Source of the DNA: Bacteroidota bacterium
Lineage (GTDB): Bacteria; Bacteroidota; Ignavibacteria; SZUA-365
Length of the DNA stretch: 35,783 nucleotides
Assembly: GCA_003246455.1 (NCBI GenBank)
Contig: QKAF01000061.1
Coordinates: 1-35,783 of the forward strand
Direction of reading: 5' to 3'
The notes under the pieces are model-generated. The model made no database searches and was not told the DNA's origin. It saw only the letters and a program-made list of their open reading frames with translations. The position numbers and the translations under genes are program-made. Shown piece by piece: positions 1 to 35,783 of the stretch; position 1 is the stretch's first letter, and each line of letters opens with the position of its first letter.

Positions 1-444
1 GTGGCTGTCGCCGTCGTCACCGCCGACACCTGGGGTACGGAGATCGGCGTGCTCGCCCGGCACCAGCCCCGCAGCGTACTCTCCGGGCGCCGTGTTCCCC
101 CCGGCACCTCGGGCGGGATAACCCTCTCCGGAACGCTGGGCGGCGTGACGGGTGCGCTGATCGTCACCCTCACCGCTCTCCCTTTCATCACACTTTCGCT
201 CCCGCAGATTCTCGCCATCGTCGCCTTCGGTGCGCTGGGCAGTCTGATCGACAGCGCTCTTGGCGCGACAGTGCAGGCGCAGTACCGCTGCCCGTCCTGC
301 GGCAGGAAAACCGAAAAGCCCGTGCACTGCGGCACAGCGGCGGAGCTTACGCGCGGATTTCCCTGGCTGCGCAATGACGCCGTGAACCTCATATCGACCC
401 TTCTCGCCGTCGCCCTGACCGCTGCACTGCTCCTGCTCCGCTAG
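1..444 (+). CDS. DUF92 family integral membrane protein (C-terminal part)
   Basis: The reading frame is open from the first base, so the true start lies upstream and only about 147 C-terminal residues are visible. The segment ADTWGTEIG followed by a VPPGTSGG motif, a hydrophobic stretch (about 49-90), LIDSALGAT, a Cys pair (C97, C100) with H109/C110, and WLRNDAVNL near the end match the DUF92/TMEM19 family. Characterised plant and cyanobacterial members (VTE6) are phytyl-phosphate kinases, and other members are of unknown substrate. A CTP-dependent polyprenyl-phosphate kinase role here is only inference. The hydrophobic segments at about 49-90 and 128-146 indicate an inner-membrane location. 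Family assignment is firm and function is not. Confidence 0.85.
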   Translation: MAVAVVTADTWGTEIGVLARHQPRSVLSGRRVPPGTSGGITLSGTLGGVTGALIVTLTALPFITLSLPQILAIVAFGALGSLIDSALGATVQAQYRCPSCGRKTEKPVHCGTAAELTRGFPWLRNDAVNLISTLLAVALTAALLLLR

Positions 445-731
445 GTAGAATATGCCGCCGACAGGTTCATCTCCTTTTCCGTTCCGATCTGTTCTGCCAT
501 CCGATAACGCGTATACCGGTCGTATGACCTGATATTATTGACATCCCAGTCTTTATTCCCTACCTTCCTTGGTCCACCAGATATTACCTCTCCATAGAGA
601 AAAGACAGGTTCACCCCTGAATCCTGAGAACGTCTGTTTTGGGGATGCGTGCCGCCTTTTGACCGCGTTTTCTCCCCGCCTACGAATCCGCACCTGATCT
701 ACATACTCTTTCACCTTCAGAGGAGGTTCGC
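445..731. other. 287-bp intergenic region
   Basis: No credible gene and no clear terminator for the DUF92 gene were seen. A promoter-like arrangement lies at 537-568, and the last bases (721-726, AGGAGG) are the ribosome binding site of the next gene. A minus-strand open frame at 553-813 has no recognisable content and overlaps the next gene, so it is not called. Confidence 0.5.
537..568 (+). promoter_or_regulatory. Putative Bacteroidota-type promoter
   Basis: ATTG (537-540), a 20-nt spacer and TACCTTCC (561-568) resemble the TTTG-N19-21-TAnnTTTG pattern used by the Bacteroidota primary sigma factor. The match is partial, since the last two bases differ. The same spacing recurs upstream of four other genes here. 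The transcript would carry a leader of roughly 155 nt before the gene at 732. Confidence 0.33.
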
Positions 732-1253
732 ATGACCCTTCGAAGTGTGATGCTTGCAATGCTGTTGATTTGCTGCATCGGTGCGCCGCTTCAGGCGCAA
801 ACGATTCTCGCACGCGACGTGCTCGGCAGCGGCGGCTCCGACATGTCGAACGGGACTCACCGCATCACTGCCACCGTCGGACAGGCTGTCATCGGAACCG
901 CGTCCGGCTCCGCCTGGACTGCCGGCGAGGGATTCTGGTATCGCATTCTATCCGCTCCCAATGCCATCGAAGATCCACCGGCGCTTGTCGCTCGGCCTGT
1001 CCTTCGCCAGAACTATCCGAATCCCTTCAACCCTTCCACCACGATCGAATTCACCCTTCCCGTGCAGGCGCATGTGCGACTCGCACTGTATCGACCGACC
1101 GGACAGCTGCTTCGTGTCCTGATTGACGGCGCGATGTCTGCGGGCATCCACCGGATCCAGTTCGAGGCGGGGATACTGCCCGCCGGGATTTATGTCTGCC
1201 GTCTTACCAGCGGAAAATTCTTCGCTGAGCAGAAGATGGTTCTTCTGAAATAA
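732..1253 (+). CDS. Small secreted protein with T9SS type A sorting domain
   Basis: This is a 173-residue secreted protein. Residues 1-23 form a Sec signal peptide ending QAQ. Residues about 24-75 are a short domain (GSGGSDMSNG, TVGQAVIG, GFWY) seen ahead of sorting domains in FCB proteins. Residues about 91-173 are a T9SS C-terminal sorting domain with YPNPFNPST, an LYRPTGQLLRVL strand, a LPAGIYVCRL turn and a terminal MVLLK. Such domains direct cargo through the outer membrane via PorU/PorV-type machinery. The start is fixed by AGGAGG at 721-726, five bases before the ATG. The next gene begins 50 bp downstream with its own ribosome binding site, suggesting a shared transcript. With little beyond the sorting domain, its specific role is unknown. 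Confidence 0.88.
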   Translation: MTLRSVMLAMLLICCIGAPLQAQTILARDVLGSGGSDMSNGTHRITATVGQAVIGTASGSAWTAGEGFWYRILSAPNAIEDPPALVARPVLRQNYPNPFNPSTTIEFTLPVQAHVRLALYRPTGQLLRVLIDGAMSAGIHRIQFEAGILPAGIYVCRLTSGKFFAEQKMVLLK

Positions 1254-1303
1254 ACATCCAGAAAGTTGTGAAAGGAATCGTCACCGTTTTACAAGGAGAA
1301 ACC

Positions 1304-4066
1304 ATGCGCAGTTCACTGATACTCCTCTTCGCGCTTGCGCTGTTCGCCCTCTGCAGTCCAATTGCCCAGGCGCAGATGCCGCAGACCTTCAGCTACCAGG
1401 GAGTTCTCACAGATGCGGCGGGAACGCCGGTCGCCGACGGCAGCTACACGCTGACGTTCAAGCTCTATGATTCACGCAGCAATCCCACTCACCTCTGGAC
1501 GGAATCGCAGGTGGTTTCCGTCCGGGACGGGGTATTCAATGTGATGATCGGAGCGGTGACGGCCCTGACCCTGCCTTTCGACAAGGGATACTTCCTCGGC
1601 GTCTCAGTGGACGGGGGGTCTGAACTGCTGCCGCGCACCGAACTCGCCGCGGCGCCGTATGCGCTCATGTCCTCACGCGCGGAACTCGCCTCGGGACTCG
1701 AACCCGGTGCGACCGGTGTGGTTACCAGCGTCAATACGATCAGCGGCGACGTCACGCTCGAGGGCGGCGGCGCCACGACCGTGACACGCGCCGGAAGCAA
1801 AATCACCATCAGTTCATCCGGTGGTTCCGGCGGAACGGGAATCCAGGGCGTGCAGAACACCGACGGGACGATGACCGTGCAGAATCCGAATGGCCCGGTC
1901 GCAACAATTGGTCTCGCCGACAACGGCATCCCGGGCGGAAAGCTGCAGGACGGAAGTGTTCGCGAGTCCAAACTGGCCGCAGGCAGCGTGAGTGCGGCGA
2001 AAATCCCGCAGGGACAGGTCGTCAAAAGCCTCGACGTGAACGGCACGCAGCTGCGCGACGACGTGGTGCTCGAAGCCGGCACGAATGTGACGCTCACGCC
2101 CAGCGGGAACAAGGTGACGATCTCTGCCGCGGGCGGAAGCGGGGGCACGGGAATCCAGGGCGTGCAGAACACCGACGGGACCATCGCGGTACAGAACTCG
2201 AACGGTCCTGTCGCAACCATCGGCGTAGCGGATAATGCGGTGAGCACCACCAAGCTCGCCGACAATGCCGTGACGTCGACGAAGATCGCTCCTGGTCAGA
2301 TCGTCTCCGGCGTGCGCGTGGGCACGGTGACATTGAAAGACGAAGTAATACTCGCGGCGGGAAGCAACGTGACCCTCAGTCCGAGCGGCAGCTCGGTCAC
2401 CATTTCCGCCATTGGCGGAAGCGGCGGTTCGGGAATCCAGGCCGTACAGAATCTAAATGGTACGCTGGATATCCAGAACGGGACGGGACCGATCGCGACG
2501 ATCAACGTCGCGGCCAACGGCATCGGCAGCGCCCATATCGCCGACGATGCGGTGACCGGCGCCAAACTCGCGGATGGCGCGGTGACTGCCACCAAACTGG
2601 CGAACGGAGTCCTCCCGACTTCACTTCCGCCCAGCGGGGCGGCCGGTGGTGATCTGACTGGTACCTATCCCGATCCCGCTATTGCGTCGGATGCCGTGAC
2701 CAGTTCCAAGATCAGTGACGGCACAATCGCCACCGCGGACCTGGCGGATGCCTCTGTCACTCCGGCCAAGATAAACGGTTCGTCTGCGAGCAACGGCCAG
2801 GTGCTCAGTTGGAACGGTACGGATGTGGCGTGGACTACGCCGTCTTCGGGTGGAATCAGCGGTTCCGGAACGGCGAATCAGGTCGCTTTGTGGAGTGGAT
2901 CAGCCGCCGTCACCGGCAGCACGAATCTGGTGTATTCTGGCAGCAAACTCGGCGTCGGAACAGGCAGTCCGTCAGCAACTCTGCACGTCTCCGGGAATGA
3001 CGGTCTTCTGGCGCAGGGAAACCTGAGTGGCGGATCAGCTTTGAACCTGGGTTCCGGAACTCGGATGCATTGGTATCCCAAAAAAGCGGCATTTCGAGCC
3101 GGGAGCGTATTGGGATCGCTTTGGGATGATGCGAGCATTGGGAACTCCTCCGTCGCGTTCGGAGAATCTTCGACAGCCAGTGGTGCAAGTTCTACGGCGA
3201 TGGGAGGGTATACAACTGCCAGCGGTGCGGGTTCTACGGCGATGGGACATTCGACGACAGCCAGCGGCATCTATTCCACTGCCATAGGGTCTTCTACGTC
3301 GGCCAGTGGACAGAACTCCCTTGCGACCGGTTTATTCACCGATGCGAGCGGTGCGTCGTCCACAGCTCTCGGATATTATACAACGGCCAGCGGAGATCGG
3401 TCAACCGCGTTGGGATGCCTGGTTTCAACCAACAGTCTCACCGGTGTTTTCATGATCGGTGACGCGAGTGCGACCTCCGCCTTTACCGCAAGTTCCATAA
3501 ACAAGTTCTATGCGCGTTTTGCGAATGGCTACGACCTGTTTACCAACTCTGCTGGAACGATCGGCGTGAGGGTGGCTTCCAATGGCAATTCCTGGACCAG
3601 CATCTCCGACTCCACAAAAAAGGAGGGCTTCCGCAGCGTCGACGGAGAATCCGTCCTGCGGCACTTCAGCCAGCTCCGTCTCGGCAGCTGGAATTACAGG
3701 CAGCAGGATCCGACGCAGTACCGACACTACGGACCCATGGCGCAGGAGTGGTTCGCCGCTTTCGGTCATGACGGCGTCGGCACGATAGGAAACGACACCA
3801 CGCTCGCCACAGCCGACGTCGACGGCATCATCTGCATCGCGATTCAGGCGCTGGAGAAGCGGACCACCGAGTTGAAAAAGACTTCCGCGCAGCTCGAGAA
3901 AACGAATGCGGAACTCGCCAGGGTAAAGGAGCGCAACCGCGATCGCGATGCGTTGCTCGAGCGGCTGCTGCACCGCGTCGCCGCCCTGGAGCAGGCCTCA
4001 ACCAAAGAGCGCAACGCTGGTGCAGTCTCCACCAAACAGGCCTCGCTCGTCGAAGAGCAACGGTAA
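1304..4066 (+). CDS. Repeat-rich surface fibre protein with YadA-like head and peptidase S74 chaperone tail
   Basis: This 920-residue secreted protein probably forms an oligomeric surface fibre. The start at 1304 has AAGGAG at 1293-1298 and gives a clean signal peptide (cleavage after AQA, about residue 24); a GTG at 1268 lies 36 bp upstream and lacks these. After a domain starting FSYQGVLTD (residues about 28-125), three ~95-residue repeats with GGSGGTGIQGVQN cores follow (bases 1721-2617). Next come tandem 14-residue STAMG/TTASG units like YadA/Hep_Hag heads (3143-3418). The C-terminus carries a peptidase S74 domain beginning SDSTKK, followed by a long coiled coil (ALEKRTTELKK to RVAALEQ). 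In phage endosialidase tails this domain trimerises the fibre and then cuts itself off with a Ser-Lys dyad, and the Ser/Lys spacing is preserved here. There is no T9SS signal, so the surface export route is unclear. Confidence 0.85.
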   Translation: MRSSLILLFALALFALCSPIAQAQMPQTFSYQGVLTDAAGTPVADGSYTLTFKLYDSRSNPTHLWTESQVVSVRDGVFNVMIGAVTALTLPFDKGYFLGVSVDGGSELLPRTELAAAPYALMSSRAELASGLEPGATGVVTSVNTISGDVTLEGGGATTVTRAGSKITISSSGGSGGTGIQGVQNTDGTMTVQNPNGPVATIGLADNGIPGGKLQDGSVRESKLAAGSVSAAKIPQGQVVKSLDVNGTQLRDDVVLEAGTNVTLTPSGNKVTISAAGGSGGTGIQGVQNTDGTIAVQNSNGPVATIGVADNAVSTTKLADNAVTSTKIAPGQIVSGVRVGTVTLKDEVILAAGSNVTLSPSGSSVTISAIGGSGGSGIQAVQNLNGTLDIQNGTGPIATINVAANGIGSAHIADDAVTGAKLADGAVTATKLANGVLPTSLPPSGAAGGDLTGTYPDPAIASDAVTSSKISDGTIATADLADASVTPAKINGSSASNGQVLSWNGTDVAWTTPSSGGISGSGTANQVALWSGSAAVTGSTNLVYSGSKLGVGTGSPSATLHVSGNDGLLAQGNLSGGSALNLGSGTRMHWYPKKAAFRAGSVLGSLWDDASIGNSSVAFGESSTASGASSTAMGGYTTASGAGSTAMGHSTTASGIYSTAIGSSTSASGQNSLATGLFTDASGASSTALGYYTTASGDRSTALGCLVSTNSLTGVFMIGDASATSAFTASSINKFYARFANGYDLFTNSAGTIGVRVASNGNSWTSISDSTKKEGFRSVDGESVLRHFSQLRLGSWNYRQQDPTQYRHYGPMAQEWFAAFGHDGVGTIGNDTTLATADVDGIICIAIQALEKRTTELKKTSAQLEKTNAELARVKERNRDRDALLERLLHRVAALEQASTKERNAGAVSTKQASLVEEQR
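1721..2617 (+). repeat. Three tandem ~95-codon repeats in the surface fibre gene
   Basis: Units run about 1721-2017, 2018-2299 and 2300-2617. Each has a beta-rich start (xxVTLxxGxNVTLxPSG), a GGSGGTGIQGVQN core, NGPVATI, and a run of short LADNAVTxxKIA segments. DNA identity is highest in the core, where 1841-1875 and 2148-2182 are nearly the same. This fits expansion by unequal recombination within the gene. Confidence 0.85.
3143..3418 (+). repeat. Tandem 42-bp repeats encoding YadA/Hep_Hag-like head units
   Basis: Six to seven 14-residue units of the form S-STAMG-xx-TTASGA follow one another. This is the pattern of left-handed beta-roll heads in trimeric adhesins. Units differ at a few codons (TAMG, TAIG, LATG, TALG). 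Confidence 0.85.
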
Positions 4067-4088
4067 ACCGCATCGAACCCTCTCCATG

Positions 4089-4120
4089 AAGAGGAGATCC
4101 GCGAGGGTCTCCTCTTTCCT
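4089..4120 (+). terminator. Rho-independent terminator after the surface fibre gene
   Basis: A 12-bp stem (4089-4100 with 4105-4116, one G-T wobble) closes a GCGA tetraloop and is followed by a short pyrimidine tail (TCCTT). The stem is strong and the T-tract is poor. Confidence 0.6.
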
Positions 4121-4128
4121 TAATAACC

Positions 4129-4155
4129 CAATCTGTGCAATCTGTGTAATCCGTG
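4129..4155. repeat. Three tandem imperfect 9-bp repeats (CAATCTGTG)
   Basis: CAATCTGTG (4129-4137), CAATCTGTG (4138-4146) and TAATCCGTG (4147-4155) lie directly downstream of the hairpin and upstream of the lipoprotein gene. No function can be assigned. It may be a copy of a dispersed intergenic repeat. Confidence 0.7.
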
Positions 4156-4249
4156 GTTACTCTTCCGCGTGCATCTCTACACTCCCAATTTCCCCTTTCG
4201 CATCTCCGGCTGGAAACGTATGTTATCCGGATACGGATTTTCTTCGCAC

Positions 4250-5260
4250 ATGCATTTCACCAGCCACAAAATATTGCCGCGCCGCCGCCTGCTGCTCGTC
4301 CTCGGCATCATGCTGCTGTTCGTTGCCGCGGGTTGCGAACGCGAACGCATCGTCGATCCGGGGCCGGACGAACTCGCGCCCCTGCCGCCGGCGGGAATGC
4401 TCGTCGAGGGTGCGCATGACGGGTATATTTTCATCAGTTGGATCACCAACAAGGAAACCGACCTGCGGGGCTATATTGTCTACCGCGCAGAAGAAGGAGA
4501 CCCCGCACGTTTTGACGCGGTGGATACGGTCACGGTATTCTACTTCATCGACGTACAGCGCAGCTACGACACGACCTACTCGTATTTCGTCACCGCATTC
4601 GATGAAAGCGGAAACGAAAGCCCGCCGTCCGACACCGTGACGGCGCGGTCACGCAACGTCTATCCCCCGGACCCCCCCCTCGATATCAACGTCAACGGAT
4701 TCAACGACGGCTCGCGGCGCATGATGCTGCTCGCGTGGAGTTCCGTCGACGAAGCCGATCTCGCCGGATACAGGATCTATCGATCCGATTCTCCGTTCGA
4801 TTCCGCCGACCCCTCGCTGCTCGCTGCGGAGAGCACCTCGGCATTTTACGACGATCTCTCCGTGACAGAGATCGGACGCGGATTCTACTATGCGGTCACG
4901 GCCGTGGATCGCGGCGGACTCGAAAGCACGCTCTCGCGGTCCGCATACGACTATATCGCTTCCCGCCCACTCCTCGTTTCGCCGAGCGAAAACGGCTACG
5001 CAGACGCATACCCGCTCCTGCGCTGGCTCCGCGTCCCGGAAGCCGCGGCATATCTTCTCACCGTGTCGGTCTCGGAGAACACCGGACAGGTCTGGGCAAA
5101 GATCGTGACGGCGGACGGAAGCGACACCCTGTCGTTCCGATACTCCGGCCCCGGGCTCAGCGCCGGCGAAACATACTACTGGCGCGTCTCTTCGGTGACC
5201 GCCGAGAACGGAAATCCCAACGGCATCTCCGACGCATGGCGCTTTCAGATACGCAATTGA
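4250..5260 (+). CDS. Fibronectin type III-domain lipoprotein
   Basis: This protein of about 336 residues is probably envelope-anchored. The N-terminus has basic residues (R11-R13), a hydrophobic core and a lipobox-like VAAGC with the candidate lipidated Cys29. The rest reads as two fibronectin type III modules (one with DLRGYIVYRA and SYFVTAFDESGNES, one with DLAGYRIYRSD and FYYAVTAVDRGG) and a third beta-sandwich (PLLRWLRVPEAAAYLLTV, GETYYWRV). The start is uncertain. Earlier in-frame ATGs exist at 4169 and 4220, none with a good ribosome binding site, and 4250 gives the most normal signal peptide. Its 3' end overlaps the next gene by 25 bp, implying translational coupling with the barrel-like protein. 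A ligand- or partner-binding role is inference. Confidence 0.82.
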   Translation: MHFTSHKILPRRRLLLVLGIMLLFVAAGCERERIVDPGPDELAPLPPAGMLVEGAHDGYIFISWITNKETDLRGYIVYRAEEGDPARFDAVDTVTVFYFIDVQRSYDTTYSYFVTAFDESGNESPPSDTVTARSRNVYPPDPPLDINVNGFNDGSRRMMLLAWSSVDEADLAGYRIYRSDSPFDSADPSLLAAESTSAFYDDLSVTEIGRGFYYAVTAVDRGGLESTLSRSAYDYIASRPLLVSPSENGYADAYPLLRWLRVPEAAAYLLTVSVSENTGQVWAKIVTADGSDTLSFRYSGPGLSAGETYYWRVSSVTAENGNPNGISDAWRFQIRN

Positions 5261-7197
5261 GCCGGAGTGCCGTGCGTCTCGGTCCGTCGCTTGCGGCGAT
5301 GCTGCTTATCGGGCTGACCATCCTCACGCACACTGCGCATGCGCAATTCACGCCTGACGACACGGCGGCGGCCGACAGCAGCGGTGCGTTCGGCGGACCC
5401 GGTTCGCTCACGTTCGGCTTCGAACGCAACGTCAATACCTACCTCTGGGACTTCATGGGAAACTGGCGTGCGGGCACGGGTCCATGTCGTGTCACCGCGG
5501 ATGAGCGATTTCAGCGGACGCTGATCCGGACCGACCGCAGCACGGTCAAGGACGAACAGAGTCTCAACCTCGGGGCGGAACACGATCTGTCGAAGCAGGT
5601 GGCCCTGACCGCGTCGTTTTCTTCGTTCATCTTTTCCGACAACCGCGCCCTCGCTCTGAACGATCTCTCCACCAACAAAGCGCTGTTCGGTACGCGGTGG
5701 ACTCCCCTGCCGCAGTTCCAGGTCACTCCCATGGCCGGCGTGAGCTTCGACAATCAGCAGGGTATCGACGATCGCGGGTTCATGTATTCCGCGACCGCGA
5801 GACTGCAGGATCTGACCATCGGACGAACGGCCGCACAGGCGGAACTGTACTCCTCCGCCGAGTATATCGATCCCCGTTTTCAGCAGGAACACCGTGGGTC
5901 TGCCGACTTCTTCGCACAGTTCGCCGAGGAAGGGCTCAACCGCACCCAGCTGCAGTTCCGTTCGGTGCGGAGGGAATTCTACCTTCCCTACGACTCCTCG
6001 CTCGACGCCACCCGCGGCGTCGCCTTTCCGATCGAATCGCGCGACGAACGCATCGTCACGCTGAGCAATGCCCTGCAGTATCAGATGCTCCGTACGCTTC
6101 GTCTCGCCGCCAACGTGGACGTCACCCAGCGGGATATCGCGCGCACGCGTCCGGTGAGGAATCCGAATGAAGCGGTCCCGTTCTTCGACGCCGATATCAG
6201 CGAATTCCGACTCAACGGAAACCTGCTCCTGCTGTACGACAACCGGGAAGGAACGACGGGACAGCTGCGCATGGAACTCAATGAGCGCGAAGAAGTCCAC
6301 GAAATCCAATCCTTCGACGGCGCGAGCGCGACGTCCTTTTCCCGACAGCAGTCACTCGAGCAGCAGAAGAACAACACCATCGAGCAGGCACAGCTGGGAT
6401 TGCAGCTCTCGCATGCGCTGACCGACCGCGATACCCTCTGGCTGTCCGCCTCGACCGTGAAGCTGCAGTACGATACTCCGAGCGAAGACAATTACGACGA
6501 TCGCGACGAGCTGTTTGTCCTCGCCGGATTGCGCTGGGCGCATCGTTTCAGTCCCGTCTTCCACGCCTCCGTTGCGGGGGACGTCAACCTGCGCCATACC
6601 GTGTTCATTTTCGCGGAGCGATCTGCGAACAATACATGGAACCGCGTCATACGCCTCTCTCCTGCCACGGAGCTGCGTCTCGGACCGTCGTTCGTCAGCC
6701 GGAACGCGGCGGAGGTCGTCGCGAATTATACCGTGTACGATTTCGAAACCCCCGGACAGTCGCAGCGCAGCTTTTCGCTGCGCCAGCTCACGCTCAGCGA
6801 TTCATCACTGCTGCGGCTCGGCGACGTCATATGGGCCGAAGCACAGATTCACCTCCGGTTCTATGAGCGCGGCGAACTGCGCTGGTCGGCGTTCACGCTG
6901 CGGCCCCTGCAGTATTTCGACGAGCGCACCTTTTCGCTCTCGTTCCTCCGCCTCGGCGAACGCCTCCGGGCCGCACTGGGCTTTCGCCTGTTCGAGCAGC
7001 GCCGGTACGGGTACGACGGTCTTACGCGGAAGGCCGCCGGGACGCTTCGCAGCTACGGACCCACCGCCAGCATGCGGCTCCGGCTCACTCCTTTCACGGA
7101 CGTACTCGCAGAAGGCTGGTATCAGCTTACCTCGGAGAACAGGAGCGAGACCCGCGCGACGCCGAACGTATCATTGCGCGTCATCTGGAATCTGTGA
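5236..7197 (+). CDS. Predicted outer-membrane beta-barrel protein, unknown function
   Basis: This is a 653-residue secreted protein that I cannot place in a named family. The ATG at 5236 lies inside the end of the lipoprotein gene and gives a signal peptide with an AHA cleavage motif at about 34-36. The open frame extends further upstream, but only in the shadow of the lipoprotein gene. The mature region is rich in alternating polar/hydrophobic strands with turn residues (for example LNLGAEHDLSKQVALTASFS, ELRLGPSFVSRNAAEVVANY), ending in VSLRVIWNL, as expected of a barrel inserted by the BAM machinery. There is no T9SS domain or TonB-plug motif. Coupling with the fibronectin-III lipoprotein suggests the two act as an outer-membrane pair. 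Confidence 0.75.
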   Translation: MALSDTQLSRSAVRLGPSLAAMLLIGLTILTHTAHAQFTPDDTAAADSSGAFGGPGSLTFGFERNVNTYLWDFMGNWRAGTGPCRVTADERFQRTLIRTDRSTVKDEQSLNLGAEHDLSKQVALTASFSSFIFSDNRALALNDLSTNKALFGTRWTPLPQFQVTPMAGVSFDNQQGIDDRGFMYSATARLQDLTIGRTAAQAELYSSAEYIDPRFQQEHRGSADFFAQFAEEGLNRTQLQFRSVRREFYLPYDSSLDATRGVAFPIESRDERIVTLSNALQYQMLRTLRLAANVDVTQRDIARTRPVRNPNEAVPFFDADISEFRLNGNLLLLYDNREGTTGQLRMELNEREEVHEIQSFDGASATSFSRQQSLEQQKNNTIEQAQLGLQLSHALTDRDTLWLSASTVKLQYDTPSEDNYDDRDELFVLAGLRWAHRFSPVFHASVAGDVNLRHTVFIFAERSANNTWNRVIRLSPATELRLGPSFVSRNAAEVVANYTVYDFETPGQSQRSFSLRQLTLSDSSLLRLGDVIWAEAQIHLRFYERGELRWSAFTLRPLQYFDERTFSLSFLRLGERLRAALGFRLFEQRRYGYDGLTRKAAGTLRSYGPTASMRLRLTPFTDVLAEGWYQLTSENRSETRATPNVSLRVIWNL

Positions 7198-7270
7198 CCG
7201 GGATTGCCTACTTTACAGACCCGAATTCATCGCGTCTAAGCAGGAGACCCACCATCTGAGCGACGCCGTT

Positions 7271-7687
7271 TTGAATAAAGTCATCAGCATTCCGAGTGTT
7301 CGATCGAACATTCGCATCGTCGAGGCATTTGTTCTCGAACTGAACGATGCGCTCGACCTCGAGGAATCCATCCTCGACCGGATCATGATTTCCATCACCG
7401 AGGTCGTGAACAACGGCATCATACACGGAAACAAATCGGATCCGAAAAAACAGGTGCATCTCAGCTGCACCTGCTATGACGACCATATCGATTTCTCAGT
7501 GCGGGACGAGGGGGGCGGCTTTCATCCCGATGATCTGCCGGACCCGCTCGATGAAAACAATCTTCTCAAGGAAGGGGGCCGCGGCGTCCTGATCATCCGT
7601 TCGATGATGGACGTGGTCGAGTTCCGCCAGGCGGAGAACGGAATGGAAGTTTTCCTCAGCATCCGTCGCGCACCCTTGGCTCCCTGA
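7271..7687 (+). CDS. RsbW/SpoIIAB-type anti-sigma factor ATPase (HATPase_c_2)
   Basis: This 138-residue single-domain GHKL ATPase has the features of serine-kinase anti-sigma factors. It shows an N-box (E44, N48 and the HGN turn), a G1 box (RDEGGGF, D79) and a G2 box (EGGRGVLII, 101-109). Such proteins bind a sigma factor or phosphorylate an STAS anti-anti-sigma partner. Neither partner is in this window. The start is a TTG at 7271, chosen because it yields the family-typical N-terminal strand NKVISIPSV. No ATG or GTG exists in frame after the previous gene. An AGGAG at 7242-7246 would instead suit a CTG at 7256. The gene lies 26 bp before fbp and may be cotranscribed with it. Confidence 0.85.
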   Translation: MNKVISIPSVRSNIRIVEAFVLELNDALDLEESILDRIMISITEVVNNGIIHGNKSDPKKQVHLSCTCYDDHIDFSVRDEGGGFHPDDLPDPLDENNLLKEGGRGVLIIRSMMDVVEFRQAENGMEVFLSIRRAPLAP

Positions 7688-7713
7688 TTCTTCGTACCAC
7701 CACAGGATCACGC

Positions 7714-8745
7714 ATGCCCGACCGTCCATACATCCCCGGCGACGAAGCCAGAGTCATGACCATCCAGCGCTACATCGCCGAGATGGAGCGCGTACATCCC
7801 GATGCCACCGGCGAATTTTCCACCCTGCTGCGCAATCTCGCGCTCGCGGCGAAAATCGTATCGCGCGAAGTACGTCGTGCAGGGCTCGTCAATATTCTCG
7901 GTGCGGCGTCCGCCACGAATGTCCACGGCGAAGACGTCAAGAAACTCGACGTGTTCGCCAACCAGATGATCATCAACGCGATGGAAAGCGGCGGACAGCT
8001 CTGCGTGATGGCCTCGGAAGAGAATGAGACCATCATTCCCATTCCGGAGGAATTTCCCTGCGGACACTACGCGATGCTGTTCGATCCGCTGGACGGCTCG
8101 TCCAACATCGATGTCAACGTCACCATCGGGACGATCTTCTCCATTTTCCACCGCGTTTCCGACGGCGAGCGGGGCACCGAAGCAGATGTCGTGCAGGCCG
8201 GCGACCGTCAGGTCGCGGCGGGATACATCATGTACGGTTCCAGCACCATCATGGTATTCACCACCGGCGAAGGCGTGCAGGGTTTTACACTCGATCCCAC
8301 CATCGGGGCTTTTCTGCTCTCGCATCCGAACATGACCATCCCGAAACGCGGGCGTATCTACAGCACGAACGAAGGAAGCCGCATGCTGTGGGATGAGGGA
8401 TTTCGCCGCTACATCGATTATCTCCAGACGCCGGATACGGACAGCGGCCGTCCCTATAAAGCCCGGTACGTCGGGTCGATGATCGCCGACGTTCATCGGA
8501 CCCTGCTGTATGGAGGAATTTTCGCCTATCCGTCCGACCGGGACAACCCCAACGGAAAACTGCGCCTCATGTACGAGGCGAATCCGATGGCGTTCATCAT
8601 CGAACAGGCAGGCGGCCGCGCCAGCGACGGTTCGCGGCGCATTCTCGAGATCGCCCCGCACGATATCCATCAGCGCACACCGGTCATCCTCGGCAGCGAA
8701 GAGGACGTACTCGATGCCGAGGCCTTCATCGCCGGAACACGATAA
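7714..8745 (+). CDS. fbp: Fructose-1,6-bisphosphatase class I
   Basis: This 343-residue cytoplasmic enzyme hydrolyses fructose 1,6-bisphosphate to fructose 6-phosphate and phosphate (EC 3.1.3.11), the committed step of gluconeogenesis. The class I signature FDPLDGSSNIDVN is at residues 123-135 with metal-binding Asp124 and Asp127. ASEENE (100-105) supplies the acidic metal ligands, and KLRLMYEANPMAFIIEQAGG near the C-terminus forms the substrate site. Length matches the family (about 330-340). The stop is 10 bp before the next gene, so a short operon with the upstream anti-sigma gene and the downstream barrel gene is likely. It belongs functionally with the mutAB genes, since propionyl-CoA metabolism feeds gluconeogenesis, but that link is inference. 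Confidence 0.97.
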   Translation: MPDRPYIPGDEARVMTIQRYIAEMERVHPDATGEFSTLLRNLALAAKIVSREVRRAGLVNILGAASATNVHGEDVKKLDVFANQMIINAMESGGQLCVMASEENETIIPIPEEFPCGHYAMLFDPLDGSSNIDVNVTIGTIFSIFHRVSDGERGTEADVVQAGDRQVAAGYIMYGSSTIMVFTTGEGVQGFTLDPTIGAFLLSHPNMTIPKRGRIYSTNEGSRMLWDEGFRRYIDYLQTPDTDSGRPYKARYVGSMIADVHRTLLYGGIFAYPSDRDNPNGKLRLMYEANPMAFIIEQAGGRASDGSRRILEIAPHDIHQRTPVILGSEEDVLDAEAFIAGTR

Positions 8746-8755
8746 CAGACACCCC

Positions 8756-9532
8756 ATGAAATTCAGTTCAACCGCGTGCGCATCGCTTGCAGCCCTTATG
8801 CTGCTGATCGCCGCTCCCGCCCTGGCCCAGCGATCCGCCGGAGACCGGGCGAATATCGATCCGCAGTTTCTCGTCGACATGCCCGTGGCCGGCATCATCC
8901 CCGCGACCGCCGGCGCGGTAGAGACATATCTCTATCCGGACGGCGGCGTCCTGGCCGGGTTCACGTACGGCCTGATCACGAACCTGAACGTGGGACTCTC
9001 TTTCGGCGGTACGCGCGTGATCGGCAGCGGCGGCATTACCTGGAACAACCTTCCCGGCCTGGCGGTGCGCTACCGCGTCATGGAAGAAAGCATGTTCAAC
9101 CCGGCGGTCGTTGTCGGGTTCGACTCGCAGGGCCATGACGGGTGGGTTCCCTTTCTTCGCCAGTACGTGATGAAAAGCCCCGGATTTTTCGTCGCGGCGA
9201 GTAAAAACTACCAATTTTACGGAACCGTCAGCTTTCATGGCGGCGCCAACTACTCACTCGAGCGTCACGACCGCGATTCCGATCCGAATATCTACCTCGG
9301 CGCGGAAAAATCCATCGGTCCGATCGTCTCCTGGCTCGTCGAATACAACTTCGCTTTCGATAACGACCGCAACAGCCGCGGATTCTGGAACGGATCCCTC
9401 GGAACCGGCGTGCGCGTCTCCACGAATATCGGGTTCAATGTCGACATCCTGTTCAAGAACCTGCTCACCTCCGAGTTCGCCCACGACAAGATCATCCGCG
9501 CAATTCGCATTCAGTACGTCCGCTACCTGTAG
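8756..9532 (+). CDS. Small outer-membrane barrel-like protein, unknown function
   Basis: This is a 258-residue exported protein. Residues 1-25 are a signal peptide ending ALAQ. The mature protein is a series of amphipathic strands (GGVLAGFTYGLITNLNVGLS, FFVAASKNYQFYGTVSFHGG, SLGTGVRVSTNIGFNVDIL) and ends in a tyrosine/leucine-rich strand, IRIQYVRYL, typical of a barrel C-terminus. The ATG is 10 bp after the fbp stop and has no strong ribosome binding site, so translation may depend on coupling. The family resembles the short 'YjbH-like/hypothetical outer membrane' proteins of FCB genomes, but no specific name is justified. Confidence 0.78.
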   Translation: MKFSSTACASLAALMLLIAAPALAQRSAGDRANIDPQFLVDMPVAGIIPATAGAVETYLYPDGGVLAGFTYGLITNLNVGLSFGGTRVIGSGGITWNNLPGLAVRYRVMEESMFNPAVVVGFDSQGHDGWVPFLRQYVMKSPGFFVAASKNYQFYGTVSFHGGANYSLERHDRDSDPNIYLGAEKSIGPIVSWLVEYNFAFDNDRNSRGFWNGSLGTGVRVSTNIGFNVDILFKNLLTSEFAHDKIIRAIRIQYVRYL

Positions 9533-9597
9533 ACCGCTGCGTACGTCATTCCCTCACGTGCAGCGTCAGGGGAACAATCTGTCCCCATTGCGGAAAC

Positions 9598-9638
9598 GGG
9601 GTGTCCTCGAACGAGGTCACTCCACGCCCCCTTTCTTT
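9598..9638 (+). terminator. Possible Rho-independent terminator
   Basis: GGGG(TG) at 9598-9603 can pair with CA..CCCC at 9623-9630 around an inner CCTC/GAGG stem (9605-9608, 9613-9616), followed by CTTTCTTTT. The stem is imperfect with bulges. It lies between the barrel gene ending at 9532 and the lipoprotein gene, where a terminator is expected. Confidence 0.35.
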
Positions 9639-9770
9639 TGGCCTTGATGCACGATATTTTGTTTCCGTGCTCGAATGGGCGACTTGCCCGTATCACCGAA
9701 ACGACACGATTTCGGCATGAAATTTGTTAATTACTATAGAGCGTAAAAACGAGAACCGATGAGGTGTGTC

Positions 9771-10733
9771 ATGAAACGGAATACCACTCTCCTGCTTGCC
9801 CTGGCTTCGGCGGTCGTCATGCTCGGAACCTCGGGCTGCTACACGCAGCTGACCGTGCGAGACGACTATCCGCGCTACGAGGAATATGATTACCCGGAAT
9901 ATTCGGAATCATACGTCGACAGCACGGGCAATACCATTACGAACAACTACTATTATGACGGTTACGGCCGCTCCGGTACGTATTTCAGCTTCTACTACCC
10001 GGTGCGTTTCGGATCCGTCTGGTCAAGCTACTATGATCCCTGGTACTACGATTATTATGCACCGCCGTACTGGGGCTACTATAATCACTACTGGGATCCC
10101 TACTGGTACTGGGGCGGCGGGTACAGCCATCACCACTACGGCGGATGGGGAGGAAGTCCGTACTACTACGGCGGAACGAATGCACGCTATACCGTCCGCA
10201 CCGACGGGACGAGGATTCGCACCGGCGGGAATTCCCGCACGATGGACACGCGAACGCGCGTATCCGGCGCATCGCGGTCCGCATCCCGCAGCGGTTTCAC
10301 AGGCACGACCACCGGAAGCAGTTCGGTGCGCTCATCTTCCACGCGCTCGCGGTCCACGACCGGCGGCAGCAGCTACGAGCGTCTGAACAGCAGGACCAGC
10401 CAGAGCAACAGCACGCGCTCTCGCAGCTATAATGGTGCTTCGTCGCGATCGGGCAGCTACCAGGGTACATCGACGCGTTCGAGTTCGGGCAGCAGCCGAT
10501 CCAGCGAAAGCACTCGATCCAGCAGCGGCTCCGAATCGTCGTCGCGTCCGAGCTACTCGCCGCCCTCGCGCAGCAGGAGCAGCAGCTCCGGATCATCATC
10601 GCGCCCGAGCTACTCGCCGCCTTCGCGCAGCAGCAGCGGTTCGTCGAGTTCGTCCGGTTCGCGCAGCAGCGGATCGAGCGGCGGTTCCCGTTCGTCGGGA
10701 TCCTCGTCGAGCGGCCGCAGCCGTTCGCGCTGA
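9771..10733 (+). CDS. Tyr/Trp-rich, Ser/Arg-rich low-complexity lipoprotein
   Basis: This 320-residue protein has no recognised family. Residues 1-22 form a signal peptide and a GTSGC lipobox puts the lipidated Cys at residue 23. Residues about 30-145 are extremely rich in Tyr, Trp, Gly and Pro (runs such as SSYYDPWYYDYYAPPYWGYY). Residues about 155-320 are almost entirely Ser, Arg, Gly and Thr, ending SSSSGRSRSR, with RPSYSPPSRS occurring twice (57-bp offset in the DNA). The start at 9771 has GAGGTG at 9761-9766; an in-frame ATG at 9759 lies before that site. The basic tail could bind nucleic acid, polysaccharide or lipid A phosphates, but that is speculation. It precedes a FadL-like barrel gene by 107 bp. 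Confidence 0.85.
   Translation: MKRNTTLLLALASAVVMLGTSGCYTQLTVRDDYPRYEEYDYPEYSESYVDSTGNTITNNYYYDGYGRSGTYFSFYYPVRFGSVWSSYYDPWYYDYYAPPYWGYYNHYWDPYWYWGGGYSHHHYGGWGGSPYYYGGTNARYTVRTDGTRIRTGGNSRTMDTRTRVSGASRSASRSGFTGTTTGSSSVRSSSTRSRSTTGGSSYERLNSRTSQSNSTRSRSYNGASSRSGSYQGTSTRSSSGSSRSSESTRSSSGSESSSRPSYSPPSRSRSSSSGSSSRPSYSPPSRSSSGSSSSSGSRSSGSSGGSRSSGSSSSGRSRSR
10542..10633 (+). repeat. Direct repeat (two ~35-bp copies, 57 bp apart)
   Basis: The copies at about 10542-10576 and 10599-10633 encode RPSYSPPSRS within the Ser/Arg-rich tail. They differ at two or three bases, consistent with a recent in-frame duplication. Confidence 0.75.
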
Positions 10734-10840
10734 CAGCGCAGTGATTTCTTCGCAGGAGAGCCTTTATTCACACAGAGTATCCCGCCCGAACCGGCGGCAG
10801 CATGACACACCTCGCCGGTTCGGAATATCCGGAGGACAAC

Positions 10841-12322
10841 ATGAAACGCGCGATTATCCTTTCTCTCTTCCTTATGTTCGTCACGGTCCTGACCGCCAGG
10901 GCCCAGATTGTCGAAGACGCTCTTCGGCTCTCGCACAGCGGGACTCTCGTCAGCGCAAGAAGTGCGGGTATGGGCAATGCGTTCGTCGGACTCGCAAATG
11001 ACGCTTCGGCGCTCTATTGGAATCCTGCGGGCCTCGGCCAGCTCCGCATGCGGGAATTCTCCATCGGACTTGCGAACGTCGGCATGAGCAACGACGCCAC
11101 GCTGCTCGGGACGACCGCCAACGGCAGTGAAAGCGGCATGGCCCTGACCAACCTGAACCTTGCGATTCCTTTCCCCGTCGCTCGCGGCAGTTTCGTGGTC
11201 GCTGCCGGGTATAACCGTCTGCTCGATTACACGGGTACAATGCAGATGGCGGTGTTCAACCCGCAGAGTTCGATCCAGTCCTCTCTCTACGACGGCGAAG
11301 AGAATTACGATTTCGCATGGAATCTCGGCCTGGAAGACACTCTCGTGCTCAGCTATATCGATGAAGGGAAGCCCGGCTGGTTTGCCATTCCCGTCGCGAA
11401 CCGGGTGCAGCAGACCATCGACCAGTTCGAAGAAGGCGGACTCAACCAGTGGAGCTTCGGCGGAAGCATGGAAGTCGCACCGAACGCGATGGTGGGTATC
11501 TCGCTCAACATTCTTTCCGGCTCCTACCGGTATCAGCGCTCCTTCATCGAAGATGACATCAACAACGTCTGGCAGGATGTGATTGTCGGCATCGACAACG
11601 CTGCCCGCACCGATTTCCAGCGTCTCGAACTCGAGGAAGAATGGGAGCAGGATATCTCCGGATGGAACGTACGCATCGGCTTCCTCTATAACCTGAACGA
11701 CAAAGCGCGTTTCGGTGTGGCGATACAGACCGCAAACATGATTTCCGTCAGCGAGGACTACTCGAAAACCGGGTACAGCAGATTCGCCGATGCGAGTCTC
11801 AGCTACGATCTGACCGTCGACAACAACAACTACGACATCACCACCGCCCCGATCTACAGTTTCGGCGCCTCCTGGTCGCCGGTCGAATTCGCGACGATCA
11901 GCGGGGATTTCGAGCTCATCGATTATTCCAAGCTGGAGTTCGGCGACAACAATAATTTCAACACCACATCGCTCAACCGCGACCTCCGCAACCTGTTCCG
12001 CGCTACCAACAATTTCCGCATCGGCGCGGAATTCAACATCCCGAAAACCGGGCTGTTCGTCCGCGGCGGCTTCGGGTATCGGTATTCACCGTGGGACGCC
12101 GACAAAGGAGATTCGAAGTACGACGTGACAACCATCTCCGCCGGACTCGGCTACGAATTTGAAAATAACTTTGCTGTCCAGGTCGCATATTCGGCGTCAA
12201 ATTACGAGACCTTCAGTTTCAACTATACGGATCCGGATAGCGACGTGAACGAAAACGCCTTTACCACCGAGCAGCAGATCGACATTTCCCGGCTCATGTT
12301 CGGCATCACATATCGCTTCTGA
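10841..12322 (+). CDS. FadL/OMPP1 (PorV-like) family outer-membrane barrel protein
   Basis: This is a 493-residue outer-membrane protein. The start at 10841 is set by GGAGG at 10831-10835 and gives a 22-residue signal peptide ending ARAQ. The mature N-terminus has the family hallmark SARSAGMGNAFVGLANDASALYWNPAGL (residues about 39-66), seen in FadL/TodX hydrophobic transporters and in the T9SS shuttle proteins PorV/PorP-like. The remainder is barrel strands and ends in YRF, the aromatic C-terminus recognised by BamA. At 493 residues it is longer than typical PorV (about 390) and closer to FadL. Uptake of a hydrophobic substrate is the likelier role, but a T9SS role cannot be excluded given two T9SS cargo genes nearby. 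A strong terminator follows. Confidence 0.83.
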   Translation: MKRAIILSLFLMFVTVLTARAQIVEDALRLSHSGTLVSARSAGMGNAFVGLANDASALYWNPAGLGQLRMREFSIGLANVGMSNDATLLGTTANGSESGMALTNLNLAIPFPVARGSFVVAAGYNRLLDYTGTMQMAVFNPQSSIQSSLYDGEENYDFAWNLGLEDTLVLSYIDEGKPGWFAIPVANRVQQTIDQFEEGGLNQWSFGGSMEVAPNAMVGISLNILSGSYRYQRSFIEDDINNVWQDVIVGIDNAARTDFQRLELEEEWEQDISGWNVRIGFLYNLNDKARFGVAIQTANMISVSEDYSKTGYSRFADASLSYDLTVDNNNYDITTAPIYSFGASWSPVEFATISGDFELIDYSKLEFGDNNNFNTTSLNRDLRNLFRATNNFRIGAEFNIPKTGLFVRGGFGYRYSPWDADKGDSKYDVTTISAGLGYEFENNFAVQVAYSASNYETFSFNYTDPDSDVNENAFTTEQQIDISRLMFGITYRF

Positions 12323-12349
12323 CAGGCATTTTGCCTCAGAATCCGACGA

Positions 12350-12383
12350 CCCCGCGGTTTCCAGCGCCGCGGGGTTTTCTTTT
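12350..12383 (+). terminator. Rho-independent terminator
   Basis: A perfect 8-bp GC stem (CCCCGCGG 12350-12357 with CCGCGGGG 12367-12374), a 9-nt loop, then TTTTCTTTT. It closes the FadL-like gene. Confidence 0.92.
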
Positions 12384-12421
12384 ACCCCGTCACCCGGATG
12401 ACGGATTGCCTTTCCGCATGC

Positions 12422-12453
12422 ATTGCATCATAAGGGCAACTCCTATATATTTG
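12422..12453 (+). promoter_or_regulatory. Bacteroidota-type promoter for the PpiD gene
   Basis: ATTG (12422-12425), a 20-nt spacer and a perfect TATATTTG (12446-12453) match TTTG-N19-21-TAnnTTTG. Initiation would fall near 12460, giving a leader of about 35 nt to the ATG at 12495. It follows a strong terminator, as a promoter should. Confidence 0.6.
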
Positions 12454-12494
12454 TTAGCTTGTATATCTGTTCTTCATACGTGGAGTAGTTTAAC

Positions 12495-14597
12495 ATGGGT
12501 ATGATGACCAAAATGCGCGACAACGCGCACGTTTTCATCATGGCTTTCGCGGTCATCTTTGTTGCATTCTGGGTCTTCAGCGATCTGGATATCGGCTCGA
12601 TCATGCAGGGTTCGATGAATGAAATCGGAAGCGTCGGCGGGAAATCCATTTCCTACCAGGAGTTTCAGGATGTCGTCGAGCGCGTGTCCGAGCAGCGCAA
12701 GGATCAAAACAAAGGCCGTGAACTCACGGAAAACGATTATATGCAGATCCGTGAACAGGTCTGGAATGATTTCGTGACGCAGGCAATCGTCGAGCAGGCC
12801 ATCGAAGATTTCGGCATCACCGTCAACGATAAAGAAATCACCGACTGGGTGTTCAGCGACAATCCCCCGCAGCAGCTCGCCCAGTATTTCACCGATTCCA
12901 CCGGCCAGTTCAACCGGGACGCCTATCAGCAGTTCCTGCAGAACCCGGGTCCGGAAAATCAGCAGGCGCTGGTTGCGATCGAATCGCAGCTTCGTTCCGA
13001 GCTCCTGCGCACCAAGCTGACGAACATCCTGACTTCCTCGGTCATCGTGCCCGAGAGCAGCGTCCGTGCGAAATTCGTCGAACAGAATATCGACTTCGTC
13101 AGCAGCTACATTTTCTTTGATCCGCGCGTGTACGCCGCTACCGATACCGCGGCGCCGACGCAGGAAGAATACGACAAGTTCTACGAGAAGAATAAAGAGC
13201 GGTTCAAAACCGAGGACATGCGGAAAATCAAGTTCGTCCTCTTCCCCGAGATTCCTTCGAAGAGCGACACCGCGGCGATCGTGAATGAACTCAATACCAT
13301 CAAGGATCTCGCGGCCAATGGCACCGATTTCCTTGAGCTGGTTGCCAACAATTCCTCCGAGCAGTACGATTCGACACGCTGGTTCTCTCGCGACCAGGTG
13401 GCGGCCGATGTCGCCAAAGAGGTGTTCTCGCAGCCCGTCGGTTCCATCGTGGGCCCCGTGGCCAACGAGACCGGGCTCTCGCTCTACAAGATCATCGACG
13501 AGAAAATCAGCGATAACGTCATGTATCATGCCGCCCACATTCTGCTCCGCACCGACGGCGGACAGGACGAGGCAGCCCAGAAAGCCAAAGCGGAAACGGT
13601 ACTTGCCAGGGCGAAGGCGGGCGAAGATTTCGCCAAGCTTGCCGCGCAGTACTCGGAAGAACCCGGTGCGGCCGAGCGTGGCGGTGACCTCGGGTGGTTC
13701 GGTAAGAACCGCATGGTCGCGGAATTCGATGCCGCTGTCTTCAGCTCGCGTCCGGGCGACATCAAGGGTCTCGTGAAAACCCAGTTCGGGTATCACATCA
13801 TCAAGGTGCTCGATCGCTCGACGCGGGAACTCAAGCTTGCGGAGATCCGCATGGCCATTACGGCCGGCTCCGGTACGAAGGATGCGCTCTTCGAGAGTGC
13901 TCGCGATTTTGCGTACTTCGCTTCCGAGAACGGTTTTGATGCAGAAGCCGCTTCGCAGAAACTGCAGGTTCAGGAAACGCCCGAGTTTGCCCAGCAGACG
14001 GGTTCCTACATTCCGAACATCGGCACCAATCCCGCACTCGTGAAATTCGCCTTCGAGAACGGTGTCGGGGAAGTCAGCGAAGTACACCGCGCCAGCAACG
14101 GCTACGTCGTCGCAACGGTGTCGGAAGAGCGTCCCGCCGGCTATCGTGCTCTCGACGAAGTGAAGGACCAGATCAAGATGCAGGTGGTCTACGATCGCCA
14201 GATGATGAAGACGCTTAAGAAAGCGCAGTCGATCGCCGGAAACGGAAAATCGATCGAACAGATCATCGCCGCAAATCCCAACCTGACCGCGACCACCACG
14301 CCGCCGTACAAGATCCAGGCGGGTGTGCCCAACGTCGGTGCCGATCAGGCGTTCATCGGCAAGATGCTTTCCCTCAAAGCAGGCGCGGTCACCGCTCCGT
14401 TCATCGGGCAGCGCGGCGTCTATGTCGCGCGTCTCGACAGCAAGTCGGCGTTCGATGAAACCGCATACAAGGTCAAGAAAGACGAAATTCGTCAGCAGCA
14501 GCTCTCGACTCTGCAGAATGAATTCGTGCAGTCCTGGATCGAGCAGAAACGGAAGGAAATTGACGTCGTCGATAATCGCGATAAATTCTTCCGCTGA
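12495..14597 (+). CDS. ppiD: PpiD-type periplasmic peptidyl-prolyl isomerase/foldase
   Basis: This 700-residue inner-membrane-anchored chaperone faces the periplasm. A single membrane segment (about 13-31) is followed by a SurA/PpiD N-terminal region (about 35-240). One parvulin domain covers about residues 342-440, with AAHILL at its start, YSEEPGAAERGGDLGWF in the middle and FGYHIIKVLD at its end. A second, more divergent parvulin-like segment follows. PpiD proteins catch polypeptides emerging from SecYEG and help outer-membrane proteins fold, and the window encodes many barrel clients. Length fits the Bacteroidota PpiD group (about 700) rather than E. coli (623). GGAG at 12482-12485 precedes the ATG. 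It probably has its own promoter and continues into the small barrel gene, with no terminator between. Confidence 0.92.
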   Translation: MGMMTKMRDNAHVFIMAFAVIFVAFWVFSDLDIGSIMQGSMNEIGSVGGKSISYQEFQDVVERVSEQRKDQNKGRELTENDYMQIREQVWNDFVTQAIVEQAIEDFGITVNDKEITDWVFSDNPPQQLAQYFTDSTGQFNRDAYQQFLQNPGPENQQALVAIESQLRSELLRTKLTNILTSSVIVPESSVRAKFVEQNIDFVSSYIFFDPRVYAATDTAAPTQEEYDKFYEKNKERFKTEDMRKIKFVLFPEIPSKSDTAAIVNELNTIKDLAANGTDFLELVANNSSEQYDSTRWFSRDQVAADVAKEVFSQPVGSIVGPVANETGLSLYKIIDEKISDNVMYHAAHILLRTDGGQDEAAQKAKAETVLARAKAGEDFAKLAAQYSEEPGAAERGGDLGWFGKNRMVAEFDAAVFSSRPGDIKGLVKTQFGYHIIKVLDRSTRELKLAEIRMAITAGSGTKDALFESARDFAYFASENGFDAEAASQKLQVQETPEFAQQTGSYIPNIGTNPALVKFAFENGVGEVSEVHRASNGYVVATVSEERPAGYRALDEVKDQIKMQVVYDRQMMKTLKKAQSIAGNGKSIEQIIAANPNLTATTTPPYKIQAGVPNVGADQAFIGKMLSLKAGAVTAPFIGQRGVYVARLDSKSAFDETAYKVKKDEIRQQQLSTLQNEFVQSWIEQKRKEIDVVDNRDKFFR

Positions 14598-14673
14598 TTC
14601 TGATTGAAGATTCCCACGTCCCTGTGACAGGAGAACAGAACAGGATTCCCTGACCACGACTGGAAGGAACAGA

Positions 14674-15384
14674 ATGAAACACCCCCGACGGATGCCGTTG
14701 ATCTCAGCGCTCCTTCGGGGGTGTCTGTTTTTGCTGCTTTTCTCCCCGGCGTATGCGCAGCGCGGCGAGCACAGTATTTCGCTGTTCGGCGGCTTCGTCG
14801 ACGATGCACAGATTTTCCTTTTTCCCCAGTCACCCGATCCGATCGCGCGCCAGCAGACAGCGGACGTCGGCGCGTCGTTCACCGGCGCGGTTTCCTGGCG
14901 CTACCGCTTCATCCCGACACTCTCCGCGGAACTGCGGGCGGAGTATCTCTCGCACGATTCCGAATCGTCCGACGTCGTCGGTACCCCGGTCGTGCAGGGA
15001 TTCCGCATCGCGATGTTCGAGGGCAGTGCGCTCTTCTCCCTGCCGTTTTCGACGAAGCGCTTCGAAATGTATGTCGGCGGCGGGATAGGGCTCTATTCCG
15101 GCAGGCGTCTCTATTCCATTGCCGGTATCGAATCGGAGCATGTCTCTTCGATACCCGCCGTCGGAATTCACGTTCTCGTCGGAGCGGAATACCTTTTCGC
15201 CGGCAATCTGGGTGTTCGTGGTGAAGTCATATTTCGCGATCCCCAGATGGGAGTGGAAAATCGCTTCCCGCAGCCCTCGGTCACTTCCCATGGCATTACC
15301 TACCCCCTGCAGACCACCCCGTTCCGTTCGAATATCAACCTGAACGGAAACGTCTACTCCCTTGGACTCTTCGTCTATCTCTGA
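14674..15384 (+). CDS. Small outer-membrane beta-barrel protein (porin/OmpA-barrel-like)
   Basis: This 236-residue exported protein has a signal peptide ending AYAQ at about residue 29. It then has eight-stranded-barrel-like sequence: SISLFGGFVDDAQIF, FTGAVSWRYRFIPTLSAELR, EMYVGGGIGLYSGRRL, GIHVLVGAEYLFAGNLGVRG, and a final VYSLGLFVYL strand. AAGGA at 14664-14668 supports the ATG at 14674. It lies 76 bp after ppiD on the same strand without an intervening terminator, so it may be a cotranscribed client. Its stop codon is two bases from the stop codon of argS on the opposite strand. No specific function can be given. Confidence 0.8.
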   Translation: MKHPRRMPLISALLRGCLFLLLFSPAYAQRGEHSISLFGGFVDDAQIFLFPQSPDPIARQQTADVGASFTGAVSWRYRFIPTLSAELRAEYLSHDSESSDVVGTPVVQGFRIAMFEGSALFSLPFSTKRFEMYVGGGIGLYSGRRLYSIAGIESEHVSSIPAVGIHVLVGAEYLFAGNLGVRGEVIFRDPQMGVENRFPQPSVTSHGITYPLQTTPFRSNINLNGNVYSLGLFVYL

Positions 15385-15386
15385 TC

Positions 15387-17018
15387 CTACATCTTCTCCG
15401 GTGCGTCGATCCCGATAATCGAGAAGCCGTTGCGAAGCACCTGCTTCGTGGCGCGGCAGAGCGCGAGACGCGCCGTGCTGAGGGCCTTGTCTTCGGTCAC
15501 CACGCGGCAGTCGTGGTAGAACTTGTGGAAGGCCGTCGCGCAGTTCTGCAGGTATGTGCACAGATGCTGCGTCTCATAGGTTCGCGCGGCAACACCGATC
15601 CATTCCGGAAGCCGGAGAAGCTCCTTGATCAGCGTGACCTCCGACTCATGCGTCAGCAGCGAAAGGTCCGCCTCATCGAGACCCGTGGCGCCTTCGCTCT
15701 CCGCGAAGCGCAGGATGCTGGCGATGCGCGCGTGCGCATACTGCAGGTAATAGACCGGATTGTTTTCGCTCTGTTCCTGTGCGAGCTTGATATCGAATTC
15801 GAGATGCGAGTTCGCGCCGCGCATGATGAAGAAAAACCGGACGGCGTCCACGCCGACGTCTTCGATCAGATCGTCGAGATAATACACGTTGCCGGAACGC
15901 TTGCTCATTTTCACGGCCGCGCCTTCATTGACGAAGCTCACCATCTGGTGAATGATCACGTCGATATGATCGGTGGAAAGATTCATCGATCGCACGCCCG
16001 CAAGCACGTCGGGAATCGTCGCGATATGATCCGCGCCGAAAATATCGATAATGCGGTCATAGCCGCGCAGCACTTTTTCCCGGTGGTAGGCGATATCGGG
16101 GAGCCGGTAGGTGGGTTCCCCTGTGCTTTTGACGATCACACGGTCCTTATCCGCGCCAAAGGCGGTGGTTTTCAGCCAGACCGCGTCGTCCTTGTCGTAT
16201 ACCAGTCCGGAGGCGCGCAGCTGTTTCAGGACTTCGTCGATCTTTCCGTCGGCGTACAGGCTGTCTTCATTGTAGAAGACGTCATGCTGCACGCGCAGCG
16301 TCCCAAGCGTGCGCTTGATCATTTCGAAACAGCGCACCTCGCCCTGCTTGCGGAAGAACTCCAGCGGGGCGTCCTTCTGCGCATCGCCGTACTCTTCATG
16401 AATCGCCCGGGCGATATCCCCGATGTACTCTCCCGCGTACTGAATGTTTTCTTCGTTAATCTCCTCGCCCAGCAGCGCCCGATAGCGCTCACGAATGCTC
16501 AAGCCCAGATTGTTCATCTGGCTGCCGGCGTTGTTGAAATAGTACTCCCGCGTTACTGTCCAGCCGGTCCACTCGAGCAGTGAGCACACCGTCGCGCCGA
16601 TGCAGACCTGCCGGCCGTGTCCGGCATGCAGGGGACCGGTCGGATTCGCGCTGACCCATTCCACATTCACCGTCTTTCCGGCATGTTCGTCGCTGGCCCC
16701 GAAACGGTCGCCCCGAACGAGGATATCCTTCAGTGCGTCGTAGAGGTGTTCGCTGGCAAAGCGGAAATTGATAAAGCCGGGTCCCGCGATCTCCACGGCG
16801 GAAATCCGTGCCGGATCGAGTGCGAGGCCGTTGACGATATCCTGCGCGATCTGGCGAGGGTTTTTCTTCGCCTGGCGCGCAAGCGTCATGGCGATATTCG
16901 TCGAGAGATCGCCGTGTTCCGCGACTTTCGGTTTTTCGAACTGGATGTCATCGTTTTCCGCTTCGAGTTCAAGAGCGGACAATACGCGCGCGATCTGTTC
17001 TTTCAGATATTCTTTCAT
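15387..17018 (-). CDS. argS: Arginyl-tRNA synthetase
   Basis: This 543-residue cytoplasmic class I synthetase charges tRNA-Arg with arginine (EC 6.1.1.19). Visible parts are the N-terminal additional domain (1-110), the catalytic core with the HIGH-type motif HAGH (131-134) after WVSANPTGPL, the KMSKR loop (370-374), and a C-terminal DALR anticodon-binding domain beginning near QYAHARIASIL. The start at 17018 gives the family-typical MKEYLKEQIARVL; the frame is open for 55 more codons upstream, but those are Arg/Pro-rich non-coding translation reaching into rsfS. It lies 47 bp after rsfS on the same strand, so the two probably share a transcript. Codon use and length are normal. Confidence 0.97.
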   Translation of the reverse strand: MKEYLKEQIARVLSALELEAENDDIQFEKPKVAEHGDLSTNIAMTLARQAKKNPRQIAQDIVNGLALDPARISAVEIAGPGFINFRFASEHLYDALKDILVRGDRFGASDEHAGKTVNVEWVSANPTGPLHAGHGRQVCIGATVCSLLEWTGWTVTREYYFNNAGSQMNNLGLSIRERYRALLGEEINEENIQYAGEYIGDIARAIHEEYGDAQKDAPLEFFRKQGEVRCFEMIKRTLGTLRVQHDVFYNEDSLYADGKIDEVLKQLRASGLVYDKDDAVWLKTTAFGADKDRVIVKSTGEPTYRLPDIAYHREKVLRGYDRIIDIFGADHIATIPDVLAGVRSMNLSTDHIDVIIHQMVSFVNEGAAVKMSKRSGNVYYLDDLIEDVGVDAVRFFFIMRGANSHLEFDIKLAQEQSENNPVYYLQYAHARIASILRFAESEGATGLDEADLSLLTHESEVTLIKELLRLPEWIGVAARTYETQHLCTYLQNCATAFHKFYHDCRVVTEDKALSTARLALCRATKQVLRNGFSIIGIDAPEKM

Positions 17019-17065
17019 GAAAATACTGATGTTTCGGAAGTGGGGACTGCGGGGAAGAACCTGGG

Positions 17066-17410
17066 TCAGTCGTTGACGACCGTACGGGGAGCGTCTCCCC
17101 AGAGTCGTTCTATGTCGTAATATTCGCGGACTTTCGGCTGGAAAACATGCACGACGACGTCGACGAAATCGAGCAGCACCCATTGAAGGTTTTTCAGGCC
17201 TTCACGCCGCCACACGCGCGAGCCCTCCTCGCGCGCACCGTCATCGATGGCGTCGGCGATGGCCTTGACCTGCGTGTCGGATTCCCCGGTGCAGATCACG
17301 AAATAGTTCGTAACGTCGGAAAGACCGGTCAGATCGAGTATGACCACGTCTCTGGCTTTTTTCGAGAGGGAAAGTTCTGCGGTAAGCTGTGCGAGTTCCT
17401 TTGATTCCAA
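17066..17410 (-). CDS. rsfS: Ribosomal silencing factor RsfS
   Basis: This 114-residue protein binds ribosomal protein L14 (uL14) and blocks joining of the 30S and 50S subunits under nutrient limitation. Family marks are ARDVVILDLTGLSDVTNYFVICTG (19-42), DTQVKAIADAI (45-55), and the C-terminal W-VLLDFVDVVVHVFQPKVREYYDIERLWGDA. Length is normal for the family. It sits 22 bp after the LytR_C membrane-protein gene and before argS. A LytR_C gene beside rsfS is a familiar bacterial pairing, which supports both calls. Confidence 0.96.
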   Translation of the reverse strand: MESKELAQLTAELSLSKKARDVVILDLTGLSDVTNYFVICTGESDTQVKAIADAIDDGAREEGSRVWRREGLKNLQWVLLDFVDVVVHVFQPKVREYYDIERLWGDAPRTVVND

Positions 17411-17432
17411 TGCGGATCCGTGCTGTGAGCGA

Positions 17433-17906
17433 TTATTTCGTGGGCTTCAGTTTTTCGTAATCTCTTCCGATAACCACAGAGACATTCAGGTAATAGTCGG
17501 CGTTGATCTGCTGTACGATATTCTTGTCCTCGATACCGAGCGCATATGCGACTTTCCGCGCCGCTTCCAGATCTCCCGTGCGGTCGATCACCAGCGATTC
17601 CTCGACGTCGAAGGTCTTGTAGTTGGTGGACTGCACGACGTCGAAATTCCGCTTGCGCAGATAATCGGTGAACAGCTGCGCGACTCCGGAGGCGCCGCAG
17701 CCGTTGAGGACATCCAATTGAATGATTTCCGCCGACACCTCGCCGTTCTTGGGCGTATCCGTTGTCCAGTCAACCGGCTTATCCGTCAGCGTATTCGTGA
17801 TGAACGAGTAAAGCAGGAAAAAAACAACGACAGCCAGAAGGGCTATCACGATGTTGAGGAAAAGGTGTTTCGGATGAAGCTGTTTATTCTTCTTTACCCT
17901 TGCCAT
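17433..17906 (-). CDS. Membrane-anchored LytR C-terminal domain protein
   Basis: This 157-residue protein has a short basic cytoplasmic tail (ARVKKNKQLHPKH), one membrane helix (about 15-37) and an extracytoplasmic LytR_C domain (about 58-152: IIQLDVLNGCGASGVAQLF, LRKRNFDVV, VIDRTGDLEAARKVAYALG, INADYYLNVSVVIGRDY). LytR_C domains occur at the ends of LytR-CpsA-Psr cell-wall ligases and alone, and no enzymatic domain is present here. The role is probably in cell-wall assembly or binding, but this is unproven. The ATG has no visible ribosome binding site. A promoter-like TATATTGG (minus strand, 17911-17918) lies only a few bases upstream, so the mRNA could be almost leaderless. It heads the rsfS-argS transcript. 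Confidence 0.88.
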   Translation of the reverse strand: MARVKKNKQLHPKHLFLNIVIALLAVVVFFLLYSFITNTLTDKPVDWTTDTPKNGEVSAEIIQLDVLNGCGASGVAQLFTDYLRKRNFDVVQSTNYKTFDVEESLVIDRTGDLEAARKVAYALGIEDKNIVQQINADYYLNVSVVIGRDYEKLKPTK

Positions 17907-17920
17907 GGCACCAATATACG

Positions 17921-17948
17921 AAAAAAAGCCGAGTGCGTAACCCGGCTT
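17921..17948 (-). terminator. Rho-independent terminator (minus strand)
   Basis: Read on the minus strand, AAGCCGGG (17948-17941) pairs with CTCGGCTT (17933-17926) around a 7-nt loop, one G-T wobble, followed by a run of T to 17921. It ends the secreted-protein gene starting at 18494. Confidence 0.8.
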
Positions 17949-17975
17949 CGGTGAACAGATCCATCGGGAAGGCGC

Positions 17976-18494
17976 TTATCGCCGGTCGTCATCTTCCCAG
18001 TTATCGAAAAACATTCCGGTGCCCAGGCCCCGCATGCCGTACGGATTGTACAGCGCGTACGGATCATTGCGGTACTGGAGGCTGATGTGCATGTCCTTGC
18101 TCGGACGATAATCGACGCTCGCCCTTCGGAGGAATATCCCGGAAAGATCCTGCTTGTTGAACATGCTCGAGGCGCTTCCGAACGGTGAAAACATCATCGC
18201 AACGTCCGCACGCACGCTCAGGGGCTCGGATATCTGGTACCGCATGCTGTTGGTGTACATCGACATCCCCAGTCCCTCGTCGCCGAAACTGCCGTAGCTG
18301 ACGGAAACGCTGTGCCGCATCTCGAAATTATCAGGATTAAAGAATCCCAAAATATTATTATTGCCTGAAGAGCGGTATACCCCTTCGCGAACGGGTGGGG
18401 CAGTCGGCTCTTCACCCCGAAACTGTGCCTGGGTGAGCAGCGGAAGCGCGAGCAGAGCGAACATGGACAGGAATACGGTTTTCTTCAAAAGCAC
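17976..18494 (-). CDS. Secreted protein of unknown function
   Basis: This 172-residue exported protein is not one I recognise. From a GTG at 18494 (AGGTAA a few bases upstream) it begins LLKKTVFLSMFALLALPLLTQAQ, a textbook signal peptide. An ATG at 18533 is an alternative giving a 13-residue longer N-terminus. The mature part contains FFNPDNFEMRHSVSVSYGSFG, MSMYTNSMRYQISEPLSVRADVAMMFSPFG, an SVDYRPSKDMHISLQYRNDP stretch and an acidic end (NWEDDDRR). The alternating strands suggest a small barrel or beta-rich envelope protein. It is the first gene left of the putative origin, transcribed away from it, with its own terminator. Confidence 0.75.
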   Translation of the reverse strand: MLLKKTVFLSMFALLALPLLTQAQFRGEEPTAPPVREGVYRSSGNNNILGFFNPDNFEMRHSVSVSYGSFGDEGLGMSMYTNSMRYQISEPLSVRADVAMMFSPFGSASSMFNKQDLSGIFLRRASVDYRPSKDMHISLQYRNDPYALYNPYGMRGLGTGMFFDNWEDDDRR

Positions 18495-18764
18495 GGTGTT
18501 ACCTGTTACTTCATTATTTTGAATTCTACGCATCGCCCGCCTCAAAATCAAGTCATCCGGATATCCGGCAGGCATTCGTCTGCCCGATTTCCCCCCCTCC
18601 GGAGTCCGGAAGAAATGGTCAGAAAAAAACGAAAAATATTATTCCCCTATAAGTCATTGTGGCTCCCGTACTTTGAAAAAGTCAAGTGTCGACGCGTTTT
18701 TTTACGTGTTGAAAATCATCTTTTCCATGTCTATACTATCCATCGTCATCACAGCCTTCAACGC

Positions 18765-18784
18765 TGTGAATAAGTTGTGGATAA
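18765..18784 (-). promoter_or_regulatory. Pair of DnaA boxes
   Basis: TGTGAATAA (18765-18773) and TGTGGATAA (18776-18784) have the same orientation, with starts 11 bp apart (one helical turn). Both fit TTWTNCACA exactly on the minus strand. Confidence 0.85.
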
Positions 18785-18993
18785 GTTAAATCCATTAATC
18801 AAGATAGAGATTGGTTAGAATTGGGCGGTTGAACCACCTTCCGTCGCTGGCGTTAAATCTCCTGATGCTCTTATTCTAAGCTGTTCTATTTAAAGGATTT
18901 GGCGTAATTACTGCGCCGATTTCCGCGGGATGTCTTGCCTCTTCGCCACGACGAGGACGTGATGGCTCTGTTTTTTTGTGAAATATACCCTTT

Positions 18994-19002
18994 TGTGAAT
19001 AA
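18994..19002 (-). promoter_or_regulatory. DnaA box in the dnaA leader
   Basis: TGTGAATAA lies 12 bp upstream of the dnaA ATG. Its position is suited to autorepression by DnaA or to origin function. Confidence 0.75.
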
Positions 19003-19013
19003 CTCCGACGCTC

Positions 19014-20429
19014 ATGAACGTTGAAACCGGCACTTCCGCCGTTGCCGCATGGAATAATTGTCTTGAACTGATCCGACCGCAGGTCAAGCCGCTGACTTTC
19101 AGTACATGGTTCGAACCGATCATCCCGTCCACCCTCGACGAGGGACTGCTTACGGTGGAGGTACCGAGTACCTATTTCTACGAGTGGCTGGAGGAGCATT
19201 ATTTCGACCTCCTCCAGGATTCGCTGCGGGAGATTCTCGGCCCGAATGCCTCTCTGCAGTACGCGGTGAAAGTCCCGAAGCAGGAACAGTTTAATTTCGC
19301 CTCCGAGAGCAATCCGTACCCCGCAGGATCTCCGTCGGCCGCACAGCCGCGCGAGAACAACGGGACTCCGACACCGGTTTACGTACGGGAACCGTTCGTC
19401 AGCAATCTGAATCCGAAATTCACCTTCGAAAGCTTCATCCGTGGGGACGGCAACCAGTTCGCGCGCGCCGCGGCGCTGAATGTCGCGAACAATGCGGGCG
19501 AAACCGCGTTCAATCCGCTCGTGCTGTACGGCGGCGTGGGACTCGGCAAGACGCATCTGATACAGGCTATCGGCAACCACGTCTCGCACACGAACCCCGG
19601 CAAGCGCGTGTACTACGTGAGCAGTGAAAAGTTCACGATCGATTTCGTGGACGCCATCGAGCGCAACAACACGATCGAGTTCTCCAACTTCTATCGGAAC
19701 ATGGATGTACTCATCGTCGACGACATTCAGTTCTTTTCCGGCAAGGAAAGAACGCAGGATACCTTCTTCCATACCTTCAACACCCTTCATCAGCTGAAGA
19801 AACAGATCATTCTTTCCTCCGACCGGCCGCCGAAGGATCTCGTCGGACTGGACGAACGTCTCATCTCCCGCTTCCAATGCGGTCTGACGGTGGACGTTCA
19901 GCCGCCTGACCTCGAGACCCGTATCGCCATTCTCCGGAAGAAGGCGGAAGGAGACCATATCGACATTCCCCAGGATGTCATCGAGTTCATCGCCTCGAAT
20001 GTCAAATCCAACATACGGGAACTCGAGGGCTGCTATATCGGACTCATTGCACGGCACACACTCGAGCAGCGTCCGCTCGATGTGACGCTCGCGGAACGCG
20101 TGCTCAAGCATGTCATCTCGTCGGAGAAGAAAGATCTTACCGTCGAACAGATTCAGAAGCTCGTTGCCGACCATTTCAAGGTTCCGGAGAACTCCTTGCG
20201 CGCGAAAACCCGGAAACAGGAAATAGTCCTGCCGAGGCAGGTCGCGATGTATCTCGCGAAGAATCTCACGCGTGCCTCCCTGAAGACCATCGGTCTCCAT
20301 TTCGGCGGCCGCGACCACAGCACGATCATCCATGCCTGCAAGTCCATCGCGCAGGGAATGGAGAAGGACGACGAACTGAAGGGAAGCGTCGAACAGCTGC
20401 AGAAGCAGATTTCCTACATCGCGCGATAG
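19014..20429 (+). CDS. dnaA: Chromosomal replication initiator DnaA
   Basis: This 471-residue AAA+ initiator binds DnaA boxes, opens the origin and loads the helicase. Domain I is about 1-90 (AWNNCLELIRPQVKPLTFSTWF), domain II is a Pro/Ser/Asn linker (about 91-130), and domain III is the AAA+ core with Walker A GGVGLGKT (173-180), Walker B IVDDIQF (234-240) and sensor II R335 in NIRELEG. Domain IV carries the DNA-binding signature GGRDHSTI (431-438). Length is standard. The ATG at 19014 follows a DnaA box and has no evident ribosome binding site. A strong terminator follows. DnaA boxes on both sides and outward-pointing neighbours mark the locus as the origin. Confidence 0.98.
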   Translation: MNVETGTSAVAAWNNCLELIRPQVKPLTFSTWFEPIIPSTLDEGLLTVEVPSTYFYEWLEEHYFDLLQDSLREILGPNASLQYAVKVPKQEQFNFASESNPYPAGSPSAAQPRENNGTPTPVYVREPFVSNLNPKFTFESFIRGDGNQFARAAALNVANNAGETAFNPLVLYGGVGLGKTHLIQAIGNHVSHTNPGKRVYYVSSEKFTIDFVDAIERNNTIEFSNFYRNMDVLIVDDIQFFSGKERTQDTFFHTFNTLHQLKKQIILSSDRPPKDLVGLDERLISRFQCGLTVDVQPPDLETRIAILRKKAEGDHIDIPQDVIEFIASNVKSNIRELEGCYIGLIARHTLEQRPLDVTLAERVLKHVISSEKKDLTVEQIQKLVADHFKVPENSLRAKTRKQEIVLPRQVAMYLAKNLTRASLKTIGLHFGGRDHSTIIHACKSIAQGMEKDDELKGSVEQLQKQISYIAR

Positions 20430-20470
20430 TTCATCCACACATGTGGAAAACCACTGTGTACAAAGCGTCA

Positions 20471-20505
20471 GGGCGGCCGGTAAATTGTCAACGGCCGCCC
20501 TTTTT
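20471..20505 (+). terminator. Rho-independent terminator after dnaA
   Basis: A perfect 9-bp stem (GGGCGGCCG 20471-20479 with CGGCCGCCC 20492-20500), a 12-nt loop and TTTTT. Confidence 0.92.
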
Positions 20506-20641
20506 CGTTGTGGACAACCCCGTTTCCCATGCTGCTTGCTGTTCCCAACACGATGCTAACACATTCCAAACATGAAGGAAATCTTCAAGTCAGAACGGCG
20601 GAAGTCTTTTCATTTCAACAGCTGCGCCATCGATTTTTCCG

Positions 20642-20658
20642 TTATCCACATATCCACA
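20642..20658 (+). promoter_or_regulatory. Overlapping tandem DnaA boxes
   Basis: A perfect TTATCCACA (20642-20650) is followed directly by ATATCCACA (20650-20658, one mismatch). They are next to AT-rich DNA, the arrangement expected beside an unwinding element. Confidence 0.8.
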
Positions 20659-20740
20659 TTTTCAATAACAATAGGTATTATGATCATATCACAAAGATGT
20701 GAATACAATTGGCGTGTGGTGAGCGGTTCAGGTGCGTGAA

Positions 20741-23101
20741 ATGAACGAGCGAAAGAGAAAAATACAGCAGGAATGGAGGGAGGACTGGACGAAAAGCGAC
20801 TACTGCCTGTGCGTCACGGGAAGCGTCGCGAGAAACGAGGAAACGTCTTTCTCCGATACGGATCTTCTGGTTATCCATCAGAACGATGAACCGTCGTCAA
20901 GGATGAATGAAGATATCATCAGTACGCTTTCTGCCCGGTTGGAGAATGCCAGCATCACCGTGCGTTCTCTCGATGACATCGCATCCATGCTTGAAACGGA
21001 TATCCGTTCCTGGGTCGCGCAGATGGATGCTGTTTTTCTTACCGGGGCCGAGAAGGTTTTCTGTCTCTTTCGTACCATCGTACGAGACGGAGTGCTGCAG
21101 AAAAATGCTCAGATCATCGAGGCACTCGAAGCGCTTACGAAGGAAAGGTATGCGCAGTACGGCAATGCCGTATCGCTGCTCGAACCGAACGTGAAGAACA
21201 GCGCCGGTACGCTTCGCGATGTTCATACCGTGTATTACCTGGGACTGCTCGATGCACTTGTCGATATCCCCGTTTCGACTGACCCGTGGCCGGCTGTTCC
21301 CTCGGTGCTGAATCAACTGTCTCTCATTCCCGAACGCCGCGCGGCATTGCGCGCTGCCTATGAATTTCTGCTTCAGGTACGGGATCAGATGCACGTCGTC
21401 AGCGGTCATCTGCATGATACGCTGGATTATGATCTGCAGCGGAAGGTCGCGCGTCTCCTCGGGTTCGGGGAACAGGAGCAGAGGAAAGGCGTCGAGCTTT
21501 TCATGCACAGCTATTATCGGCATGCGCGATCGGTACACATTTCGCTGCAGCTCGTTTTCCATGATCAGAAGCGGAAACTGGGCATGGACCGGGTGACCGA
21601 CCAGGGGATTCTGTCTCTCGATGACGCTTCCGAAACACTCGATGACGTCGGCATCATGCGGTTGTTTCTGAAAATGGCGCAGCGGCGTTCATCGCCGGGA
21701 GGCGACATTATTCGGGCAATGGACACGGTCGCGGATACGCATTTCTCCCCTGAAGCGCTGCGTCTCTTTGATCAGATCCTCGGAATGCCGCATCACGTTG
21801 CCGACACGCTCAAAGTCATGCATGAACTCGGCGTCCTCGGACGCATCCTTCCCGAGTTCTCCGCGCTCGAACATTTTTTCCAGCACAACGTCTACCATTT
21901 TTTCACTGCCGACGAACATACCCTTCGCGCCATTCACGCATGCGAAACATCGATGCGCGAACAGGATCACATCGCGCGCGTACTCGCCGAACTTCCCGAC
22001 GTATCGGTGCTGTATTATGCCGTTCTGCTGCACGACATCGCAAAACCGCTCGATCTGCCGCGCCATGAATTCGTCGGTGCGGAACTTGCACCGGAGATAT
22101 TGAAGCGGTTCGGCAGGGACGATATCGTTGAAACGGTTTCCTTCCTGGTCCGGGAGCATCTGAGCATGGAGCAGCTTGCCTTCCGGCGAAATATCCGTGA
22201 GGTGACGACGCTGCAGCCGTTTATCCAGCGCATCAGGACCGTGGAACGCCTGAACCTTCTGTACCTTCTTACTGTCGCGGATATGTCGGCGCTCAATCCC
22301 GGTGTCCTCACGGACTGGAAGAGAGAGCTGCTGCGTGAATTATACGATACGGTGCGGCATGTGCTGGAAACCGGCGATACCGGTGTCGAACAGATTCAGC
22401 AGCAGATTGAAGAAACCGTTCCAGAGTCGGCACTCAGCGAAACCGAGTACACTGCCGCGATACAGGACGTCATCGACGGACAGCGCGTGCGCATCCATCT
22501 GCAGCACCACCGCGCGTACACGGAAGTTTCGATCTTCTGCATCGACCGGCCGCAGCTGCTGGCGCTGTTTTCCGCCGCATTGTTCGGCGCCGACTGCAGT
22601 ATCGTCGATGCGTCCATCGACACACATAACGATGTGGTGGTGGATACGTTTCGTGTCGTGGATATTTTCAGCGGGAAGCATCTCAGAGCGGAACAGGCGG
22701 CGCAGCTGCGGCAGATGATACAGTCCGTCTGTGCCGGCGAACTCGATGCGGAGCAGCTGTTTGAACGCTACCGGAGGAAGTGGGTGCGGAAACTTCGAAA
22801 ACTCCCAAAGAAAAACGTCACCCTGGACGTCGCCTATATTCCGCATTTTTCCGCGGACGGGGGAGAGCAGACCATCGTCGAGGTCTATGCTCCCGATACT
22901 TTCGGACTGCTGTATCGTCTTGCTTCGGAGCTTTCCACATTTGGATTGAACGTCGTATTTGCCAAAATTGCTACACGAGTCGACGGCGTTGTTGATTCTT
23001 TCTACGTGGTGGACAGTGAGGGAAAGGCGTTCACCGACGAGCAGAAACGACAGGAACTGAAACAGCGGCTTCTCGGACAAATTTCCATCCTTACACAGTA
23101 G
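20741..23101 (+). CDS. glnD: [Protein-PII] uridylyltransferase/uridylyl-removing enzyme
   Basis: This 786-residue nitrogen sensor adds UMP to PII protein when glutamine is low and removes it when glutamine is high. The polymerase-beta-like nucleotidyltransferase site is GSVAR (27-31) with SDTD (D39, D41). The GlnD helper motif LEPNVKNSAGTLRDVHTVYYLGLL spans 147-170. The HD hydrolase residues include H393, H431-D432, H442, H473 and D514 in LLTVADMSALNPG. Two ACT domains (about 594-670 and 709-786) would bind glutamine. The protein is shorter than proteobacterial GlnD (about 850-950). The ATG at 20741 has AGGTG at 20730-20734; a GTG at 20732 overlaps that site. No glnB, amtB or glnA is in the window. 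The murI gene begins 4 bp after the stop. Confidence 0.93.
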   Translation: MNERKRKIQQEWREDWTKSDYCLCVTGSVARNEETSFSDTDLLVIHQNDEPSSRMNEDIISTLSARLENASITVRSLDDIASMLETDIRSWVAQMDAVFLTGAEKVFCLFRTIVRDGVLQKNAQIIEALEALTKERYAQYGNAVSLLEPNVKNSAGTLRDVHTVYYLGLLDALVDIPVSTDPWPAVPSVLNQLSLIPERRAALRAAYEFLLQVRDQMHVVSGHLHDTLDYDLQRKVARLLGFGEQEQRKGVELFMHSYYRHARSVHISLQLVFHDQKRKLGMDRVTDQGILSLDDASETLDDVGIMRLFLKMAQRRSSPGGDIIRAMDTVADTHFSPEALRLFDQILGMPHHVADTLKVMHELGVLGRILPEFSALEHFFQHNVYHFFTADEHTLRAIHACETSMREQDHIARVLAELPDVSVLYYAVLLHDIAKPLDLPRHEFVGAELAPEILKRFGRDDIVETVSFLVREHLSMEQLAFRRNIREVTTLQPFIQRIRTVERLNLLYLLTVADMSALNPGVLTDWKRELLRELYDTVRHVLETGDTGVEQIQQQIEETVPESALSETEYTAAIQDVIDGQRVRIHLQHHRAYTEVSIFCIDRPQLLALFSAALFGADCSIVDASIDTHNDVVVDTFRVVDIFSGKHLRAEQAAQLRQMIQSVCAGELDAEQLFERYRRKWVRKLRKLPKKNVTLDVAYIPHFSADGGEQTIVEVYAPDTFGLLYRLASELSTFGLNVVFAKIATRVDGVVDSFYVVDSEGKAFTDEQKRQELKQRLLGQISILTQ

Positions 23102-23105
23102 ACCC

Positions 23106-23930
23106 GTGGCACGCTCCTGGAACATATCGCAAAAGCAGAAAAGCATCGGGGTCTTTGATTCCGGTATCGGCGGACTCACCGTCGTGCATGCGCTCATGCA
23201 GCATCTGCCGAATGAAAACATCACGTACTTCGGCGATACCGCGCGGGTACCCTATGGATCGAAATCCGCGGAGGTGGTTCGGGAATATGCCTTCGAGGAT
23301 ACGCGGTTTCTCATGCAGCAGGGAGTCAAAATAGTGGTGGTCGCCTGCAACACGGTATCCGCAGTGGCGATCGACGACCTCAAGGCGCAGTTCGACATTC
23401 CCATTATCGGCATGATCGAGCCGGGTGCGGATGCCGCGGAACAGGCAACCCGGCGCGGGCGCATCGGTGTCATCGGCACACTGGCGACGATCGCAAGCGA
23501 AAGCTACACCCGGGCACTGCATCAGCGGCAGCGCTCGTTCGAGGTCATTTCTAAACCCTGTCCGCTTTTCGTTCCCCTCGCGGAAGAAGGATGGACCGAT
23601 CATCCCGTATCGCAGATGGTCGCGGACGAGTATCTTGGCGAACTGCGGCAGAAAAACATCGATACCCTGATTCTCGGCTGCACGCACTATCCGATTCTCC
23701 GCGGCGTCATTCAGCGTTCAGTCGGCAGCGGCGTGACCCTGATCGATTCCGGTGAGGCCGCCGCAAGGGAGGTGGAACAGCTGCTGCGACAGGAAGATCT
23801 GCTCAACACCTCGTCCGATCAACCCAACTACTCCTTTTTCGTCTCAGACGTCCCTCAGAAATTCAAGCAGCTCGGTCAGATCTTCCTCAATCGGCCCGAT
23901 CTCCGGGTGACCAAGGTCCACCTGACATAA
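23106..23930 (+). CDS. murI: Glutamate racemase
   Basis: This 274-residue cytoplasmic enzyme converts L-glutamate to D-glutamate for peptidoglycan (EC 5.1.1.3). Motifs are GVFDSGIGGLTV (15-26), YFGDTARVPYG (41-51), the first catalytic Cys in ACNT (C81), and the second in GCTHYP (C192). It starts at a GTG 4 bp after the glnD stop with no ribosome binding site of its own, so translation is probably coupled to glnD. Pairing a glutamine-responsive regulator with a glutamate-consuming cell-wall enzyme may be coincidental. A terminator overlaps the stop codon. Confidence 0.96.
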   Translation: MARSWNISQKQKSIGVFDSGIGGLTVVHALMQHLPNENITYFGDTARVPYGSKSAEVVREYAFEDTRFLMQQGVKIVVVACNTVSAVAIDDLKAQFDIPIIGMIEPGADAAEQATRRGRIGVIGTLATIASESYTRALHQRQRSFEVISKPCPLFVPLAEEGWTDHPVSQMVADEYLGELRQKNIDTLILGCTHYPILRGVIQRSVGSGVTLIDSGEAAAREVEQLLRQEDLLNTSSDQPNYSFFVSDVPQKFKQLGQIFLNRPDLRVTKVHLT

Positions 23931-23953
23931 AACCGGACAGATGCGGTTTTTTT
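23929..23953 (+). terminator. Rho-independent terminator after murI
   Basis: AAAACCG (23929-23935) pairs with CGGTTTT (23944-23950) around an 8-nt loop, with three further T. The stem begins within the murI stop codon. The A/T ends of the stem could make it bidirectional. Confidence 0.75.
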
Positions 23954-23977
23954 CCTGAGGGGAATTCGCTAAATTTA
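23947..23977 (+). promoter_or_regulatory. Putative promoter of mutAB
   Basis: TTTT (23947-23950), a 19-nt spacer and TAAATTTA (23970-23977, seven of eight matches to TAnnTTTG). It overlaps the tail of the murI terminator. No cobalamin riboswitch is recognisable in the short leader to 24044. Confidence 0.42.
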
Positions 23978-24043
23978 TCACAACCTTTGCCGAAGGCTTT
24001 TTTTATGCCGTCGGCCTTTAGAAACGATGCAGAGAATACACTC

Positions 24044-26173
24044 ATGAGTGACATCGGCAAGTCGAATGATAGCGAGAAACTCTTTGAGGAGTTTCCCGTG
24101 CCCACGAAGGAAAACTGGAAAGATCAGGTTGTTGCCGACCTGAAGGGCATGGATTTTGAAAAGCTGGAATGGGATACCTATGAAGGGATTCGCGTCCAGC
24201 CCATGTATATGCGTGAGGATCTCGCGGCCCTTCCGCATGTGGGGTCCTTACCGGGCTTTGATCCGTATGTACGAGGCATCAGTGCGCTCGGACACGCGGC
24301 ACAGCCCTGGAACATCGCACAGACGACGGAAGCTCCCCAGGCCGCGGACGCGGCGAAAGAAATCGTGCATGCCCGCGAAAACGGGCAGAATGCGGTGGCG
24401 CTTCGCTTCGATCGCGCGGCAGTACACGCATGCGGAACGGCGGATGCTGCTGCGCAGGCAGGGGTAGAGGGAACGTCGGTTCAGCACATCCCCGATCTGG
24501 AATTGATAACGGCGAAAATGCAGCCGCGGGTAAGCTTTGATCTGCTCGCGGGAATGTCTTCCCCGGTCTACCTCGCGATGGCGTCCGCAACGGAACGCTG
24601 TTTTTCGCATGTCGACTTCAATCCGCTCGCACACCTGGTCAGCGAAGGAACGCTTCCGTATTCGATGGATACGACGTTCACGCTGCTCCGGGACGCCATC
24701 ACCTATGTCGATCAGCGTTCTCTCCCGTCCACCGTCATCTCCGTCTGCGGAGAGTGCTATCACAACGCCGGCGCGAACACGGTGCAGGAACTGGCATGCA
24801 TGCTGGCCTCCGCCGTGGAGTATCTCCATCGTCTGACGGAGAAAGGGGTCACCCCGGACGCCGTCGCACGCCGTATCCGCTTCCATTTCCCTGTCGGCAT
24901 GAGCTTCTTCATGGAAATCGCAAAGCTGCGCGCCGCGCGCCTGCTCTGGTCGCAGGTCACGGACATGTTCGGCGTGAAGGATGACGAGTCGCGGAAAATG
25001 CACGCGCATGTCCGCACCTCCTGGTGGCATCAGACGAAGTACGATCCCTACGTCAACATGCTGCGCGCGACGGTCGAATCGATGGCCGGGGTGATCGGCG
25101 GAGCGGAGGCGATGTACACCGCACCGTTTGACGAGGTCGCGGGCACCCCGGGGGTCTTCTCGAAGCGCATCGCGCGCAACCTGCAGATCATTCTTCGGGA
25201 AGAGTCGCAGCTCGGACAGGTCACGGATCCCGCCGCGGGCTCCTATTACATCGAGACGCTTACAAGCGAAGTTGCGCAGAAAGCCTGGGCGCTGTTCCAG
25301 GAGATCGAGAGCAGGGGAGGATACCTCGCCGCGCTGGAAAGCGGTTTCATCCAGGACATGATTGAGAAAACCGCGGAAGAGAAACGGAAGAATATCTCGA
25401 GCCGACGCGACGTTATCGTCGGCAGCAACCAGTACCCGAATCTCACCGAGAAGCCCCTCGACAGCACGGCACCGGATGCGGCGCAGGTCTCCGCGGCCAT
25501 AGACGCCTCACTGCAGGCGCACCGTGCGAATCGGACTTCGGATGCGGCGGTGCTGTCGCAGTCGCTGCAGGAAGTTCTGCGCAGCGGAACAGGAAATCTG
25601 ATCGCGGCGATGGCGGCGGTGCTGCAGGAAGGTCTCACCGTGGCCGAAGTCAACGACGTTCTTCGCAACGGCGGAAGCGACGCGCCGCAGGTTCGCCCGC
25701 TCAAAAGTTTCCGTGCCGCCGAGGATTTCGAACGGCTTCGTGATGCGGTGGCCGCATCGGATCGAAAACCGCGCGTTTTTCTCGCGACGTACGGACCGGG
25801 CGCGTGGCGTCACGCACGCGCGACATTCTCCTCCGGCTTTTTCGGTACCGCCGGACTCGACGTCATGAATAATCCGGGATTCGATACCCCCGAAGCAGCG
25901 GCGGAAGCCGCGCTCGCGGCGGGAGCGGATATTCTGGTCGCCTGCAGCGACGACGAAAGCTACAGTGACATGATGCCGCGCGTCATCGATACCCTGCGCG
26001 GCGCGGGAAGCAACATGATCGTGGTCGTTGCCGGGTACCCGAAAGACAGTATCGAAGCACTGCAGAAGGCAGGTGTGGAGATGTTCATCCACATGCGCTC
26101 CGACGTCGGCGCGTCTCTGAAGAAAGTTCTCTGGCGCCTGGGAATCGCAACGGATAAAGGAAACGAGGAATAA
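24044..26173 (+). CDS. mutA: Methylmalonyl-CoA mutase small (beta) subunit
   Basis: This 709-residue non-catalytic partner of MutB forms a heterodimer that interconverts methylmalonyl-CoA and succinyl-CoA. The protein mirrors MutB in having a TIM-barrel region (about 30-480) with [24 protein letters not shown] and [13 protein letters not shown]. Its C-terminal cobalamin-like domain (about 565-700) has [15 protein letters not shown] where MutB has the B12-binding DxHxxG, so it lacks the histidine ligand, as expected of the small subunit. The start at 24044 (MSDIGKSND) is preferred; in-frame ATG at 24005 and TTG at 23987 are alternatives, and no strong ribosome binding site separates them. mutB follows after 2 bp. 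Confidence 0.94.
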
Positions 26174-26175
26174 CA

Positions 26176-28356
26176 ATGAAACCAGATTTCACACAACAGC
26201 ACTTTGATGTTTCCGGCCTTGCGAAGCACTCCTGCGAAGAATGGGAAAACAAGGCGCGCGCCGAAGCTCCCGGGCACGATCCCGAGCTTCTGACGTGGCT
26301 CACCCCGGAACATATTTCCGTCCGCACGCTCTATACCGAAAAGGACCTTGAGGGTCTCGAACACCTGGGCTTCGCCTCGGGCATTCCTCCGTTTCTTCGC
26401 GGACCATACAGCAGCATGTACGTCACGCGACCGTGGACCGTCCGGCAGTACGCGGGCTTTTCCACCGCGGAGGAATCGAACGCATTCTACCGGAGAAATC
26501 TTGCGGCAGGACAGAAGGGACTGAGCATCGCCTTCGACCTCGCGACGCATCGCGGATATGATTCCGACAACCCCCGTGTCGTCGGCGACGTCGGCAAGGC
26601 GGGGGTCGCCATCGATTCGATTCTGGACATGCGCATTCTCTTCGACCAGATTCCGCTCGACAAAATGTCGGTTTCGATGACGATGAACGGCGCCGTCCTC
26701 CCCATCATGGCGCTCTACATCGTTGCGGCGGAAGAACAGGGCGTGAGCATGGAACAGCTCAGCGGGACCATCCAGAACGACATTCTGAAAGAGTTCATGG
26801 TCCGGAACACCTATATCTATCCTCCCGCGGCGTCGATGCGCATCGTTTCCGATATCATCGCATTCACCGCGCAGCACATGCCGAAGTTCAATTCGATCTC
26901 CATTTCCGGGTATCACATGCAGGAAGCGGGGGCGACAGCGGACATCGAAATGGCGTATACGCTCGCGGACGGACTCGAGTATGTGCGGGCGGGCATCGCG
27001 GCGGGACTCGACATCGATCGATTCGCACCCCGGCTTTCCTTCTTCTGGGCCATCGGAATGAACTTCTTCATGGAAATCGCGAAGATGCGCGCAGCCCGGA
27101 TGCTCTGGTCGAAGCTCATCCGCCAGTTCAATCCGAAGAATCCGAAGTCCATGTCGCTCCGCACGCACAGTCAGACCTCGGGGTGGAGCCTGACGGAACA
27201 GGATCCGTTCAACAACGTCGCGCGCACCTGTATCGAAGCCATGGCGGCCGCACAGGGACACACCCAGTCGCTGCACACCAACGCGCTCGATGAAGCGATC
27301 GCACTGCCCACGGACTTTTCCGCACGCATCGCGCGCAACACGCAGCTGCTCATTCAGGATGAAAGCAATGTCTGCCGAGCGATCGATCCGTGGGGCGGCT
27401 CGTACTATGTCGAACGGCTGACGCATGAACTCGCGCATCGCGGCTGGCAGCTCATCGAGGAGGTCGAAGGACTCGGCGGGATGACGAAAGCGATCGAGGC
27501 AGGCCTGCCCAAGATGCGCATCGAGGAAGCAGCCGCGAGAAAGCAGGCGCGGATCGACGCCGGCAAAGACACCATCGTCGGCGTGAATAAATACCGTCTC
27601 GAGAAAGAAGACCCCATCGATATTCTGGAAGTGGACAACAGCGCGGTGCTCGAGGCGCAGAAACAGCGCCTTGCCGAGCTTCGCAAAACGCGGAACGAGG
27701 CGGATGTGCAGAGTGCCCTCGAGGCAATCACCCGCGAGGCCGCCGGCAGCGGAAACCTGCTTGCCGCCTGTGTCGAAGCAGCGCGCAAACGCGCGACACT
27801 CGGCGAGATGTCCGATGCAATGGAAAAGGTATTCGGCCGGCACCAGGCGGTGATTCGCTCGATCTCGGGTGTCTACAGCAGCGAGGCCGGAGACGATCGC
27901 GATTTCCTCGCCGCCAAGAACATGGCCGACCGTTTCGCGCAGAAGGAAGGACGCCGTCCCCGCATCATGATCGCGAAACTCGGGCAGGATGGACACGACC
28001 GCGGCGCAAAGGTGATCTCGACGGCCTTCGCGGATCTCGGCTTCGACGTGGATATCGGTCCGCTGTTTCAGACGCCGGAAGAGGCGGCCCGCCAGGCAGC
28101 CGAGAATGACGTGCACATCGTCGGCGTGAGCAGTCTCGCCGCCGGACATAAAACACTGGTTCCTTCACTCGTCAGGGAACTGCAGAAGATCGGTCGTGAC
28201 GATATTCTCGTCGTCGTCGGCGGTGTGATCCCGGTACAGGATTACGATTACCTCTATCGCAGCGGCGCCGTCGCGGTATTCGGTCCGGGGACGATTATTT
28301 CCCGCGCCGCCCAGCAGGTCATGCGCATCCTGCTGGACGAAGATTCCGACATCTGA
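26176..28356 (+). CDS. mutB: Methylmalonyl-CoA mutase large (alpha) subunit
   Basis: This 726-residue catalytic subunit is adenosylcobalamin-dependent (EC 5.4.99.2). The TIM barrel covers about residues 45-560 with [33 protein letters not shown], the [11 protein letters not shown] segment carrying the active-site Tyr-His, and [10 protein letters not shown]. The C-terminal B12 domain (about 590-720) has [13 protein letters not shown], with D605, H607 and G610 forming the DxHxxG signature; H607 is the cobalt ligand. GAGGAA at 26165-26170, within the end of mutA, serves the ATG at 26176, so the two are translated in tandem. The pathway is propionyl-CoA to succinyl-CoA or its reverse; epimerase and MeaB are not in the window. 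Confidence 0.98.
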
Positions 28357-28384
28357 TCGAGATCTCGATACCGTTCTGTTTTCC

Positions 28385-28419
28385 AGGCTGTCCGTCGGTT
28401 TCGGGCAGCCTTTTTATTT
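28385..28419 (+). terminator. Rho-independent terminator after mutB
   Basis: AGGCTGTCCG (28385-28394) pairs with CGGGCAGCCT (28402-28411), one G-T wobble, around a 7-nt loop, then TTTTATTT. Confidence 0.88.
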
Positions 28420-28458
28420 CGAGGATCCGCTGCCTGATCTCCGCGGGTCTCGTTTGTC

Positions 28459-28490
28459 ATTGAATCTCAGGTCGCAATTTTCTACTATTT
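28459..28490 (+). promoter_or_regulatory. Putative promoter of the large T9SS protein gene
   Basis: ATTG (28459-28462), a 20-nt spacer and TACTATTT (28483-28490). This is a partial match to TAnnTTTG, placed between a strong terminator and the start at 28532. Confidence 0.38.
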
Positions 28491-28531
28491 ATGATATCGT
28501 TTCAATACAGCGGATGGACGAGGGTAGACGC

Positions 28532-31500
28532 ATGACGCGAATGATATTCCGTATCTGCACCATTGTGCTCGTGGTTTTCTTTGCATCCGTGCAGGGAGTA
28601 CAGGCGCAGGCCATTTCCTATATCATTCCCGATATCGGGACGCCGGGGATGAACACCTATGTCGAGGTTATCGGGCCGTATGATCAGCCCGGGAATTACG
28701 GCACGGACGGATTCTATCCGAACAATGACGGCGACGCCCTTCGGCTCGAATGCGTCAATCCCGACGACTCCGCGAAGATCATTATCGGACCGCTGGTCGT
28801 GTCGTGGAACGGACGAATGATTTCCGCACAGATTTTCGTGCACCCCGATGTCAGGCCGAACAGCGACAGCTGGCAGGCGATCGCCCCGGAATTCATCATT
28901 CCCCTGCAGGTGCGGCTCAACGGAACAACGACGAATTCCGCGACATTCTACATCGTCCGTCCGCAGCCCGCGATCAATACCGCGACGAACGGCGATATCG
29001 GGAGCGGCGGTATATGGGGTCTGCGTTCACGCAGCGGTGCGATGATCGTCGACAGTCTCGATCTGCGGGGAAGCCGCTACGGGATTTCCACGGCGGACTG
29101 CGATCCCGGCACGCCGGGGAACCAGGGTTTTCTGCCCGTGACCATTATCGCGAAAGGGCCTGTCCGCACCGGCAGCAATACGCTCATCACCGTTGATGCG
29201 GATGCGAAAAACGGGGGACCGGGTGGCGGCGGCGGTGGCGGAAACTTCTGTGATTTCACCGGAAGCGGTTCGGATGGCGGTGACGGATATACGGGCGGCG
29301 GTCGCGGCGGACGCAACCGGTCAGGCAATCCGGCAGGAAGCGATGAGTTTCGCGATCCCGGTACGGGCAGCGGTGCGCGGATCGCGAACACCGGCAGCAG
29401 CCTCAACGGGACGCTCGGCGGTACGACCCCGGCCTACGAAGCCTCCGGCGGCGGGACCGGACACCCGTTCGGGACTTCGGGGACGGGCTGCGGCGACGGT
29501 TCCGCCTGCAATCCCCCGGGCGGATACGGCGCCGGAAGCGGACAGCAGCAGCAGCAGGCAGGCGGTGCCGGCGGGTACGCTACCGCGGGCGGATCGTCGC
29601 GAAACGGGAACGGCGGAAACGTGCACGGAAACGAGTTCATTGTCCCGTTCGCAGGCGGATCGGGCGGTGCGAGCGGTAATCCGCAGCTGCCCTTTTCCTG
29701 TTCCGGTGACGGCGGCGGCGGCGGCGGTGCGCTGCGTCTGTACGGCCGTGATCTGAACGGATATCTCTTCACCTCGATCGGCGGGGCGGGCAAGAATGGA
29801 GCCAGCGGAGACGGTGGTTCCGGATCGGGCGGTGCGATCCTTCTCGAAAGCAAACTCCCGTCCGGCATCTGGAAGATTCGCGCCGAGGGCGGTACCGGTC
29901 CCGGTCCCCGCGGCGGCGGCGGACGCATCCGCATGGACGGTCCGATGGGGTGGTTCAGCAGCGGACTGCCCGTCGAGGAAAGCATGGCGTTCGGTCCTTC
30001 AACGGATACCACGACCTTTGTCCGCAGGACGTTCACTATCACCGGTACGGGAGATGATTCGGACATCCGCCTGTTTCTGAAATCGAACCGCATGCCGTGG
30101 ACGGAAATCGGCATCGTCAGCGGGTACACGACCGCATGGAGTTTCGACGTCGATCTTCCGGCCGTTGACGACGTGTACTATCTCGTTGCCATGCAGACCG
30201 TCTCCAATCCTCAAACGGTGGAATTCCTCTCGCGTCCGCAATTCGTGATGTCGCAAGCGGCCGCGAATGTCCTCATATCCCGTACCGTGCCCCAGATCCT
30301 CGCGGAGTCGGAACGGGAATTGCCCGGACTCCGCTGTGAAGACACCGTGTACGATACGATGTATGTCAGGAATGTCGGCGACGGCATCCTCACCCTGAGC
30401 GATGCACGTTTTGTGCCGGGCGCAAGGGGCTTCGCACTCGTCGAACCCGCGGCATTTCCCGTCGACGTCAATCCGGGCGACTCCATCCGTTTCATCACGG
30501 TCTTCACACGTCAGGCGGGACAGCGGGGAACAGTGACAGACTCTCTCATGCTGTCGAGCAATACTCCCGCATCCGGTCCTCTGTACGTCGCGTTTCGCGT
30601 TGTGGTCGATGTGGCGGAAATGATGCCATCCGTAACCGATATCGCCTTCCCGGATGTCGTGCTCTGCGATGCGCCATCGTCGGAGGTCTCTTTCGATCTC
30701 AGCAACACGGGCACGCTTCCGCTGAAGCTGTCGCTCCCGGTTTTCGACAACCCGGCATTTTCCATCGTTTCACCCGCACCCGGGGTCTGGCCACTCATTC
30801 TGCAGCCGGGGGCCACGCTGCCGGTGCAGCTGCGGGTGACGCATCCGGGTACCGGGACGCAGCTCGGCACGCTGCGCTTCGAAGCGGACCAGGACGGGTG
30901 CAACGCATTTTCTGAAATCGCACTGCGCGGCGTGGCTCGTGATGTCGTATTGACGGTCGAAAGCGATGCCTGGTCGCCGGTGCTTCTCTGCAGTGATGAG
31001 ACCGCGGATTCGGTGTTCCTGATTCGAAATGACGGTGATATTCCCTTCGATGTCGTCGAAATCACCTCGTCGGATCCGGCGTTCATGGTACTCTCACCCG
31101 CGACGCCGTTTTCTCTCGCACCCGGGCAGGAACAGACGGTTCTGCTGCGTTTCGCACCGGCGGTGCCCGGATCGTACAACGCGAACGTGCACGTCGCCAT
31201 CGATCGCTGCGGACTGGAGGCCGACGTTTCGTTTGCCGGACAGCGCGACAGTATCGGTCTGCAGCTCGGGGCCGTGGACTTCGGACTGCAGCGCGCGGAT
31301 TTCCTTCCCGTCATCCAGTCGACGACGCTGACGAACACCGGCAGTGTTCCGGTGACGATCGCATCCGCCACGGCCATCCCGCCGTTCCGCATCGTCGGCG
31401 GTCTTCCGGTCAATCTGCCGCCAGGTTCGAGCGTGAATGTCATGGTGCAGTTCGATGATCCCGGCATGGATGGCGAACATTCGGAGTTTCTTCAGATTCA

Positions 31501-32224
31501 GCTGTTCCCCGCCTGCGGGGAGGTGTTCCTTCCCGTGCACGGTATCCGTGGAACTGCCAGCGTAGCACTCGTCGTCGATACACTGAGCGCGGAGCCGGGA
31601 CAGATGATCGACGTTCCGATCTATCTGCGCAATGCCCGGAACATGACGCTCTTCGGGGCCACCGCCATCAACGCGCGGCTGCGATATCGGACCAGCCTTC
31701 TTGTGCCGCTCGGTGCAGATCAGGGAAGCATCATCGGCGGAGAACGCGTGCTCGATGTGACCATTCCCCTCGTGACGGACGCCAACGAGGTCGCGCTGCG
31801 CGTGCCCATGATGGTGACGCTCGGCGATGCGGAGGAAAGCGATCTCCTGCTGACGGAGGTCGTTCCGGTCGGCGGAGACCTGACCATCAACGTCGTGCAG
31901 GGGAAATTTACACTGCTCGGCATTTGCAGGAACGGGGGCACACGGCTTTTTGACGGCGGAAGCGCGGTCGAACTCAAGCAGAATCGTCCGAATCCGTTCA
32001 ACCCGTCGACGGAGCTGGAATTCGTCCTGATCGAGCGGGGACACACCGTCCTCCGCATCTACGACGCGGTGGGGCAGGCGGTCGCGACGCTCGTCGACGA
32101 ATGGCTCGAGCCTGGAATCCACTCGCGGGTTTTCGATGGCAGCGGCCTTCCCTCGGGCCTGTACATGGCGGTGCTCCGTACTCCCACGGTCGTGAAGCAG
32201 AGAAGAATGCTCCTGATGAAATAA
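28532..32224 (+). CDS. Large secreted Gly-rich, HYDIN-repeat protein with T9SS sorting domain
   Basis: This is a 1230-residue secreted protein. GAGGGT at 28520-28525 fixes the ATG at 28532, giving a signal peptide ending VQAQ. Regions in order are an IPT/TIG-like opening (about 28-150), an extreme Gly/Ser/Asn-rich tract (about 225-475, with GGGGGGG runs and a Gln run), and a beta-sandwich region. Several ASPM/SPD-2/Hydin-like modules follow (about 620-1010; DAPSSEVSFDLSNTGTLPLK, LQPGATLPVQLRV and LAPGQEQTVLLRFAPAVPG are typical). Then come a cohesin-like module (about 1010-1120, VDTLSAEPGQMIDVPIYLRNA) and a T9SS type A sorting domain from about 1147 (QNRPNPFNPST, LPSGLYMAVLR). It is likely released or anchored at the cell surface. 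Function is unknown, and an adhesion or gliding role is inference. Confidence 0.87.
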   Translation: MTRMIFRICTIVLVVFFASVQGVQAQAISYIIPDIGTPGMNTYVEVIGPYDQPGNYGTDGFYPNNDGDALRLECVNPDDSAKIIIGPLVVSWNGRMISAQIFVHPDVRPNSDSWQAIAPEFIIPLQVRLNGTTTNSATFYIVRPQPAINTATNGDIGSGGIWGLRSRSGAMIVDSLDLRGSRYGISTADCDPGTPGNQGFLPVTIIAKGPVRTGSNTLITVDADAKNGGPGGGGGGGNFCDFTGSGSDGGDGYTGGGRGGRNRSGNPAGSDEFRDPGTGSGARIANTGSSLNGTLGGTTPAYEASGGGTGHPFGTSGTGCGDGSACNPPGGYGAGSGQQQQQAGGAGGYATAGGSSRNGNGGNVHGNEFIVPFAGGSGGASGNPQLPFSCSGDGGGGGGALRLYGRDLNGYLFTSIGGAGKNGASGDGGSGSGGAILLESKLPSGIWKIRAEGGTGPGPRGGGGRIRMDGPMGWFSSGLPVEESMAFGPSTDTTTFVRRTFTITGTGDDSDIRLFLKSNRMPWTEIGIVSGYTTAWSFDVDLPAVDDVYYLVAMQTVSNPQTVEFLSRPQFVMSQAAANVLISRTVPQILAESERELPGLRCEDTVYDTMYVRNVGDGILTLSDARFVPGARGFALVEPAAFPVDVNPGDSIRFITVFTRQAGQRGTVTDSLMLSSNTPASGPLYVAFRVVVDVAEMMPSVTDIAFPDVVLCDAPSSEVSFDLSNTGTLPLKLSLPVFDNPAFSIVSPAPGVWPLILQPGATLPVQLRVTHPGTGTQLGTLRFEADQDGCNAFSEIALRGVARDVVLTVESDAWSPVLLCSDETADSVFLIRNDGDIPFDVVEITSSDPAFMVLSPATPFSLAPGQEQTVLLRFAPAVPGSYNANVHVAIDRCGLEADVSFAGQRDSIGLQLGAVDFGLQRADFLPVIQSTTLTNTGSVPVTIASATAIPPFRIVGGLPVNLPPGSSVNVMVQFDDPGMDGEHSEFLQIQLFPACGEVFLPVHGIRGTASVALVVDTLSAEPGQMIDVPIYLRNARNMTLFGATAINARLRYRTSLLVPLGADQGSIIGGERVLDVTIPLVTDANEVALRVPMMVTLGDAEESDLLLTEVVPVGGDLTINVVQGKFTLLGICRNGGTRLFDGGSAVELKQNRPNPFNPSTELEFVLIERGHTVLRIYDAVGQAVATLVDEWLEPGIHSRVFDGSGLPSGLYMAVLRTPTVVKQRRMLLMK

Positions 32225-32330
32225 CGTCCAGCGGACCGTTGACCGGACGAGGTAAATGCCGGAGAAAAATCGGGAGTGAAAGGCGGGTACCTTGTTTCGC
32301 GGCGTGCGATTGACGAAATTAGTTGACGCT

Positions 32331-32415
32331 GCTCGAGTGGCGGAATTGGCAGACGCGCTGGACTCAAAATCCAGTGGGCTTTAAACCCGTGCCGGTTCGA
32401 CCCCGGCCTCGAGTA
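32331..32415 (+). tRNA. tRNA-Leu (anticodon CAA)
   Basis: This 85-nt class II tRNA reads UUG. The acceptor stem GCTCGAG (32331-32337) pairs with CTCGAGT (32408-32414), with a G1-U72 wobble at the end, and the discriminator is A (32415), as required for leucine. The anticodon stem-loop CTGGA-CTCAAAA-TCCAG gives anticodon CAA. A long variable arm (GGGCTTTAAACCC) and a TTCGACC loop with a GCCGG/CCGGC stem follow. CCA is not encoded. A weak promoter-like TTG-N20-GAAATTAG precedes it (32292-32322). Confidence 0.96.
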
Positions 32416-32424
32416 CGATAGAAA

Positions 32425-32528
32425 AAGAGGCTGTCCCAGATATTCTTTTCCTCATGCAGGTCATGCTTCAAACAGCTGGGCATGACGTAAACAGCAGCAT
32501 GAAAGAAGGAAATCCGGGACGGCCTCTT
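32425..32528. repeat. MITE-like 104-bp imperfect inverted repeat beside tRNA-Leu
   Basis: The outer arms (about 32425-32457 and 32497-32528) begin and end AAGAGGC...GCCTCTT and pair over about 32 nt with a few wobbles and mismatches. An inner GTCATGC (32460-32466) pairs with GCATGAC (32480-32486). The ends (GAGGCTGTCCCA / CCGGGACGGCCTC) look like insertion-sequence terminal repeats. There is no transposase inside. It could also act as a terminator for both flanking genes. Confidence 0.65.
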
Positions 32529-32545
32529 GAATTCTGGAGCGCCCG

Positions 32546-33421
32546 CTATTTCGCCCAGCGCACCGCGACGGAACCTAGTCCGCTTTGAAGATCGAGCGAG
32601 ACGCGTCGAGCGCTTTTATCGTAGTCCGGCGTCATGTACAGGGCATCATTCTTACGGATGAAGCGGTACATTTTCCGGGAGCTGAACCAGTTGTCATCGG
32701 TCATGGCCTTGGCGCCGACTCCTTCCGGCAGGACGATGGTCAGCGATCCCACGCCGACGTCCGTAGCGATTCGGGCATTGTCCGGCAGCGGGCCCGTGCA
32801 GTCGAGCGTATATTCACCGAGTCCTCCCTCGAAATCGAGGACTTTGAAGCGCAGATTGCCGAGATGTTCGGTCCGCAGCGATCCGACTCCCGCCGATATT
32901 CCGACACGCCCGATTTCTTCCCGGTTCGGGCTGTCCATTTTCAGGCGAACGGATCCGGCGCCGGCATCGAGATTGAACTCGCGGACATGCAGGTCGGTCA
33001 GGTCGATCGACGCTTTTCCTGCTCCGATGGTAACATCGAAGCGCACGGGCACCTGGTCACTGATCGTCACATACCAGGTGCGCGAGGAATTTCCCTTCAG
33101 GAGACAGGCCAGCGCGTTCATGTCGTCGGCCCCCTCCGTGCCGAGATCGACGGTCAGATAACCGACGCCATCCTCGACATGATAATCGATGTCGATATCC
33201 GTTTCGTCGGATTCTTCGTCTTTTCGTTTTTCCTTGAGGGTCATCAGGCTGCCGCCGCTTCCGCGCTTGAGGTACAGCGTTCCGAAGCCGCCGTTGATTT
33301 CCGCCACGACTTCCTGCGCGCCGTCGAGAGCGACACGGCGCACCGTTCTGTCCTGAGCGCTCGACACCGCGGACACGGCGAGAAGGATGAGCGCCGTCAC
33401 CGCAAATTTCATCATTGTCAT
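32546..33421 (-). CDS. Secreted toastrack/LiaF-C-like beta-helical protein
   Basis: This 291-residue exported protein has a signal peptide of about 23 residues ending SSAQ. The mature part is a regular series of short beta-repeats: VVAEINGGFGTLYLKRG, FDVTIGAGKASIDLTDLHVREFNLDAGAGSVRLKM, VGISAGVGSLRTEHLGN, IATDVGVGSLTIVLPEGVGAK. These fit the toastrack family of adhesin-like bacterial proteins (DUF4097/LiaF C-terminal-like), which often bind or sense at the envelope. An acidic/basic charged patch (KEKRKDEESDETDIDID) interrupts the first part. GGAG seven bases upstream supports the ATG at 33421. It is divergent from nadE across 127 bp. Family assignment is by pattern, without an alignment. Confidence 0.78.
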   Translation of the reverse strand: MTMMKFAVTALILLAVSAVSSAQDRTVRRVALDGAQEVVAEINGGFGTLYLKRGSGGSLMTLKEKRKDEESDETDIDIDYHVEDGVGYLTVDLGTEGADDMNALACLLKGNSSRTWYVTISDQVPVRFDVTIGAGKASIDLTDLHVREFNLDAGAGSVRLKMDSPNREEIGRVGISAGVGSLRTEHLGNLRFKVLDFEGGLGEYTLDCTGPLPDNARIATDVGVGSLTIVLPEGVGAKAMTDDNWFSSRKMYRFIRKNDALYMTPDYDKSARRVSLDLQSGLGSVAVRWAK

Positions 33422-33496
33422 GGTGTGTCTCCTGTACCCATAGAGCGTATTCTACGAAAAAAAACGGTATCTGTTTCAGATCATCGGAGTTATACG

Positions 33497-33527
33497 TTGA
33501 CTTGCAGGGACCCGTTTCGTAAGTTCC
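33497..33527 (+). promoter_or_regulatory. Putative nadE promoter
   Basis: TTG (33497-33499), a 20-nt spacer and TAAGTTCC (33520-33527). The -7 element ends in TTCC, as does the one at 561-568. The expected start site near 33534 leaves a leader of about 15 nt. Confidence 0.4.
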
Positions 33528-33548
33528 ATTAATTACACGTTTAGGTGC

Positions 33549-34373
33549 ATGTTACCTCAACTGAAACTTGACGCGGCCGCCGTTGCGGACTTACTGACTG
33601 GCTTCATCAAGCAGGAAATCGGCAGAACCGGTTTATCCCGCGCCGTCATCGGATTGTCCGGTGGAGTCGATTCAGCACTTTCCGCCGCTCTGGCCGTACG
33701 CGCGCTGGGAGCGGAGAATGTCCTCTGCGTCATGATGCCATACAGCGGCAGCAGTCCGGAGAGCGTGGAGCACGCGGAACTGCTCATCAGCCGTCTGGGC
33801 GTCAGAAGCGAGCTCGTGGATATCACGCCCATGGTGGATCCCCTGATCGCCACGGATCCCGAAATGGATCGGGTGAGACGCGGAAATATCATGGCGCGCG
33901 AACGCATGATCATCCTGTACGACCGTTCCTCCCGCGAACGCGGTCTTGTGGTCGGGACGGGAAATAAAACCGAGATGCTTCTCGGCTACAGCACGCTGTT
34001 CGGTGATTCAGCCTGCGCGATAAATCCTCTCGGAGATCTCTACAAAACGCAGGTCTGGCAGCTCTCCGAATACCTGGAAATACCGGAGGTCATCGTCAGG
34101 AAAGCGCCGAGCGCGGATCTCTGGGAAGGGCAGACGGACGAGGCGGAGCTCGGCTTCACTTACGGACGCATTGATGAACTGCTGGTACAGATGATCGATG
34201 AACGGAAATCGGACCGGCAGCTGGTCGCCGCCGGATTTGACGACGCCTTCATCACGTCGGCCCGGAAACTGATCCGCCGCAACCAGTTCAAGCGCATGCC
34301 CCCGGTCATCGCGAAGGTCGGCTTCCGCACCGTCAACGCGGATTTCCGTTATCCCAGAGATTGGGGTGTTTAA
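33549..34373 (+). CDS. nadE: NH3-dependent NAD+ synthetase
   Basis: This 274-residue cytoplasmic enzyme makes NAD+ from deamido-NAD+, ATP and ammonia (EC 6.3.1.5). The ATP-pyrophosphatase P-loop GLSGGVDSA occupies residues 35-43. VVGTGNKTEMLLGY, FGDSACAINPLGDLYKTQV and RKAPSADLWEGQTDEAELGFTY are family signatures for the deamido-NAD site. Only the synthetase domain is present, without the N-terminal glutaminase domain of the longer class, so it should use free ammonia. AGGTG (33544-33548) lies just before the ATG. It reads away from the toastrack gene and is followed by a hairpin. Confidence 0.96.
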   Translation: MLPQLKLDAAAVADLLTGFIKQEIGRTGLSRAVIGLSGGVDSALSAALAVRALGAENVLCVMMPYSGSSPESVEHAELLISRLGVRSELVDITPMVDPLIATDPEMDRVRRGNIMARERMIILYDRSSRERGLVVGTGNKTEMLLGYSTLFGDSACAINPLGDLYKTQVWQLSEYLEIPEVIVRKAPSADLWEGQTDEAELGFTYGRIDELLVQMIDERKSDRQLVAAGFDDAFITSARKLIRRNQFKRMPPVIAKVGFRTVNADFRYPRDWGV

Positions 34374-34388
34374 CTCCTGAAATACCTG

Positions 34389-34418
34389 TCCGGCGCCGTG
34401 GGCGTCCGGAGTCGTTTT
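34389..34418 (+). terminator. Probable Rho-independent terminator after nadE
   Basis: TCCGG-CGCC (34389-34397) pairs with GGCG-(T)-CCGGA around a 3-nt loop with one bulged T, followed within three bases by TTTT. The bulge and short T-run lower confidence. Confidence 0.5.
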
Positions 34419-34448
34419 CCTCATCCATACACAACCGTGGACAGCGCC

Positions 34449-35783
34449 ATGTTCGAACGGAACATCGAAGAGACCATTGCCTATCTCCGCAAGGAAACCA
34501 TTGATTCCGCCGACAGCATCACCTCGCGTCAGATTTTCGCGTCGTCGATGCCCCCGGCAATCAAGCGGATGTTCGAAACAGATTTGGAAGTCTGGGTTCG
34601 AGAGGAGAAGGATCGCCTGCTGCAGTCGCCGCATTTTCGCTACGACGAACCGGAGGTCGAATCACTGTTCGTCCGGATCGGGGAGAAGGCGCGTGACTTC
34701 GCGTTTTTTTCGGCAGATGAATATACTGCGGCCCTGGAGAAAAATGTCAAGCTGCTCTTCAACTACATCTGCCGTCCGCAATGGACGCTGGTAAAATACC
34801 TGTTCGCGGAGAGAGAGCATGCGGCAACCGATGACATTCTCGAGGCGCTGCGTTCATTCTGGCACTACGAATACTATCAGCTCATCCTGAAGGAATACTT
34901 CGAGAAAAAGAATCTTTCTGTTATCAACGCAAAGAAATTCACCGACCTTATCGAGCACATCGACCTGGAGGTGGTGCGGAGCTTTGACAGCAGGAAGACC
35001 GGACATCTCGCGGAGCCTCTCTTCGATCTTTTTAATATCGGCGTGGAAGCCGATGAGCTGTCAGCGCCGATCGAGGCGCTCTCCATCTTCTACGACGACA
35101 AGAACATGACATCCATCGTCGAACGGCTCGATGAGGAAAAGAAGCGGCACGAGCGGATGACCCTTCACGAGCTGGTCATGCTTGTCAGCGAGGCCGATTT
35201 TACCCTCGGCGTAGATATTTCGAGTATCGTCAACGAACAGCTCACGCAGGGAGGCGCCATGAAACCCGAGCGGACCGTTACCGCAGGTGAGGATTTCGAA
35301 GTTCCCCTGATTGAGGAAGCCAGCGACGACGAGATTCACCATGGGGATCTGGGCCATGAGCACGACGATCTGGACTTCATCATTTCCGATGAAGAAGAGG
35401 GGGTCATCGTCCAGGCAGGCGATCATATCACGCGTACGCTGGATGATGACGACGACGAAATGGATCACCATGAGGGTCTTCACCTGATGATGGATGAGGA
35501 GGACCTCGCCGACGATCTTGCGGATGAGGTTATCGAGGCAGAGGAACAGCCAGCGGAGGTCACGGATGCGGAGCTCGACAGCATGTCCGACATGGCTGAG
35601 GGTGCGTTCACCGATGAGAGCATCCTGAATCTCGAGGCCGAGTTTGGTTCATCCACTGGTGCCGCTTCATACGAAGACGATGCATCGGTGTCGGTGTCTG
35701 ATGACGGCGAGTCCATGCCAGACATTATTCTCGGGGACGAGGAAGTGCGGCCAACGGAGAATTACCTTTCTGCGAAAGATGAC
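34449..35783 (+). CDS. Hypothetical protein with acidic C-terminal region (3' end beyond window)
   Basis: An open frame of 445 codons begins with ATG at 34449 and is still open at the window end, so the protein is incomplete. It has no signal peptide (MFERNIEETIAYLRKETID), suggesting a cytoplasmic protein. Residues about 1-275 look mostly alpha-helical and carry aromatic patches (FWHYEYYQLILKEYFEKKN). After about residue 285 the composition shifts sharply to Asp/Glu with His (LDDDDDEMDHHEG, MDEEDLADDLADEV), a probably disordered acidic region with little Lys or Arg. I do not recognise the family. The acidic tail might bind metal or basic partners, which is inference only. Confidence 0.85.
   Translation, partial: MFERNIEETIAYLRKETIDSADSITSRQIFASSMPPAIKRMFETDLEVWVREEKDRLLQSPHFRYDEPEVESLFVRIGEKARDFAFFSADEYTAALEKNVKLLFNYICRPQWTLVKYLFAEREHAATDDILEALRSFWHYEYYQLILKEYFEKKNLSVINAKKFTDLIEHIDLEVVRSFDSRKTGHLAEPLFDLFNIGVEADELSAPIEALSIFYDDKNMTSIVERLDEEKKRHERMTLHELVMLVSEADFTLGVDISSIVNEQLTQGGAMKPERTVTAGEDFEVPLIEEASDDEIHHGDLGHEHDDLDFIISDEEEGVIVQAGDHITRTLDDDDDEMDHHEGLHLMMDEEDLADDLADEVIEAEEQPAEVTDAELDSMSDMAEGAFTDESILNLEAEFGSSTGAASYEDDASVSVSDDGESMPDIILGDEEVRPTENYLSAKDD

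Follow-up and report, generated by a model that had tools for sequence, protein, structure and literature searches.

Origin and gene context

The two non-coding regions flanking dnaA in this uncultured member of the Ignavibacteria (Bacteroidota) almost certainly contain the chromosomal replication origin (oriC). Support for the locus as an origin is good; support for an origin divided in two by dnaA is moderate, and we favour that complete reading with corresponding reserve. A bipartite origin had been proposed in an initial annotation of the same DNA. Its anatomy stood, with conserved box clusters flanking dnaA and a predicted unwinding element beside one of them, while the role in initiation given to the upstream half did not stand as firmly. 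No published origin for the family was found in the literature searched.

The DNA analysed (the window, 35,783 nucleotides) is one entire contig (G000:C73) of a 4.1 Mb assembly in 165 contigs, and dnaA occurs once in that assembly. To its left lie argS, a gene for a LytR_C protein and one more ORF, all pointing left. To its right follow a glnD-like gene, murI, two methylmalonyl-CoA mutase genes and an Ig-like ORF, all pointing right as far as 32224, which is the divergence of gene directions described initially. The order argS, LytR_C, ORF, oriC1, dnaA, oriC2, glnD, murI is retained in most of the family. No glnD match was found in G006 and G012, where murI directly follows dnaA and the downstream module of boxes and triplets described below is still in place. 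The usual neighbour of dnaA is dnaN. In the complete relative G007 the two genes are 1.96 Mb apart (dnaN and dnaA at G007:C1:290406 and 3568024, respectively), and in the window's genome dnaN is on a different contig from dnaA, whereas several sister families keep the two adjacent. The features of the locus are as follows.

18650–18686, plus strand: 37-bp element TAAGTCNTT-N10-TACTTTGAAAAAGTCAAG, seen in the alignment; not a DnaA box
18709–18737, plus strand: likely dnaA promoter, TTGAAA-N17-TATACT, 10 of 12 consensus positions; conserved in the family alignment
18765–18773, minus strand: DnaA box TTATTCACA of the upstream pair (putative oriC1), exact; conserved in relatives
18776–18784, minus strand: DnaA box TTATCCACA of the upstream pair (putative oriC1), 11 bp from its partner, exact; conserved in relatives
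18994–19002, minus strand: DnaA box TTATTCACA right before the dnaA start codon; TGTGAATAACT in most aligned family members
19014–20429, plus strand: the initiator gene dnaA, flanked by the two halves (TIGR00362, 543.6 bits)
20431–20439, plus strand: one-mismatch box TCATCCACA; not conserved in relatives
20442–20450, minus strand: DnaA box TTTTCCACA of the downstream half (putative oriC2), exact; conserved in relatives
20455–20463, minus strand: one-mismatch box TTGTACACA; a box or near-box at this position in most relatives
20471–20505, plus strand: within the downstream half, the likely dnaA terminator (hairpin followed by a T run); stem position conserved
20509–20517, minus strand: one-mismatch box TTGTCCACA; position not conserved
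20570–20587, plus strand: ACATSAAG-N5-YTTSA element of the downstream half, conserved in the alignment; not a DnaA box
20642–20650, plus strand: DnaA box TTATCCACA, first of the predicted unwinding module, exact; conserved in relatives
20650–20658, plus strand: second, overlapping box ATATCCACA of that module, one mismatch; the tandem follows dnaA in nearly every f1/f2 genome
20659–20710, plus strand: predicted AT-rich unwinding element, containing the window's GC-skew turning point
20662–20673, plus strand: four DnaA-trio-like triplets, TCA ATA ACA ATA, in a conserved register; CTA ATA ATA ATT in relatives
20698–20706, minus strand: one-mismatch box GTATTCACA, at the distal end of the AT-rich strip; only partly conserved

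DnaA boxes on both sides of dnaA

All boxes reported in the initial annotation were recovered, both the exact TTWTNCACA matches at 18765(−), 18776(−), 18994(−), 20442(−) and 20642(+) and the one-mismatch sites at 20431, 20509, 20650 and 20698, and every one of them lies outside the dnaA coding region. Two further boxes had been overlooked, TTGTACACA at 20455(−) and TATTTCACA at 18977(−). Six exact matches occur in the window against 0.92 expected, a number reached by none of 100 shuffles; the sixth, at 10764, is remote from dnaA. Genome-wide, TTATNCACA is present at 27 sites in 4.1 Mb, fewer than its reversed control (40), and four of the 27 fall within the 1.9 kb around dnaA, forming a cluster well above chance (Poisson P of about 5e-10 against the genome's background rate).

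We regard the positional conservation in relatives, judged from aligned sequences, as stronger evidence against chance than these counts. Among family members whose DnaA proteins are from 92 to about 70% identical, boxes recur upstream of dnaA at about −247, −236 and −20, all on the minus strand, and downstream at about +16 to +30 (minus strand) and +216 (plus strand), while the non-coding sequence around them shows no further conservation over much of its length. A chance cluster, which has nothing in its favour beyond the shortness of the motif, is scarcely credible in view of both the probability against the genome's own rate and the conserved positions.

A predicted unwinding module in the downstream half

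The basal unwinding system (BUS), defined in Bacillus subtilis and predicted for some 85% of bacterial origins, consists of two boxes and a short spacer followed by DnaA-trios, read on the opposite strand as 3'-GAT-5' (PMC8287927). The downstream half carries a similar arrangement. From 20642 the window reads TTATCCACA-TATCCACA-TTT-TCA-ATA-ACA-ATA, and G005 has, in the same register, TTATCCACA-TATACACA-TGC-CTA-ATA-ATA-ATT. The conserved family motif is thus TTATCCACATATCCACA, a 3–4 bp spacer and CTA/ATA-type triplets. Nearly all readable family genomes have the tandem boxes at this site, with only occasional one-mismatch hits elsewhere, and other families of the class carry a variant module (TTATCAACATATCAACAGTCCTTATAATAACAATAGG in family f3, for example) downstream of dnaA. 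Because G026 has a tandem box on the upstream side of the gene, we looked for an upstream module in the sister families; the best copy was downstream in most families, and a switch of sides was discarded.

The tandem boxes at 20642/20650 lie within 16 bp of the triplets, and the 11 bp that separate the better box from the first triplet fall within the published 10–13 bp peak. A strict run of at least three consecutive DnaA-trios (3'-NAN-5') is absent from the window, where two of the four triplets have C in the middle, but is present in the relatives G005, G007, G008 and G012. On this sequence evidence the window's module probably works like a BUS, although its own copy departs from the formal definition in that one respect.

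The AT-rich strip named initially as the candidate unwinding element is real and lies beside the boxes: the 50-mer of lowest GC content within 500 bp of dnaA (20656–20705, 24% GC) starts 227 bp after the stop codon, and at finer scale the GC skew turns there. Since a BUS-like motif coincides with the skew turn, the downstream half is marked as the unwinding site, and the origin would very probably open in this part.

GC skew points to an origin at dnaA

As the window's assembly is fragmented, chromosome-wide skew was computed on G007, a single-contig genome (5.24 Mb) of the same family. The initial annotation would have been refuted by a skew minimum elsewhere, which G007 did not show. Across sixty 20-kb samples of G007 the cumulative skew was lowest in the sample containing dnaA and highest near 0.87 Mb, on the opposite side of the chromosome. 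A contiguous stretch of 193 kb put the minimum at 3569711, which is 269 bp past the dnaA stop codon. The walk on the window's own contig has its minimum at 20669, and seven of eight family genomes turn +233 to +439 bp after the stop, at or just past the conserved motif, positions to be read with a true resolution of about one gene because the AT-rich gap holds few G or C residues. The walk descends across dnaA and climbs again in the gene that follows, which places the switch downstream of dnaA. In the eighth genome, G004, the local minimum is 22 kb to the right of dnaA, perhaps after a recent rearrangement, with boxes and unwinding module intact.

Origins away from dnaA do seem to exist in the class. 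G039, a complete genome from a family without boxes at dnaA, has its skew minimum near 0.1–0.2 Mb and dnaA at 0.72 Mb (L207, G039:C1:715001-735000), as if its origin were separated from the gene. That the boxes studied here likewise serve transcription only, with the origin elsewhere on the chromosome, is nevertheless very improbable, given the G007 minimum at the locus and the local turns in seven of eight genomes.

The upstream half: autoregulation or part of the origin

The window's upstream boxes stand at −249, −238 and −20 from the dnaA start, with position and strand kept across the family. The pair lies 28–47 bp past the conserved −10 sequence and the third box abuts the start codon, so that boxes closely follow the dnaA promoter. 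Because of this location after a conserved promoter, the upstream boxes can also be explained by autoregulation of dnaA, and that they regulate the gene is probable. Rfam returned no RNA family above threshold in the dnaA region. The pair was considered as a second unwinding module and rejected, since the triplet-like −10 sequence is more than 16 bp away and the AT-rich strip farther still.

These observations raise a serious, though less probable, alternative to the two-part origin, namely that the downstream region (20430–20720) alone is oriC and the upstream boxes are solely autoregulatory. Besides the box positions relative to promoter and start codon, the skew turn in the downstream region speaks for it. 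So does Melioribacter roseus, another member of the Ignavibacteria, in which an origin with clear skew transitions was predicted directly downstream of dnaA, in the dnaA–dnaN gap alone (PMC3534657). That species has a single 303-bp gap between the two genes, whereas here dnaN is unlinked and the upstream boxes are conserved. No paper describing an upstream origin part in the Ignavibacteria was found.

Evidence bearing on this alternative comes from the boxes on either side of dnaA in 37 genomes from 17 families of the class. By family, upstream and downstream boxes tend to occur together or to be missing together (Spearman 0.76, P 0.0005; Fisher P 0.006), in statistics that ignore relatedness and base composition. 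Both sides are free of boxes in families f5, f8, f16 and f17; dnaA should presumably still be regulated in these families, and a purely autoregulatory site need not disappear along with the origin. Exceptions are f12, with one upstream box and none downstream, and f4, with upstream boxes and no strict downstream box. As upstream boxes tend to vanish with the origin, a role in the origin is favoured. The correlation thus favours a true two-part origin, short of proof, and we lean towards the upstream boxes taking part in initiation.

Proposed mechanism and known split origins

The boxes, their conservation, the skew turning point, the promoter and the AT-rich strip are observed directly; from them we infer DnaA binding, unwinding, looping and autoregulation along the following lines. 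DnaA would bind the strong boxes in both intergenic regions, load from the tandem boxes at 20642/20650 onto the adjacent trio-like triplets at 20662–20673 and open the AT-rich strip to about 20710. Forks would then depart both ways, the leftward one crossing dnaA head-on. The upstream boxes (18765, 18776 and 18994) would repress dnaA when DnaA is abundant and may also act as oriC1, contacting oriC2 through a loop that contains dnaA, in the manner of Bacillus and Helicobacter.

A split layout, with oriC1 before dnaA and oriC2 and the unwinding element after it, is known from Epsilonproteobacteria and B. subtilis (PMC5043019, PMC8235120, PMC4285127). In the former (Helicobacter pylori, Wolinella, Sulfurimonas and Arcobacter), oriC1 and oriC2 flank dnaA in the same way (PMC5043019, PMC8235120), and the unwinding element is in oriC2, with two boxes and then trios, an order predicted here as well. 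Those bacteria belong to another phylum and use boxes with a TTCAC core, whereas the boxes here are of the E. coli type (TTATCCACA), the next gene is glnD or murI, and dnaN is far off. The B. subtilis origin (incAB/incC, BUS) also has two regions flanking dnaA and unwinds downstream, at two adjacent boxes and DnaA-trios; by comparison, there are fewer boxes here, the window's trios are degenerate and no dnaN adjoins. In H. pylori, oriC1 is dispensable for opening in vitro (PMC8235120). Failure of the upstream half to act in vitro would therefore not by itself refute the two-part origin.

Gram-negative split origins have previously been described for Epsilonproteobacteria (PMC5043019), and the reason for the splitting of some origins by dnaA is still debated (PMC4285127). 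Another Gram-negative lineage with such an origin, in which families keep or lose both halves, would offer natural comparisons for the role of the upstream half. The skew turning point within the downstream half is a precise, bench-testable prediction in an uncultured group.

Other conserved elements and minor observations

The distant dnaN and the 37-bp element at 18650–18686 are new observations. The element contains TTGA-N5-TCAA and is present just before the dnaA promoter, as a single copy, in 11 of the 13 genomes of this family and its sister (f1/f2); the remaining families searched gave no match. The idea that TAAGTCNTT is a general promoter motif was rejected, since only about eight distinct sites, sharing no common context, were seen in 1.36 Mb of partly overlapping G007 sequence. 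Tentatively, and with less than even confidence, the element could bind a lineage-specific protein controlling the timing of dnaA expression or of origin firing, in what would be the first two-part origin described in Bacteroidota. The ACATSAAG-N5-YTTSA element of the downstream half has six copies genome-wide.

The likely dnaA terminator has a 9-bp stem and a 12-base loop followed by TTTTT, and in several relatives the loop contains the DnaA-box-like sequence TGTGGA. The remote exact box of the window (10764–10772) is isolated; a PorV-like outer membrane ORF (10802–12322) begins 30 bp after it. Far from dnaA, two TTATCCACA boxes 116 bp apart (G000:C36:113967-114091) form the sole other close TTATNCACA pair in the genome, possibly a DnaA-titrating or regulatory site.
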